Assembly: GCF_000172795.2 (NCBI RefSeq)
Contig: NZ_CP020947.1
Span: 4,357,001-4,421,000 of the forward strand
Direction: 5' to 3'
DNA: 64,000 nucleotides
From: Rhizobium sp. CIAT894
Lineage (GTDB): Bacteria > Pseudomonadota > Alphaproteobacteria > Rhizobiales > Rhizobiaceae
Part shown: piece after piece, positions 1-64,000 of the stretch
Numbering within the stretch: position 1 is the stretch's first letter
Layout of the letters: every line of letters starts with the position of its first letter
Position numbers and translations under genes: made by a program
The notes under the pieces: generated by a model
The model's input: the letters and a program-made list of their open reading frames with translations, nothing else
Database searches by the model: none
What the model was told of the DNA's origin: nothing

Positions 1-1
1 G

Positions 2-70
2 ACCTTCATCCACGGGCCGCGCTCCGGCCTGAGCTCGACGGCAATCCGCAATGGCGCGTCGGACAGTTAG
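2..70 (+). CDS. nadD: NadD, nicotinate-nucleotide adenylyltransferase (3' end only)
   Basis: Only the last 22 codons are in the window. They read TFIHGPR, then SSTAIR, and end at TAG. The SST-x-IR element near the C-terminus is the hallmark of bacterial NadD, which adenylates nicotinate mononucleotide in NAD synthesis, and alphaproteobacterial NadD commonly has a FIHGPR stretch just before it. Context agrees, because nadD usually sits just upstream of rsfS in Rhizobiales and rsfS is found at 4.2 kb here, separated by the mod genes. The stop codon lies in the outer arm of the repeat at 68-340. With so few residues the call rests on the motif and the gene order. Confidence 0.65.
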   Translation, partial: TFIHGPRSGLSSTAIRNGASDS

Positions 71-340
71 AGCCTTTCCGGGTTAGATTGCAGCATTCTG
101 TTGGCTCAAACGGAGTCGGATGGTCGACCGGCCGGCGCGTGTCGTAGCCCGGTTCTACGGCCAAGCCGGCCGGTCGATCAGCCGGCCCGTTTCAGCCAAC
201 CCGAAGGGCTGGGCATCTTTCCGCCAGGATCAAAGGCGATCGGCTCGGACGTACCTGCGGGTATGTCCGTCGCCAATCGCCTTTGCCCTGACGAAAACCT
301 GCTCCGGCAGAATGCTGCAATCTGACCCGGAAAGGCTCTA
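68..340. repeat. Compound palindromic intergenic element with 33-bp terminal inverted repeats
   Basis: Positions 68-100 and 308-340 are inverted copies with a single mismatch. Between them lie two further hairpin arms. One is 101-199, with arms at 101-113/187-199 and 123-136/165-178 and a tip CGTAG/CTACG at about 143-159. The other is 231-284, where AAAGGCGAT pairs with ATCGCCTTT. The whole could fold as a three-way junction in RNA or extruded DNA. No convincing coding sequence lies inside. It resembles the mosaic palindromic elements of rhizobial intergenic DNA, though I cannot assign it to a named family. Confidence 0.75.
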
Positions 341-361
341 GGCCGAATAGATTTCAAGGAC

Positions 362-485
362 GTTGAAAACGAGAAAGCCCGACGGGGGAGGATCCGTCGG
401 GCTTATAAACTCGATCGACAACTGGGAGGAGGAGTGTTGCCGACCCTGTCGAACGGCTATGGGAGGAGGAGAAAGCCGTTTCGAT
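362..485 (-). ncRNA. alpha-r14 / cuckoo-type trans-acting sRNA with three anti-Shine-Dalgarno loops
   Basis: Read on the minus strand, the segment forms consecutive hairpins whose loops carry CUCCUCCUCCC (complement of 461-471 and of 424-434) and a shorter CCUCCCCC in the terminator loop (384-391). The first stem pairs 474-480 with 452-458. The last pairs 394-404 with 375-385 and is followed by a U-rich tail, as in a Rho-independent terminator. Upstream is a good alphaproteobacterial promoter: CTTCAC at 520-515, a 17-nt spacer, then TAAAAC at 497-492, which predicts a start near 485 and an RNA of about 120 nt. Repeated CCUCCUCCC in hairpin loops defines the alpha-r14 family (S. meliloti Smr14C2/NfeR1) and the wider cuckoo RNAs, which pair with ribosome-binding sites of mRNAs. 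The exact ends are inferred. Confidence 0.82.
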
Positions 486-491
486 GAGTAT

Positions 492-520
492 GTTTTATCA
501 GATTCCGCACGAAGGTGAAG
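492..520 (-). promoter_or_regulatory. Sigma-70 promoter of the sRNA
   Basis: On the minus strand the -35 element is CTTCAC and the -10 element is TAAAAC, separated by 17 nt and placed about 7 nt before the expected RNA start. The rhizobial consensus is CTTGAC-N17-CTATAT. Confidence 0.6.
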
Positions 521-730
521 ATTGATTGTTGCATTGCAGCAATGCATCGATTGCAAGCCTGCCCGGAAATATTGCATCGGAAATGGCGTTTTTATCAGCA
601 CGAATCATCGGTGCATGGCGCCGGCTCCGGGAGCCTTGCGCTTTGCAGAATGCCCGCCGGATATTCCTGCCCAAGAGATCCCGTTTCTTATCCAAGCCAT
701 GCGCATCGAGAATGCGACGCAGAATCCCTG

Positions 731-799
731 CGGTTATATTTTCCTGGATATATCCCCTAGCCAAACCGCACCACCCGTTATATTCGTCGCAACATTTCG
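731..799 (+). promoter_or_regulatory. Putative ModE operator region upstream of modA
   Basis: Two AT-rich dyads lie in an otherwise GC-rich leader. One, 731-755, has GGTTATAT and GGATATATCC halves. The other, 776-799, starts CGTTATATT and ends ACATTTCG, close to the E. coli modA operator pattern CGTTATAT-N-ACATAACG as I remember it. They lie 20-90 nt before the modA start, and a ModE-like regulator is encoded in the same cluster. Molybdate-bound ModE would repress modABC here. No clear -35/-10 pair was identified. The remainder of 521-730 shows nothing else I can support except a short dyad, GCATTGC-A-GCAATGC, at about 530-544. Confidence 0.5.
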
Positions 800-818
800 A
801 ACCCTGGGGAAGTGAATC

Positions 819-1610
819 ATGCAGAACCGCCGCCAATGGATGAAACTGGCAACCGCCGCGATATCGGCCCTGTGGCTTGGCGCCGCAGCGTTTGCAGCGC
901 CGGCCGCCGCAGCCGAAAAGCTCACCGTCTTTGCGGCGGCGAGCCTCAAGGATGCGCTCGATGCCGCCAATGCCGCCTGGACCAAGGAAAGCGGCAAGGA
1001 AGCCGTCGCCTCCTATGCGGCGAGCGGAGCGCTGGCCAAACAGATCGAAAACGCGGCCCCCGCCGATATTTTCATCTCGGCCGACCGCGACTGGATGGAT
1101 TACGTCGCCAAGAAGAACCTGATCAAGGCCGACAGCCGTTCGGATCTGCTTGGCAACCGTATCGTGCTCGTTGCAGAAAAGGACAAGGCCAAGCCGGTCG
1201 AGATCAAGCAGGATTTCGATCTCGCTGGTTTGCTGGGTGACGGCAAGCTTGCCATGGGTGAACCGAAATCGGTTCCGGCAGGCAAATACGGCATGGCCGC
1301 GCTGGAAAAACTCGGCGTCTGGAAATCGGTGGAAACCAAGATCGCCGGCGCCGAAAGCGTCCGCGCGGCACTCGCCCTCGTCTCCCGCGGCGAAGCTCCC
1401 TATGGCATCGTCTACCAGACCGATGCCGCCGCCGATAAGGGTGTCGCCGTCGTCGGCACATTCCCGGCCGATTCCCATCCGCCGATCATCTATCCGATCG
1501 CCATCCTGGCTTCGAGCAAGAACCCGGATGCATCAGCCTATCTCGACTTCCTGAAATCCGACAAGGCAGCCGCTTTCTTCACGGCGCAGGGTTTCACCAT
1601 TCTGAAGTGA
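819..1610 (+). CDS. modA: ModA, periplasmic molybdate-binding protein
   Basis: This 263-residue protein is the solute-binding component of the high-affinity molybdate ABC importer. Residues 1-33 form a signal peptide with an Ala-rich cleavage region. The mature protein opens with LTVFAAASLKDAL, the strongly conserved ModA N-terminus that contributes to the oxyanion site. Further ModA-like segments are the AASGALAKQI region and PADIFISADRDWMDY. A good ribosome site (GGGGAAG) precedes the ATG. It begins the modABC cluster, but a 286-bp gap holding a RIME-like repeat separates it from modB. Confidence 0.96.
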   Translation: MQNRRQWMKLATAAISALWLGAAAFAAPAAAAEKLTVFAAASLKDALDAANAAWTKESGKEAVASYAASGALAKQIENAAPADIFISADRDWMDYVAKKNLIKADSRSDLLGNRIVLVAEKDKAKPVEIKQDFDLAGLLGDGKLAMGEPKSVPAGKYGMAALEKLGVWKSVETKIAGAESVRAALALVSRGEAPYGIVYQTDAAADKGVAVVGTFPADSHPPIIYPIAILASSKNPDASAYLDFLKSDKAAAFFTAQGFTILK

Positions 1611-1709
1611 TCGAGACATTGAGATGATTGCGGAATCAGGGGCGACAGCTTAGCGTCAGTCAAGGCTACTGGCCCACTATTCTGACTGCCCGCTTCGTGC
1701 GGATGGTTG

Positions 1710-1846
1710 CCCCTCACCCTAACCCTCTCCCCGTAAACGGGGCGAGGGGACGTGCCCTGCGAGACGTTGGCGAGGGATGGGGAGGTTGCGGCGATCCCCC
1801 TTCGCCCCGTTTACGGGGAGAAGGTGCCGGTAGGCGGATGAGGGGC
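1710..1846. repeat. RIME1-like palindromic element
   Basis: The outer arms GCCCCTCACCC (1710-1720) and GGATGAGGGGC (1836-1846) are inverted copies. Inside are two GC-rich hairpins, 1724-1747 and 1798-1823, each built on CTCCCCGTAAACGGGG or its complement. The two-hairpin design, about 137 bp long, and the CCCCTCA/TGAGGGG ends match Rhizobium-specific intergenic mosaic element 1. It occupies most of the modA-modB gap (1611-1896); the rest of that gap shows only the modB ribosome site. Confidence 0.8.
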
Positions 1847-1896
1847 TGGTCTCGGCTCGCTTCAGCGTGCCTTGGATTTCATGGAGACCAGCGCAT

Positions 1897-2598
1897 TTGA
1901 ACATATTGGGCCTGAGCAACGAGGAATGGACGGCGATTCTGCTCAGCCTGCGCATCTCTATCGTCGCCATGCTGGCGAGCCTGCCCTTCGGCATTCTCGT
2001 TGCCCTGTTGCTCGCCCGCGGCCGCTTCTGGGGCAAGGCGGTGCTGAATGGCATCGTTCATCTGCCGCTGATCCTGCCTCCGGTCGTCACCGGTTTCCTC
2101 CTCCTCATCCTGTTCGGCCGCCGCGGTCCGATCGGCAGCCTGCTCGACCAGTATCTCGGCATCGTCCTTTCCTTCCGCTGGACGGGTGCGGCGCTTGCCT
2201 GCGCCGTCATGGCCTTTCCGCTGATGGTGCGCAGCATCCGCCTGTCGATCGAGGCGGTTGACCGCAAGCTGGAGGAGGCGGCCGGAACGCTCGGCGCCGG
2301 CCCCGCCTGGGTCTTTCTGACGATCACCCTGCCGCTGATCTTGCCCGGCATCATCACCGGCATGATACTGTCCTTCGCCAAGGCGATGGGAGAATTCGGC
2401 GCGACGATCACCTTCGTCTCCAATATCCCCGGCGAAACCCAGACGCTGTCGGCCGCGATCTACACCTTCACCCAGGTGCCGGGCGGCGATGCCGGCGCGC
2501 TGCGCCTGACGCTCGTCGCCATCATCATATCCATGGCAGCCCTGCTCGCCTCCGAATGCCTCGCCCGTCTCGCCGGCCGGAGGATCGATCCGGAATGA
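1897..2598 (+). CDS. modB: ModB, molybdate ABC transporter permease
   Basis: This inner-membrane permease moves molybdate delivered by ModA. It has about five or six hydrophobic segments and the cytoplasmic EAA loop that docks the ATPase, near residues 126-145 ([15 protein letters not shown]). I chose a TTG start at 1897 because GGAGA lies about 10 nt upstream and the product (233 aa) then has the usual ModB length. A GTG at 1867 would add ten non-conserved residues. The stop overlaps the modC start (ATGA), so B and C are translationally coupled. Confidence 0.93.
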
Positions 2599-3662
2599 CG
2601 CTGATCGTCGAAGCAAAGCAGCGGCTTGGCGCCTTTTCGCTCGACGCCGCCTTCACCTCCGAGCGTGGCGTCACCGCGCTGTTCGGCCGCTCCGGCTCCG
2701 GCAAGACCTCGCTGATCCGCATCATCGCCGGCCTCGCCCGCCCGGATGAGGGCCGCGTCGTCCTTGACGGCGAAGCCTTGACCGAAACCGCAGCCGGCAC
2801 CTTCGTCCCGAAACATCGCCGCCGCTTCGGTTATGTCTTCCAGGAGGCCCGGCTTTTCCCGCATTTCAGCGTTCGCGCCAATCTCTCCTACGGCCGCTGG
2901 TTCTCAGCGGGAACGGCGCGCGGTGAAAGCTTCGATCGCATCGTCGACCTGCTCGGCATCGAGCCGCTGCTGGAGCGCAGCCCCGCAAAACTGTCCGGCG
3001 GCGAGAAGCAGCGCGTCGCCATCGGCCGCGCCCTGCTCTCCGCCCCGCGCCTGCTCTTGATGGACGAGCCGCTCGCCGCCCTCGACGAGGCCCGCAAGGC
3101 CGAGATCCTGCCTTATCTCGAGCGATTGCGCGATGAGATGGATATCCCGATAGTCTATGTCAGCCATGCGATCGCCGAGGTGGCGCGGCTTGCAAACCAG
3201 GTGGTCGTCCTCAGCGATGGCAAGGTGGAAGCGACAGGCCCGGCCGTCGACATATTGAGCCGCCCCTCTGCGGCGGCCGACCGGCGCGAGGCGGGCGCGC
3301 TGCTCGAAGGCACGGTCGAAAGCTTCGATGCGCGTCATCGCCTGTCGACCGTCGCGCTGAAATCCTCTCGGCTGCATATTCCGAGCGCAGCGCTGGCGCC
3401 CGGCAGACCGGTGCGCATCCGCATTCCGTCACGCGACGTCATGCTGGCGACGACAAGGCCCGAGGGGCTGAGCGCGCTGAACATTCTCGAAGGCAGGATC
3501 GAAGCGATATCGTCGGATGAGGACGGAACGGGCGAAATCCTGATCGATTGCGGCGGCGATGCCATTCTTGCGCGCATCACCATGCTCTCCTGCGAGCGCC
3601 TCGATCTTCGCCCCGGCAAGACCGTCTTCGCCGTCGTCAAGACGGTTGCGTTGGAGGCCTGA
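2595..3662 (+). CDS. modC: ModC, molybdate ABC transporter ATP-binding protein
   Basis: This 355-residue ATPase energises ModB. Walker A is GRSGSGKTS (about residues 30-38), the ABC signature is [16 protein letters not shown] (about 132-147), and Walker B is [13 protein letters not shown] (about 152-164), with the switch His in YVSHAIAEV. The C-terminal third is a TOBE/Mop-like molybdate-binding domain, as in E. coli ModC. The ATG overlaps the modB stop. An upstream in-frame start would lie wholly within modB and is unlikely. Confidence 0.95.
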
Positions 3663-3674
3663 TCGGCGTGTCCC

Positions 3675-4034
3675 CTACAGGCTGCGTTTGGCTTCGAGCC
3701 AGGCGAGATCCGCGGCGAGGCTTTCGCGCATCGTCTTTTCCATCCGGCGGAAACGCTCGAGCAACTCCTCGCCGAACGGCGTCAGCGCCGCGCCGCCGCC
3801 TTTCTGTCCGCCGCGTTGCGATTCCACCACCTGTTCCGAGAACATCCGGTTCATCTCGCTGACCAGCAGCCATGCCCGCCGATAGGACATGTCCATCGCC
3901 CGCCCCGCCGCCGAGATCGATCCGGTCGCACGGATATGTTCCAGCAGTTCCATCTTGCCATGGCCGAGCCGGTCTTCGTCCGGGAAGCTGATTCGCAGGA
4001 CGGGCACGAGGTTTTTTGCGGCTGACTCGGTCAT
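3675..4034 (-). CDS. modE: ModE-like molybdate-responsive regulator (DNA-binding domain only)
   Basis: The gene encodes about 119 residues with a winged helix-turn-helix of the LysR/ModE type: LLEHIRATGSISAAGRAMDMSYRRAW, then LLVSEMN and the VVESQRGGQKGGGAALTPFGEELL wing, a classic ModE N-terminal signature. No TOBE/Mop effector domain follows, so it belongs to the short ModE group. It is convergent with modC. The reading frame extends to an ATG at 4103, but the residues before 4034 look non-conserved. The family represses mod genes when molybdate is available; how this short form senses it is not visible here. Confidence 0.85.
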   Translation of the reverse strand: MTESAAKNLVPVLRISFPDEDRLGHGKMELLEHIRATGSISAAGRAMDMSYRRAWLLVSEMNRMFSEQVVESQRGGQKGGGAALTPFGEELLERFRRMEKTMRESLAADLAWLEAKRSL

Positions 4035-4273
4035 TGAATCCGGAGATCGTGGAATTTGCCGCACTTTACGCTGCGGCATGGAAACTGTACACCGCCCGCA
4101 CAAGCAGCCCGAGTGGCAATATTCTTCAAATCGGACGCCGGATCGGATTTTCAGCCGTTCTGTATCTTAGCACGTCTTGAAACATTAATGGTTTGATGCC
4201 TATCTTAACCATGATCCGGTCTCGATCGGATCATGTGTTGTGCATGGTTTGTCATTCCAGGAAAGGGAAAAAA

Positions 4274-4687
4274 CTGACAACAGTACACGCCAAGGGAAAA
4301 ACGCTCGCCGTTATCCCGAAGAGTGCGGAACGTGGCGCCGATGCCGCTGCCCGTGCCCTAGAAACCGTCCTCGCCAGCCTCGAGGACTCCAAAGCCGAAG
4401 ATATCGTCACCATCGACATTGCCGGAAAATCGGCGCTGGGAGACTACATGATCGTCGTCTCCGGCCGCTCGAACAGGCATGTCATGGCGATCTCCGATCA
4501 CCTGCTCACCGACCTGAAGGACGACGGCCTCGGCACGGCCCGCGTCGAAGGTCAGGAAGGCGGCGATTGGGTGCTGATCGACACCGGTGACATTATCGTG
4601 CATGTGTTCCGTCCCGAAATCCGCGAGTTCTACAACATCGAAAAGATGTGGGCGGCTCCGGATATGGATGAAGAAACACGGCACTGA
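4274..4687 (+). CDS. rsfS: RsfS (RsfA/Iojap), ribosomal silencing factor
   Basis: RsfS binds protein L14 (uL14) of the large subunit and blocks subunit joining in starved cells. The Iojap domain is complete: ALETVLASLEDSKAEDIVTID, SALGDYMIVVSGRSNRHVMAI, and GGDWVLIDTGDIIVHVF followed by REFYNIEKMW. The start is uncertain. The best ribosome site (AGGAAAGGG, about 4259-4267) lies 6 nt before an in-frame CTG at 4274, which begins the conserved TTVHAKGKTLAV. In-frame ATGs occur further up at 4193-4244 but add non-conserved residues. It leads the rsfS-rlmH-envC-ctpA run. Confidence 0.9.
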   Translation: MTTVHAKGKTLAVIPKSAERGADAAARALETVLASLEDSKAEDIVTIDIAGKSALGDYMIVVSGRSNRHVMAISDHLLTDLKDDGLGTARVEGQEGGDWVLIDTGDIIVHVFRPEIREFYNIEKMWAAPDMDEETRH

Positions 4688-4803
4688 CAGGCAGGCCGGC
4701 ATTCTGTCCGGCGCCTGAATGTGGCATTGGCTGGCCGGAGAACATGAAAACCGGCCGGTGGCGCCTCTTGCGCCCGATGTGCCGCATCAGCGGGAGCGGA
4801 TGA

Positions 4804-5286
4804 ATGCGAATTGGTCTTTTCGCGGTGGGACGGTTGAAATCCGGCCCCGAAAAGGATCTTGCGGCCCGTTATTTCGACCGTTTCGCCAAGGCGGGCCCTG
4901 CCGTCGGCCTCGAACTTGCCCGTGTCGCCGAAGTGGCCGAAAGCCGCGCCTCCAATGCGGAAACCCGCAAGCGCGAGGAAGCGGCGCTGCTCGTGAAATC
5001 GCTTGCCGACGGCAGCGTCCTCATTCTTCTCGACGAACGCGGCAAGGCGCTCGACAGCGAAGCCTTCGCAAACCTGCTCGGTTCCTATCGCGACCAGGGC
5101 AAACGCGAGCTGACCATTGCCATCGGCGGTGCCGACGGCCTCGATCCTTCCCTCTACGACCGTGCCGACGCCACGCTGTGCCTGGGAAAGATGACCTGGC
5201 CGCATCAGCTCGTGCGCACGCTGATCGCCGAACAGCTTTATCGCGCCGTCACCATCCTGTCCGGCCACCCCTATCACCGCGTCTGA
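4804..5286 (+). CDS. rlmH: RlmH, 23S rRNA pseudouridine-1915 N3-methyltransferase
   Basis: This SPOUT-class SAM methyltransferase has 160 residues, the normal size. The trefoil-knot SAM site is visible as the IAIGGADGLDPSL segment, and the C-terminal MTWPHQLVRTLIAEQLYRA followed by HPYHR is diagnostic of RlmH. The ATG has GGGAGCGG about 5-12 nt upstream. It lies 116 nt after rsfS. Both act on the large ribosomal subunit, an arrangement common to many bacteria. Confidence 0.96.
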   Translation: MRIGLFAVGRLKSGPEKDLAARYFDRFAKAGPAVGLELARVAEVAESRASNAETRKREEAALLVKSLADGSVLILLDERGKALDSEAFANLLGSYRDQGKRELTIAIGGADGLDPSLYDRADATLCLGKMTWPHQLVRTLIAEQLYRAVTILSGHPYHRV

Positions 5287-5444
5287 TGCCGCGTCCGCCC
5301 CATCGGTCGGCCCCATCAGTCGAAAATGCGTCGCAATGTCACGCAGCCGTGTTGACTTGCCGGCCCGTTCTGCTTCGAACGTTCTGGCAAAGCGTGTCAA
5401 ATCAGCTTAGTCTCCGCGCGATTTGAGAAAGTGCCCGAACACGC

Positions 5445-6878
5445 ATGACGACAACAGCAACCAGGCGACACCGCATGATCCTGCCGGCTATCGCGGCCGG
5501 TGTCGGTGTGGCGGTGATTGCCGTGTCGGCAAATCCCTTCACCGTTCGGGCGCAGGATGCCGCAGCCGAGGCGGCGCAATCCGCACCGCCGCAGCCCCCA
5601 GCCGCGCCGGCCCCGCCCGATCCGGCCGCCGAACTGGCCACTAAGCGCGACCAGACCCGCGCCGAACTCGAAACCCTGTCGAAGACCATCAGCCTCTCCA
5701 CCGATAAGGTCAGCGCGCTTCAGCAGAGCATCGCCGATCTCGAAAAGAGCACGCAAAGCATCCGCCAGGCCCTGATCGAGTCGGCGGCCCGCCGCAAGAC
5801 GCTCGACAGGCAGATCCTCGAAAGCGAGAAGAAGCTTGCCGATCTCGGCGTCAAGCAGGATGGCATCCGCCGCTCGCTTCACGAACGCCGCGGCCTTCTG
5901 GCCGAGGTGCTGGCAGCCCTCCAGCGCATGGGCCGCAATCCGCCGCCGGCTTTGCTCGTCACCCCCGATGATGCACTCGCCTCGGTGCGCAGCGCCATCC
6001 TGCTCGGCGCCGTCGTGCCCGGCATCCGCAAGGAGACCGACAAGCTTGCCGCCGACCTGGCAAACCTCGCCGCATTGCAGACCGCAAGTGCCGCCGAGAA
6101 AGCCGGCCTGACGACAACGATGACCAATAGTATCGAGGAAGAGCGGCGCATGGATCTGCTGCTTGCCGAAAACGACAAGCTCAGCCGCAGCAATGCCGCC
6201 GAACTCGCGGCCGAGAAAAAGCGCTCCGAGGAACTGGCCGGCAAGGCGACCAGCCTTGAAGGCCTTGTCGCCTCGATGGAATCCGAGATCGCTTCGGTGC
6301 GCGATGCCGCCGCGGCCGCCCGCCAGGCGGAGGAAAACCGCAAGCTGATGACGGACGAGCAGCGCGCCCAGGCCAAGGCCCTGGCCGACAGCGGCGTGCC
6401 CGATAAAAACCGCATTGCCCCCGCATATCCCTTCGCAGAATTGAAGGCGAAATTGGAGGTGCCCGTTGCGGGCGATATCCTGCGCCAGTTCGGCGATGCC
6501 GACGGCACGGGGCACGAAGCCATGGGCATGACGGTCGCCACCAATCCGGAAACGGTGGTGACGGCGCCTGCCGATGGCCTGGTGGTTTTCGCCGGCGCTT
6601 TCCGCAGTTACGGCCAGATGATCATTCTCGACACCGGCGATGGATACCATCTGGTGCTCTCGGGAATGGAGACGATCAATACCCGCCAGGGGAAATTCGT
6701 TTTCTCCGGCGAGCCGCTCGCCGTGATGGGCGCAAAAAGAGTGGCAAGCGCAACTGCATTGGCGCTGGAAACGGACCGGCCAACGCTTTACATTGAATTT
6801 CGAAAAGACGGTAAACCGGTCGATTCCCGACCATGGTGGACCGCCAAAGACACTGGAAAGGCACGCAATGATTCGTAG
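5445..6878 (+). CDS. EnvC-like murein hydrolase activator (degenerate LytM/M23 domain)
   Basis: This 477-residue exported protein has an N-terminal signal anchor (about residues 10-35), a Pro/Ala-rich linker, a long coiled-coil region (about 60-310, rich in Glu/Lys/Arg/Ala heptads) and a C-terminal LytM fold (about 335-470). The metal ligands of active M23 peptidases appear lost: the usual HxH motif is replaced by YHLVLSG, and GHEAMGM stands where H-x3-D would be. That fits EnvC-type activators, which switch on amidases rather than cut peptidoglycan. The last 11 nt overlap ctpA. An alternative ATG at 5475 would shorten the N-terminus. Confidence 0.87.
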   Translation: MTTTATRRHRMILPAIAAGVGVAVIAVSANPFTVRAQDAAAEAAQSAPPQPPAAPAPPDPAAELATKRDQTRAELETLSKTISLSTDKVSALQQSIADLEKSTQSIRQALIESAARRKTLDRQILESEKKLADLGVKQDGIRRSLHERRGLLAEVLAALQRMGRNPPPALLVTPDDALASVRSAILLGAVVPGIRKETDKLAADLANLAALQTASAAEKAGLTTTMTNSIEEERRMDLLLAENDKLSRSNAAELAAEKKRSEELAGKATSLEGLVASMESEIASVRDAAAAARQAEENRKLMTDEQRAQAKALADSGVPDKNRIAPAYPFAELKAKLEVPVAGDILRQFGDADGTGHEAMGMTVATNPETVVTAPADGLVVFAGAFRSYGQMIILDTGDGYHLVLSGMETINTRQGKFVFSGEPLAVMGAKRVASATALALETDRPTLYIEFRKDGKPVDSRPWWTAKDTGKARNDS

Positions 6879-8190
6879 GGCTTCTCTTGTTCTGGTCGGC
6901 GCATTGATGGGTGCGACCGCCATGAGCGTTATTTACTCGGCCGGTGTGCCGGCAGAAGCGGCCGGATCCTCGACCTATAAGGAGCTTTCGGTTTTCGGCG
7001 ACGTCTTCGAGCGCGTGCGTGCGCAATACGTGACGCCGCCGGCCGAAGACAAGCTGATCGAAAACGCCATCAACGGCATGCTGTCCTCGCTCGATCCGCA
7101 TTCGAGCTATATGAATGCGAAGGACGCCGAGGACATGCGCACCCAGACCAAGGGTGAGTTCGGCGGCCTCGGCATCGAGGTCACGATGGAAGACGAACTC
7201 GTCAAGGTCATCACCCCGATCGACGATACGCCTGCCGCCAAGGCCGGCGTTCTCGCAGGTGACTATATCTCCGAGATCGACGGCCAGTCGGTGCGCGGCC
7301 TGAAGCTGGAGGACGCCGTCGAGAAGATGCGCGGCGCCGTCAACACGCCGATCAAGCTGACCCTGATCCGCAAGGGTGCCGACAAGCCGATCGAGCTGAC
7401 GATCGTCCGTGACGTCGTCGCCGTCCAGGCCGTCAAATCGCGCGTCGAGGACGATGTCGGTTATCTCCGCATCATCTCCTTCACCGAGAAGACCTATCCC
7501 GACATGGAAAAGGCTATCAAGAAGATCAAGGACACCGTTCCGGCCGACAAGCTGAAGGGTTATGTCCTCGACCTGCGCCTCAACCCGGGCGGTCTGCTCG
7601 ATCAGGCGATCAACGTCTCCGATGCGCTGCTGGAGCGCGGCGAAGTGGTTTCGACCCGCGGCCGCAATCCCGATGAAACCCGCCGCTTCAATGCCGGCCC
7701 GGGCGACCTGACGGACGGCAAGCCGGTCATCGTACTGATCAACGGCGGTTCGGCTTCCGCATCGGAAATCGTCGCCGGCGCTCTTCAGGATCTGCGCCGC
7801 GCCACCGTTCTCGGCACCCGCTCCTTCGGCAAGGGTTCCGTCCAGACGATCATCCCGCTCGGCGAAAACGGCGCGCTGCGCCTGACCACGGCGCTCTACT
7901 ACACGCCGTCCGGCCGCTCGATCCAGGGTACCGGCATCACCCCCGACATCAAGGTCGACGAGCCGCTGCCGCAGGAGCTGCAGGGCAAGATGGTGACCGA
8001 AGGCGAATCCAGCCTGCGCGGCCATATCAAGGGCCAGAGCGAGACTGACGAAGGTTCGGGCTCCGTTGCCTATGTGCCGCCGGATCCGAAGGACGACGTT
8101 CAGCTGAACTACGCGCTCGATCTGCTGCGCGGCAAGAAGACCGATCCGGCCTTCCCGCCGAACCCGGATAAGGCCGTCGTCGCCAAGTAA
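6868..8190 (+). CDS. ctpA: CtpA, S41-family carboxyl-terminal processing protease
   Basis: This 440-residue exported serine protease has an N-terminal hydrophobic signal (LVLVGALMGATAMSV), a PDZ domain (about residues 85-170, with FGGLGIEVTMED and PAAKAGVLAGD), and the catalytic core with GGSASASEIVAGALQD (about 293-308) supplying Ser and RSFGKGSVQ (about 318-326) supplying the Lys of the Ser-Lys dyad. The ATG lies inside the envC end, implying co-translation. It probably trims periplasmic proteins, including peptidoglycan hydrolases. A hairpin follows at 8202-8226. Confidence 0.96.
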   Translation: MIRRASLVLVGALMGATAMSVIYSAGVPAEAAGSSTYKELSVFGDVFERVRAQYVTPPAEDKLIENAINGMLSSLDPHSSYMNAKDAEDMRTQTKGEFGGLGIEVTMEDELVKVITPIDDTPAAKAGVLAGDYISEIDGQSVRGLKLEDAVEKMRGAVNTPIKLTLIRKGADKPIELTIVRDVVAVQAVKSRVEDDVGYLRIISFTEKTYPDMEKAIKKIKDTVPADKLKGYVLDLRLNPGGLLDQAINVSDALLERGEVVSTRGRNPDETRRFNAGPGDLTDGKPVIVLINGGSASASEIVAGALQDLRRATVLGTRSFGKGSVQTIIPLGENGALRLTTALYYTPSGRSIQGTGITPDIKVDEPLPQELQGKMVTEGESSLRGHIKGQSETDEGSGSVAYVPPDPKDDVQLNYALDLLRGKKTDPAFPPNPDKAVVAK

Positions 8191-8201
8191 TTCATCACCG
8201 C

Positions 8202-8226
8202 AAGGCCGGGCATGTCGTCCGGCCTT
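8202..8226 (+). terminator. Hairpin after ctpA
   Basis: AAGGCCGG and CCGGCCTT form an 8-bp GC-rich stem with a 9-nt loop, 12 nt past the ctpA stop. It lacks a strong T run and may be a weak terminator or an RNA-stabilising hairpin within the operon. Confidence 0.45.
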
Positions 8227-8267
8227 GATCCTTTCTGCTGTTTCCCGGTTTTGGAGCGGGCGAAAAA

Positions 8268-9461
8268 TTGGGAACGGACCTGCATGCGCCTTTGGGCCGC
8301 AACCGCAAAGCCGGCAGTCGGCGCCCGGGTGTTCTGCGCCTCGGCCGCATCGCCGCCAGTCTTTGTCTGTTCGCGATAGGCGGCTTTTCGCTCTATACGG
8401 CGTTTCGCGGCGATGGGCTCGAACGCGCCAAACCGCCGGCGGCCGAACAAGCCGCAACACCAGAAAATCCAACTCAGCCGCCGACGACCGCCGCCAACCA
8501 GGCGGCGGATGGCATGCCCCGCGCCGAACCGCGCTCGGGCGCCAATGTCGAACAGATGGTCACCGGCGACGGCTCCGTCGTCACCAAATACAGTCCCCGC
8601 CCGCGCGATGGCAGCGGGCCGGTACTGGTCGACGCCATGCAGATCGGCCAGGATCCGCGCATGGCGGCGCAGCCGAATGAAGCGCTGCTCGAAGACACTC
8701 CTTTTGGCAGACTTCCGATCGTCGGCCCGGATGGCCGCCGCCCGATGGATCAGTATGCCCGCCCCTCGTCCGGCACGCGCGGTGTGCGCATCGCCATCGT
8801 CGTCAGCGGCCTCGGGCTCAGCCAGACCGGGACGCAGCGCGCCATTGCCGAATTGCCGGAGGAAATCACCTTCGCTTTTGCCGCCAGCGGCAACAGCCTG
8901 CAGCGCTGGATGCAGGAGGCCCGCCGCGGCGGCCATGAGATTCTGTTGCAGGTGCCGCTCGAGCCATTTGATTACCCGGCAAATGATCCCGGACCGGAAA
9001 CGCTGCTGACCACGAAGTCGCCCGCCCGCAACATCGAGAATCTGCACAAGGCGATGGGCGAGATCACCAATTATACCGGCGTCATGAATTATCTCGGTGG
9101 CCGTTTCCTCTCGGACTCCAATGCCATGGAGCCTGTCATGCGCGATCTCGGCAAGCGCGGCCTGCTGTTTCTCGACGACGGCACGTCGGCGCAGTCGAAG
9201 ACGGCTGATGTCGCCAAGGGAACCGAACTGCCCTATGCCTTCGCCGACCTGCAGCTCGACGGCCAGCTCGATATCAACGCCGTCCTGAAGAAGCTTGACG
9301 AGCTCGAGCGTATCGCCCGCAAGAACGGCCAGGCGATCGGCGTCGCCTCGGCTTTCGATGAAAGTGTCGACGCCATCGCCAAGTGGAGCGAGGAGGCTGC
9401 AATGCGCGGCATCGAGATCGTCGGCGTCGCCGCCCTTTCCAACGACCCCCGGAACCCTTGA
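8268..9461 (+). CDS. YibQ-like divergent polysaccharide deacetylase family protein
   Basis: This 397-residue protein has an N-terminal transmembrane anchor (about residues 27-46, LGRIAASLCLFAIGGFSLYTAF), a Pro/Ala/Gln-rich periplasmic linker, and a C-terminal NodB-like fold of the divergent (DUF610/YibQ) kind from about residue 165: RIAIVVSGLGLSQTGTQRAI, ITFAFAASGNSLQRWMQEAR, and NYLGGRFLSDSNAM. Canonical deacetylase metal ligands are not evident, so catalysis is unproven. The start is a TTG at 8268. Its place behind envC and ctpA is the common alphaproteobacterial arrangement and implies an envelope role. Confidence 0.9.
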   Translation: MGTDLHAPLGRNRKAGSRRPGVLRLGRIAASLCLFAIGGFSLYTAFRGDGLERAKPPAAEQAATPENPTQPPTTAANQAADGMPRAEPRSGANVEQMVTGDGSVVTKYSPRPRDGSGPVLVDAMQIGQDPRMAAQPNEALLEDTPFGRLPIVGPDGRRPMDQYARPSSGTRGVRIAIVVSGLGLSQTGTQRAIAELPEEITFAFAASGNSLQRWMQEARRGGHEILLQVPLEPFDYPANDPGPETLLTTKSPARNIENLHKAMGEITNYTGVMNYLGGRFLSDSNAMEPVMRDLGKRGLLFLDDGTSAQSKTADVAKGTELPYAFADLQLDGQLDINAVLKKLDELERIARKNGQAIGVASAFDESVDAIAKWSEEAAMRGIEIVGVAALSNDPRNP

Positions 9462-9498
9462 GAGCAATCCCCGAAAAGATTGCTGAACGGAGAAGACG

Positions 9499-10032
9499 AT
9501 GAGCCAGGCGACCGTAAAAGCCGAGGATCTGCCCTACCGCCCCTGCGTCGGCGTGATGATCCTGAACCGCGATGGCCTCGTCTGGGCCGGTCGGCGCATT
9601 CCCGACGGCAATTCGGAATATGACGGCTCGCCGCAGCTCTGGCAGATGCCGCAAGGGGGCATCGACAAGGGCGAGGATCCATTGGATGCCGCCTACCGCG
9701 AGCTCTACGAGGAGACCGGCATCAAGACGGTGACCCTGCTTGCCGAAGCCAGAGACTGGATCAACTATGACCTGCCGCCGGCTCTGATCGGCATCGGGCT
9801 GAAGGGGAAATTCCGCGGCCAGACGCAGCGCTGGTTCGCCTTCCGCTTCGAGGGCAGCGACAGCGAGATCGCCATCAACCCACCGCCGGGCGGTCACGAG
9901 CCGGAATTCGATGCCTGGGAGTGGAAGCCGATGCGGGAGCTGCCGGGCCTGATCGTTCCCTTCAAGCGCTCCGTCTACGACCGGGTAGTCGCCGAATTCG
10001 AGCATCTGGCAGCATTGCAATCGGAAGACTGA
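9499..10032 (+). CDS. rppH: RppH, RNA pyrophosphohydrolase (Nudix)
   Basis: RppH removes pyrophosphate from 5'-triphosphate RNA ends and so triggers mRNA decay. The 177-residue protein carries a full Nudix box at about residues 53-75 ([20 protein letters not shown], then TGI), preceded by QLWQMPQ, which is specific to the RppH/IalA group, and followed by [18 protein letters not shown] precedes the ATG. It sits 37 nt after the YibQ-like gene; that gap holds a small hairpin, AGCAATC/GATTGCT (9463-9484). Confidence 0.95.
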
Positions 10033-10084
10033 TCGATCCGGGATAACCGGACGAGTTTGCGCCTGATGAGATCAGCGCGCAATG

Positions 10085-10108
10085 CCGGCCGCCGGAGCGG
10101 CCGGTTTC
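10085..10108. terminator. Bidirectional hairpin between rppH and bfr
   Basis: CCGGCCGC-CGGA-GCGGCCGG forms a perfect 8-bp stem followed by TTTCTC on the plus strand. It lies between two convergent genes, and the symmetrical stem could serve both. Confidence 0.6.
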
Positions 10109-10119
10109 TCGTTCGAATC

Positions 10120-10605
10120 TTATTCGGCTTCGTCGGCGGAATCGGCGTTGAGCTGGCCGTATTTGCTCTCGCCGATCTTCCCGAGCAGTTCGAGCTGCGT
10201 TTCGAGGAAATCGATATGGCCTTCCTCATCCATCAGCAGCTCTTCGAAGAGCTTCATGGAAACGTAATCGCCGGCTTCGTAACAGATATCGCGCGACTTC
10301 TTGTAGGCCGCGCGGGCGTCGTATTCGCCGGCAAGATCGGCTTCCAGCACTTCCTTGACGTTCTGGCCGATGCGCAGAGGCGCAAGGGTCTGCAGATTGG
10401 GATGGCCTTCAAGGAAAATGATGCGCGCAACAAGCCGGTCGGCATGATGCATCTCTTCGATCGATTCGGCGCGCTCCTTCTTGGCGAGCTTGGTGTAGCC
10501 CCAGTCCTCGAGAAGCCGATAATGAACCCAATATTGATTGACCGCTCCGAGCTCGAGGAACAGTGCCTCGTTAAGCCGCTCGATGACCTTTTTGTCGCCT
10601 TTCAA
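10120..10605 (-). CDS. bfr: Bfr, bacterioferritin
   Basis: This iron-storage protein oxidises Fe(II) and mineralises it in a 24-mer cage. I chose the TTG at 10605 because GGAGAG lies about 7 nt upstream and the product is then 161 aa, the classic Bfr length. With this start the ferroxidase residues E18, E51 and H54 and the haem ligand M52 fall at the standard Bfr numbers ([12 protein letters not shown]), and the C-terminal part has [13 protein letters not shown]. An in-frame ATG at 10629 would add eight residues. It lies downstream of and overlaps bfd. Confidence 0.95.
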
Positions 10606-10882
10606 TGTCCGCTCTCCTGTTTTCCTCATGGAATTGTTTCAAGCGGGACATGAAATCAAATATTTCAGTCTCCGTCGAGTGACGACGGGCGTGATATTCC
10701 TCGGTCGTCTGGATAATGATGTCGACGACGTTGGGGAAACAGCCGCAGCAACGGCCGCGTTTTTCCATGGCGTGATAGACCTTGGCCGGCACGATAAGCT
10801 GCCAACAGTCTTCATCGAGAAGGTTGGTGATAACCTCCCGGATTTCCTTGTCGGTTATGTAATTGCAGCTGCAGACAAGCAC
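10571..10882 (-). CDS. bfd: Bfd, bacterioferritin-associated (2Fe-2S) ferredoxin
   Basis: This 103-residue BFD-like protein has Cys4 and Cys6 (LVCSCNYIT) and a second cluster GRCCGC at about 44-48, the four-Cys pattern that binds a [2Fe-2S] cluster. The family reduces the Bfr core so that iron can be released. I chose the GTG at 10882, directly before LVCSC; the frame stays open to 11011 but the extra residues look non-coding. The 3' end overlaps the bfr start by 35 nt. Such pairs are often iron-regulated. A TTGACA lies at about 10939-10944, but I could not define an iron operator. Confidence 0.88.
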
Positions 10883-11091
10883 GTCTTCATTCCAAACATG
10901 ACACTGACTATCGTGTTTTCTGCTAAAGAAGATGATGACTGTCAAGAAAAAATTCGAGCTGCGAATCATTGACCCCGGTGCCCGAATGGCAATCCGATGC
11001 CTATTCTCCAAGATTATGCAGTGCTTCCAGGATGATGGCGCCCTGAAGCCGGTGGAGGTCTGCCGCGCGGTTCAGATCCGTGCAGCGTATT

Positions 11092-14000
11092 TTAATGGAA
11101 GTTGCGTCCGCGCGGCATCACCTCGGCGGTTTCCGCTGCGCCGGAATTGCCACCCGTGGCGATCAACCGTTTTTCCAGCTCCGCCCTCTCCTGCGCCTGC
11201 GCAAGCTTTTTCTGCCGCTGATCGCCACCCAGCCTCAGCACCTCGTCTGCCCGCTCGCAAACGCCGAAACGCCGGGCCTCGCGTTGCAGGATCCCGAGCG
11301 CCGGCGTCATGTCCTCGATATGTTCGACGACGGTATGGATCACCCCGCTCTGGCTTTGCAGCCGGCCGCGGATTTTCACCAGCCGGGCGCCCATCACAAC
11401 CGAACGGTATGTGTCGAATATCTTGTTCCAGACGATCGCATTGGCAACGCCGGTCTCGTCCTCCAGCGTCATGAAGATCACACCCTTGGCCGAACCCGGC
11501 CGCTGGCGCACCAGCACGAGACCCGCAATCGTCACCCTCTTTCCGTTCGCCACCTTCAACAGATCGACATTGCGGGTGATGCCCATTCTTTGCAGCTCCT
11601 CCCGCAGGAATGAGACGGGATGCGCCTTTAGCGACAGCGAGAGATAACGATAGTCCTCGATGACCTGCTCTCCCGGCAGCATTTCCGGCAGCTTGGTTGC
11701 AGGCTCAGCCTGGAGATCGACATGACGGGCCTGCTCGAAAAGTGGCAACTCCTCGGCCGCGCTCTTCACATCCAGCGCCCGCACCGCCCAGAGCGCGTCG
11801 CGCCGTGACAATCCAAGGGATTGGAACGCATCCGCATCCGCCAGTCGCTCGATGACGGATTTCTGCAGGCCGGACCGCAGCCAGAGATCCCGAACGGAAC
11901 CGTACCCTTTGCCCCGATTTTTGACGAGCAGCTCCATCTCTTTATCCGAGACGCCTTTGATCTGTCTAAAACCGAGCCGCACCGCATGCCGGGCCTTGAT
12001 AATCTCGCGCATCTCACGGTGGCGGAAATCGACGGCATCCGAATCGAAAGCGGCCGCTTCCAGATCGCAATCCCAGTCGGATTCGTTGATGTCGACCGGC
12101 AGGATCTTGACCCCGTGTTCGCGCGCATCCCGCACCAGCTGCGCCGGCGCATAAAACCCCATCGGCTGGGAATTCAGCATCGCCGCGCAGAAGACGTCGG
12201 GATAATAGGCCTTGAGCCATGAGGAGGCATAGACGAGCAGCGCAAAGGAGGCCGCATGGCTTTCCGGGAAACCATATTCGCCGAAGCCTTTGATCTGGTT
12301 GAAACACTGCCGCGCGAATTCCTCGGTATAACCCTTCGAGGCCATTCCCTCGATGAACCGCTTCTCGAAATTGCCGATCGTACCGGTTCTCTTGAATGTC
12401 GCCATCGCTCTGCGAAGCTTGTCGGCTTCCGCCGGTTTGAAGCCGGCGGCTGTGATGGCGATCTGCATCGCCTGTTCCTGGAACAGCGGCACGCCGAGGG
12501 TTCTTTCCAGAACCGCTTCCAGCTCCTTGCTCGGATATTCGATCGGAATATTCCTCGCCCGCTGCTCCCGGCGCTTCAGGTAGGGATGCACCATATCGCC
12601 CTGGATCGGCCCCGGCCGGACGATCGCCACCTCGATGACGAGGTCGTAGAACACCGTCGGCTTGAGACGCGGCAGCATGCTCATCTGCGCCCGGCTCTCG
12701 ATCTGGAAGACACCAAGCGTATCGGCCCGGCCCATCATCGCGTAAACCGGTTTGCCTTCGTCCCCATGCTCCCTGTTGCCGAGGTCTGCGAGCGTCTTCT
12801 TCACCTCGTAATGCAGTTCAAGCAGCGAAAAGCCCTTCCGCAGGCAGGTCAGCATGCCGAGCGCCAGCACATCCACCTTGAGAATCTTGACGTTGTCGAG
12901 ATCGTCCTTGTCCCATTCGATCATGTAGCGATCCGGCATTGCCGTCTTCATGATCGGCACCACTTCATCGAGCCGGTCCCGCGTGATGACGAAGCCGCCG
13001 ACATGCTGGGTGAGGTGGCGTGGGAAACCGAGAAGCTCGGAGGCATATTTCAGCACGTTGCGTGTCACGGGATCCTTGATATCGAGGCCGGCCGCCTTGG
13101 CATCCCGTTCCGAGAGATTGTCCTCCGACCAGCCCCAGACGAGACTGCTGATCGCCGACTGGACATCCTCCGACAGCCCGAAGGCCTTGGCGACTTCGCG
13201 ACCGGCCGAACGGGTGCGATAGGTGGTCACACCAGCCGTCAGGCCGGCATGCTCTCTTGTGTAGGTTTTATAAATGTACTGGATGACCTCTTCACGCCGG
13301 TCATGTTCGAAATCGACATCGATGTCAGGCGGTTCGTCGCGATCCATCGAAATGAAGCGGTCGAAGAGCAGCGTGCTCTTTTGCGGATCGACCTCCGTTA
13401 TTTCGAGGCAATAGCAGATAACCGAATTTGCTGCCGATCCGCGCCCCTGGCACAAGACCTTGAGCTCATAACGGGCGTGCCGGATGATCCTGTGAACCGT
13501 CAGGAAGTAGGAGGCATACTTCTTCTCGCCAATGAGTTTCAGCTCATAATCGATCTGCTTTGCCACCTTGTCCGGAATACCCTGCGGATAGCGTTTTGCA
13601 GCTCCTGTTCTCGTCAGCCTTTCCAAGGTCTCCTGCGGCGTTTCGCCGGGATCGTTTTCAGGCGGATAATTATGCTCCAGCTCCGTCAGCGAAAAGCTCA
13701 GCTTGCCGAAGAAAGCCCGGGTATTTTCGATCGCAGCCGGATAGTCCCGGAAGATCCGGGCCATTTCACGTGAATCCTTGAGATAGCGTTCGGCATTCGG
13801 CGCCAGCAGGAATCCGGCTTGCGCTATCTCCACATGCTCCCGGATCGCGATCACGACATCCGAAAGCGGCCGGCGCTCGGGATGATGGTAAAGCGGCTGG
13901 TTGGTCGCAATCAGCGGCAGGCGGTTTCGTGCCGCAAGCATGGCAAGCACCGCAAAGACCTGCCTGTCGCGGCCGTCATAGGCTGGCGCCAGCGCCATAT

Positions 14001-14556
14001 AAAAAGCCTTGCCGAACCGTCTGCGAAACCGCTCCAGATAATTCTCCAGTGCCGACTGCCCGGCTTTGCTCTCGACAAGGGTGCGATCGGGAACGAGGGC
14101 AAGCATCATCTCGTCTCCCCATTCCATGAGTTCCGCTTCCGTGAGAATGCAGTCTCCCTTGACCGCTTCCTCCTTCAGATTGCCGGCGCTGAGGAGGCGG
14201 CAAAGATTTGCCCAGCCACGCCGGTTGCGGGGGTAGGCGAGGATATCAGGCGTATCATCGGAAAAAACCAGACGGGCGCCCGGCTGAATCCGGATGGGAT
14301 CGACAATCTTTTCCTTTTTCCCCTCCCTCTCCGCCTGGGCCATGATCGCATCCCTGTTCCTGTATCTCTCCTCGAGCTGCAGCGCCTGCGCATGCGCCCT
14401 GACCACCCCGGCAACCGAATTCCGGTCGGCAATCCCAAGACCGCCGAGCCTGAGATGGGCGGCCTGCACGACCATCTCTTCCGGGCTGGAAGCGCCTTCG
14501 AGAAACGAAAAATTCGTTCTCGCGCCGATCTCGAAGAATGCGGGTTCGCTCTTCAT
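11092..14556 (-). CDS. dnaE2: DnaE2, error-prone DNA polymerase III alpha-type subunit
   Basis: This 1154-residue C-family polymerase has an N-terminal PHP domain (opening [17 protein letters not shown]), the polymerase core with catalytic acidic motif [15 protein letters not shown], the [18 protein letters not shown] palm segment, and a C-terminal OB domain ([19 protein letters not shown]). It lacks the long C-terminal tail of replicative DnaE. It is the last gene of the imuA-imuB-dnaE2 cassette, with its start overlapping the imuB stop (ATGA). The cassette carries out SOS-induced translesion mutagenesis. Confidence 0.97.
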
Positions 14557-16163
14557 GCAAATACCCCATGCATGAACCAGCGAGGGTCGAATTCCCCGCC
14601 ATAAAAACCGCGACGATAGATCCAGAAGCGATGCCCGGTCTCGTCCTCGATGCGGAAATAGTCACGCGCCTCGGCGTCATCCCCGTCGATCCACCATTCG
14701 ATGGCAATCCGTTCCGGGCCTTCGCTTCTTGCCACCTGATGCTGCATGCGCCGCCAGCGGAAAACCTGCGGCGGACCATCGGGCACCTCGGCAAGCATGA
14801 TCTCGACCGGCTCCGGCGCTGCAAAGAGCCGTAGCGGACGCTCTTCGCGGAAAGGAAGTCGGATATCCCCAACCGCCTTCCGCCCGGGAGAACTATCCAT
14901 CACAGGCACCGTGATGACGGCGCGTTCCGGCACATGGCTCTCGCGAAGCTGGAAGCTTTGCAGGCAATCCGCACCCAGCCGGGCCGAGACCCGATCGACG
15001 AAGGCCGAAAGCGAAATCTCCCCCTGGCGGTCACCCTCGAAATCAGCCTGCGCTTCGTTGAAGGGATCATGCCGCAACACATTCAGCCGCAGGATTTCGA
15101 AACCATAGCCGGCATCGAGATCGTCATAGACCGCCTGCAATCGCTCGGAAAAAAGCCCGGCGATGAATTTTGGCTCGCGAAGCGGCTGCGAAGCGCCGAC
15201 GCTGATACGAAAGACCCTGCCGTCGACGCGAAACAGAACCAGTTCGAACATTCGCCCGCCCACCCCTCGCGCCTCCAGCGACGGCTGCAGCGACAGGGCG
15301 ACCTGCCGGGTGACGGCAAGGATCTGTTCTTCCGTCCCGATGGGCTCGATCAGGCGGCTTTCGGCCGAGAGACTGGCAACCGGGCGCCGGGGCGAGACCG
15401 GCTCCTCTTCACGTCCCAGCGCCTGGTCGAGACGCAGAAGCAGTCCCGGGCCGAACCGGCGGGTCAGTGGCGCTCGCGGCGCACCGATGACGTCGCCGAC
15501 ATATTTCAGACCGAGCTTCTTCAGCGCATCGACGGTTTGTCCTTCCAGCCGCAAGGCTGCAACCGGCAGGGACACCAGCACATGCTCCGTCTCCTCGTCT
15601 TCGATCACGCCGCCTTGCCCGAAGCGCGACACGGCCCAGGAAAGGCCTGGCGACGATGAGATCGCCCCCCGCGCATCGAAGCCCATATAAAAAAGTCGTG
15701 ACAACACATCTTTGAGGATCGCCTTTTCACCGCCGAAGAGATGGGCGCAACCGCTAATGTCGAGAAACAGACCATCCTTACCGTCGAACGCCACCAGCGG
15801 CGTATAACGGTCGCACCAGTCGGCAATTGCCTCCAGCAACCGGCGGTCCGCGGCCGGATCCTCTTCCGCCACCTCGAGCGTCGGGTACATCGCACGCGCT
15901 TCGGCAACGCCCTGCTCCTTCTTCAGCCCCAGCCCCTCGGCCAGCTCGTCCAGGGCCGTCAGCCGCACGGCATTGTTGAGCTTGCCGGAACAGACGATGG
16001 GCGGGGTCTCAGGACGCCCTTTCGAACGCCAGGAGAGCCCCCATCGCCGGCGGGCGATGCGGTCCGTTGGCAGATGCGGGAAGCTGAGCGCCAGAATGCG
16101 CTGACTGTTCGCCTGGAGGACGAACGAGGTTTGGTTCTGCGACCGGGAGAAATTGGCGTTCAT
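14553..16163 (-). CDS. imuB: ImuB, inactive Y-family polymerase-like mutagenesis protein
   Basis: From the ATG at 16163 the protein has 536 residues. The Y-family-like region begins [20 protein letters not shown] and includes [24 protein letters not shown]. The acidic catalytic residues of true Y polymerases are not in their usual context, as expected for ImuB, which works as a hub linking ImuA, DnaE2 and the beta clamp. GGAGTGGA precedes the start. The 5' part overlaps imuA by 155 nt in another frame, an unusually long overlap. Further in-frame starts upstream (to 16382) would overlap even more. Confidence 0.92.
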
Positions 16164-16953
16164 GGGGGTTCCACTCCAGAAGAAAGGAGAGCGGGGCCGG
16201 ATTGCGGCTCTTCTCCAGCGTGAGACGGAAAATCGGATTGCCGATGCTGCCGGAAAGCTTCGATCCATCCGGCAACGGCCGCAGACCGGATGGAGCCGGT
16301 TCGACATGCAGGCGGAAAGCCGCACTGCTTGCCTCCTCCGCACCGGCCTGGCGGACAAGAAAGAGCGGACGGCGGGCAGCATGCGCCCGAAGACTGAGCC
16401 TGCGGCTTTCGGTCAGGCCGAAATGAGCGGGATTGCCGCGCACTTCGAAGATGACGGCGGAGAAAGCAGCGCTTTCGACCGCCGCCTCCGCCAGCCAGAG
16501 CGCCTCGTCCAGCTTGCGTGGTGCGGCATGGAGAAACCGCTCCGGGCTCAGTCCGAAATCCCGAAACCCGGGAACATAAGGACGACCTGCCTCCAGTGTG
16601 CCGACAGCATCGCCGATCCAGAGCAACGGCAGAAACCTGCCGGCATCCGCTTCCTGTTTCTGCAGCCGCGCGGCGACGGCCATCGCCAGCCCGCTTGCCG
16701 CACCTGCGTCACGAGACAGAGCGGAGCGGAATTCGGTGATTGCATCGAGCGGCAGACCGCCTTCCAGCGCCTCGTCAAGACATTCCACCCCAAACGCCAG
16801 GGGCGGCAGAATGGCTCTCTGCGGCGTCTTGCCTCCTTCCGCCAAGGCTTCCCGCTCTGCTGCCGCAAGCGCCGGCGCGGGCTTCCCCTCCAGTCGGGCG
16901 ATGGTTTCGCGGAGCGCAAAAAGCCGCTCGCGCGCCAGGGCGTGCTGCGCCAT
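16009..16953 (-). CDS. imuA: ImuA, SOS mutagenesis accessory protein (RecA-like)
   Basis: This 314-residue protein is first in the imuA-imuB-dnaE2 cassette. It has the ImuA/SulA-like RecA fold: GVECLDEALEGGLPLDAITEF, then LLWIGDAVGTLEAGRPYVPG and ALWLAEAAVESAAFSAVIFEVRG. The ATG at 16953 has GGAGAACGCC just upstream; a TTG at 16965 is also possible. The final ~50 residues (after WNPHERQF) overlap imuB and look poorly conserved. A LexA box lies 21-35 nt upstream of the ATG. Confidence 0.9.
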   Translation of the reverse strand: MAQHALARERLFALRETIARLEGKPAPALAAAEREALAEGGKTPQRAILPPLAFGVECLDEALEGGLPLDAITEFRSALSRDAGAASGLAMAVAARLQKQEADAGRFLPLLWIGDAVGTLEAGRPYVPGFRDFGLSPERFLHAAPRKLDEALWLAEAAVESAAFSAVIFEVRGNPAHFGLTESRRLSLRAHAARRPLFLVRQAGAEEASSAAFRLHVEPAPSGLRPLPDGSKLSGSIGNPIFRLTLEKSRNPAPLSFLLEWNPHERQFLPVAEPNLVRPPGEQSAHSGAQLPASANGPHRPPAMGALLAFERAS

Positions 16954-16973
16954 GGCGTTCTCCAATCCGTCTT

Positions 16974-16988
16974 GTTCCTGTTATGTTC
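16974..16988 (-). promoter_or_regulatory. LexA (SOS) box of imuA-imuB-dnaE2
   Basis: GTTCCTGTTATGTTC is an exact GTTC-N7-GTTC match, the alphaproteobacterial LexA operator. It lies 21-35 nt before the imuA ATG. LexA repression with induction by DNA damage is the known control of this cassette. Confidence 0.87.
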
Positions 16989-17114
16989 TTATAGATTCCA
17001 GAGAGCTAATGAAGAGTCAACGGCCATTTTTTATGAATTTATTCCTGCCTTTGATTCCGCACTCGAAAATCGGCGATAAAGGTTCTATATGGGCCCGCAA
17101 AGGAAGGAATATTC

Positions 17115-17552
17115 ATGGCCCGCATAGACCAGAGCGATGATTGGCGGGACCGCCATGCGCCGACGATCAGCACCTTCGAGTCGCTGGCCATGGAGGCCTA
17201 CAGCCATCTGCCGGATGAATTCCGCCAGCTGACCACCAACCTCACGATCGAGATCGAAGACTTCCCCGATGACGACGTTTTCGAGGACATGGCGCTCGAA
17301 ACCCCTTTCGATCTGCTCGGTCTTTTCGAGGGCAGGGGCATTTCCGAACGTTTCACCGTGGAAACCGGCGAGATGCCCAACCGCATCCGCCTCTACCGCC
17401 GCCCCATTCTCGATTACTGGGCAGAAAACGACGAGACGCTCGGCGATATCATCACCCATGTCCTGATCCACGAGATCGGCCACCATTTCGGGCTGAGCGA
17501 CGATGACATGGAACGGATCGAGGCCAGCGCCGAGGAGGCCGTCGAGCGCTGA
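17115..17552 (+). CDS. Zincin-like metallopeptidase family protein (DUF1025)
   Basis: This 145-residue cytoplasmic protein has the metal motif HEIGHHFGLSDDDME (HExxH followed by a distal acidic residue), preceded by IITHVLI. The family is called metallopeptidase-like, but no substrate is known to me. GGAAGGA lies about 10 nt before the ATG. It is divergent from imuA and convergent with the DUF1737 gene. Confidence 0.88.
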   Translation: MARIDQSDDWRDRHAPTISTFESLAMEAYSHLPDEFRQLTTNLTIEIEDFPDDDVFEDMALETPFDLLGLFEGRGISERFTVETGEMPNRIRLYRRPILDYWAENDETLGDIITHVLIHEIGHHFGLSDDDMERIEASAEEAVER

Positions 17553-17574
17553 AACCCATGCGTTCGGCAGAGCG

Positions 17575-17781
17575 CTATTGCTCGGAGAGCTTCATCTCCG
17601 GATCGTAATCCTTGCCTTCGACAGTCTTGACCACGGCCTGGCCGCACTGCATCGCACCGGTTGCGGCATTGAAGGCATAGGTCGGCGAGCCCTCCAGCGA
17701 CCAGCCCTTGTTGAGGGCGGCGGTGACCTTATGGCAGAAGGAAGCATCGTCGGGACCGGTCAGGAAGCGGTAGAGTTTCAT
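17575..17781 (-). CDS. DUF1737 domain protein
   Basis: This 68-residue protein starts MKLYRFLTGPDDASFCHKVTAALNKGWSLEGSP, the DUF1737 signature (a GWxLxGxP-type core). Function is unknown. Its ATG overlaps the stop of the upstream lyase gene (TGATG), so the two are translationally coupled. Confidence 0.85.
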   Translation of the reverse strand: MKLYRFLTGPDDASFCHKVTAALNKGWSLEGSPTYAFNAATGAMQCGQAVVKTVEGKDYDPEMKLSEQ

Positions 17782-18686
17782 CAGGCGGGCTTTCTTGCAG
17801 AAATCAGGCGAGCTTTATGAACCAGAGCTTCGGCCTGGACAAGATGCAACCGCTCGATCATCCGCCCGCCTGAATTGATGACGTTCAGCCCGTAGGAAGC
17901 CGGATCGGCAAAAGCAGCGATGATCGCCTCCGCTTCCGCAATCTCCTCCACGCTCGGCCCGAAATGCCGGTTGGCGGGCTCGATCTGCGCCGGGTGGATC
18001 AGCATCTTGCCGGCAAAACCCATGGCCCGGCCCTGCCGGCATTCCGCATTGAAACCCTGCTCGTCCTTGAAATCGTTGAAGACGCTGTCGATTGCATCGA
18101 GCCCGTAAGCGCTGACCGCGAGCACGACCTGCATCAGCCACGGCACGAGATAGTCCCGCCCTGGCTGCACCGCCACACCCGTTTCCTTGCGCAGGTCGTT
18201 GAGCCCGACGACGAGGCAATCGAGCCGCGAGCCCGGCGTGCGCCCGGCCTCAGCGATCGCTGCCGCATTCAGGATGCCGCGCGGCGTCTCGATCATCGCC
18301 CAGATGCGCAGATCGTCCGGTGCATCCGCCTCGGAGAGAAAGTCGCTGATATCAGTGACATCCTGCGGCTCGTCGACCTTCGGCAGCAGCACGGCATCGG
18401 GACCAAGCGCCGTCACCAGTTCCATATCCGCCAGGCCGAAATTCGATGACAGGCTGTTGATGCGGATGATCCGTTCCTTGTTTTCGAGCGGCCGGTCCGA
18501 AAAGAAGCGCCTCAGGTTTTCCCGCGCTTGCCCTTTCATTTCCGGCGCCACGGAATCCTCGAGATCGAAGATCACCGCATCGCAATCGATCGCATGAGTC
18601 TTTTCCAGCGCCCGCGGATTGATGGCGGGAACGCTCAGCACCGAACGGCGCAGGCGGGTGGAGCGGGTCGCAGGGTTTCGGCTCAT
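17781..18686 (-). CDS. HpcH/HpaI aldolase / citrate lyase beta-like (CitE-type) CoA-ester lyase
   Basis: This 301-residue TIM-barrel protein shows CitE-type motifs: RRSVLSVPAINPRALEK, DAVIFDLEDSVAPEMK, RINSLSSNFG, WAMIETPRGILN, and GFAGKMLIHPAQIEPAN near the end, which supply the Mg and CoA-ester sites. Likely substrates are malyl-, citramalyl- or beta-methylmalyl-CoA-type compounds; the sequence alone does not decide. It is coupled to the DUF1737 gene. No citrate lyase alpha or gamma subunit is nearby, which argues against a citrate lyase complex. Confidence 0.87.
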   Translation of the reverse strand: MSRNPATRSTRLRRSVLSVPAINPRALEKTHAIDCDAVIFDLEDSVAPEMKGQARENLRRFFSDRPLENKERIIRINSLSSNFGLADMELVTALGPDAVLLPKVDEPQDVTDISDFLSEADAPDDLRIWAMIETPRGILNAAAIAEAGRTPGSRLDCLVVGLNDLRKETGVAVQPGRDYLVPWLMQVVLAVSAYGLDAIDSVFNDFKDEQGFNAECRQGRAMGFAGKMLIHPAQIEPANRHFGPSVEEIAEAEAIIAAFADPASYGLNVINSGGRMIERLHLVQAEALVHKARLISARKPA

Positions 18687-18826
18687 GACCGAATTAGTGG
18701 CAAGCTTTCAAAGCCGAAGCAAGCAGCCAGCCCCTGAACGACCCGCAGAACAACAAAAAGCCATGCTTGTCTTGCAGAGAGGAAAAGGAAGGACCACATT
18801 CCTTTCTGAAGAAAGGCCTCGAACCC

Positions 18827-19060
18827 ATGCAGAACATTCGCTCCATCTTCCTCATGCTTGCCGGCGCCACGGTTTTCGTGGCCATGCTGCTTCTCACCTT
18901 TTCGGTGACGCTCGCCGTCGGCGGCATCCTGACCGTGCTCATGGTCGGTCGCGCCCTTTCGATGAAGATGAAGCCTGTTCCGGTGCGCGCCAAGGCAAAC
19001 AATGGCCAGCGCGAAATGCGCATCTGGAATGACGGCCGCGGCACGATCATCGATCTCTGA
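18827..19060 (+). CDS. Small membrane protein, unknown function
   Basis: From the ATG at 18827 the product has 77 residues, with one long or two short hydrophobic segments (about 6-45, FLMLAGATVFVAMLLL then LAVGGILTVLMVG) and a basic C-terminal tail ending RIWNDGRGTIIDL. I do not recognise a family. AAAGG lies upstream. The frame opens at 18767 (TTG), but the extra residues look non-coding. Confidence 0.65.
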   Translation: MQNIRSIFLMLAGATVFVAMLLLTFSVTLAVGGILTVLMVGRALSMKMKPVPVRAKANNGQREMRIWNDGRGTIIDL

Positions 19061-19170
19061 TCACTTTTTCGGCGAAAATTCCAACCGACATTGTCGGCTC
19101 ATGCTCCCATGCTACGTCCTTGAGGCAGCCAGGCATTCCGCCGGCAGTTCAAAACCCATGGAGGACGAGC

Positions 19171-19590
19171 ATGAATGCGACGGAGAGCAATCAGACCAAG
19201 ATGCCGCCGGTCAAGAATGGCCTGCTGCCCTATCTGACCGTCGGCGGCGCGGTCAAAGCCGCCGAATTCTACAAGAAAGCCTTCGGCGCCGAACAGGCTT
19301 ATATCGTGCCGGTCGACGAGAGCGGCCGGACGATGCATGTACATCTCTACATCAACGGCAGCTCGCTCATGCTGTCGGATGCCTATCCCGAATACGGCCA
19401 TCCCTTCAAAGGCCATGAAGGCTTCGCCATCCAGCTTGTCATCGACGATATCGATTTCTGGTGGGACCGCGCCGTCGCTGCCGGCGCCGAAGTCGTCATG
19501 CCGGTCGAACTGATGTTCTGGGGCGACCGTTACGGCCAGCTTCGCGACCCGTTCGGCGTGCTCTGGGGCCTGAACGCACCGACCAAATAA
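19171..19590 (+). CDS. VOC (glyoxalase/bleomycin-resistance) superfamily protein, PhnB-like
   Basis: This 139-residue protein has the PhnB-type pattern LLPYLTVGGAVKAAEFYKKAFGAEQ, then MHVHLYINGSSLMLSDA, and the closing RYGQLRDPFGVLWGL. These are the paired beta-alpha-beta-beta-beta modules of the vicinal oxygen chelate fold. The start is the ATG at 19171, with GGAGGACGAG upstream. The substrate is unknown. Confidence 0.9.
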   Translation: MNATESNQTKMPPVKNGLLPYLTVGGAVKAAEFYKKAFGAEQAYIVPVDESGRTMHVHLYINGSSLMLSDAYPEYGHPFKGHEGFAIQLVIDDIDFWWDRAVAAGAEVVMPVELMFWGDRYGQLRDPFGVLWGLNAPTK

Positions 19591-19653
19591 CCAAACACGC
19601 ACAATGGCGGGCCGCGCCAAACGTCGCGTGGCCGCCACTTTAGAAAGATTCTC

Positions 19654-19682
19654 CTTCATTTCGTCGAAAAACTGGACTAGAT
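19654..19682 (+). promoter_or_regulatory. Probable leuD promoter
   Basis: CTTCAT (19654-19659), a 17-nt spacer and CTAGAT (19677-19682) approximate the rhizobial sigma-70 consensus CTTGAC-N17-CTATAT and lie 43 nt before the leuD ATG. Confidence 0.5.
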
Positions 19683-19724
19683 GCACATTCAGGAAAGTAC
19701 ATTTGCTGAAATGGAGCATGGGTC

Positions 19725-20333
19725 ATGGATAAATTCGTGAAGCTCACGGGCGTTGCGGCGCCCCTGCCGGTCGTCAACATCGACACCGACATGATCATTC
19801 CGAAGGACTATCTGAAGACCATCAAGCGCACCGGTCTCGGTACCGGCCTTTTCGCCGAAGCCCGCTACAATGAAGACGGCTCCGAAAATCCGGATTTCGT
19901 GCTGAACAAGCCGGCCTATCGCGATGCCAAGATCCTGGTTGCCGGCGACAATTTCGGCTGCGGTTCCTCGCGTGAGCATGCTCCGTGGGCACTGCTCGAT
20001 TTCGGCATCCGCTGCGTGATCTCCACCAGCTTCGCCGATATTTTCTACAACAACTGCTTCAAGAACGGCATCCTGCCGATCAAGGTCAGCCAGGAAGACC
20101 TCGACAAGCTGATGGACGACGCCTCGCGCGGCTCCAACGCCATCCTGACGGTCGATCTCGAAAACCTCGAAATCACCGGTCCCGATGGCGGCTCGATCAA
20201 GTTCGATCTCGATGAGTTCAAGCGTCACTGCCTGCTGAACGGCCTCGACGATATCGGCCTGACGCTGGAAAAGGGCAAGGCGATCGACAGCTTCGAAAAG
20301 AAGAACGCCGCTTCGCACCCTTGGGCGGCCTGA
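19725..20333 (+). CDS. leuD: LeuD, 3-isopropylmalate dehydratase small subunit
   Basis: This 202-residue swivel subunit pairs with LeuC to isomerise 2- to 3-isopropylmalate in leucine synthesis. Key segments are [15 protein letters not shown] (as [15 protein letters not shown]), [20 protein letters not shown] and [18 protein letters not shown]. leuC is not in the window; leuB is 1.2 kb downstream. A terminator follows. Confidence 0.97.
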
Positions 20334-20353
20334 GGCCTCCCGCATTGTTTATC

Positions 20354-20388
20354 GATCAAGCCGGGCTTCGCCTGGCTTTTTCTTTGAT
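20354..20388. terminator. Terminator between leuD and the serine dehydratase-like gene
   Basis: AAGCCGGGC-TTCG-CCTGGCTT forms a stem with a G-T pair, followed by TTTTCTTT on the plus strand. Flanking GATCAAG and CTTTGATC extend the symmetry. It lies between convergent genes. Confidence 0.8.
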
Positions 20389-20393
20389 CTCGG

Positions 20394-21326
20394 TCAGAGA
20401 AACTTCTCTTTCCAAAGCCTCAGCTTTTCGAGCGACACGCCGATGCCGCCGCAGACTTCGATCAGCGGATTGTTAAAGCGCTGAAGCAGCCCGGCATGCA
20501 CATCGGCAACGGCAAGGGCCGCCCCGCAGGCCGGCTCGACCAGGATGCGATGCGCATCGGCAAATTTCAGGCAGGCAGCCACCGCATCGGCGTCGCTGAC
20601 GACAACGCTTTCGATCGGATGCTGTTTCGGCAGGTCGAAGACATGCTGCGCCACCTGCCGCGCGCCGAGCGAAGTGGCAATCGAGGTGATGGCGGGCAGC
20701 GTGATGCGCTCGTTCGCCCGGAGGCTGGCATTCAGCGAGGCCGCGCCTTCGGTTTCGACGGCAATGACGGGCACGTCGGCAAGCCCGTTCCGTTTCAGCC
20801 CCTCGACGATACCGGCAAGCAGCCCGCCGCCGCCGACGCTGGTGACGACGCAATCGAATGCCGCACCCTTCGCCACCACCTCATCGATCAGCGTCGCATG
20901 GCCGTCCCACAGCAGCGGATGATCGAAGGGGTGCACATAGGTCGCCTTGCGGCTCCTCGCGAGTTCGACCGCATGGGCATTGGCTTCATCGAAAACCGAT
21001 CCATGGACCAGGACATTCGCGCCCGTTGCGGCGATCGTCTGCCGGACATCGGCCGCCGTCGTCTCCGGCACGACGATCGTGACCGGAACACCGAGCGCCC
21101 GGCCTGCATAAGCAGCCGCAATGCCGGCATTGCCGCCGGAAGCGCAGAAGATCTCGCGCGCGCCATGTTCCACTTCGTGCTGGCAAAGCCTGCCGACGCC
21201 GCGCAGTTTGAAGCTGCCGGAAGGCTGCAGCGCATCGAGCTTCAGCCAGAGCGGCTTGCCGCTGGCACTGTAGCCAGGGGATGTCCGAAACAAAGGCGTA
21301 TCGAGATGGAGAGGCGCTGAGGACAT
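20394..21326 (-). CDS. PLP-dependent serine/threonine dehydratase-like protein
   Basis: This 310-residue fold-type II PLP enzyme has LQPSGSFKLRGVG with the Schiff-base Lys, the phosphate loop and neighbours ASGGNAGIAAAYAGRALGV, and a GGGGLLAGI glycine loop. The pattern is closest to the eukaryotic-type serine dehydratase group (deamination of L-Ser/L-Thr to 2-oxo acids). There is no C-terminal ACT domain, so it is not biosynthetic IlvA. It is convergent with leuD and divergent from leuB. Confidence 0.85.
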   Translation of the reverse strand: MSSAPLHLDTPLFRTSPGYSASGKPLWLKLDALQPSGSFKLRGVGRLCQHEVEHGAREIFCASGGNAGIAAAYAGRALGVPVTIVVPETTAADVRQTIAATGANVLVHGSVFDEANAHAVELARSRKATYVHPFDHPLLWDGHATLIDEVVAKGAAFDCVVTSVGGGGLLAGIVEGLKRNGLADVPVIAVETEGAASLNASLRANERITLPAITSIATSLGARQVAQHVFDLPKQHPIESVVVSDADAVAACLKFADAHRILVEPACGAALAVADVHAGLLQRFNNPLIEVCGGIGVSLEKLRLWKEKFL

Positions 21327-21434
21327 GAGAAAGATCCGGAAAATGAAGCTATAACAGTTGTTCTATTCCGTTTGCGGGTAAGGGAGCAACCATCGCGACC
21401 GGGAATGAAGCGTACCGATTCACTGCTTCTCTCG

Positions 21435-21463
21435 CTTGAAATGCCCATTTCCGGGGTCTAAGA
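21435..21463 (+). promoter_or_regulatory. Probable leuB promoter
   Basis: CTTGAA (21435-21440), a 17-nt spacer and CTAAGA (21458-21463) form a good alphaproteobacterial sigma-70 promoter 31 nt before the leuB start. Confidence 0.6.
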
Positions 21464-21494
21464 AACCGCAACTTGTTTTTCCCAGGAGGGTTTC

Positions 21495-22607
21495 ATGACA
21501 GCGCGCAATCTTTTCCTGCTGCCGGGTGACGGCATCGGTCCCGAGGCCATGGGCGAGGTCCGCAAGATCATCGCCTATATGAACGAGGCGATGAATGCCG
21601 GTTTCGTCACCGACGAAGGCCTTGTCGGCGGCTCCGCCTATGATGCGCATGGCGCGGCGATCTCGGAAGCCGACATGCAGAAGGCGCTTGCTGCCGATGC
21701 CGTTCTCTTCGGCGCCGTCGGCGGCCCGAAATGGGATAGCGTGCCCTACGACGTACGCCCGGAAGCCGGCCTGCTTCGCCTGCGCAAGGATCTGCAGCTT
21801 TTCGCCAACCTGCGCCCCGCCATCTGCTATCCCGCCCTTGCCGCGGCCTCGTCGCTGAAGCCGGACCTGGTCGAAGGCCTCGATATCCTGATCATCCGCG
21901 AGCTGACCGGCGGCGTTTATTTCGGCGAGCCGAAGGAGATCATCGATCTCGGCAACGGCCAGAAGCGCGGCATCGACACGCAGGTCTACGATACCTACGA
22001 GATCGAGCGTATCGCCGGCGTCGCCTTCGAAATGGCCCGCACCCGACAGAACCGCGTCTGCTCCATGGAAAAGCGCAACGTCATGAAGTCGGGCGTGCTC
22101 TGGAACCAGGTGGTCACCGAGACGCACAAGGCCAAATATTCCGACGTCCAGCTCGAGCATATGCTGGCTGACGCCGGCGGCATGCAGCTGGTGCGCCAGC
22201 CCAAGCAGTTCGACGTCATCGTCACCGACAACCTGTTCGGCGACATGCTCTCCGACGTCGCCGCCATGCTGACCGGTTCGCTCGGCATGCTGCCCTCGGC
22301 CTCGCTCGGTGCGCCCGACGGCAAGACAGGCAAGCGCAAGGCGCTCTATGAGCCGGTGCATGGCTCGGCCCCCGACATTGCCGGCAAGGGCATCGCCAAT
22401 CCGATCGCCATGATCGCCTCCTTCGCCATGTGCCTGCGTTACTCCTTCCACCTGGTGAAGGAAGCCGACGACCTGGAAAAGGCGATCGCCAACGTGCTCG
22501 ACAAGGGCATCCGTACCGGCGACATCATGGCCGATGGCTGCAAGCAGGTCGGCACCGTCGAAATGGGCGATGCGATCCTCGCCGAGTTCAAGGCGCTTTC
22601 CGCCTGA
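21495..22607 (+). CDS. leuB: LeuB, 3-isopropylmalate dehydrogenase
   Basis: This 370-residue NAD-dependent oxidative decarboxylase of leucine synthesis begins [17 protein letters not shown]. It shows [14 protein letters not shown], the Arg-rich substrate segment [36 protein letters not shown] with the metal Asp residues, and the NAD loop [25 protein letters not shown] precedes the ATG. Confidence 0.97.
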
Positions 22608-22609
22608 TA

Positions 22610-22625
22610 TATTTCACGTGAAACA
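22610..22625. other. parS-like centromere site after leuB
   Basis: TATTTCACGTGAAACA matches the ParB site TGTTTCACGTGAAACA at 15 of 16 positions, 3 nt after the leuB stop. parA-parB are encoded in this window at 60.3-62.0 kb. Confidence 0.75.
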
Positions 22626-22629
22626 GTTC

Positions 22630-22662
22630 AGCCCTTCGCATGACCATGCGGAGGGCTTTTTC
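22630..22662 (+). terminator. Rho-independent terminator of leuB
   Basis: AGCCCTTCGCATG-ACC-ATGCGGAGGGCT is a 12-13 bp stem followed by TTTTTC. Confidence 0.87.
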
Positions 22663-22781
22663 GTGAAAGCCGAGAAGCCTGAACGGGGTCGGTCGAATTA
22701 TCCGAAACGGACTATTCTCGGCCACAATCTCGTGTATTTTTGCGCCGAATTTCAACCCGGCAAATTCGAACGGACGACGGA

Positions 22782-23531
22782 ATGCGGGCATTTTGGGCTT
22801 CCCTGGACAAGCGCTGGCGCCGGAACGGCGCTGTCATGCCGCCTTTGCGTTGGCAGGCCTGTCTTTTCATCACGCTCAATGCCGTCATCCTCTCCATGCT
22901 GCTGTTCGATGCGCCGATCGGCGCCAGCGAACGTCCTGCACTGGTGAAACACCTCGGCGAGATGATGACCGGTTTCGGCGATTCCGCCTGGCTGATCTAC
23001 ACCAGCATCCTGCTGTTTTTTCAGGGCCGGGCGGGCTACAAGCTCGTGAAGACGGCGCGCTCCAAGGCACAGGCCCTCTATGTCAGCTGGATCGGCGCCT
23101 ATCTCTTTGCCACGGTGGTCTTCTCCGGGCTTCTCGCCAACCTGCTGAAGCGGGCAATCGGCAGGGCGCGTCCCGATCATTTTCACGACTACGGCATGTT
23201 TTCCTTCACGCCCTTTTCAGGCCATGCCGCTTTCGAAAGTTTCCCGTCCGGCCATTCCACCACGGTCGGCGCCTTCTTCGCCGCCTTTGCTCTGCTGTTT
23301 CCGCGCTACCGGGTCGTCTTCGTCGTCTGTGCCATCTGGCTCGGCATGACCCGTGTCATGGTCGGCGCCCATTATCCGAGCGACGTCATCGCCGGTCTTG
23401 CCTTGGGCGGCTGGTTCTCGCTGCTGACGGCGATCATTTTTGCTCGCTGCGGCCTGCTCTTCACACCGGCACCGGATGGCTGGCCGATCGCCAAGCGTTT
23501 CTTCTCCGACACGAAAAAACCCGGCGCCTAG
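22782..23531 (+). CDS. PAP2-family membrane phosphatase
   Basis: This 249-residue polytopic membrane protein has the three PAP2 motifs: KRAIGRARP (C1), SFPSGHSTT (C2) and TRVMVGAHYPSDVIAG (C3). About five or six hydrophobic segments are visible. The family removes phosphate from lipids such as undecaprenyl-PP, phosphatidylglycerophosphate or, in Rhizobium, lipid A (LpxE/LpxF type); the sequence does not decide among these. The ATG at 22782 is chosen because the open frame before it, from 22740, is non-conserved. Confidence 0.88.
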   Translation: MRAFWASLDKRWRRNGAVMPPLRWQACLFITLNAVILSMLLFDAPIGASERPALVKHLGEMMTGFGDSAWLIYTSILLFFQGRAGYKLVKTARSKAQALYVSWIGAYLFATVVFSGLLANLLKRAIGRARPDHFHDYGMFSFTPFSGHAAFESFPSGHSTTVGAFFAAFALLFPRYRVVFVVCAIWLGMTRVMVGAHYPSDVIAGLALGGWFSLLTAIIFARCGLLFTPAPDGWPIAKRFFSDTKKPGA

Positions 23532-23586
23532 CGCATCGTGCGTAGATTCAAAAATGTAGAGCGTCCTTTGCGCGTCCGAAAGGACG

Positions 23587-23619
23587 CCCGGCGCTCTATT
23601 GAGCGCCGGGCCTTTTTTC
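23587..23619. terminator. Strong terminator after the PAP2 gene
   Basis: CCCGGCGCTC-TATT-GAGCGCCGGG followed by CCTTTTTT. A second small hairpin, GCGTCCTTT/AAAGGACGC, lies just before it at about 23563-23587. It sits between convergent genes. Confidence 0.87.
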
Positions 23620-23644
23620 AAGCGGAACGCGGCTTAACCACCGC

Positions 23645-25531
23645 TCAATCCATGACGTGGATATCCCTGTTCTTCGTTTCCGGCAGGAAGATCAGGCCGA
23701 TCACCAGCGTGATCGCTGCAAAGACGATCGGATACCAGAGACCGTAATAGATATCGCCGGCGGCGGCGCTCATCGCGAAGGCAGTTGCCGGCAGCAGGCC
23801 GCCGAACCAGCCGTTGCCGATGTGATAGGGCAGCGACATGCCGGTATAGCGGATCCGGGTCGGGAAGAGCTCGACCAGAAGTGCGGCGATCGGGCCATAG
23901 ACCATCGTCACATAGAGGACGAGGACGAACAGGATCGCGATCGTGCCGACCCAGTTGACGCGAGCGGGATCGGCCACCATGGCGAAGCTGCCACCATTGG
24001 CGATGTTGTAAACCGCCATATCGGTGACGCCATTGGCCTCATCCGCCGTCAGCAGCTTGCCTTCGACCAGCTTGGCGGCCGGCATGGTTTCCTTCTCGCC
24101 GGCGCGCACGGCTTCGGCATTGAGCGCCAGTTCCGGGTTGGCGGCGATGAAGGCATCGAGTTTGGCATCCGGAACCTTGGCGGCGCCGCGCTTCAGCGGA
24201 TAGCCGGCATCATGGAGAGCGATGTTGACGCCCTTTTCGAAGGCGGCGGTCATGCCCTTGGCCTTGTCGCCGGCGGCGACGACGTCGAAGCTCGGGATCG
24301 TCTCGTTTCCGACCTTCACCGTTGCCGGCTGTCCGGCGGTGCCGGGCACGACGTCGTAAGGCACCGAGTTCTTGGTCAGGAAGGCGGTCGCCACGTCGCA
24401 GGAGCTGGTAAATTTCGACGTGCCCGTCGGGTTGAACTGGAATTTGCAATCCGAGGGATCCGCCGTCACCGTCGCGCGGATCGAGGCCTGAGCTTCGGCG
24501 AGCGCCGGGTTCGCCGTCCAGGTCATCGCCTTGAACAGCGGATTATAAGTCACCGCCGCGATGAGAAGGCCCGCCATGATGATCGGCTTGCGGCCGATCT
24601 TGTCGGAAAGACCACCGAAGATGACGAAGAATGGCGTGCCGAGGAAGAGCGCGATAGCGACCATGACATTGGCCGAGAAAAGATCCACCTTCAGCACGTT
24701 CTGCAGGAAGAACAGCGCATAGAACTGGCCGCCGTACCAGACGACCGCCTGGCCCATGGTGGCGCCGAGAAGCGCAATGAGCGCGATCTTGGCGTTCTTC
24801 CATTGCCCGAAGGCTTCGGTCAGCGGCGCCTTGGAGCCCTTGCCTTCCGCCTTCATGCGCTGGAACGCAGGCGATTCGTTCATCTTCAGACGGATCCAGA
24901 CGGAAATACCGAGCAGGACGACCGAGACCAGGAACGGAATGCGCCAGCCCCACGCGGCGAATTGAACCGGACCCATAAGAGACTGAACCACGATGATGAC
25001 GATCAACGACAGGAACAGGCCGAGCGTCGCCGTCGTCTGGATCCATGAGGTGAAATAGCCGCGGCGCCCGTTCGGCGCATGTTCGGCGACATAGGTTGCC
25101 GCACCGCCATATTCGCCGCCGAGCGCCAGGCCCTGGAGCAGGCGAAGACCGATCAGGATGATCGGCGCTGCAATGCCGATGGTGGCGGCACCCGGCAGGA
25201 TACCGACCAGGAAGGTCGAGAAACCCATGATCAGGATCGTTATCAGGAAGGTGTATTTGCGGCCGACGAGATCGCCGAGACGGCCGAACACCAAGGCGCC
25301 GAAGGGGCGCACCAGGAAGCCGGCGGCAAAGGCGAGCAGCGTGAAGATGTTGCGCGTCGCCTCAGGATATTGGGTGAAATAGGTCGCGCCGATATAGGTG
25401 GCGAGCGAACCGTAAAGATAGAAATCGTACCATTCGAAAACGGTGCCGAGCGAAGAGGCGAAGATGACCTTCTTCTCTTCGCCCGTCATCGGACGGGCCT
25501 TCGCGCCGTCGATGCTTGCGACATTTGCCAT
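23645..25531 (-). CDS. MFS transporter, metabolite:H+ symporter (MHS) type, with a large soluble insert
   Basis: This 628-residue inner-membrane transporter starts with a typical MHS N-half: SSLGTVFEWYDFYLYGSLA, FLVRPFGALVFGRLGDLVGRKY and the LRLLQGLALGGEYGGAATYVAEHAP loop. About 187 residues (roughly 340-525) of mostly hydrophilic sequence, with two Cys (DCKF and SSCD), are inserted in the C-terminal half between membrane segments, before the last helices resume with VGTIAILFVLVLYVTMVYGP. Typical MHS proteins have about 430 residues. The substrate is unknown, but relatives carry dicarboxylates, proline/betaine or shikimate. The start is the ATG at 25531 with GGAGGACAG upstream. Confidence 0.9.
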   Translation of the reverse strand: MANVASIDGAKARPMTGEEKKVIFASSLGTVFEWYDFYLYGSLATYIGATYFTQYPEATRNIFTLLAFAAGFLVRPFGALVFGRLGDLVGRKYTFLITILIMGFSTFLVGILPGAATIGIAAPIILIGLRLLQGLALGGEYGGAATYVAEHAPNGRRGYFTSWIQTTATLGLFLSLIVIIVVQSLMGPVQFAAWGWRIPFLVSVVLLGISVWIRLKMNESPAFQRMKAEGKGSKAPLTEAFGQWKNAKIALIALLGATMGQAVVWYGGQFYALFFLQNVLKVDLFSANVMVAIALFLGTPFFVIFGGLSDKIGRKPIIMAGLLIAAVTYNPLFKAMTWTANPALAEAQASIRATVTADPSDCKFQFNPTGTSKFTSSCDVATAFLTKNSVPYDVVPGTAGQPATVKVGNETIPSFDVVAAGDKAKGMTAAFEKGVNIALHDAGYPLKRGAAKVPDAKLDAFIAANPELALNAEAVRAGEKETMPAAKLVEGKLLTADEANGVTDMAVYNIANGGSFAMVADPARVNWVGTIAILFVLVLYVTMVYGPIAALLVELFPTRIRYTGMSLPYHIGNGWFGGLLPATAFAMSAAAGDIYYGLWYPIVFAAITLVIGLIFLPETKNRDIHVMD

Positions 25532-25721
25532 TGTCTGTCCTCCACAGAGTGATGAGCAACGCGCGCGACCTACTCTCTCCTCAAAGCAAATCCCCGGCCG
25601 CGACACGCCTGACGAGAGTGTGCCAGAAAACATGGCCCGCAAAGAGAGAGGCTTTGGGATTATGACTTTAGTCTAATGGCAGCCCGCTTTGGCGGGCAGC
25701 GAAGTCGTCTGCAGGCTCGAT

Positions 25722-26990
25722 TCACGCCCTCAGCGCCTGCGCCGGCGATTGCCGGTAGGCGAGCACCGCCGGCAGCGCGGCGAGCAGTGCGGCAAAGGCG
25801 AGCAGCACCCCTGCAAGTCCGCCATCTTCGCGAGCAAAGCCGACGGGCATGGCGATGCCGCTCGTTTGCGAGAACATGCCGGACAAGCCCAGCGCCGCGG
25901 CAAATCCAAGCCCGAATCCGAGCGCGATCCCAACTGACACGAGCGCGAAGAATTCCAACCAGACGATGCTGAAGATCGCACGTCGTGGGGCGCCGAAGGC
26001 CCTCAATGCCCCGATCTGGCGGCGGCGCTGACCGATATGGATGACCGTGACCAACACCAGCGAGGCTGCGACGAGAGCCTGCGCGCCGGAAGCGACCGCG
26101 ACGAGGATCTGCTTGGCGTCGCCGAGCGTGGCGTAGAGATTGGTCAGCACCTCGCCGGGGAAGACGGCGACGGTATTGCCGCTGCGATAGTCCTGCCGCA
26201 GCTTGTAGGCATCGGCAATCGTCTTCGGCTTGACGAGGATGGCGGGAAGGCCGGGCACGTCCGCGCTCCAGGTCTCGTTGATCGCAGCACCGGGGTCGAT
26301 TTCGCCGTGATGCTCGTGATGCTCATGCGCATCGTGATCGGCGCCCGCCGGTTCATGATCGTGGCCAGCCTCCTCATGCTCCTCCTCCCCAAGACCATGA
26401 ATATGCCAGACGGCCTGAATCGGCACGAGAATGGCCCGGTCCCAAGCCGTCCCGGTCGGCCGCAGGCGGCCGGCGACATGATAGACCAGTTCGGTATGGG
26501 TCTCGCCGCCTTCTTCCGGCAGACCGTGCATCGGCTTGATCTCGCTGCCAAGCGGCAGCTTGACGGCCGAGCCGATCACCGCCTCTCCCTCGCGGGCGAA
26601 AACCTTGCCCTCGGCAAAGCCGCCGGACAGCTTCTCCGCCAACCTTACCGTCGTGCCGACGATCGGATAGCCGGAGAAAGAGTCGCCGAAGCCGATCGGC
26701 GCAGCCCAGTCGACGCGGGAATCGGCAGCAAGCCTGGCCAGCACCTCGCCCGGTATCAGCGGTAAAGGCGAGGGCTGCAGGAAGACGGAGGAGAGCACGA
26801 GCTGCGTCTCGCTGCCACCGGCGCCGATAACGAGATCGAACTTGTCGGCGGCGCGGGCGCTGCCGAGACGAAGCGCCCGCTCCTGCAGCACGACGGACAC
26901 ACCGAGCGCCGTCGCAAGCGCCACCAGCAGCACCACCACCAGCGACCCCGCCCAGAGGCGGCGAAGATCGGAAAGGATGAAGCGGATCAT
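25722..26990 (-). CDS. FtsX/MacB-type ABC transporter permease with a His-rich loop
   Basis: This 422-residue protein has one N-terminal membrane helix (LVVVLLVALATALGVSVVL), a long extracytoplasmic domain and three C-terminal helices, the FtsX/MacB topology. The extracytoplasmic part contains a His/Glu/Asp-rich stretch at about residues 197-233 (11 His in about 37 residues, including EHHEHHGEID), a likely metal-binding loop. The start overlaps the upstream ATPase stop. Such permeases usually move lipoproteins or peptides, or transmit mechanical force, rather than import ions. A metal-linked role is inferred from the loop. Confidence 0.86.
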   Translation of the reverse strand: MIRFILSDLRRLWAGSLVVVLLVALATALGVSVVLQERALRLGSARAADKFDLVIGAGGSETQLVLSSVFLQPSPLPLIPGEVLARLAADSRVDWAAPIGFGDSFSGYPIVGTTVRLAEKLSGGFAEGKVFAREGEAVIGSAVKLPLGSEIKPMHGLPEEGGETHTELVYHVAGRLRPTGTAWDRAILVPIQAVWHIHGLGEEEHEEAGHDHEPAGADHDAHEHHEHHGEIDPGAAINETWSADVPGLPAILVKPKTIADAYKLRQDYRSGNTVAVFPGEVLTNLYATLGDAKQILVAVASGAQALVAASLVLVTVIHIGQRRRQIGALRAFGAPRRAIFSIVWLEFFALVSVGIALGFGLGFAAALGLSGMFSQTSGIAMPVGFAREDGGLAGVLLAFAALLAALPAVLAYRQSPAQALRA

Positions 26991-27679
26991 GCAGCTTCTC
27001 CCGCCCTTGCCACGGAATCGTCGCTGATCCGGCCCGAGCCAAAGGTGATGCGCCGATCGAGCCGGCTTGCCAGGCGCTGATCGTGTGAAACGACGATCAG
27101 CGTACTGCCTTCGGCAATGGCAAGATCGAGGATAAGATCGCCGACAGCCTCGCCGCTTTCGGCATCGAGGCTCGCCGTCGGTTCGTCGGCGATGATGACG
27201 CCGGGCTTGCGCAGCAGCGCCCGGCCGATCGCCACGCGCTGCATCTCGCCGCGCGACATGGTTTCGATCTTCTGACCGGGACGGGAAAGACCGACGGTGC
27301 TCAAAAGCGCATGCGCCCGCTCGATGACGTCAGCCGTGGCGGCCCTGGAAAGCCGCGCCGGCAGAAGCACGTTTTCCAGTGCCGATAGGCCCGGGAAGAG
27401 GTGGAACTCCTGCATGACCAGGCCGATATTGGCGGCGCGGAACCGGTCGCGCCGGCTTTCGGAAAAACTGGCGATATCATCGCCGTTCCAGCGGATGCGG
27501 CCCTGGCGTGTCCGCTCCAAGCCGGCAATGATGTTGACGAAGGTGCTCTTGCCGGAGCCGGACGCGCCGGTGATGGCGACCCTGCTGCCGGCCTCGATCG
27601 ACAGGCTAGTGATTGCCAGCGCCGGCGAGGAAAGGCCCGGGAAGGTGACGGCAAGGTTTTCGATATCGAGCGCGAGCAT
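26987..27679 (-). CDS. LolD/MacB-type ABC transporter ATP-binding protein
   Basis: This 230-residue ATPase has Walker A GASGSGKSTFVNII, signature [16 protein letters not shown] (the usual Ser-Gly-Gly replaced by Ser-Arg-Gly), Walker B VIIADEPTASLDAES and the switch VSHDQRL. It partners the His-rich permease downstream, with overlapping start and stop. The gene before it encodes a Tat-exported protein. Confidence 0.92.
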   Translation of the reverse strand: MLALDIENLAVTFPGLSSPALAITSLSIEAGSRVAITGASGSGKSTFVNIIAGLERTRQGRIRWNGDDIASFSESRRDRFRAANIGLVMQEFHLFPGLSALENVLLPARLSRAATADVIERAHALLSTVGLSRPGQKIETMSRGEMQRVAIGRALLRKPGVIIADEPTASLDAESGEAVGDLILDLAIAEGSTLIVVSHDQRLASRLDRRITFGSGRISDDSVARAGEAA

Positions 27680-27685
27680 ATCGGT

Positions 27686-28147
27686 TCAGACGGCGGAATA
27701 TTCGGCCTGGCGGATGCGCAGCAGGCTGACGAAGCCGGTTTCCGGATCCGTCCAGGAACCATATTCCAGCGTGCCGCGCACTTCGATCGTCTGGCGCGGC
27801 TGCACGAAGGTCTGCTTTTCCCCGAGATAGACGACGACGATATTATCCGGCCAATCCGCATCCGAGGAGCAGAAGGGGCAGAGCGACATCGGCACTTCTG
27901 TGAGCACGAAAAACTGCGCTTCGGCCTTCAGCGGTGGCGCCATGAAGCCCTTCATGCTGATGTCCTGGCCGGCGAGCTGCTTCACTTTGTCGGAGAATTC
28001 GAGGCCGAGCACGCCGAACTTGCCGTAGAGTTCGTCGAAGGAAAGCGATGGATCGGCGGCGCGAACGAGGGAAGCCGAGAAGGGAAGCGCGATGGCGGCG
28101 CCGATCAGCCGGCGGCGGCTGAAATGCAACGAAGAAACTGTTTCCAT
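27686..28147 (-). CDS. Tat-exported protein, DUF3299-like, partner of the ABC system
   Basis: This 153-residue protein has a twin-arginine-type signal (SRRRLIGAAIALPFSASLVRA, about residues 9-30). The mature part contains GFMAPPLK, then FFVLTEVPMSLCPFC and IVVVYL, and VRGTLEYGSW. That order resembles DUF3299-type proteins, which have a GFMxPL segment, a Cys-containing centre and a V-x-GTL strand. The CPFC pair could bind a metal or be redox-active. I chose the ATG at 28147 with TTGGAGG upstream. It lies 6 nt before the ATPase gene. Function is unknown. Confidence 0.7.
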   Translation of the reverse strand: METVSSLHFSRRRLIGAAIALPFSASLVRAADPSLSFDELYGKFGVLGLEFSDKVKQLAGQDISMKGFMAPPLKAEAQFFVLTEVPMSLCPFCSSDADWPDNIVVVYLGEKQTFVQPRQTIEVRGTLEYGSWTDPETGFVSLLRIRQAEYSAV

Positions 28148-28166
28148 GGCGACCTCCAAGAAGTAG

Positions 28167-28192
28167 ATCCCGGCCGCCGAACAGCCGGGATC
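28167..28192 (-). terminator. Hairpin after the alkaline phosphatase gene
   Basis: GATCCCGGC and GCCGGGATC form a 9-bp stem in the 99-nt gap between the phosphatase and the DUF3299-like gene. There is no long T run, so partial read-through into the ABC genes is possible. Confidence 0.5.
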
Positions 28193-28246
28193 ATGATCGA
28201 TGAAAGAGGCAAGGCCGGCAAGCGGCCCTGCAGGATCGGCTTCCGA

Positions 28247-30001
28247 TCAGTTGGTCTGCTTGGCGCCGAGAGCGAAGGCGTCGGCGAGCACGCGGTAGAC
28301 ATCGCTCTGCTCGAGGTAGCCATGGAAGCCCTCAGCGCCCGGGCCGGCCGACTGCAGGACGACATCGTCGACCGCATGGACGCCGCTCTCGCTGCTCTTC
28401 GGAAGATTGCCCTGAACGAAGACGGCGCCGGGAACATCCTTATACTGCTCGTTGGCGACATATTCCTTCTTTTCGTTCTGGACGGCCGGAACGAACGGAC
28501 CATCGAGCTTCGGACGGAAGGTCTCGTAGTGATCGGGGCCGTTGTTGGCGCTCAGGAACAGGCGGCGGCTGACGTCGATCTTATCGGGATAACCGTCGCC
28601 GTTTTCGTCCTTGTAGTTCGGGAAGCCGGCTTCGGCATAGGTGCCGACCTTTTCGCGCATTTCCGTGCCCGGCTTCTCGTCATCGACGGTGCCGATGATC
28701 GATACGCCATGCGTATGGTCGCCGGTGACGACGATCAGCGTATCGGGATGGGCCTTCTGGAATTCGCGGGCGACGCCGATCGCCTGGTCGAATTCGATGG
28801 TCTCGACGACGGCGCGATCCCAATCGAGCGGATGCGACATCTTGTCTATCGAGGAACCTTCGACCATCAGGAAGAAACCTTCCGGATTCTTGGAGAGGCG
28901 GTCGAGCGCAACCTTGGTCATGTCGACGAGACCCGGCTGGTTCGGGAACTTGTCAACCGTGCCCTTTTTCAGGAATTCGCGGTCGAGCGTCACGTCCATA
29001 TTGCCGGTGTGAAACAGGCCGAGGAGATTGCCTTCAGCCGATGCATTGGCGGCGAGCTCGTTCTTGTCGGTCGCAAGCTTGTAGCCGGCATCCTGGAACA
29101 GCTTGATGTAATCCTGATTGTCCTTGCGCTTGGAACCGGCGACTTCCTTGCCGAGGAAATAGGCCGAGCCACCGCCGAGCAGCACTTCCGGCTTGACGTC
29201 AAGCAGCATGCCGACGACTTCGGCCTTGTCGCCGCGGTTGCGGGTATGGGCAACGACCGCAGCCGGCGTTGCGTCCTCGACTTCAGCCGTCACAACGATG
29301 CCGATCGACTTCTTGGTCGTGCGGCGAACGGCTTCCGCGAAAGTTTCGACGCGCGGATCGTCGAGCGAGGCCGGCGTGCGGTCCGCGTAAACGCCGATCG
29401 CGTTGACGGCCGTCTTGTGGCCCGTCATGTAGGCCGACATGGTGTTGGCCGAGTCCGTGGCAACGGCATTCGTTGCCGACGTGCCGATGAAAGCCATGCG
29501 GTCGAGGTCGTCCATGTTCAGACGGCCGTTCGCCTTGCCCTCGATCATGCCCTTGGACATGATGCGGGCGGCGGTGCGATGGGCGACGGAAAGACCGTCA
29601 CCAAGCAGGAAGATGATGTTCTTGGCCTTCGGCTGCGCAGCGGTTTCGTAAACGTTCCAGGTGACGGACTTCGTTTCGTCGCCGGCGGCGACTTCGATCT
29701 TGTAGTCGCCCGGAGCGGAGATCTTCAGGCCGCGCAGCAGCAGAGCGGAGCCGAGAGCCTTGTCATCCTTGCCTTTTTCGAGCTCGATGAACTGCGCCTC
29801 GCCACCGAGGACGGTCTTGTAGTCCTGGCCGTTGACGGTGATCTTCACGTCTTCGGGCTTGACCTGCTTGTTGAGCTCAACCTTGAAATCGAACGGCGAA
29901 CCGGCAAGAATCGTCGCGCGATCGAGCGGATAGACCGTCGTCGCCTGAGCGGCGCCCGCAAGGATGGTGGTGGCCGCAAAGGCGGCGAGAAGCGTACGCA
30001 T
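28247..30001 (-). CDS. PhoA-type alkaline phosphatase, exported
   Basis: This 584-residue periplasmic phosphomonoesterase has a signal peptide in residues 1-20 (AAFAATTILAGAAQA), then an N-terminal beta domain of about 110 residues. The alkaline phosphatase core has NIIFLLGDGLSVAH (metal Asp), NAVATDSANTMSAYMTG (Ser nucleophile in DSA), GFFLMVEGSSIDKMSH, and VTGDHTHG near the Zn site. An EF-hand-like loop, DENGDGYPDKID, may bind calcium. The true start is the ATG at 30001 with GGAGG 6 nt upstream. A PHO box lies 58-75 nt upstream, so phosphate-starvation control is likely. Confidence 0.92.
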   Translation of the reverse strand: MRTLLAAFAATTILAGAAQATTVYPLDRATILAGSPFDFKVELNKQVKPEDVKITVNGQDYKTVLGGEAQFIELEKGKDDKALGSALLLRGLKISAPGDYKIEVAAGDETKSVTWNVYETAAQPKAKNIIFLLGDGLSVAHRTAARIMSKGMIEGKANGRLNMDDLDRMAFIGTSATNAVATDSANTMSAYMTGHKTAVNAIGVYADRTPASLDDPRVETFAEAVRRTTKKSIGIVVTAEVEDATPAAVVAHTRNRGDKAEVVGMLLDVKPEVLLGGGSAYFLGKEVAGSKRKDNQDYIKLFQDAGYKLATDKNELAANASAEGNLLGLFHTGNMDVTLDREFLKKGTVDKFPNQPGLVDMTKVALDRLSKNPEGFFLMVEGSSIDKMSHPLDWDRAVVETIEFDQAIGVAREFQKAHPDTLIVVTGDHTHGVSIIGTVDDEKPGTEMREKVGTYAEAGFPNYKDENGDGYPDKIDVSRRLFLSANNGPDHYETFRPKLDGPFVPAVQNEKKEYVANEQYKDVPGAVFVQGNLPKSSESGVHAVDDVVLQSAGPGAEGFHGYLEQSDVYRVLADAFALGAKQTN

Positions 30002-30058
30002 GGAAAACCTCCGTTTTCGTTGCAGACATTGACAACCGGGCCGGGATACCTTCCTGGG

Positions 30059-30076
30059 ATGACAGCGGCATGACAA
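30059..30076 (-). promoter_or_regulatory. PHO box (PhoB site) of the alkaline phosphatase
   Basis: Minus-strand TTGTCATGCCGCTGTCAT has two 7-bp CTGTCAT-type repeats with a 4-bp spacer (13 of 14 repeat positions match). It lies 58-75 nt before the phosphatase ATG. PhoB activates such promoters under phosphate limitation. Confidence 0.85.
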
Positions 30077-30130
30077 AATGTCGCAGCATGGCGGCCGCCG
30101 CTTTCGCCTTCCGGCTCCGAGCGCAAAAAC

Positions 30131-30159
30131 CTTGACTCCTGTGGAAAACCTTCTAAGAG
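30131..30159 (+). promoter_or_regulatory. Sigma-70 promoter upstream of the small ORF and asd
   Basis: CTTGAC (30131-30136, exact consensus), a 17-nt spacer and TAAGAG (30154-30159). It lies 22 nt before the small ORF at 30182 and about 255 nt before asd. Confidence 0.6.
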
Positions 30160-30181
30160 CAACAGCGGAAAAGGAATATCC

Positions 30182-30301
30182 ATGGTTCGCGACGAACACG
30201 CCATTGCTGCATGCAATGACCGGGCACAGGTTGCCGGGGTGGACATTGCCGTTCCGGTTTCTGCCAAAACCAAGGCCAAAACGACGACGAAAACCGTCTG
30301 A
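30182..30301 (+). CDS. Small ORF (39 codons) between the promoter and asd, unknown
   Basis: An ATG preceded by AAGGAATATCC, a good ribosome site, opens a 39-codon frame. It starts MVRDEHAIAACNDRAQVAGV and ends in a Lys/Thr-rich tail (KTKAKTTTKTV). It follows a consensus promoter and ends 112 nt before asd. Residues are hydrophilic with no signal or membrane segment, and I recognise no family. It could be a real small protein, a translated leader, or chance. After it, 30302-30413 holds TCCCC/GGGGA and GCG-rich dyads, then the asd ribosome site. Confidence 0.45.
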   Translation: MVRDEHAIAACNDRAQVAGVDIAVPVSAKTKAKTTTKTV

Positions 30302-30413
30302 CGTCTCTGGCCTGCCGCTCTCTCCCCGGCTCGGCTGGGGACAGGAAGACGCGATCCGTCGCGCCTTTCCCCCTCACCGGACAAGAGGAGAGAAGAGAAA
30401 GAGAGCTTGAGAA

Positions 30414-31448
30414 ATGGGTTTCAAAGTAGCAATTGCAGGAGCCACCGGAAATGTCGGCCGGGAGATGCTCAACATCCTCTCCGAACGCGGCTTCCCCGCC
30501 GATGAGGTCGTGGCGCTCGCCTCCTCGCGTTCGCAGGGCACCGAGGTTTCCTTTGGTGACCGGACGCTGAAGGTCTCCAATCTGGAGAATTACGATTTCT
30601 CCGATACCGATATTTGCCTGATGTCGGCCGGCGGCGAGGTTTCCAAGAAGTTCTCGCCGAAGATCGGCCAGCAGGGCTGCGTCGTCATCGACAATTCCTC
30701 GGCCTGGCGTTACGACGCCGACGTGCCGCTGATCGTACCGGAAGTGAACCCGGATGCCATCAGCCAGTTCACCAAGCGCAACATCATCGCCAATCCGAAT
30801 TGCTCGACCGCCCAGCTGGTGGTGGCGCTGAAGCCGCTGCACGACTTCGCCAAGATCAAGCGTGTCGTCGTTTCGACCTATCAGTCGGTCTCCGGCGCCG
30901 GCAAGGACGGCATGGACGAACTCTTCAACCAGACGCGCGCCGTTTTTGTCGCCGATCCGATCGAGAACAAGAAGTTCACCAAGCGTATCGCCTTCAACGT
31001 CATCCCGCACATCGATAGCTTCATGGAAGACGGCTACACCAAGGAAGAATGGAAGGTGCTGGCCGAGACGAAGAAGATGCTCGATCCGAAGATCAAGGTG
31101 ACCTGCACGGCGGTGCGTGTGCCCGTCTTCATCGGCCATTCGGAATCGGTCAACATCGAGTTCGAAAACGAGATCACCGCCGACCAGGCTCGCGATATCC
31201 TGCGCGACGCTCCCGGCTGCCTCGTCATCGACAAGCGCGAGAATGGCGGCTACATCACGCCCTATGAATCCGCCGGCGAGGACGCGACCTATATCTCGCG
31301 CATCCGCGAGGACGCGACTGTCGAGAACGGTCTCAACATGTGGGTGGTCTCCGATAACCTGCGCAAGGGCGCGGCACTGAACGCCATCCAGATCGCCGAG
31401 CTGCTCGTCAATCGCGGCCTGGTCAAGCCGCGCAAGCAGGCCGCCTGA
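30414..31448 (+). CDS. asd: Asd, aspartate-semialdehyde dehydrogenase
   Basis: This 344-residue enzyme reduces aspartyl phosphate to the semialdehyde, the branch point to lysine/diaminopimelate, threonine and methionine. It shows the NADP loop VAIAGATGNVGREML, IDNSSAWRYD, NPNCSTAQLVVALKPLHD with the catalytic Cys, and VSTYQSVSGAGKDGMDEL. The late catalytic His lies in RVPVFIGHSESVNIEF. GAGAAAGAGAG lies before the ATG. Confidence 0.97.
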   Translation: MGFKVAIAGATGNVGREMLNILSERGFPADEVVALASSRSQGTEVSFGDRTLKVSNLENYDFSDTDICLMSAGGEVSKKFSPKIGQQGCVVIDNSSAWRYDADVPLIVPEVNPDAISQFTKRNIIANPNCSTAQLVVALKPLHDFAKIKRVVVSTYQSVSGAGKDGMDELFNQTRAVFVADPIENKKFTKRIAFNVIPHIDSFMEDGYTKEEWKVLAETKKMLDPKIKVTCTAVRVPVFIGHSESVNIEFENEITADQARDILRDAPGCLVIDKRENGGYITPYESAGEDATYISRIREDATVENGLNMWVVSDNLRKGAALNAIQIAELLVNRGLVKPRKQAA

Positions 31449-31473
31449 TACCATTTGTAAACCATAAGCTGTT

Positions 31474-31501
31474 AAAGCCCTGCTCGGTGAGCAGGGCTTT
31501 T
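31474..31501 (+). terminator. Rho-independent terminator of asd
   Basis: AAAGCCCTGCTC-GGT-GAGCAGGGCTTTT is a perfect stem ending in TTTT, 25 nt after the stop. Confidence 0.88.
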
Positions 31502-31616
31502 CAGAGTGAATACAACTGTATAAGCGCTCGCTAAAAGGTGATCGTGACAAAATCGCAAGTGGCTGGCATTCTCTTGCCCGCCTAAAAACTATGCAGATCG
31601 AGAGCGGGGTTTCTCA

Positions 31617-32438
31617 ATGCGCATGACAAAGTTGTTTCTGGCGGCCGCTGCGGCAATGGGCGTCCTCCATGCGGTACCGGCGTTCGCGCAAGGACCGCAA
31701 TGTGGCAATACCAGCGCCGGCTTCGACGCCTGGGTTGCCGATTTCAAGCAGACGGCAGCGGCCAATGGCGTCAGCCAATCGGTGCTGAGCCGCGCTTTCG
31801 CCAATGTCAACTACAATAAGCCGACGATCGCTGCCGACCGTGGCCAGAAGAGCTTCAAGCTCTCTTTCGACGCCTTCATGCAGAAGCGCGGTGGTGCCGC
31901 CGTCATTTCCCGGGGCCGTTCGATGAAGGCCGCCAACCAGGCGCTTTTTGCCTCGATCGAACGCCGGTTCGGCGTTCCGGCCGGCCCGCTGATCGCCATC
32001 TGGGGCATGGAGACCGGTTTTGGCAGCTATATGGGCAATCAGCATACGCTGTCGGCTGTTTCGACCCTTGCCTATGACTGCCGTCGTTCGGAATATTTCA
32101 CCGACCAGCTCTATGCCGCCCTCCAGCTGGTCTCCGAGGGTTATCTGAGCCCGCAGGCCAAGGGTGCCGCCCATGGTGAAATCGGCCAGACGCAGTTCCT
32201 GCCGCGCAACGTGGTTCGCTTCGGCGCCGACGGCGACGGCGACGGCCGCGTCGACATGGTCGGCTCCCGCGCCGATGCGCTCGCCTCGACCGCGAATTTC
32301 CTCAAGGGCCATGGCTGGCGCGCCGGCGCCGGTTATCAGCCGGGAGAACCGAATTTCGTCGCCATCCAGGGCTGGAACGCTGCCAGTGTCTATCAGCAGG
32401 CGATCGCCTATATCGGCCAGCAGATCGACGGCAAATAG
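31617..32438 (+). CDS. Lytic murein transglycosylase (MltB/SltB family)
   Basis: This 273-residue protein has a signal peptide (residues 1-24, ending PAFAQ) and the MltB-type domain: FDAWVADFKQTAAANGVSQSVL, the catalytic Glu segment PLIAIWGMETGFGSYMG, AAHGEIGQTQFLPRN, then the DGDGDGRVDM loop and ALASTANFLKGHGWRAG. The enzyme cleaves glycan strands to anhydromuropeptides. Only an RM dipeptide separates the two candidate ATGs at 31617 and 31623. A hairpin follows. Confidence 0.95.
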   Translation: MRMTKLFLAAAAAMGVLHAVPAFAQGPQCGNTSAGFDAWVADFKQTAAANGVSQSVLSRAFANVNYNKPTIAADRGQKSFKLSFDAFMQKRGGAAVISRGRSMKAANQALFASIERRFGVPAGPLIAIWGMETGFGSYMGNQHTLSAVSTLAYDCRRSEYFTDQLYAALQLVSEGYLSPQAKGAAHGEIGQTQFLPRNVVRFGADGDGDGRVDMVGSRADALASTANFLKGHGWRAGAGYQPGEPNFVAIQGWNAASVYQQAIAYIGQQIDGK

Positions 32439-32461
32439 GCCTTCATCGACAGCGATACCCG

Positions 32462-32490
32462 AAAACGCCGCTGCGACATGCGGCGTTTTT
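32462..32490. terminator. Terminator after the transglycosylase gene
   Basis: AAAACGCCGC-TGCGACAT-GCGGCGTTTTT forms a clear stem with a T run. It ends at the stop of the convergent GGDEF gene and may act both ways. Confidence 0.83.
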
Positions 32491-34103
32491 CATATGCGGG
32501 AATCAAAACCGCTGCCGGATGCCGACTTGCGTCGCTCCTCCTGCGCCGGCACGGTCGCCCCCGAAACGACGCAGTTGCGGCCGGAGGCCTTGGCAGCGTA
32601 GAGCGCCAGATCGGCGCGTTTGACCAGATCCTCGAAGTTCCGGTTGGCGGCTTCATTGGCCCGGCCGGCACATCCGAAACTCGCCGTCACCTTGAGCACC
32701 TCGCCGCTCGGCAAGGGGATTTCCGCCGCCTCGATCGCTATTCGCACGCGCTCGGCAACGCTTGCCGCATCGTCGGGCGTCGAATCCGGCAAAAGCGCCA
32801 GAAATTCCTCGCCGCCATGGCGCACCAGGAGATCGAAGGACCGGAAATTCTCACGCGCGACGCCCGCGACCTGCCGGAGCACGGCATCGCCGGCATCATG
32901 GCCGTTGACATCGTTGATCTTCTTGAAATGATCGAGGTCGAAGAGCACGACGGAGATCCAGCGCGACCCGTGCTCGGCCTGCGTCAGAAGCGCCGATGCG
33001 GCGACCTCGAAGCCGCGCCGGTTGTAAAGGCCGGTCAGAAGATCGGTCTGGGCGGCGTTGCGCAATTCGCCGACCAGCGCCTCCCGATCTCGCGTCAGCC
33101 GGTCGATCAGACGCAGGCCCCTTGCCGCCAGCACCATCACCAGGGTGGCGAGAATAAGCAGGCCGGCGCACAGCGCCAGGATCCGCGTCAGGTGCAAATG
33201 CGAGCGTGTCGAAAAGTTTTCACCGGTCTCGTGAATATCTCGCGCGGCCTCGATCATTTTCTGCTGGAGGAAACTCATGCGCTCGCTCTGCGCGGCGGCC
33301 CAGACGTCGCGCACGGCGCGCGTCGGCCGCGATCCGGCGAGGATGGCATCGGTGATCGCATTCGCCTTCACCTGCTCGCTGCGACCGAGATAGGCGACTA
33401 TGTCGCGCACGATCGGCGCCGCAGAATGGAAGACCATGTGGTCCATGCCCTCGCCGATCATGACTTTGCCCTGCACGAACAGTTCCACCGGAAACCGGGC
33501 GGAAACGCCATGGTCGAGGTAGCGGGTGCCGATGCCGGTGATCAACCTTTCACCGTAGTAGGTCAGCATGATGCCCATCAGCTGGTTGGATTTCTCCAGC
33601 AACACCGGATCGTTGATCAGCGGTGAAAGCGCATCGACGACAGCAAGCTGCTTGAGAGCCGAATACCAGTAGATCGAACCGGGATCGCTGCCGAAATAGC
33701 GGCCTTGGTCGACGGCGCTCCGCGCAGCAACGATGCGGCTATAGGCTAGGCTGAGAACCGACAATTCTTCCACGAGGCCTTCATCGAGCGTGTCGCGAGG
33801 GGGCAGGCTGGCATAGAAAGCCCGGCGTTCGCGATCGAGCGTCACCCGGCTTCGTTGCATCTCGATGGCCGTGCTGCTGTTGGGACGCGCGAGATAGTGG
33901 CGGGTGGCGCCGATTTCACTGAGGATCTCCGTCGCGGCGATCGACCCGCCGCGGGCAAGCACGTCGGCGAACTGCCGGTCTTTCTCGAGATGCCGGTATT
34001 GCAGGACCGAAGCCCGTATGACGATGAGGCCTTCAATGAGCATGAAGACGAAAGGCAGCATGATCGCGGCCAGGATAACCCTTTTGATGGTCTCGAACTT
34101 CAT
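32490..34103 (-). CDS. GGDEF-domain diguanylate cyclase, membrane sensor
   Basis: This protein has about 537 residues. It has an N-terminal helix (AAIMLPFVFMLIEGLIVI), a roughly 270-residue periplasmic sensing region of no recognised family, a second helix (ILALCAGLLILATLVMVLAA) and a C-terminal GGDEF domain with LTGLYNRRGFE, VLFDLDHFKKINDVNGHDAGD and the active loop GGEEF. An RxxD inhibitory site (RSFD) lies five residues before GGEEF, so feedback inhibition by c-di-GMP is expected. It makes c-di-GMP from GTP. There is no EAL domain. Confidence 0.92.
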   Translation of the reverse strand: MKFETIKRVILAAIMLPFVFMLIEGLIVIRASVLQYRHLEKDRQFADVLARGGSIAATEILSEIGATRHYLARPNSSTAIEMQRSRVTLDRERRAFYASLPPRDTLDEGLVEELSVLSLAYSRIVAARSAVDQGRYFGSDPGSIYWYSALKQLAVVDALSPLINDPVLLEKSNQLMGIMLTYYGERLITGIGTRYLDHGVSARFPVELFVQGKVMIGEGMDHMVFHSAAPIVRDIVAYLGRSEQVKANAITDAILAGSRPTRAVRDVWAAAQSERMSFLQQKMIEAARDIHETGENFSTRSHLHLTRILALCAGLLILATLVMVLAARGLRLIDRLTRDREALVGELRNAAQTDLLTGLYNRRGFEVAASALLTQAEHGSRWISVVLFDLDHFKKINDVNGHDAGDAVLRQVAGVARENFRSFDLLVRHGGEEFLALLPDSTPDDAASVAERVRIAIEAAEIPLPSGEVLKVTASFGCAGRANEAANRNFEDLVKRADLALYAAKASGRNCVVSGATVPAQEERRKSASGSGFDSRI

Positions 34104-34199
34104 CGCCAATCGCCACGGTGATCAAAACGTCGGTCGTGCGCGACCAATTCACGGGCAGCTTAACAACAATTCTTAAAAAACTGATAAAGCGGTTCGTCC

Positions 34200-34841
34200 T
34201 TAGATTTCGGGACGAATGAAGTCACGTGTCTCAGCATCCATCACCCAGAGTTCGCCTGTGGAAATATCGAACCATGCGCCGTGGAGATGCATTTTTCCCG
34301 CTTCCTCGAGCGCCTTGATGTCGGGAAAGCTTCTGAGATTGTTGATCGAATTGCGGATCGACACACGCTCCAGCGCCGTTTGCCGCTCGGCGGCCGTCAT
34401 CACGTCGTTGCTCTGGATCTGCTCAGCGGCGGGCTTGACCAGCGACATCCAGCGGCCGATGAAATCGCCTGGCGACAGCGGCTCGGCATTCGGATCGAGT
34501 GCTGCGCGGATACCGCCGCAACGGCCATGACCCATGACGACGATATCGGAGACCTTCAGGGCCTGCACCGCAAATTCGAGCGCCGCCGAGGTCGAATGGA
34601 AATGGCCGTCCGGCTCGTAGGGCGGCACCATGTTGGCGACGTTGCGGATGACGAAGAGCTCGCCCGGGCCGGCATCGAAGATCAGCTCGGGTGCCGCACG
34701 CGAGTCCGAACAGGCGATAACCAAAGTGCTCGGACTCTGACCGTTTTCGGCAAGCAACCGATACCTGTCGCGGGCGTCGGCATAACGCCCGTTCATGAAG
34801 TTGCGATAACCGTCCAGAAGTGGTGTAGGAAAACGCTGCAT
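34200..34841 (-). CDS. Beta-class carbonic anhydrase
   Basis: This 213-residue zinc enzyme interconverts CO2 and bicarbonate. The zinc ligands and active-site dyad are visible in VIACSDSRAAPELIF (Cys, then Asp-Ser-Arg) and VVMGHGRCGGIRAAL (His and Cys). I chose the ATG at 34841 because MQRFPTPLLDGYRNFM is the usual N-terminus; the longer frame from 34886 is less likely. Confidence 0.93.
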   Translation of the reverse strand: MQRFPTPLLDGYRNFMNGRYADARDRYRLLAENGQSPSTLVIACSDSRAAPELIFDAGPGELFVIRNVANMVPPYEPDGHFHSTSAALEFAVQALKVSDIVVMGHGRCGGIRAALDPNAEPLSPGDFIGRWMSLVKPAAEQIQSNDVMTAAERQTALERVSIRNSINNLRSFPDIKALEEAGKMHLHGAWFDISTGELWVMDAETRDFIRPEI

Positions 34842-34913
34842 GCTTTCTGGATTAGCGCGCGCGGAGAATAAGATCAACTGCTGCACTGCAAAATGCGTGC
34901 ATCGGCCGATGCG

Positions 34914-35789
34914 TTATTTTTTCCGCCGCTGTACCGGATGCACGAGCCGGCGCATCTGCACCATGGCCATCGGCGTCGAAAGGCTGGACGCATCGCTTGC
35001 CAGCATCAACTCATTGCTGCCGCGCTTGACGGCGCGCGCCAGCACCTCGAAAACGCTGGCCGTGGCAAGCTGCAGCGCCTTTTCATCCTCCAGGCCGGAA
35101 AGCAGGCGCGACAGGAAGACCGCGGCAAGCAGGTCGCCGAGACCGTTCGGCGGATTTTCAACGACCCGGTGCTCGGCAAGCAGCGCATGCCGGCCGGAAA
35201 GATAGAGATTGCCGGTACCGCCGGCCATCATCGGCACGGCCGAAGTGACGAGCATGCGCGATGGCCCGAGTGCCAGCGCCGCCTCCATGATCGCACTGTT
35301 ATCGTCAAGCGCCGCCCCCGAAAGCCATGCGAGTTCGTAGCGGTTCGGCGTCGCCAGCGAAGCAAGCGGGATAAGATGATCGCGAATGGCCTCGGCTGTC
35401 GCTTCCGGCACATAGAGGCCACCGAGATCGCCCATGACGGGATCGCAGACATAAAGCAGCTCGGGATTGTTCTGCCTGAGCGCGGCGATCAGCCGGGCAA
35501 CGGAGCGAGCCTGGGCGGCATTGCCGAAATAACCCGAAAGCACCGCCTTGACTTCGCCGATCCAGGGCGCGCGGATCAGATCGTCGATCGCCGCGTCGAA
35601 ATCGGCTTCCGCGAAGGTCAGCCGGGTCGAGCGGCCGTGGCCGGGATGCCAGGGCAGCACGATGGTCGGCAGGGCCCAGACCGGATGGCCGAGCGTCTCC
35701 AGCGCAAAGACTGCCGCCCGGTTTCCGACCGAACCGCGCACCACATGGCTGGAGATGACGATGACTGCGCCCGCTGCATTTTCCGACAT
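34914..35789 (-). CDS. pdxY: PdxY, pyridoxal kinase
   Basis: This 291-residue ribokinase-fold enzyme phosphorylates pyridoxal. It opens VIVISSHVVRGSVGNRAAVF, with PTIVLPWHPGHGRS, VCDPVMGDLGGLYVP and ATPNRYELAWLSG. The C-terminal anion-hole/catalytic loop reads NPPNGLGDLLAAVFL, with Asn-Gly where many family members have Gly-Thr-Gly-Asp; the catalytic Asp is present. The start is set at the ATG at 35789 (MSENAAG). Confidence 0.9.
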   Translation of the reverse strand: MSENAAGAVIVISSHVVRGSVGNRAAVFALETLGHPVWALPTIVLPWHPGHGRSTRLTFAEADFDAAIDDLIRAPWIGEVKAVLSGYFGNAAQARSVARLIAALRQNNPELLYVCDPVMGDLGGLYVPEATAEAIRDHLIPLASLATPNRYELAWLSGAALDDNSAIMEAALALGPSRMLVTSAVPMMAGGTGNLYLSGRHALLAEHRVVENPPNGLGDLLAAVFLSRLLSGLEDEKALQLATASVFEVLARAVKRGSNELMLASDASSLSTPMAMVQMRRLVHPVQRRKK

Positions 35790-35828
35790 GATACCAGGAT
35801 CCGAATGATGATCGCGTTGATGATCTTT

Positions 35829-35846
35829 TTGACGTCGCGCTGTCAA
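35829..35846. promoter_or_regulatory. Inverted repeat TTGAC-N8-GTCAA between pdxY and gdhB
   Basis: The perfect 5-bp arms are centred at 35837-35838 in the 276-bp divergent region. Symmetry of this size suits a dimeric regulator, but I cannot name it. The rest of the region is AT-rich near 35930-36030, with no clear -35/-10 pair, and ends in the gdhB ribosome site GCAGGAGG. Confidence 0.35.
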
Positions 35847-36065
35847 CCATTCTTCACGTGGGCATGGAAATGTGGGGCGAAATGAAAAACCGAAAAAGGG
35901 GCGCTTTCATCCGATTTGGCCAGGAAAGCGGAAAAATCTCCAAGAATTTCCCATTTTCGGCGTCAAAAAAGCATCAAAATGGTCCTTCAGGCCTCCATTT
36001 TAGAGATTTTTTCGAGGAATCTTCTGCTAGCTTGCAGAAAATCAGTCCATTGCAGGAGGCGATCC

Positions 36066-39000
36066 ATGGCTGCCAGAAACAATCCGAAACGGGAAAAGCA
36101 GATCGAAAATGCGCGTAAGATCGCCAAGGCGACAAACGAGCCGCATCTCGATCCGGAAATCCTCTTCGGCCGGGCCAGCAATGACGATCTCGAACTCTAT
36201 ACGGCTGATATGCTGGCGCTCTCCGCAGTGCATTCCGCCAAGGAACTCGCTGCCTGGAACGGCAAGGCGCCGCGCGTCAGCATCGACACCATTGCCGATG
36301 TCACGCCTGACGGCACCGCCGTCTCGGTGCTTTCGGTCACCGATCGGAACATGCCCTTTCTCTATGAATCGGTCATGGGAGAAGTGACGAGCACGCACCG
36401 CGACCTGTTCATGGCCGTGCATCCCATCCTGGTGATCGAAAAAGGCAAGGCACCCACGCTTTATTCCGCCGACCAACCGAGCGATCCGGCGGCGCGGGTC
36501 AGCCACATCCAGCTTCATATCGCCCCGCTCAATTCCGCCCAGGCCGCCGATCTCGTCAAGCGCATCGAAACGGTGCTGGAACAGGTCCGCCTGTCGGTTT
36601 CCGACTGGAAGCCGATGCTCTCCAAGCTCGATGGCGTCATCGCCGAGCTTGCCGCCAACGGCGCCGGCCGCAGGAAGGCCGAACATGCCGAGGCGATCGC
36701 CTTTTTGAGCTGGCTGCGCGACGAGAATTTCACCTTCCTCGGCATGCGCGAATATGTCTATTCCGGCAAGGGTTCCGATGCCAAGGTGGAACGTGACAAG
36801 GGCGCCGGCCTCGGCATTCTCTCCAATCCTGACGTTCTCGTGCTGCGCACCGGCAAGGACGCCGTGACAACGACACCGGAGATTCTTGCCTTCCTCGACG
36901 GTCCCGACTTCCTGATCGTCACCAAGGCGAACGTGAAATCGATCGTCCATCGTCGCGCCTATATGGATTATGTCGGCGTCAAGCGTTTCGACGCCAAGGG
37001 CAACGTCACCGGCGAACTGCGCATCGTCGGTCTTTTCACCTCGACGGCCTATACCTCGCTCGCCGCCGAAATCCCGCTGCTGCGTTCCAAGATCGAGAAA
37101 GTGAAGGAGCATTTCGGCTTCGACCCAATGAGCCATTCCGGCCGCATGCTCGACAACACGCTGGAATCCTATCCGCGCGACGATCTTTTCCAGATCGACA
37201 CGACACTGCTTGCCAGTTTTGCCGAACAGATCAACGATCTGGCCGACCGGCCGCGCGTGCGCGCCCTGCCGCGCATCGACCATTTCGACCGCTTCGTCTC
37301 GGTGATCGTCTACGTGCCGCGCGAGGAATATGATTCGATCGTCCGCGAACGCATCGGCACCTATCTGAAGACGGTCTATGACGGCCGCGTCTCCGCCTAT
37401 TACCCGGCTTTCCCGGAAGGCGGCGTGGCACGCGTGCATTTCATCATCGGCCGTTCCGGCGGCAAGACCCCGCGCATTCCGCAGGCCAAGCTCGAGCAGG
37501 TGATCCGCGAGATTACCGCCCGCTGGGACGATCGTTTCGAGGCGCTGGCCGGACCCAAGGCGCCGAAAATATCGGTCGACCAGGCCTTCCAGGATTCCTT
37601 CACTCCGGAGGAAACGGTGGCCGACCTCGCCGATATCGGTGCCTGCGCCGCCGGCGAGCCGCTTCGTATCCAGTTCTACCATCGCCAGGAAGATGAGGGC
37701 CGGACCCTCTCGCTGAAGATCTTCCACGCCGGCGGCCAGCTGGCGCTGTCGCGCCGCGTGCCGCTTCTGGAAAATCTCGGCTTCAATGTCGTCAGCGAAC
37801 GCACCTTCGACATCGGCGTGCCGGCTGCCGCTGGAGAAACGAAGCTCGTGGTGCTGCACGATATGGAGCTCGAGACCCGCACCGGCGGCGAAATCGATCT
37901 GCAGCGTTATGGCGCCGCTCTCGAGGAGGCTTTCGTCGCCGCCTTCGCCGGCACGATCGACAATGACAGCTTCAACCGGCTGATCCTGTCGGCCGGGCTT
38001 TCGGCACGCGAGGCCAACGTGCTGCGCGCCTATGCGCGTTATCTCCGCCAGGCCGGCATCGCCTATTCGCAGGATTATATCGCAACGACGCTCGACAAAT
38101 ATCCCAGGATTGCCGCCGCGATCTTCCGGCTGTTCCACGATACGCTCGACACCAGGCTTTCGGAAAAGGCCCGCGTCAAGAAGCTTGCCGAGCTGCATCA
38201 GGCGATCGAGGCCGAACTCGCCAACGTGCCGAGCCTGGACGACGACCGCATTCTGCGCCGCTACGTCAATATCGTCGATGCGACGCTGCGTACCAATTAT
38301 TTCCAGAAGAACCCGGACGGGTCGCCGAAGCCGATGCTGGCCTTCAAGCTCGATCCGCACCTCGTCGACGGGTTGCCGGAACCGAAACCCTTCCGCGAAA
38401 TGTTCGTCTACGGCGTCGAGGTCGAAGGCGTGCACCTGCGCTTCGGCAAGGTGGCGCGCGGCGGTCTGCGCTGGTCTGATCGCGCCGAAGATTACCGCAC
38501 CGAAGTGCTCGGCCTCGTCAAGGCGCAGCAGGTGAAGAACGCGGTCATCGTGCCGGTCGGCGCCAAGGGTGGCTTCTATCCGAAGAAACTCCCCGTTGGC
38601 GGCAACCGCGATGAGATTTTCAATGCCGGCCGCGAGGCTTACAAGACCTATATCCGCACGCTGCTGTCGATCACCGACAACATCTCGGGTGCCGAGATCG
38701 TGCCGCCGAAGGATACGGTGAGGCTCGATGGCGACGATCCCTATTTCGTCGTCGCCGCCGACAAGGGCACGGCAACCTTCTCCGACACCGCCAATGCGCT
38801 GGCGCAGGAAGCCGGCTTCTGGCTGGACGACGCCTTCGCCTCCGGCGGCTCGGCCGGTTATGACCATAAGAAGATGGGCATTACCGCCCGCGGCGCCTGG
38901 GAAACCGTCAAACGCCATTTCCGCGAAATGGACATCGACATCCAGACGACCCCCTTCACCGTCGCCGGCGTCGGCGATATGTCGGGCGACGTCTTCGGCA

Positions 39001-40841
39001 ACGGCATGCTGCTCTCTCCCAAGATCAGGCTGATCGCCGCCTTCGATCACCGCGACATCGTCATCGATCCCGATCCAGACATGGAAAAGACGCTGGCCGA
39101 GCGCCAGCGGCTTTTCAACCTGCCGCGCTCGAGCTGGCAGGATTTCGACAAAAGCGTTCTCTCGAAAGGCGCGATGATCATTTCCCGCGCCGCCAAGTCG
39201 GTAACGCTGACGCCGGAGGCGGTTGCCGCGATCGGCATCGACAAGGCGGTGGCGACCCCCTTCGAGATCATGACCGCGATCCTGAAAAGCCCGGTCGACC
39301 TGCTCTGGTTCGGCGGCATCGGCACCTATGTGAAGGCTCCTTCCGAAACCGACACCGAAGTCGGCGACCGCGCCAACGACCCGATCCGCATCACCGCGAC
39401 GGAGGTCCGCGCCAAGGTGATCGGCGAGGGTGCAAACCTCGGCGTCACCCAGAAGGGCCGCATCGCCTACGGCCTCAAGGGCGGACGCTGCAACTCCGAC
39501 GCCATCGACAACTCGGCCGGCGTCAACACCTCGGACGTCGAGGTCAACATCAAGATCGCGCTGGCCGCCGCCATGCATGACGGGCGCCTGACGCGCGCGA
39601 AACGCGACCAGCTTCTGTCGTCGATGACCGACGAGGTGGCGGTACTCGTGCTGCGCAACAACTATCTGCAGTCACTGGCGATCTCGCTGACGGAGCGCAA
39701 GGGCACGGCGAACGGCCTGGAACTTGCGCGTTTCATGACCGTTCTCGAAGGCGCCAAGCAGTTGAACCGCAAGGTCGAGACATTGCCGGACGAAGCGACG
39801 CTGGCCGAGAGATACGCCGCCGGCAAGCCGCTGACCCGGCCGGAAATCGGCGTGCTGGTGTCCTATGCCAAGATCGTGCTCTTCGATGCGCTTGCTGCCA
39901 GCGACCTGCCTGACGATCCCTATTTCACCGCGACGCTTTCCAATTACTTCCCGGTGAAGATGCAGAAGTCGAATGCCGGCGATATATCAGGCCACCGGCT
40001 GAAGCGCGAAATCATCGCGACGGTGCTTGCCAACGAGGCGATCAACCGCGGCGGGCCGAGCTTCACCGTCGCCATGATGGACGCAACGGCGGCTTCGGCT
40101 CCGGAAGTCGTGCGTGCAGCGATCGTCGCCCGCGACGGTTTCGACCTGACCAGGCTCTGGTCCGAGACGGATGCGCTCGACGGCAAGGTGTCCGGTCAGT
40201 TGCAGAACCGCATCTACGAGGAGATCAGCCACAGCTTCATCGTGCTGACACGCCTGCTCCTGAAGACCGGCATGGCCAAGGCCGACATGGCCGAAGTGAT
40301 TAGCCGGCTGCAGGCTGCCCTGAAGAAGCTGAAACCTGCCTTCGCCGAACAGTCGGCCAGCGATGCTGCCGCACGCCAGGCGGAATATGCGCAGGCCGGC
40401 GTGCCCGAAAAACTCGCCGCCGAGATCGCCAATCTCCACAGCTTCGCACTGGTGCCCGAGATCATGCAGATTGCCGAACGCACCGGTGAGCCGCTGGTGC
40501 GCGCCGCAGAGAATTACTTCGCGGTGTCGCAGACCTTCCGCATCGCCCGGCTGCTGGCGGCAGGCGGACGCATCCTTACCTCCGATCATTACGAGAATCT
40601 GGCGTTGGCCCGCAGCATCGACCAGATCGCCAGCGCGAGGCGCGATATCGTCATCTCCGCGCTCTCCGATCACGGCAAGGAGAAGCTTCCCGTCCAGGCC
40701 TGGCATGCGCAGGATCGCATCCGGATCAACCGCATCGTCGAGGAGCTTTCGAGCCTCAGCGACGGCGGCGATCCCAATCTTGCGCGTATTACCGTTGCTG
40801 CAGGTATCCTGACCGATCTTGCGCGCGACCGGGTGAGGTGA
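36066..40841 (+). CDS. gdhB: NAD-specific glutamate dehydrogenase, large (about 180 kDa) type
   Basis: This 1591-residue enzyme oxidatively deaminates glutamate to 2-oxoglutarate and ammonium. It has a long N-terminal regulatory part with ACT-like segments, then the catalytic core: KVARGGLRWSDRAEDYRTEVLGL, VPVGAKGGFYPKK with the active Lys, DKGTATFSDTAN, SGGSAGYDHKKMGITARGAWE, VAGVGDMSGDVFGNGML, and GEGANLGVTQKGRIAYG. A further C-terminal extension follows. The ATG at 36066 has GCAGGAGG upstream and gives the normal length; the frame is open to 35916. The symbol gdhB is used for this family in some genera. Confidence 0.95.
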   Translation: MAARNNPKREKQIENARKIAKATNEPHLDPEILFGRASNDDLELYTADMLALSAVHSAKELAAWNGKAPRVSIDTIADVTPDGTAVSVLSVTDRNMPFLYESVMGEVTSTHRDLFMAVHPILVIEKGKAPTLYSADQPSDPAARVSHIQLHIAPLNSAQAADLVKRIETVLEQVRLSVSDWKPMLSKLDGVIAELAANGAGRRKAEHAEAIAFLSWLRDENFTFLGMREYVYSGKGSDAKVERDKGAGLGILSNPDVLVLRTGKDAVTTTPEILAFLDGPDFLIVTKANVKSIVHRRAYMDYVGVKRFDAKGNVTGELRIVGLFTSTAYTSLAAEIPLLRSKIEKVKEHFGFDPMSHSGRMLDNTLESYPRDDLFQIDTTLLASFAEQINDLADRPRVRALPRIDHFDRFVSVIVYVPREEYDSIVRERIGTYLKTVYDGRVSAYYPAFPEGGVARVHFIIGRSGGKTPRIPQAKLEQVIREITARWDDRFEALAGPKAPKISVDQAFQDSFTPEETVADLADIGACAAGEPLRIQFYHRQEDEGRTLSLKIFHAGGQLALSRRVPLLENLGFNVVSERTFDIGVPAAAGETKLVVLHDMELETRTGGEIDLQRYGAALEEAFVAAFAGTIDNDSFNRLILSAGLSAREANVLRAYARYLRQAGIAYSQDYIATTLDKYPRIAAAIFRLFHDTLDTRLSEKARVKKLAELHQAIEAELANVPSLDDDRILRRYVNIVDATLRTNYFQKNPDGSPKPMLAFKLDPHLVDGLPEPKPFREMFVYGVEVEGVHLRFGKVARGGLRWSDRAEDYRTEVLGLVKAQQVKNAVIVPVGAKGGFYPKKLPVGGNRDEIFNAGREAYKTYIRTLLSITDNISGAEIVPPKDTVRLDGDDPYFVVAADKGTATFSDTANALAQEAGFWLDDAFASGGSAGYDHKKMGITARGAWETVKRHFREMDIDIQTTPFTVAGVGDMSGDVFGNGMLLSPKIRLIAAFDHRDIVIDPDPDMEKTLAERQRLFNLPRSSWQDFDKSVLSKGAMIISRAAKSVTLTPEAVAAIGIDKAVATPFEIMTAILKSPVDLLWFGGIGTYVKAPSETDTEVGDRANDPIRITATEVRAKVIGEGANLGVTQKGRIAYGLKGGRCNSDAIDNSAGVNTSDVEVNIKIALAAAMHDGRLTRAKRDQLLSSMTDEVAVLVLRNNYLQSLAISLTERKGTANGLELARFMTVLEGAKQLNRKVETLPDEATLAERYAAGKPLTRPEIGVLVSYAKIVLFDALAASDLPDDPYFTATLSNYFPVKMQKSNAGDISGHRLKREIIATVLANEAINRGGPSFTVAMMDATAASAPEVVRAAIVARDGFDLTRLWSETDALDGKVSGQLQNRIYEEISHSFIVLTRLLLKTGMAKADMAEVISRLQAALKKLKPAFAEQSASDAAARQAEYAQAGVPEKLAAEIANLHSFALVPEIMQIAERTGEPLVRAAENYFAVSQTFRIARLLAAGGRILTSDHYENLALARSIDQIASARRDIVISALSDHGKEKLPVQAWHAQDRIRINRIVEELSSLSDGGDPNLARITVAAGILTDLARDRVR

Positions 40842-40866
40842 GACAGTCCGCTGCAAAAAGGAGCGG

Positions 40867-42255
40867 ATGGTGAATCGCATCGACTGGACAGGAACGCAGC
40901 CGCCGAAAGCCACGGAGAAGGGCATCTGGGGGTGGATGTTCTTCGATTGGGCAGCGCAGCCCTTCTTCACCGTGGTCACCACCTTTATCTTCGGGCCTTA
41001 TTTCGTTTCCCGGCTGACCAATGACCCGGTGTCCGCGCAGACGACGTGGAGCAACATGGCGACGATCTCCTCAGTGATCATCGCCCTGCTTTCACCCGTG
41101 CTCGGCTCGATTGCCGATCAGTCCGGCGCCCGCAAACCCTGGATCGGCTTCTTCGCGATCATCAAAATCATAAGCCTCTTCGGCCTGTGGTTCGCAGCCC
41201 CCGGCTCGCCTGTCCTCTATCCCGTCATTTTCATGATCCTCGCCTCGATCTCGGCCGAGTTCTCGATCGTCTTCAACGATTCGATGATGCCGCGCCTGGT
41301 CGCCAAACACGAGGTCGGCAAGCTCTCCAACACCGCCTGGGGGCTTGGTTACCTCGGCGGCATGATCGTGCTCATCGCCGTCGTGACGCTTTTGGCGGCG
41401 AGCCCTGAGAGCGGCAAGACCATCCTAGGCCTCGACCCGCTGTTCGGCCTCGATCCGAAGACCGGCCAGGATGCCCGCATTACCGGGCCGATTTCAGCCG
41501 TCTGGTATCTGATTTTCATCCTGCCGATGTTCTTATTCACGCCGGATGTCGGCAGGGGCCTGCCTTTCGGCACGGCCGTCCGCTCCGGTCTGCGGGAACT
41601 CAAAAACACGCTTGGCGAACTCAGGGAACGCCGCGGCATCCTGAGATTTCTCATCGCCCGGATGATCTACCAGGATGGCGTCAACGGGCTGCTGATCCTC
41701 GGCGGCATCTTCGCGGCTGGCATGTTCGGCTGGGCGACGATCGAGATCGGCATTTACGGCATCATCCTCAATGTCGTCGCCATCTTCGGCTGCCTGATCG
41801 CTGGCCGCATCGACAGGGGTGTCGGTTCCAAGGTGACCGTCGTCATCAGCCTCACCATGCTGCTTCTCGCCACCATCGGCATCATCTCGACGGGACCGGG
41901 TTATACGCTCTTCGGATTGATGCCGCTGCCGACGGCCGATTCCGGCGGCCTCTTCGGCACTGCGGCGGAGAAGGCCTATATCCTCTACGGTCTGCTGATC
42001 GGCTTCGCCTTCGGCCCGATGCAGGCCTCGTCGCGCTCCTATCTCGCCCGCAGCGTCAACCCGGAGGAAGCTGGCCGCTACTTCGGCATCTACGCGCTTT
42101 CGGGGCGCGCCACGAGTTTCATGGCGACGCTGCTCTTCTCGCTGGTGACCTATATGAGCGGATCACCGCGGCTCGGAATGGCAACGCTGATCCTGTTCCT
42201 CGCCGGTGGCTTGGCGCTGTTGGTCCGTACGCCCTATCCGGCCGACCGCGCGTAG
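40867..42255 (+). CDS. MFS transporter of the UMF1/Atg22-like group
   Basis: This 462-residue membrane protein has about 12 helices. The signature is the N-terminal WGWMFFDWAAQPFFTVVTTFIFGPYF segment and the later FGPMQASSRSYLARSVNPEEAGRYFG, both typical of Atg22-like MFS proteins (UMF1 domain). In yeast Atg22 exports amino acids from the vacuole; in bacteria the role is unknown. It lies 25 nt after the gdhB stop with GGAG before the ATG, so a shared transcript is likely. Confidence 0.9.
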   Translation: MVNRIDWTGTQPPKATEKGIWGWMFFDWAAQPFFTVVTTFIFGPYFVSRLTNDPVSAQTTWSNMATISSVIIALLSPVLGSIADQSGARKPWIGFFAIIKIISLFGLWFAAPGSPVLYPVIFMILASISAEFSIVFNDSMMPRLVAKHEVGKLSNTAWGLGYLGGMIVLIAVVTLLAASPESGKTILGLDPLFGLDPKTGQDARITGPISAVWYLIFILPMFLFTPDVGRGLPFGTAVRSGLRELKNTLGELRERRGILRFLIARMIYQDGVNGLLILGGIFAAGMFGWATIEIGIYGIILNVVAIFGCLIAGRIDRGVGSKVTVVISLTMLLLATIGIISTGPGYTLFGLMPLPTADSGGLFGTAAEKAYILYGLLIGFAFGPMQASSRSYLARSVNPEEAGRYFGIYALSGRATSFMATLLFSLVTYMSGSPRLGMATLILFLAGGLALLVRTPYPADRA

Positions 42256-42304
42256 GAAACGCTACGCACGCCCGGACGGCACGGAAACATGCGGCAGGCC
42301 CGAT

Positions 42305-43921
42305 TCAGTGACGGAAATGGCGCATGCCGGTGAAGACCATGGCGACGCCGTGTTCGTTGGCGGCATCGATGACTTCCTGGTCGCGCATCGAGCCGCCCGG
42401 CTGGATAACCGCCGTCGCCCCTGCGGCGATCATCGACAGAAGACCATCGGCGAAAGGCAGGAAAGCTTCGGAGGCGACTGCCGAGCCATGCGTCATCGGC
42501 ACTGGAAGGCCGAGCGCCTTGGCCGCTTCTTCGGCCTTCAGCGCAGCGATACGGGCGGAATCGACCCGGCTCATTTGACCGGCGCCGATGCCGGCCGTCT
42601 GGCCGTCCTTGGCATAGACCACGGCATTCGATTTCACATGTTTGCCGACCTTGAAGGCGAACTTCATATCCTCAAGCTCCTGCGCCGTCGGCGCGCGCCT
42701 GGTGACGACCTTGAGTTCCAGATCCTCGACCATGCCGTTGTCGCGGCTCTGGACCAGCAGGCCGCCGGAAACGGTCTTCGCCGTCAGGCCCGCAGCCCGC
42801 GGATCGGGCAGGCCGCCGGCAGACAGCAGCCGCAGGTTCGGCTTCCGGGCGACGATTGCCTTCGCCTCGTCGGTGACATCGGGCGCGATGATCACCTCGG
42901 TGAAGAGCTTGACGATTTCCTCGGCCGTTTCGGCATCAAGCGTCCGGTTAAGCGCGATAATGCCGCCGAAGGCGGACACGCTGTCGCAGGCAAGCGCGCG
43001 GCGATAGGCCTCGACCAGGCTTGATCCGGTGGCAACACCGCAGGGATTGGCATGTTTGATGATGGCGCAGGCCGGCGCCTTCTCGGGCAGGAATTCGGCG
43101 ACCAGCTCGTAGGCGGCATCGGTATCGTTGATGTTGTTGTAGGAGAGCTGCTTGCCCTGGAGAAGGGCAGCCGTCGACACACCCGGGCGCTTCTCGCCGG
43201 TGACGTAGAAGGCGGCCTTCTGGTGCGGATTTTCGCCGTAGCGCATCTCCTCCTTCAGCGCGCCGCCGATAACCCGGTGGCGCGGCGTGTCGATCGACAG
43301 CGCTTCGGCGAACCAGTTGGAAATCATAGCGTCATAGGCGGCGGTGCGGGCATAGGCCTTGGCGGCCATGCGCTGGCGGAAGGCATAGGCGGTCTTGCCG
43401 TCATCCGCGGAAAGCTGCTCCAGGAATTCAGCATAGTCGGCCGGATCGGTCAGCGTCGTCACATAGGCATGGTTCTTGGCGGATGCGCGGATCATCGCCG
43501 GTCCGCCGATATCGATATTCTCGACGGTCGTCGGATAATCGCCGCCGGCCGCCCGCACCTCCTCGAAGGGGTAGAGATTGATGACGGCGAGGTCGATGCC
43601 CTCGATGCCGTGCTTCTTCATCGCCTCCTGATGCTCGCTATCGTCGCGGATCGCCAGCAAGCCGCCATGCACTGTGGGATGCAGCGTCTTGACCCGCCCG
43701 TCCATGATCTCGGGAAAGCCGGTGATTTCGGAGACATCGGTGACGGCAAGGCCGGCGGCGGCGATCGCCTTGTAAGTGCCGCCGGTCGACAGCAGCCGCA
43801 CGCCTCGGTCCGACAATGAGCGCGCAAGCTCGACAATCCCGGTCTTGTCGAAGACCGAAAGCAGCGCGGTCTTGATTTCGACCTTGTCGGGGGCGGGGAT
43901 CTTCTTGGAAATGACGGCCAT
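42305..43921 (-). CDS. purH: PurH, AICAR transformylase / IMP cyclohydrolase
   Basis: This 538-residue bifunctional enzyme catalyses the last two steps of IMP synthesis. The N-terminal MGS-like cyclohydrolase domain shows [22 protein letters not shown] and [13 protein letters not shown]. The AICAR transformylase domain shows [29 protein letters not shown], and the closing [17 protein letters not shown] and [21 protein letters not shown]. It follows the heparinase-like gene by 151 nt. Confidence 0.97.
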
Positions 43922-44072
43922 GAAACCTTCTCCGTTCGGGCTCCGGGAGACATCCGATTGGGTTAGAGCAGGATTCGGATTTCAGGCCGGCTTGGGCCTA
44001 AGATCATCCTGCCCCAGGACGCTCGCATTGTGAGGCCGCGTTAGCACAGCTTCGCCGCCGCGCAAACAGGTG

Positions 44073-45719
44073 CTATCCCTTGCGGGACAAAAACCAGCGG
44101 ATTTCCGTCTTCTCGGCAAGATCGAAGTCGATCTCGATCTGGTCCGAACCGCAAATGCCGGAGCTGTCGGCAAAGAAGATATCCTCGGTGATCAGCACTT
44201 CATTGCCGGGCGCGGAAAACTGCCAGCTTTCGCCATCCGGCGCCGTCAACAGCACGGACTCGCCGTCGCTCTGATGCAGGACGATCGAGGGATGGATATG
44301 AAAACGGGCGACAGCCTTCAGCGGCTCCTCACTCTGACGGCCATCCCGGACGACGAGCCGGTCGCGGCCGGTCACGATCGAGCCCGCGGCATTGAGTGTC
44401 AGTTCACGCTCGTGCAGCACCCCGAACGCCCTGATATAACCGTCATGGCTGAGTTTGATGCTGTCGCGTCCGTCCTCCGTTTCGGCACGTTCGACGGTGA
44501 CCGTCTTGACCGGTTCGGTGATCGCGTGATTGAGGAAGGGCGAGGGCGAAAAACGGCTGGACGAGGTGTCGTTCAGGATGACGGTCGAATGCGCCGCCGT
44601 CGTGCGGGCCATCTGGACATAGCGGTGCCCGGCAAATTTCGGCGAGCCGGAATTGACGATGAAGCGGTGGCGGCCGGACGACATTTCGAAGGAGAGGCTG
44701 CCGGCATGCACGGTCCGCAGCGCGCCTCCCGAAGGCGGCGTGCCGGCATCGGCAATGATCACCGTTTTTCCTCCGGAAAGCCGCTGATAGCGCGAATGCG
44801 GCAAAGCCTTGAACGGCTGGCCGGCGGTCTCGTCATAGCGCAGCACCGAGATCAACTCGTTTGCCAGCGTCGAGGTCGCCCCGTTGAACAGCGCCAGATC
44901 TCCGTCCTGATGGCGAAAGAATCGCAATGCCGGATACATCCGGTCGATGCCGGAGATCAGTTTCTGCGGCAGGTCGTGACCGAGATTGACATAGGTCTGC
45001 CTGAGCGGCAGCAGATCGAGCAGCAATTCCAGGCCGATACGCGGATTGCGGGAGATATGGCCGCCATCCGGCAGAATCTGGCTATCGAATTCGCGGTCGA
45101 GCGCCTGCGCCGCCCGCCTGAGGGTGGAGGCGCGGGTCGGCATGGCGACGGAGGCCATGGCGAGCGCGATGCGCAGCCGAAACAACTCCAGGCCGCCAAG
45201 CGTATAGGGCGCCATGCGATGCAGGAACCTCACCTGGAACGCCAGCGACTTCATGAAGCGGCGATAGAAGCTGCGGTCGGCATTCTGCAGCACGACAGGC
45301 GAATGCGACAGCCAGGCGATGACACGCTGGGCGGTGATGTCGATCTCCCAGGCAATGCCTTCCATGCGGCCGGCATGGATGGAAAGCCAGCTGTCGACGA
45401 TCGCACGGGCGGCGGCCGAACTGCGCTCCGACTTGTTCGCCCGCATGTGCCGCAGCCAGCCGAAGCTGTGCAGGCGAGTGGCGAAGGGGCGCGAGGGCAG
45501 GGTGAAGGTGAAGGGTGACTTTCCACCCGTTTCCAGCATGCGCCCGGCCAGCAGAAACCGGCCGTTGAGAATTTCGTCGGCCACATGCGAATCGATGCTG
45601 CGGAGATCGGTCGGCGCGACGATCAGACGCTCGGGCACGTTGATCGAATGGCGGAAGAGCTTCAGGCGCAGCAACGCGACGCGGCGCAAGGCGCGCCGCC
45701 AAGCCTCCCGAACATACAT
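44073..45719 (-). CDS. Heparinase II/III-family protein
   Basis: This protein has about 548 residues. An alpha/alpha-toroid N-terminal part (IAWEIDITAQRVIAWLSHSPVVL, LLDLLPLRQTYVNLG) is followed by a C-terminal beta-sandwich with HRFIVNSGSPKFAGHRYVQMARTTAAHSTVILND, the Heparinase II/III signature that includes the conserved His. The family cleaves acidic polysaccharides. No signal peptide is apparent, so the substrate and location are unclear. The alternative start is 45746. Gaps on either side (43922-44072 and 45720-45963) show nothing I can name. Confidence 0.88.
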   Translation of the reverse strand: MYVREAWRRALRRVALLRLKLFRHSINVPERLIVAPTDLRSIDSHVADEILNGRFLLAGRMLETGGKSPFTFTLPSRPFATRLHSFGWLRHMRANKSERSSAAARAIVDSWLSIHAGRMEGIAWEIDITAQRVIAWLSHSPVVLQNADRSFYRRFMKSLAFQVRFLHRMAPYTLGGLELFRLRIALAMASVAMPTRASTLRRAAQALDREFDSQILPDGGHISRNPRIGLELLLDLLPLRQTYVNLGHDLPQKLISGIDRMYPALRFFRHQDGDLALFNGATSTLANELISVLRYDETAGQPFKALPHSRYQRLSGGKTVIIADAGTPPSGGALRTVHAGSLSFEMSSGRHRFIVNSGSPKFAGHRYVQMARTTAAHSTVILNDTSSSRFSPSPFLNHAITEPVKTVTVERAETEDGRDSIKLSHDGYIRAFGVLHERELTLNAAGSIVTGRDRLVVRDGRQSEEPLKAVARFHIHPSIVLHQSDGESVLLTAPDGESWQFSAPGNEVLITEDIFFADSSGICGSDQIEIDFDLAEKTEIRWFLSRKG

Positions 45720-45963
45720 GCTCGCAAAACGCCGACCGGACTGCATATTCTATTGTCTATTGACCCTCGTGGTTAAGAATAGGTGAAAAGCGGCCGATTT
45801 CATCGCCCGCAATGCATTAATTCGTGACAAGGTTCGAATATACGCAAATTAAAACGCTTCACCGGAGATCATGGGGCGATTTTAGAAGAACGATGTGCAT
45901 GACGCGAGACATGTGAAATGCCTCGTGGACTTGCAGATTCGCCGCGAGCGCTGAAATTTGCAA

Positions 45964-47352
45964 TCAGGCCACTCGCCGCAGCACCGCGGCATAGAAGCCG
46001 TCGAGGCCGGAGGCGATGCCGTCGGGCATTTTCAACATGGTGGGAAGCGTGCGGAATTCGCCGAGCGGCGTGATCGCTGCTTCGAGGCCGGGCCAGTCGC
46101 CGGCGCCGATCGGAACGCGCTCGACGCCTTGCGTCTGCGCAAGAACACGGGCCACGACCTCTTCGCCTTCGGCGGGATCGAGCGAGCAATTCGAAAAAAC
46201 CAGCATTCCATCAGGCTTCAGCAATGTCAGCGCGTGACGCAGCAGCCGTTCCTGCAGCGCCGCCAGCCGGGCGATATCCTCGGGTCCCTTGGTCCAGAGC
46301 ACGTCGGGGTGCCGACGCGTCGTGCCGGTGGAAGAGCAGGGGGCATCGAGCAGGATCGCATCGAAACGCTCTGCCGGCTCGAATGTCGTCAGATCGGCCG
46401 CGATCGTCTCCGCTTTCAGACCGAGCCGATCGAGATTCGACCGCAGCCGTCTCAGCCGGCTTTCCGACTGGTCGAGGGCGGTGACCGTGCCGCCGGCAAG
46501 AATGAGCTGCGCCGTCTTGCCGCCCGGGGCAGCACAGAGATCGGCGGTGCGTTTGCCCGAGAGATCGCCGAAAAGCTTGGCCGGGATGCTTGCTGCCGCA
46601 TCCTGCACCCACCACGCGCCCTCGTCGAAACCTTCGAGCGAAGGGATGCCGCCATCGAAAGCGGCAAGCCGCACGCCGCCCGTGGGCAGGGCAGTTCCGT
46701 TCAGCCGTTTTGCCCAGCCTTCGGGGTCGGACTTGACGGTCAGATCGATTGCCGCCGGCTCGAGCTGGGATTCCGAAATCGCCAGCGCCGCATCGCGGCC
46801 ATAGGCCTTTTCCAGCCTGGCGATGAACCAGGCCGGCATCGGCGCGACCTTATCGATCTCTTCGAGCACCTGCTGCTTCTCGCGGCCAAGCCGGCGAAGA
46901 ATGGCATTGACCAGCTTGGCGAAACGCCGGTTACGCGGATCCAGATTGGCCTGCTCGACGGCAAGATCGACCGCCGAATGATCCGGCACGTCGAGATAGA
47001 GGATCTGCGCCGCCCCGATCGCGAGCACATGATGCAGCGCCCTTGCCCCTTCCGGCAGCGGCGATTCCAGCAGCGCTGCAATCGCGGCATCGATACGCGG
47101 CAGATGGCGCAGCGTCGTGTTCAGAATGGCGCGGACCAGCGCCCGATCGTTTTCGCCGAGTGCCTTATAGGCCGGATTGCCATGTTCATGGTCGAGAGCG
47201 CCGTCGAGCGGCAGTTTGCGATCGACGACGGCGGCAAGAATTTTGGCTGCCGCAGCCCGCGCCTGCAGGCCGGGTTTTTCGGGCGCAGAACGCTCGGCGG
47301 AGGGCTTATGCTTGCGGAATGGTTTCTTCGTGCCGTCTGAATTCAAGACCAT
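45964..47352 (-). CDS. rsmB: RsmB-like 16S rRNA cytosine-5 methyltransferase
   Basis: This 462-residue protein has an N-terminal NusB-like RNA-binding domain ([22 protein letters not shown] through the [12 protein letters not shown] segment) and a C-terminal SAM domain with [35 protein letters not shown] (motif IV catalytic-support Cys in PCS) and [16 protein letters not shown] (nucleophile region). RsmB methylates C967 of 16S rRNA. The start overlaps the htpX end by 10 nt, so it is co-transcribed with htpX. A role limited to C967 is inferred from family. Confidence 0.93.
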
Positions 47353-48305
47353 GGACCTTTTGGCGGTTGTGAACCACCGCGACCAAGACCCGTATCCGGA
47401 ACAGAGCGCGATTTGCGCGACGGATTAGCAGCCCGAACCGGCGGCGTCGAGATATTCATGCCGCCCTGCGCCATATCGTGCAGCGCCGCGATGCGGTTTT
47501 CCGTGTTCGGATGCGTGGAAAACAGATTGTCCATGCGCTCGCCGGAGAGCGGGTTGATGATGAACATATGCGCCGTCGCCGGGTTGCGCTCGGCATCCTG
47601 GTTCGGCATGTGGGCAGCACCCCGCGCAATCTTGCCGAGCGCCGAAGCCAGCCAGAGCGGATTGCCGCAGATTTCGGCACCGCGGCGGTCGGCCGAATAT
47701 TCGCGCGTGCGGCTGATCGCCATCTGCACCAGCATGGCGGCAAGCGGCGCCACGATCATCGCCACGAGGACGCCGACGAAGCCGAGCGGATTGTTGTTGT
47801 TTTCGCGATTGCCGCCGAAGAGGAAGGCGAAATTGCCGAGCATCGAGATCGCGCCGGCAAGCGTTGCCGTGATCGTCATCGTCAGCGTGTCGCGGTTCTG
47901 AATATGGGCGAGCTCATGCGCCATCACGCCGGCAACCTCCTCCGGAGACAATGCCTGGAGAAGGCCGGTCGAAGCGGCGACGGCTGCATTGTCAGGGTTG
48001 CGGCCGGTGGCGAAGGCATTCGGCTGCGGGCTGTCGTAGAGATAAACCTTCGGCATCGGCAGGCCGGCATTGCGAGCAAGATCGCGCACGATCGCAAAGA
48101 ATTCCGGCGCGTTGCGCTCATCGACCTCCTGGGCGCGATAGGCCGAAAGCACCATGCGGTCGGAATTCCAGTAGGAGAAGAAATTCATCCCGGCGGCAAT
48201 GACGAAGGCGATCATCATGCCGGCCCGACCGCCGATCAGAAAGCCGACAACCATGAAAAGCGCCGTCATGAAGGCAAGCAACATGGCAGTGCGAACGAGG
48301 TTCAT
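47343..48305 (-). CDS. htpX: HtpX, membrane zinc metalloprotease
   Basis: This 320-residue M48B protease takes part in membrane protein quality control. N-terminal membrane helices ([20 protein letters not shown] and [13 protein letters not shown]) are followed by [16 protein letters not shown], with the HExxH zinc site, and SADRRGAEI carrying the third ligand. The tail is Ser/Pro/Arg-rich and disordered. It is divergent from the SdhAF4 gene. Confidence 0.96.
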
Positions 48306-48415
48306 TGTGAATCTCCATCTCCGATTTCACGGTCGCAAGCTTTCAATCGCAGCATCGGCGCATTATGATTTGGTTATTCACCAGCCATTTTCAATATTTC
48401 CGGCAGGAGAAGCCA

Positions 48416-48637
48416 ATGCAGGAAGCCGATAACGACAACAGCGAAACGCCGACGGCCGAGGCATCGCAGCCGCGCAAAGTCCTGTCTCCGGCTGCGAAGC
48501 GCGCCCTTGCCGAAGCCGAGGAGCGGCGAAAAAACCAGAAGCCGCTGGAGCTGCCGCCGGAAACCGGCGGTCGCGGCGGCGCCGAGCCGGCCCGCTTCGG
48601 CGATTACGAGATCAATGGCCGGGCGATCGATTTTTGA
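48416..48637 (+). CDS. SdhAF4-like succinate dehydrogenase assembly factor (DUF1674)
   Basis: The 73-residue product has a disordered N-terminal half and the conserved C-terminal block GGRGGAEPARFGDYEINGRAIDF, the DUF1674 signature. In mitochondria SdhAF4 promotes flavin-bound SdhA assembly; a similar role is likely. The ATG at 48416 is preceded by GCAGGAGAAG. It stands alone, away from sdh genes, and is divergent from htpX. Confidence 0.9.
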   Translation: MQEADNDNSETPTAEASQPRKVLSPAAKRALAEAEERRKNQKPLELPPETGGRGGAEPARFGDYEINGRAIDF

Positions 48638-48692
48638 TTCGGCGCGGGAGCAAAGCGCCGCTCAAAAGCAACGGCATTTCCCGCGCGGAAAA

Positions 48693-48940
48693 ATAAGACC
48701 GCTCCAATATAAGACCGCTCCAACAAAGGAGCGGCTTCAGACTGCTGACAAACCCCTGCAAAACCCGCGACGGCATCCTCGGCCTCGTGCCGAGGATCTA
48801 CAAACGTCCAATTAAGTATCTGAAAATAAATGATTTCCTGTCAAACAATTGCAGTGGTCAGATGCTCGGCGCAAGGCCGAGCATGACGGAGGAGACTTTG
48901 TCAACAAACTGAGGCCGCTCCAACAAGAGGGAGCGGCCTT
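48693..48940. repeat. Inverted-repeat mosaic element between the SdhAF4 gene and acsA
   Basis: The segment is built symmetrically. Outer hairpins are 48715-48734 (CCGCTCC/GGAGCGG) and 48912-48939 (AGGCCGCTCC/GGAGCGGCCT). Inner hairpins are 48775-48797 (ATCCTCGG/CCGAGGAT) and 48862-48884 (ATGCTCGG/CCGAGCAT), which differ by a compensated base pair. A 15-bp direct repeat, ATAAGACCGCTCCAA, starts it at 48693 and 48709. The outer hairpins probably terminate the two convergent genes. This accounts for the gap 48638-48945. Confidence 0.72.
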
Positions 48941-48945
48941 GTTGT

Positions 48946-50901
48946 TTAAGCAGTCGCCTTGTTCTGCCGGTTGGCGACCAGATCGTCGACGACGGCCGGA
49001 TCGGCGAGCGTCGAGGTATCGCCAAGCGCACCGAAATCGTCTTCGGCGATCTTGCGCAGGATGCGGCGCATGATCTTGCCGGAGCGGGTCTTCGGCAGGC
49101 CGGGCGCGAACTGGATCTTGTCGGGCGCGGCGATCGGGCCGATTTCTGCCCGCACATGTTTCACCAGTTCCTGGCGAAGCGTGTCCGAACCCTCGTGGCC
49201 GGCCATCAGCGTCACGTAGCAATAGATGCCCTGGCCCTTGATCGCATGGGGATAACCGACGACCGCGGCCTCCGACACCAGATTATGCGAGACGAGTGCG
49301 GATTCCACCTCCGCCGTTCCGAGCCGGTGGCCGGAGACGTTGAGCACGTCGTCGACGCGCCCGGTGATCCAGTAATAGCCGTCCGCATCGCGCCGGCAGC
49401 CGTCGCCGGTGAAATATTTCCCCTTGTAGGTGGAGAAATAGGTCTGGATGAAACGTTCGTGGTCGCCGTAAACCGTGCGCATCTGGCCGGGCCAGCTGTC
49501 GGTGATGCAGAGATTGCCATCGGCCGGACCTTCCAGCACCTTGCCCTCATTGTCGACCAGCTGCGGTTTGATGCCGAAGAACGGGGTCGTCGCCGAGCCG
49601 GGTTTCAGATCGGTGGCGCCGGGCAGCGGCGTGATCATGTGGCCGCCGGTTTCCGTCTGCCACCAGGTATCGATCACAGGGCAGCGCTTGTCGCCGACGA
49701 CATTGTAATACCATTCCCAGGCTTCCGGATTGATCGGTTCGCCCACAGTGCCGAGCAGGCGCAGTGATGAGCGTGAGGAGCGGGTGACGAAGTCGTCGCC
49801 GGCGCCCATCAGCGAGCGGATCGCCGTCGGCGCCGTATAGAAGATGTTGACCTTGTGCTTGTCGATCACTTCCCAGAAACGGCCCTGATCGGGGAAATTC
49901 GGCACACCCTCGAACATCAGCGTCGTCGCGCAATTGGCGAGCGGTCCATAGACGATATAGGAATGGCCGGTGACCCAGCCGACATCGGCGGTGCACCAAT
50001 AGATATCGCCGTGATGATAGTCGAAGACATATTCATGCGTCATCGCCGCATAGACGAGATAACCGCCCGTCGTGTGCAGAACGCCCTTCGGCTTGCCTGT
50101 TGAACCTGACGTATAGAGAATGAAGAGCGGATCTTCCGCCTTCATCTTCACCGGCGGGCATTCCGCCTTCACCGTGGCGATTTCCTGGTGATGCCAGAGA
50201 TCGCGGCCCGGCGCCCAGCCGGTCTTGCCGCCGGTGCGGCGCACGACCAGAACCTTCTCCACGATCACGTGCTGGCGTGCTGCAATGTGAATTGCAGTAT
50301 CGGTGTTGTCCTTCAGCGGCACCGGCTTGCCGCCGCGCACGCCTTCGTCGCAGGTGATGACGAAGGTGGATTCACAGTCGACGATGCGCCCCGCCAGGGC
50401 CTCCGGCGAGAAGCCGCCGAAGACGATCGAATGCACCGCGCCGATGCGGGCGCAGGCAAGCATCGCGTAAGCCGCTTCCGGGATCATCGGCATGTAGATC
50501 GTGACACGATCGCCCTTCTTGACGCCGTGTTTCTTCAAGACGTTCGCCATCCGGCAGACGTGCTCGTAGAGCTCGTTATAGGTGACCTTCTTGTCGATAT
50601 AGGGATTGTCGCCTTCCCAGATGATCGCCACCTGGTCGCCATTGGTCTTCAGATGACGGTCGATGCAATTGTAGGAGACATTGGTCTGACCGTCCTCGAA
50701 CCATTTGATCGACACCTTGCCGTTAAAGGAGGTGTTCTTGACCTTTGTATAGGGCTTGAACCAGTCGATCCGCTTGCCGTGTTTGCCCCAGAACTTGTCC
50801 GGGTTTTCAATGCTCTCCTCGTACCATTTCAGGTACTTATCCTTATCGATCAGGGCGCGCGCCTTTACCGGCTTCGTGACCGGATAGATCTTCTCCGACA
50901 T
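48946..50901 (-). CDS. acsA: AcsA, acetyl-CoA synthetase
   Basis: This 651-residue AMP-forming ligase makes acetyl-CoA. It carries the P-loop [34 protein letters not shown], the adenylation-hinge [21 protein letters not shown], and the C-terminal [14 protein letters not shown] whose Lys is acetylated in this family to turn the enzyme off. The ATG at 50901 has AGGAG about 5 nt upstream. Confidence 0.97.
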
Positions 50902-51130
50902 GGAACTCCTCCTCATGGGACATGCAACAGGCCACCGGCAAAACGGGCCCAGATTTCAAATCAGGGCAATTCATAGCAGTTCGCATCGTGGCGGCAATTA
51001 GACAAAGGTCATTTCATTTCGGAAGAATTGCAATTCTGCGACAGTGCGGTTATATAGCGGCATATTTCCCGGACATTGTGGTGACAATCCACGGACCGCG
51101 ACCGGCGCGGACGATAGAAGGACTATATCC

Positions 51131-51832
51131 ATGGCTCAAACACTGCTCATGCCGAAGGCGACAGCCATCTGGCTCGTCGATAACACGGCACTGTCTTTCG
51201 ATCAGATCGCGCAGTTCTGCAAACTGCATCCGCTCGAAGTCAAGGCGATCGCCGACGGCGAAGCCGCGCAGGGCATCAAGGGCCTCGACCCGATCTCGAC
51301 GGGACAGCTTTCCCGCGATGAGATCGCCCGCGCCGAAGCCAATCCGAACCACAAGCTGAAGCTTTCCGAACCGAAGGTTCGCGTACCGGAATCCAAGCGC
51401 CGCGGCCCGCGTTATACGCCGGTTTCCAAGCGTCAGGACCGCCCGAACGCCATTCTCTGGCTCGTTCGCAACCATCCGGAGCTGAAGGACGCACAGATTT
51501 CCCGCCTCGTCGGCACGACGAAATCGACCATCGAGCAGATCCGCGAGCGCACCCACTGGAACTCGGCCAACCTGGCGCCGATGGATCCGGTGACGCTCGG
51601 CCTCTGCAGCCAGATCGATCTCGACATGGAAGTGGAAAAGGCTTCCAAGGGCCGTCCGCTGCCGACCGCCGCCGAGCTTGGCGCGACGCTGCAATCGGCT
51701 CAGGAAACCGAGCGCCTGACCCCGAGCTACGAGCGCGAGGAAGAAAAGGAAATCGACGCCGATGCCGTCTTCCGCAAGCTGAGCTCGCTGCGCTCCGCAC
51801 CGAAGGACGAGGACGACGACGACCAGTACTGA
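51131..51832 (+). CDS. trcR: TrcR, cell-cycle transcriptional regulator (DUF1013)
   Basis: This 233-residue cytoplasmic protein is specific to alphaproteobacteria. It has MAQTLLMPKATAIWLVDNTALSF followed by IAQFCKLHPLEVKAIADGE, then RPNAILWLVRNHPELKDAQISRLVGTTKSTIEQIRERTHWNS, helix-turn-helix-like, and an acidic tail (DEDDDDQY). DUF1013 proteins are annotated as TrcR. The ATG at 51131 matches the usual N-terminus. A very strong terminator follows. Confidence 0.93.
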   Translation: MAQTLLMPKATAIWLVDNTALSFDQIAQFCKLHPLEVKAIADGEAAQGIKGLDPISTGQLSRDEIARAEANPNHKLKLSEPKVRVPESKRRGPRYTPVSKRQDRPNAILWLVRNHPELKDAQISRLVGTTKSTIEQIRERTHWNSANLAPMDPVTLGLCSQIDLDMEVEKASKGRPLPTAAELGATLQSAQETERLTPSYEREEEKEIDADAVFRKLSSLRSAPKDEDDDDQY

Positions 51833-51851
51833 GATATCCACCGTCTCATAG

Positions 51852-51880
51852 AAAACCCCGCCGGACCGGCGGGGTTTTTT
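51852..51880. terminator. Strong terminator after trcR
   Basis: AAAACCCCGCCGG-A-CCGGCGGGGTTTTTT is a near-perfect stem with flanking A and T runs. It lies between convergent trcR and the flagellin gene. Confidence 0.92.
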
Positions 51881-51901
51881 ATTGGGGTTGTCTTGTTTGG
51901 A

Positions 51902-52837
51902 TTAGCTGCGGAACAGGGTGAGAATGTTCTGCGCCGAGCTGTTGGCGATCGACAGCGACTGGACGGCGAGCTGCTGCTGTGTCTGCAACGCCGAGAGCTT
52001 GCTCGATTCCTCTTCCATATCGGCATCGACGAGGCGGCCGACGCCGGAGTCGATCGAGTCGTGAAGACCGCTGACGAAATTTTCCTGCAGCTGGATCCGC
52101 GTCGAGATCGAACCGAGCGCCGAGCCGGCGGCGGTCATGGCGCCGAGAACCAGTTCGACACCCGTCAAGGCGCCATCGAGCTGGCCCTGGGTAAAACCGG
52201 TAATGTCGAGATCATAAATCGACGCCATGACGATGACGGTTCCGCCATAGGTTCCGTTGAAGGCCGTGCCGATGATGCCGCTGGTCGTCTCGATCGCACC
52301 GGTGCTCGTCATGCCGAAGAGCACGTTTCCAAGCGTGCCGGAATCGAGCACGTAGTCCGTCATCTTGACCGAGACGGCATTGCTGCCATCGCGCACGAAG
52401 GACGAGACGACGCTCTTCGTACCGGAAGCGCCGGCGACCCAGTTTTCACCGGAGAAGGACGCCGATTGGGCGATGCTGAGCAGCTGCTCCTGCAGCTGAT
52501 CGAGTTCCTGCTGAATCTTCGTCTTGTCGACGCCCTTTTCCGTGGCGGCGACGATCTTGGCTTTGATGTCGCTGACCACATCAATCGCGCTGTCCATGGC
52601 CGAATAGGCCGTGTCGACCTTGGCGGCGCCGAGGCCGAGGGCATCGGAGACGGCCGAAAGCGCCTGGTTGTCAGAACGCATGGTCGTCGCGATCGACCAG
52701 TAGGCCGCATTGTCGGCCGCCTTTTCGACACGATAACCCGAGGAAACCCGACCCTGGGTATCCTTGAGACCGTCATTTACGCCGCGCAAAGTCTGCAGCG
52801 CTGCCATGGCAGCGTTGTTGGTAAGGATGCTTGTCAT
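51902..52837 (-). CDS. Flagellin, orphan copy
   Basis: The 311-residue product has a typical D0/D1 N-terminus (MTSILTNNAAMAALQTLRGV, RVSSGYRVEKAADNAAYW) and C-terminus (ENFVSGLHDSIDSGVGRLVDADMEEESSKLSALQTQQQLA, ending NILTLFRS), with a short variable centre. Other flagellar genes are absent from the window. R. leguminosarum is reported to have flagellins (flaE, flaH) outside its main cluster, so this is probably one of these. The start is the ATG at 52837 with GGAACGG upstream. Confidence 0.95.
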   Translation of the reverse strand: MTSILTNNAAMAALQTLRGVNDGLKDTQGRVSSGYRVEKAADNAAYWSIATTMRSDNQALSAVSDALGLGAAKVDTAYSAMDSAIDVVSDIKAKIVAATEKGVDKTKIQQELDQLQEQLLSIAQSASFSGENWVAGASGTKSVVSSFVRDGSNAVSVKMTDYVLDSGTLGNVLFGMTSTGAIETTSGIIGTAFNGTYGGTVIVMASIYDLDITGFTQGQLDGALTGVELVLGAMTAAGSALGSISTRIQLQENFVSGLHDSIDSGVGRLVDADMEEESSKLSALQTQQQLAVQSLSIANSSAQNILTLFRS

Positions 52838-52942
52838 GATCCGTTCCACAATCTTCGAGAAAGGGCATTCCGGACTACAGCCCCGCGCCTCTTTCAGACG
52901 CGCAAAGGACGCCGTAGCACTTCAACTGCCGCCTAATTTTGC

Positions 52943-52966
52943 CCTTAAATCGATTCCGATTTAAGG
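52943..52966. repeat. Perfect 10-bp inverted repeat upstream of the flagellin gene
   Basis: CCTTAAATCG-ATTC-CGATTTAAGG lies 106-129 nt before the flagellin ATG. It may be a regulator site or a copy of a common rhizobial palindrome. The remaining part of 52838-53092 is AT-richer than its surroundings, and I see no sure promoter. Confidence 0.6.
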
Positions 52967-53092
52967 AATTAAGCAGCAGGCCGGTAACGGCGACCGCGTC
53001 ATGCAAAGCCTGCCATGCAAGCCATTGCCGTTAACAAACCCTTGCGCAACATAGTTAACAATTTCTCAATTAGGCTTATCGAAAGTTTAATT

Positions 53093-55003
53093 TCACATCG
53101 GCAGAGAGCCGAAACCGCGCTTGCGCAGCGCCTCGGCGATCTCTTCCAAAATCGCCGGATCATCAATGGTTGCAGGCATTTTCCAGGGTATGCCGTCGGC
53201 GATTTTCTGCATCGTGCCGCGCAGGATTTTACCCGAGCGTGTTTTCGGCAATCGGTTAACGGTGATGGCCGTTTTGAAGGCGGCGACAGGGCCGATCGAT
53301 TCGCGAATCATCGCCACGACCTCTGATTCGATCACCGCCGTTTCACGGGAAACATGTCGTTTCAGCACCAGGAAACCGCAGGGCGCCTGTCCTTTCAGCA
53401 TATCGTTCACACCGATGACCGCGCATTCGGCAACATCGGGATGGCGCGCGCAGACCTCCTCCATCGCTCCGGTCGAGAGCCGATGACCGGCGCAATTGAT
53501 GATGTCGTCGGTGCGCGACATGATGAAGAGGTAGCCGTCCTCGTCGACATAGCCGGCGTCGGCCGTTTTGTAATAACCGGGAAACTCGTCGAGATAAGCA
53601 GAGCGGAAACGATCGTCCGCGTTCCACAGCGTCGGCAGACAGCCCGGCGGCAGCGGCAGCTTCACGACGATATTGCCGAGCGTTCCTGCCTCGATCGGAT
53701 GGCCGGCATCGTCAAGCACCGTGATGTCGTAACCGGGCATCGGCAGCGCCGGCGAACCGTGCTTGACAGGAAGGGCGCCGAGGCCGAGCGGATTGGCGGC
53801 GATCGGCCAGCCGGTCTCCGTCTGCCACCAGTGATCGATGACGGGTATGGCGAGCATGCGCTCCGCCCATTTCAACGTCTCCGGATCCGCCCTTTCGCCG
53901 GCGAGAAACAGCGCTCGGAAATCCGGCATCGGATATTTGCGAAGCAGTTCACCGTCGCCATCCTCGCGGCGAATGGCGCGGAATGCCGTCGGCGCCGTGA
54001 AGAGTACCCGCACCCGATATTCCGAAACGATCCGCCAGAACGCGCCGGCATCCGGAGTGCCGACCGGTTTTCCCTCGAAGATCAGGGTGGTCACACCTGC
54101 GATCAGCGGGGCATAAACGATATAGGAATGGCCGACGACCCAGCCGATATCCGATGCCGTCCAGAACACCTCACCCGGCTTCAAGCCGTAAATATTCCGC
54201 ATCGACCAGTTGAGCGCGACCATATGGCCGCCATTGTCGCGCACGACGCCCTTCGGCTGGCCCGTGGTGCCGGAGGTGTAGAGAATGTAGAGCGGATCGG
54301 TCGCCTCGACCGAGACGCAGGCGATCTCGGCGCCGCGATGCTGCGCCACCGCGGCGTCGAAATCCTGATCGCGGCCGCTGACGAGATCGGCCCGGAGCTC
54401 CGGCCGCTGCAGCACCAGACAGCGTTCCGGCTTCGAACGCGCCATCTCGATCGCCTGGTCGACCAGAGGCTTGTAGGCGACGATGCGGCCGGGTTCGAGC
54501 CCGCAGCTGGCGGTGATCACCAGCTTCGCGGCACAATCGTCGATGCGGGCAGCCAGTTCGCTGGCGGCAAAGCCACCGAAGACGACGGAGTGAACCGCAC
54601 CGATGCGGGCGCAGGCAAGCATCGAGAACACCGCCTGTGGCACCATCGGCATATAGAGGATGACGCGATCGCCTCTGCCGATGCCGAGATCAACAAGCGT
54701 CGCGGCGATGGCCTTCACCTCGTCGAGCACCTCGCCATAGGTGAAACGGCGCTTCTCGCCGGTCATTGCGCTGTCGAAGAGGATCGCCGTCTCGCCGCCG
54801 CGCCCGGCGATGACATGCCGGTCCAGACAATTGTGACAACTATTGGTTTCCGCCCCCTCGAACCACCGACCGTAGACGCCGGCATCCGGCGAAAAAATCC
54901 GCTCCGGCGGTTTGAACCAGTCGATATCGGCGGCTGCGTCGCGCCAGAAGGCCTCGGGATCGCGCTCCCAGGCCGCATAGACCTGATGATAGCCGTACTG
55001 CAT
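53093..55003 (-). CDS. prpE: PrpE-like propionyl-CoA synthetase (acyl-CoA ligase)
   Basis: This 636-residue AMP-forming ligase is closest to the PrpE group. It has YILYTSGTTGQPKGVVRDNGGH, IDHWWQTETGWPI, and the diagnostic YKTADAGYVDEDGYLFIMSRTDD followed by INCAGHRLSTGAMEE. The C-terminal [14 protein letters not shown] holds the conserved Lys. A parS-like site lies within the coding region at 53339-53354. The ATG at 55003 has GGGGAGGAG upstream. Confidence 0.88.
   Translation of the reverse strand: MQYGYHQVYAAWERDPEAFWRDAAADIDWFKPPERIFSPDAGVYGRWFEGAETNSCHNCLDRHVIAGRGGETAILFDSAMTGEKRRFTYGEVLDEVKAIAATLVDLGIGRGDRVILYMPMVPQAVFSMLACARIGAVHSVVFGGFAASELAARIDDCAAKLVITASCGLEPGRIVAYKPLVDQAIEMARSKPERCLVLQRPELRADLVSGRDQDFDAAVAQHRGAEIACVSVEATDPLYILYTSGTTGQPKGVVRDNGGHMVALNWSMRNIYGLKPGEVFWTASDIGWVVGHSYIVYAPLIAGVTTLIFEGKPVGTPDAGAFWRIVSEYRVRVLFTAPTAFRAIRREDGDGELLRKYPMPDFRALFLAGERADPETLKWAERMLAIPVIDHWWQTETGWPIAANPLGLGALPVKHGSPALPMPGYDITVLDDAGHPIEAGTLGNIVVKLPLPPGCLPTLWNADDRFRSAYLDEFPGYYKTADAGYVDEDGYLFIMSRTDDIINCAGHRLSTGAMEEVCARHPDVAECAVIGVNDMLKGQAPCGFLVLKRHVSRETAVIESEVVAMIRESIGPVAAFKTAITVNRLPKTRSGKILRGTMQKIADGIPWKMPATIDDPAILEEIAEALRKRGFGSLPM
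53339..53354. other. parS-like site within prpE
   Basis: CGTTTCACGGGAAACA matches TGTTTCACGTGAAACA at 14 of 16 positions. The coding strand reads His-Val-Ser-Arg-Glu-Thr here. The mismatch in the centre (CACGGG) may weaken ParB binding. Confidence 0.5.
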
Positions 55004-55085
55004 CTGCTCCTCCCCAGGATATGCAAACCTCGATCTTAACCTAGGCGGAGGAGAGGAGAACAGGAAGCCCGACCAAAGCAGCGTA

Positions 55086-55745
55086 TCAGCGCGCCCCGAA
55101 AATCGCCGATCCGACCCGCACACTGGTGGCGCCGAAGGCGATCGCCGTCTCGTAATCGCCCGACATGCCCATAGACAGTTTTTCGACACCGCATTTCAGC
55201 GCAAGCTTCGCCAACAGCGCGAAGTGCGGCCCGGGATTTTCTTCCGCCGGCGGAATGCACATCAAACCCTCGATGGAAAGACCGAGCTCGTCGCGGCAGA
55301 GCGCGACGAAAGCCGGCGTGTCGTCGGGAGCGATGCCGGCCTTCTGCGGCTCGAGCCCGGTATTGACCTGGATGTACAGCCGCGTCGTCCTGCCTTGCCG
55401 CTTCATCTCCTCGGCAAGCGCGCGGGCGATTTTTTCCCGGTCCACGGTCTCGATGACGTCGAAAAGCGCCACCGCATCCGCCGCCTTGTTCGATTGCAGC
55501 GGTCCGATCAGATGCAATTCGATATCCGGCTGCTCGGCTTTCAGCCCCGGCCACTTGCCCTGGCTTTCCTGCACCCGGTTCTCGCCGAAGACACGCTGGC
55601 CGGCGTCGATGGCCGGACGGATCGCCTCCGCCTCGAAGGTCTTCGACACCGCGACGAGCCGAACGGAACCGGCCGGACGACCCGCCTGGCGTTCCCCGGC
55701 GGCAATCCGCGACCGCACGTCATCCAAGCGCTCTTGAAGTTCCAT
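55086..55745 (-). CDS. YggS/PLPBP family PLP homeostasis protein
   Basis: This 219-residue single-domain PLP-binding TIM-barrel protein has VRLVAVSKTFEAEAI with the PLP Lys, FGENRVQES, LHLIGPLQSNKA and the closing SMGMSGDYETAIAFGATSVRVGSAIFG. The family buffers and delivers PLP and is not catalytic. The start is the second of two adjacent ATGs (55748/55745). Confidence 0.95.
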   Translation of the reverse strand: MELQERLDDVRSRIAAGERQAGRPAGSVRLVAVSKTFEAEAIRPAIDAGQRVFGENRVQESQGKWPGLKAEQPDIELHLIGPLQSNKAADAVALFDVIETVDREKIARALAEEMKRQGRTTRLYIQVNTGLEPQKAGIAPDDTPAFVALCRDELGLSIEGLMCIPPAEENPGPHFALLAKLALKCGVEKLSMGMSGDYETAIAFGATSVRVGSAIFGAR

Positions 55746-55948
55746 CATTCTGCCTCGACATTTCCGCATGAGAGTAATGGCAATGAACTAGCCAGCCATT
55801 CTGTGCTTGCCAAGACCCGCCGCCGCGAAATCGCCCGGCCGGAATGAAGATCGGGCGCTTGCGGCGGCTCGCAAAACTTGACGCTACCGTGGTTTCATGG
55901 TGAAGGTCTCGACCAACCTCCCCATTGATTTTCCGGAATTCGAATACC

Positions 55949-58568
<2,620 letters not shown>

Positions 58569-58579
<11 letters not shown>

Positions 58580-59090
58580 TATCGCTTGCAAGCTGGCCCG
58601 CAATGCCGGCGTCGCCATGATCCTTGCCGCTGCGGCGTTCCTCTCTGCCTGCCAGGTCCGGCCGCTCTACTCCGAGAGCTCGGGTGTCGTTGAGAAGCTT
58701 TCCTCGGTCGGCTTTTCCGAGGCGGGCAGCCGGGTCGAACAGCAAGTGCGCAATCGCCTGATCTTCCTTGCCTCCCGCGGTGCGGGCGAAGCGGAAAATC
58801 CCCAATATCGGGTCGAGATGCACGCCACCTCGAGCGTTGCCAGTACGCTGCTCCAGGAATCCGACGATACATCGAAGGCCGGCCGTGTCACCGTCAACGT
58901 CTCATACACGCTGAGCGCCACGGCCGACGGCCATGTCATCAAGGCAGGCAGCCGCCAGGTCACGGCACTGGTGGATTTCTCCGAACAGGAATTCGCCAAG
59001 CAAAGGGCGATCCGCGATGCGGAAAACCGTGCGGCGGATCAGGTGGCGGAATTCGTAGGAGCCGATATCGCCGCCGCCCTCAGCCGCTGA
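58569..59090 (+). CDS. lptE: LptE-like LPS-assembly lipoprotein
   Basis: This 173-residue lipoprotein has a lipobox (AFLSAC) at about residues 23-28. LptE plugs the LptD barrel for LPS export. VRPLYS after the Cys and [10 protein letters not shown] are characteristic of this family. The start is a TTG at 58569, overlapping the leuS end, with AAAGGA upstream. Confidence 0.88.
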
Positions 59091-59100
59091 GGGCGGTGAT

Positions 59101-60141
59101 GTGGCAGAGATAAAGTCCCACGAATTCGAGACCTTCCTGCAGAAATCGGCTGGAAACTATCGGATCTTCGTCATTTACGGGCCGGACCGCGGCCTGGTGT
59201 CCGAACGTGCGGCTCAGCTTGCCGGCAAAACCGGCGTTGCTCTCGATGATCCTTTCTCGCTGACCAAACTCGATATCGGCGACCTGCAGAAGGATCCGGG
59301 ACGATTGGTCGACGAAGTTCAGTCGATCGGCCTGTTCGGTGGCGAGAAGCTGATCTGGATCCGCGGCGCCTCCAATGAAAAATATCTTGTCGATCCCTTG
59401 GCACTGCTTGCCGAAAAGCCGCTTGAAGCTGCCCATCTGATCGTCGAGGCTGGCGACTTGAAGAAGGGTTCGCTGCTTCGCAAGACCGCCGAGACGGCGC
59501 GATCTATCATGACGATCCCGTCTTACGCCGATGACAGCCGCGCCCTGAACGCCTTGATCGACACGGAGCTTGGCACAGAGAAGCTCGGCATCACGCCGGC
59601 TGCGCGCCAGGCGCTGATCGCATTGATCGGCGGCGACCGCATCGCGTCACGCAATGAGGTGCGTAAACTTGCCCTCTATTGCCGCGGTTACCCGACCGTC
59701 GAGGAACATCACGTTACCGAAATAATCGGCGACGCCAGCGCGATCTCTGTTGACGATGCCGTCGACGCCATCCTGAGCGGCGATCTCAATGCCTTTTTGC
59801 ATGCCATGCAGAAGATCAGCAGCTCCAAAACCGCGATTTTTCTCGTGCTGCAGGCATGCCTGAAACAGTTTCAGCTTCTCGATACAATGCGCGCCGAAAT
59901 GGAAGAAAAACGCCTGCAGGCGCCTCAGATCATGCAGACCATGGGTCGTCATCTGCATTTCCGCCGCAAGCCGATCATCGAACAGGCCCTGCGGCATTGG
60001 ACCGCGGAAAGCATTGCCCGTGAATCCAATCGTCTGCAGGCAGCGATCCTGCAAAGCCGGCGGCGGCAGGTGCTGGAAGACAGCGTTGCCATGCAGACGC
60101 TGCTCTCCACCACCCTTCAATCCGGTCGTAAATCCACCTGA
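59101..60141 (+). CDS. holA: HolA, DNA polymerase III delta subunit
   Basis: This 346-residue clamp-loader subunit opens the beta clamp. It has a RIFVIYGPDRGLVSERAAQL N-terminus, SIGLFGGEKLIWIRGAS, and the C-terminal collar region (HFRRKPIIEQALRHW). The start is a GTG at 59101, 10 nt after lptE, with GAGGG upstream. The order leuS-lptE-holA then convergent parB is conserved in the group. Confidence 0.94.
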   Translation: MAEIKSHEFETFLQKSAGNYRIFVIYGPDRGLVSERAAQLAGKTGVALDDPFSLTKLDIGDLQKDPGRLVDEVQSIGLFGGEKLIWIRGASNEKYLVDPLALLAEKPLEAAHLIVEAGDLKKGSLLRKTAETARSIMTIPSYADDSRALNALIDTELGTEKLGITPAARQALIALIGGDRIASRNEVRKLALYCRGYPTVEEHHVTEIIGDASAISVDDAVDAILSGDLNAFLHAMQKISSSKTAIFLVLQACLKQFQLLDTMRAEMEEKRLQAPQIMQTMGRHLHFRRKPIIEQALRHWTAESIARESNRLQAAILQSRRRQVLEDSVAMQTLLSTTLQSGRKST

Positions 60142-60192
60142 CCATCCTAAGGCGGGGCGGGTGTGAATCAGTTCGATAGCGACCGCTCTTCT

Positions 60193-60236
60193 GCATGTCG
60201 CCCGGAAGGATGCACGCTTCCGGGCTAATGACATGC
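60193..60236. terminator. Long hairpin between holA and parB
   Basis: GCCCGGAAG/CTTCCGGGC (60200-60225) is extended by GCATGTC/GACATGC outside it. It lies between convergent holA and parB, with no long T run. Confidence 0.6.
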
Positions 60237-60290
60237 GGAAACAAAGAGCAAAGCCTGTCGCGGAAGCAGGTTTGATGCGAGGCGCTGAAG

Positions 60291-61172
60291 CTAGCGCCTC
60301 TCAAGCAAGCGGCAAATTTCCTCGAGCTGCTCTAGCGACTTGTAGGAAATTTTGATCTGGCCGCCGCTGGTCTTATGATTGATCGAGACATCGAGCCCGA
60401 GCGCATCGGAAAGCGTCCGTTCCAAAGCCAGTGTATCGGAATCCTTCTGATCTTGCCGTAACGCCGGCTGCTGTGGCTCCGATTGCGCCTTGATATTGTT
60501 TTGCGCCAGCTTTTCCGCATCGCGAACCGACATGCCCTTGGCAACGATCGTGCGGGCAAGACTGGCCGGGTCGGAGGTGGAAACAAGTGCGCGGGCGTGA
60601 CCAGCCGAGAGGCTGCCGGCGGCAAGCAGGTCGCGCACCGGATCGGGCAGTTTCAGCAGCCGCAGGGAGTTGGCGACATGGCTGCGGCTTTTGCCGATGA
60701 TTTCGCCGAGGTCATTCTGCGTATAGCCATATTCGGCAATAAGCTGCTCATACCCCAGAGCTTCTTCAAGAGCATTGAGATCCGCCCGCTGGACGTTTTC
60801 GACAATGGCGATTTCCAGCGCCGTCTTGTCATCGACGTCACGGATAATGACCGGAATCTCGATCAGCCCAGCCAGCTGGGCTGCCCGCCAGCGACGTTCG
60901 CCGGCAATGATCTCGTAGCGATCCCGGTCCATCGTCCGCACGACAATCGGCTGCACGATGCCGTGCTGACGAATAGAACTTGCAAGATCGTGCAGCTCGG
61001 CGTCATCAAAAAAACGACGGGGGTTGCGGGGATTGCGGCTGACGAACTCGATCGGGATCATTCTGTCGGCGCTGACAGTGCGCTCGGCCTCAACCGGCAC
61101 AGGCTGATCCATTTCCCCAATCAGCGCCGCAAGGCCGCGACCCAATCGCCTCTTCGATACATCGTCATTCAT
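60291..61172 (-). CDS. parB: ParB, chromosome partitioning protein
   Basis: This 293-residue protein has an N-terminal arginine-rich ParA-contact segment (SKRRLGRGLAALIG), the CTP/GERRW box (VAIPVHR-region equivalent IIAGERRWRAAQLAG), a helix-turn-helix (YTQNDLGEIIGKSRSHVANSL), LSAGHARALVS, and a C-terminal dimer domain. It binds parS and loads as a sliding clamp. It lies 32 nt after parA, and parS-type sites are in this window. Confidence 0.96.
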   Translation of the reverse strand: MNDDVSKRRLGRGLAALIGEMDQPVPVEAERTVSADRMIPIEFVSRNPRNPRRFFDDAELHDLASSIRQHGIVQPIVVRTMDRDRYEIIAGERRWRAAQLAGLIEIPVIIRDVDDKTALEIAIVENVQRADLNALEEALGYEQLIAEYGYTQNDLGEIIGKSRSHVANSLRLLKLPDPVRDLLAAGSLSAGHARALVSTSDPASLARTIVAKGMSVRDAEKLAQNNIKAQSEPQQPALRQDQKDSDTLALERTLSDALGLDVSINHKTSGGQIKISYKSLEQLEEICRLLERR

Positions 61173-61204
61173 GATCTACACTCACCTACGCCCCTGATAT
61201 GATA

Positions 61205-61999
61205 TTACGCGGCCAGTCTTTGGCGTTCCCTTTGGATAACCTCAGAGGCGAGCTGCAGATAGGCCTGGCTGCCCGCGCATTTCAAATCATAAAGAATAGC
61301 CGGCTTGCCGTAGGAGGGCGCCTCGGAAACCCGGACGTTGCGCGGAATTAACGTATGATAAACCTTCTCGCCGAGATGCGTGCGCACATCATTGACCACC
61401 TGCTGGGCAAGATTGTTGCGCGCATCGAACATCGTCAAGACGATGCCCTGAATGTCCAGGCGCGGATTGACCGTGCGGCGAACCTGACTGACGGTTTCAA
61501 GCAGCTGGCTTAGACCTTCCAAAGCAAAAAATTCACATTGCAGCGGCACCAACACCGAATGCGCCGCCGCCATGGCATTCATCGTCAGCAGATTGAACGA
61601 CGGCGGGCAATCCAGAAGAATATAGGAAAATGTCATTGCTTCTGGCGACGACAACGCTTTGCGCAGTTTGAACACCCGGTCGCTCTGCTGCGAAATTTCC
61701 ATCTCGATGCCAAGCAGATCCATCGTCGAAGGAACGATGAAGAGATTGGGCACCGCTGCCTCGAGCGTCACGTCCCTGATGCTGCGCTCCCCCACCATGA
61801 GATCATAGGAGGAGAGTTTCCGATCGCGGCGATCGATGCCGAGGCCGGTGCTGGCATTGCCCTGCGGGTCGAGATCGACAATCAAGACACGCTCACCGAT
61901 AGCGGCAAGGGCTGTTGCCAAATTGATTGCGGTGGTGGTTTTCCCTACGCCACCCTTCTGATTTGCGATGGTAATTATTCGGTGTTTTTCGCCAGCCAT
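61205..61999 (-). CDS. parA: ParA, chromosome partitioning ATPase
   Basis: This 264-residue deviant Walker ATPase has ITIANQKGGVGKTTTAINLA, VLIVDLDPQGNASTGLG, YILLDCPPSFNLLTMNAM and a C-terminal PSYGKPAILYDLKCAGS. It interacts with ParB for chromosome segregation. It follows rsmG by 19 nt. The ParA/MinD N-terminal helix is short, as in chromosomal Soj. Confidence 0.97.
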   Translation of the reverse strand: MAGEKHRIITIANQKGGVGKTTTAINLATALAAIGERVLIVDLDPQGNASTGLGIDRRDRKLSSYDLMVGERSIRDVTLEAAVPNLFIVPSTMDLLGIEMEISQQSDRVFKLRKALSSPEAMTFSYILLDCPPSFNLLTMNAMAAAHSVLVPLQCEFFALEGLSQLLETVSQVRRTVNPRLDIQGIVLTMFDARNNLAQQVVNDVRTHLGEKVYHTLIPRNVRVSEAPSYGKPAILYDLKCAGSQAYLQLASEVIQRERQRLAA

Positions 62000-62018
62000 T
62001 GCAGCAATATCCGATCTG

Positions 62019-62636
62019 TTAAGCCAAGCGCCGGAGATTCGATATTTCCAAAATAACAGATTCCTGCTCGACGGCGCTCTTATGTTCTAACAGATCGAAC
62101 CTCCACCGACCACGTGCTTTGTCGATTTCCCTCTGGTAATCCCGGCCTTTATGAAAGAGGCAACGACAATTTTCATTGCCAAGCATCCAGGCAGCGGAAT
62201 ATCCGATCAGCCCATCGAGCTCGGCCAGGGCTCGGGCGGAGATCGCGTCGCATTCGCCGATCTCAGTAGGCGCATCTTCAATTCGAATAGCATGCACGCT
62301 CGCGCGCGCATTGGTCTCGCGCAGCGCCGTGCGCAGAAACGCTGCTTTTTTATGATTGCTCTCGACCAGATGCACCCATCCGTCTTGCAATTCGGCCAGA
62401 TAGATTGCCGTGATCACCCCAGGGAATCCACCTCCGCTTCCAAGGTCGACCCAGGTGATCGGCTGCGGCTGGATTTGAAAAATCTGGCTACTATCGGCGA
62501 TATGCCGGTGCCACAGATCGTCGAGCGTTGAGGCCGCCACCAGGTTGATCGTTTTGGCCCACTTCTGAAAGAGCGCCGCAAAGTGTTGGAGCCGTTCCTG
62601 TGTTTCACGTGAAACACGTAAGCCGTTTAATTCCAT
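62019..62636 (-). CDS. rsmG: RsmG (GidB), 16S rRNA G527 methyltransferase
   Basis: This 205-residue protein makes m7G527 in 16S rRNA. It has the SAM motif [19 protein letters not shown] and [11 protein letters not shown] upstream. The N-terminus includes [10 protein letters not shown], encoded across a perfect parS site. It lies between mnmG and parA in the classic mnmG-rsmG-parA-parB order. Confidence 0.96.
62601..62616. other. Perfect parS site in rsmG
   Basis: TGTTTCACGTGAAACA matches the ParB binding consensus at all 16 positions. It lies at the 5' end of rsmG, about 1.4 kb from parB. Confidence 0.93.
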
Positions 62637-62661
62637 TCTGAAAGACTCTCAATTCTCGTAA

Positions 62662-64000
62662 TCAGGCGCTGTGACGTTCGGAAGAATTTATTCGACGCAG
62701 ATGCACAAGCAGCAGCGCGATGGCTGCCGGCGTCATCCCCTCGACGATAGCCGCTTGGGCGATATTAAAGGGCCGCACCGCATTCAGCTTCGTCTTGAGC
62801 TCGTTCGACAGACCGGAGAGGGCGTCGTAGTTGAAATCTGCCGGAATCTGCCGCTCCTCGTCACGCTGCTGATCGGCGATGGCGGATGCCTGCCTCTCCA
62901 GGTAGACCGAATATCCCGCTTCGATTTCCAATGCTTCCGCAACTTTGGGTGCAATCGCGGCAAAGGTTTCCGGCCAAACTTCCCGAAGTGCGGCAAAATC
63001 GTAATTTGGATAGGACAGGAGATCATAAGCCGTTCGGCGCTGACCATCGAGATTGATGTTCAAGCCGGCGCGACGCGCCTCGTTCGGCGTCACCGCCAGC
63101 GACGTTAGCAGCGCGCGACCGGCGTCGATCTCTGCCTGATAGGCGGTGAAGCGCCGGACCCGGTCGTGACTGATGCAGCCCAACCGCATCGCCAGCGGCG
63201 TCAGGCGCATATCGGCATTATCGGCCCGAAGCGTCAGTCTATATTCGGCGCGTGACGTAAACATTCGGTACGGCTCCGTAACGCCGCGTGATGTCAGATC
63301 GTCGATCATGACTCCGATATAGGAAGTGGTTCGGCTGAAATGGAACGGTTCCGAATCGCTGCTTCGCAACGCAGCATTAAGCCCCGCCGCCAAGCCCTGC
63401 GCCGCCGCCTCTTCATAGCCGGTGGTCCCGTTGATCTGGCCGGCGAGGAACAGACCTTTCAGTCGCTTCACTTCCAAAGACGGTGTTAGCTCACGCGGAT
63501 CGACATGGTCATATTCGATCGCGTAACCCGGTTGAAGGATTCTCGCCTGTTCGAGCCCGGGGATCGTCTTGATAAATGCACCCTGGACCTCGGCGGGAAG
63601 GGAGGTGGAGATCCCGTTCGGATAGACGGTGTCGTCGTCGAGCCCCTCCGGTTCCAGGAAGACCTGGTGTCCGTCGCGCTCCCCAAACTTGACCAGCTTG
63701 TCCTCGATCGATGGGCAATAACGCGGCCCGACCCCTTCGATCTGACCGGAATACATGGCCGATCGCATGATGTTGTCGACGATAATCCGGTGCGTTGCTT
63801 CGGTCGTCCTGGTGACGCCACACTCAATCTGGGGGGTTGTGATTGCGTCGGTCATAAACGAGAAGGGGACAAGCTCTGCATCGGCTCCCTGCCGACCAAC
63901 AGCCTGCCAATCAATGGTCTTGCCATCCAGCCGCGCCGGCGTTCCGGTTTTCAGACGCCCGAGCTGCAAGCCGAGCCGGGCCAAGGTGGCAGACAAGCCA
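62662..64000 (-). CDS. mnmG: MnmG (GidA), tRNA uridine-5 carboxymethylaminomethyl modification enzyme (5' end outside window)
   Basis: About 446 C-terminal residues are present. The frame is open through the window edge. Visible segments include [70 protein letters not shown] (FAD-linked), and [21 protein letters not shown]. With MnmE it adds cmnm5 to U34 of certain tRNAs. The FAD-binding N-terminus lies beyond 64000. Confidence 0.95.

Follow-up and report, generated by a model that had tools for sequence, protein, structure and literature searches.

The closest described counterpart of the small RNA (sRNA) studied here is NfeR1 (SmrC14/SmelC397) of S. meliloti, an RNA of about 120 nt with several copies per genome and three hairpins whose loops carry redundant anti-Shine-Dalgarno (anti-SD) motifs, and with predicted targets that are mostly transporters (PMC7143759 and PMC10746234). 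The original prediction for the present locus had described the NfeR1 loops and transporter targets in the same terms, in agreement with both sources. According to PMC10746234, NfeR1 is activated by LsrB and repressed by NtrC, silences ntrB, and influences both nodulation and the nitrogen metabolism of S. meliloti. We compared NfeR1 and other described RNAs with a single sRNA gene located between nadD and modA near the start of a 64-kb stretch of DNA (hereafter the window, meaning that whole stretch; the gene is called the window copy). The window copy shares with NfeR1 its approximate length, its three anti-SD-loop hairpins, and its occurrence as one of several genomic copies, as well as a putative promoter of its own with an LsrB-type box and an imperfect NtrC-type site at nearly equal spacing. 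It is set apart from NfeR1 by its locus (nadD/modA rather than SMc02051/tig), by its place outside the trmFO-tig group of a tree, and by a third motif that is shortened relative to the published description.

Several other RNAs share some of these traits. The cuckoo RNAs CcsR1-4 of Rhodobacter sphaeroides also consist of repeated CCUCCUCCC-type hairpins and are stress-linked, but they are cut from a transcript shared with the DUF1127 gene ccaF1 (PMC10253847), whereas the window copy has its own promoter region. A motif search found no DUF1127-like peptide within 330 nt upstream of the window copy (locus L003), and an origin from a DUF1127 operon of the CIN1 or CcsR type was rejected on this ground. 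Elsewhere, ar14-type copies do lie shortly downstream of DUF1127-like ORFs, found by motif search and named by eye (L004, L033, L097, L100, L105, L108, L110, L111, L113, and L114), which is the arrangement described for CcaF1-CcsR. AbcR1 and AbcR2 direct anti-SD motifs against ABC transporter mRNAs (PMC7143759), and the AbcR1 promoter has an LsrB site (PMC10746234), but both belong to a different sRNA family (ar15), and ar14 is the sole Rfam family above its cut-off anywhere in the 64-kb window. Finally, SmelA075 and SmelA099, with three and four hairpins, respectively, are built of modular hairpins with the same loop motif (PMC3927594, section 2.7); they occupy other loci, and the four-hairpin form resembles, by eye, two further ar14 copies of the source genome (L004 and L005) rather than the window copy. 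These two (C5:408760-408883 and C4:146085-146211, respectively) appear by eye to have a fourth anti-SD-like hairpin before the three of the Rfam model.

The nadD-modA locus holds a genuine copy of the known rhizobial sRNA family ar14. Positions 489-370 of the minus strand match the ar14 model (RF02344) over its whole length (model positions 1-123 of 123) with 108.3 bits and an E value of 4.5e-19, against a curated Rfam cut-off of 58.8 bits. For the predicted RNA (485 to 370), a fold of three hairpins was obtained, with a minimum free energy of -47.6 kcal/mol (z -5.65), and none of 200 shuffled sequences was equally stable. The RNA, its elements, and its flanking genes are as follows:

1..70, plus strand: 3' end of nadD, convergent flanking gene (Pfam cytidylyltransferase-like; stop codon at 68-70)
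370..489, minus strand: ar14 family sRNA gene, Rfam span (full-length RF02344 match and the fold)
375..404, minus strand: terminator-like hairpin 3 with interrupted U tail (fold; 3 of 11 pairs changed on both sides)
386..392, minus strand: shortened anti-SD motif 3, UCCUCCC, in the terminator loop (Rfam alignment and fold)
413..445, minus strand: hairpin 2, stem 445-436 with 422-413 (fold; 4 of 10 pairs changed on both sides)
424..434, minus strand: anti-SD motif 2, CUCCUCCUCCC, in loop 2 (invariant except for its first base in 37 loci)
449..484, minus strand: hairpin 1, stem 484-475 with 457-449 (fold; 4 of 9 pairs changed on both sides, 94.6% of cells paired in 37 loci)
461..471, minus strand: anti-SD motif 1, CUCCUCCUCCC, in loop 1 (invariant across the 37-locus alignment)
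819..1610, plus strand: modA, divergent flanking gene (Pfam solute-binding domain; start at 819)

A repeated motif in successive hairpin loops of the minus strand had been predicted, and CTCCTCCTCCC is indeed found at 471-461 and 434-424, both within loops of the predicted fold. The window contains three matches to CTCCTCCTCCC in total, compared to 0.03 expected from shuffles; the third lies on the plus strand at 26379-26389, away from the sRNA. The expectation of a terminator hairpin with a third motif loop was borne out only in part: a terminator-like hairpin is present at 404-375, but its loop reads AUCCUCCC, so that the third motif is cut to UCCUCCC. Consequently, CCUCCUCCC is unpaired and complete in loops 1 and 2 of the window copy, and loop 3 exposes only UCCUCCC. 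The full CUCCUCCC is present in the third loop at 23 of 37 loci and is shorter in the window copy and 13 others.

These 37 loci comprise the window and 36 other genomes of the genus, and their alignment argues for a selected RNA structure. Base changes on both sides occurred in 11 of 30 pairs, spread over all three stems, and 98.2% of 1110 alignment cells were standard pairs; neither value was reached in any of 500 shuffles. A further covariation measure, the number of additional pair types, was equalled by 10 of 500 shuffles. These counts are inflated by the relatedness of the loci, and one of the aligned sequences itself supplied the structure, but controls in which the pairing partner was slid by 1-3 columns were still far lower (19-49% paired). 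The loop motifs stay invariant while the stems vary. Together, the Rfam score and this covariation bear out the membership in ar14 that had been proposed from the sequence.

It had also been stated that no coding frame exists here. Two ORFs do cross the RNA, namely a GTG-initiated one of 87 codons (601-338, minus strand) and a TTG-initiated one of 51 codons (363-518, plus strand), but neither strand has a frame that stays open throughout the 37 loci (26 of 37 at best), and the lengths vary by 1-4 nt among them. A coding role for the region was rejected, as the frames are not conserved over the 37 loci.

The names nadD and modA were assigned by eye, with Pfam domains in line with both. A search of 36 other genomes of the genus found an ar14 locus at the corresponding place in every one; including the window, nadD is the neighbour in 37 of 37 loci and modA in 36 of 37, the exception being L064, where modA is absent from the stretch read. 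Within the family, 121 genomes were searched for nadD. The 30 best-matching genomes from other genera were then searched for ar14, with the places of both compared by hand. All 30 (28 genera) contained ar14, adjoining nadD in none, and modA did not follow within about 2.5 kb behind nadD in any of 16 of those genomes. The nadD-sRNA-modA order thus looks like an arrangement of the genus. A pattern scan of named genomes gave at least 81 matches in at least 80 stretches; among the matches listed, 19 had both genes near, 4 had nadD only, and 58 had neither, with two of these 58 coming from unrelated phyla, presumably by chance. Listed matches with both genes near included R. tropici, R. phaseoli, R. 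esperanzae, and R. chutanense.

The gap between the nadD match and the sRNA is 308 bases in the window, compared to 33-141 in the other 36 loci. A 273-bp repeat element lies between nadD and the sRNA at 68-340. Its inverted ends span 33 bp each and are 97% complementary, two palindromes lie inside it, and its first three bases are the TAG stop codon of nadD. One more full-length copy of the element (94%) and pieces of it are found elsewhere in the genome.

The source genome has seven ar14 matches, six above the cut-off, and each of the 37 genus genomes has 3 to 9. NfeR1 of S. meliloti is located between SMc02051 and tig (table in PMC2780559); the window copy, sited between nadD and modA, does not share this locus and is thus a paralog of NfeR1 rather than its positional ortholog. 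The copy of the source genome in the NfeR1-like neighbourhood is instead C1:1931534-1931652, between genes with GIDA (trmFO), DUF2157, and trigger-factor domains (Pfam). Neither this copy nor the tig-locus copies of four other genus genomes (L018, L030, L032, and L034) has an LsrB-type box. Some tig-locus copies of other genera do have it, which was the reason to consider a recent move of a tig-locus copy to nadD-modA. This move was not supported: in a tree of 69 hand-picked rows and 134 columns, with most forks unresolved, the 22 trmFO-tig rows formed one group (97/91) with the window copy outside. The 16 nadD rows need two changes on the same tree, and one of them (L048) stands beside the tig group (90/80), so the nadD copies may have arisen once or more than once. 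As a separate observation, several other genera have two or three ar14 copies in tandem at the trmFO-tig locus.

Upstream of the RNA, putative control elements were read from the minus strand:

492..497, minus strand: -10-like TAAAAC (TAnAAC conserved in the 37-locus alignment)
515..520, minus strand: -35-like CTTCAC, 17 nt upstream of the -10-like element (alignment)
531..545, minus strand: palindromic core GCATTGCTGCAATGC upstream of the promoter (near-invariant in 37 loci; also in own-genome copy L001)
542..555, minus strand: LsrB-type box TGCA-N6-GCAT (exact here; motif as published in PMC10746234)
584..600, minus strand: NtrC-type site TGC-N11-CCA, one mismatch to TGC-N11-GCA (exact at the corresponding place in 19 of 37 loci)

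Over the 37 loci, this region contains GCATTGCTGCA(A/T)TGC with few changes, a -35-like TTcac or TTtat, and, after 17 nt in most, TAnAAC. The predicted promoter with 17-nt spacing is readable as CTTCAC-N17-TAAAAC, with like elements recurring in the alignment, but a scan of 330-830 for TTGACA/TATAAT found no E. coli consensus promoter, an E. coli-type promoter was rejected accordingly, and the -35/-10-like elements are poor sigma-70 matches. The -10 of NfeR1 was published as CTATAT (PMC10746234), in contrast to TAAAAC in the window copy. The LsrB-type box was exact at the corresponding place in 14 of 37 loci and had one mismatch in 17, counts that have no control places beside them and in which the right half of the box falls in the conserved core. 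For the NtrC-type site, TGC-N11-GCA (within 1 nt) was exact at the corresponding place in 19 of 37 loci, one base off in 3 (including the window copy), and two or more off in 15, compared to exact matches in 0-1 of 37 at each of nine other places of the upstream region. A repeat of this count over further loci entered some copies twice, in registers 3 nt apart; its totals were set aside and only individual rows were drawn on. The published nfeR1 motifs begin at -116 (NtrC, TGC-N11-GCA) and -72 (LsrB, TGCA-N6-GCAT) according to PMC10746234, and the predicted NtrC-type site starts 45 nt upstream of the LsrB-type box here vs 44 as published. The 5' end of the sRNA probably lies near 484-485; with this end set at 484, from the -10-like element and to fit, the NtrC-type site falls at -116 to -100. 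By analogy with nfeR1 and its similar spacing, the LsrB-type box would activate this promoter and the NtrC-type site would repress it, which makes nitrogen limitation or stress the probable conditions of sRNA expression. The original prediction had included neither these regulator-type sites nor the paralogy with NfeR1.

With two exposed loops carrying the full anti-SD motif and a third carrying a shortened one, either full loop could pair with GGGAGGAG-type ribosome-binding sites, and such pairing would prevent the translation of numerous mRNAs, for the most part those of importers (solute-binding proteins). The pattern GGGAGGAG-N2-10-ATG occurs at 61 sites in the genome, compared to 9 for the reversed pattern and 27 for a rearranged version. 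Behind the 61 sites, all of which were read, are 44 different ORFs of at least 60 aa, and 14 of these encode importer parts by Pfam: SBP_bac_5 and Peripla_BP_4 (3 each, one Peripla_BP_4 gene showing its domain only after a longer read), SBP_bac_1/8 (2), and Peripla_BP_6, TctC, BPD_transp_1, BPD_transp_2, ABC_tran, and AA_permease (1 each). One ORF that looked binding-protein-like by eye (L172) had no Pfam match and was left out of this count. None of 24 control ORFs behind AAGGAGAW encoded an importer part and one encoded an HlyD-type efflux part. The control set covers the first 30 of 134 such sites, and these 30 all fall within the initial 1.5 Mb of the chromosome. Restricting the targets to the chromosome left 6 of 25 importer parts vs 0 of 24 (two-sided p 0.022). 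Because GGGAGGAG is in any case a strong ribosome-binding site, this enrichment is consistent with the proposed targeting rather than proof of it. The ntrB gene of the source genome pairs with the sRNA at -12.3 kcal/mol, a value equalled or beaten by 6 of 45 background ORFs of the window, which were called mechanically and do not include modA. Duplex energies of 13 genes chosen by the pattern were strong by selection and were not used as evidence. A candidate target within the window is found at 55001-55014 (minus strand), where GGGAGGAG precedes, by three bases, the ATG of a long ORF of the AMP-binding (acyl-CoA synthetase-like) type.

We infer transcription, regulators, and silencing effect from NfeR1, and the targets are likewise predicted. 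The sRNA very probably silences nutrient-transporter mRNAs by pairing with their ribosome-binding sites. Overall, we have good confidence in reading 489-370 of the minus strand as a free-standing, terminator-ended, trans-acting ar14 sRNA, paralogous to NfeR1, that blocks mainly importer mRNAs.

Other readings of the locus differ in how much of this evidence they can accommodate. That the hairpins represent no more than a terminator of nadD working in both directions, with loops arising by chance, is hardly credible: hairpin 3 is terminator-like and, as noted, lies close behind nadD in the other 36 loci, but termination does not involve the two further covarying hairpins, the invariant loop motifs, or the conserved upstream region. 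It is also improbable that the sRNA is a local regulator of modA, tied to molybdate uptake through divergent transcription or pairing. The constancy of modA as divergent neighbour would fit such a link, but the sRNA ends 330 bases from the modA start codon without overlap, the modA start region pairs weakly with it (-10.3 kcal/mol for the best duplex), and a palindromic TATAT box at 731-753, seen by eye, suggests separate control of modA. As modA does not follow nadD within about 2.5 kb in the 16 genomes read from other genera, common descent within the genus may be enough to explain the neighbourhood. We rejected modA as a special pairing partner given its weak pairing, and most likely the adjoining gene is not a special target; the earlier caution that its position may be incidental thus holds for base pairing, but the position is not random, being common to the genus genomes searched.

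A less remote, though still unlikely, alternative is that the window copy is a structurally preserved but poorly expressed paralog that adds little while another copy does the work. It is one of the seven matches in its genome, its third motif is truncated, and its NtrC-type site is imperfect; moreover, only one of the six S. meliloti ar14 copies was reliably detected by northern blot (PMC7143759), so that a paralog such as this may be silent. However, locus, promoter motifs, and stems have been kept across the genus with compensatory changes, and a silent relic would be expected to lose these. Within the reading of a working trans-acting sRNA, we tentatively raise a narrower idea, which we regard as somewhat doubtful: in Rhizobium, the LsrB/NtrC-controlled role of NfeR1 may reside not at the tig-locus copy but be shared by the nadD-modA copy and a copy near C1:491 kb, with the nadD-modA copy acting as a genus-specific nitrogen-status sRNA set apart from that sibling by its shortened third loop and altered core promoter. 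The sibling (C1:491167-491289) adjoins an alpha/beta-hydrolase gene (DUF900) and has the exact core and the LsrB-type box, and its NtrC-type site reads TGC-N11-GCG, one mismatch from the published motif. Should the nadD-modA paralog be the working counterpart of NfeR1 in Rhizobium, a knock-out picked by NfeR1 synteny would be aimed at the wrong copy, and sets of several siblings that share their loops but differ in their promoters would offer a simple system to study sRNA redundancy.

The ar14 family is already described, and what is new here is the description of one nadD-modA copy with nitrogen-type control sites; its family, structure, covariation, synteny, and conserved upstream motifs are direct observations. 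Among the papers searched, none joins nadD, modA, sRNA, and Rhizobium, although Reinkensmeier and Giegerich 2015 (cuckoo family) or the promoter alignment in the supplement of PMC10746234 may already list the locus; in the tiling-array paper on R. etli (PMC2881028), nadD, modA, and smrC14 are absent from the main text.

Two further palindromic features accompany modA. The box at 731-753 upstream of the gene reads CGGTTATATTTTCCTGGATATAT, and a search with a relaxed pattern recovers a box of this kind at 9 of the 37 loci; we presume that it resembles a molybdate-regulator site. The intergenic stretch that separates modA from the following mod gene contains, by eye, a palindromic repeat (CCCTCACCCTAACCCTCTCCCCG...) at 1690-1850.
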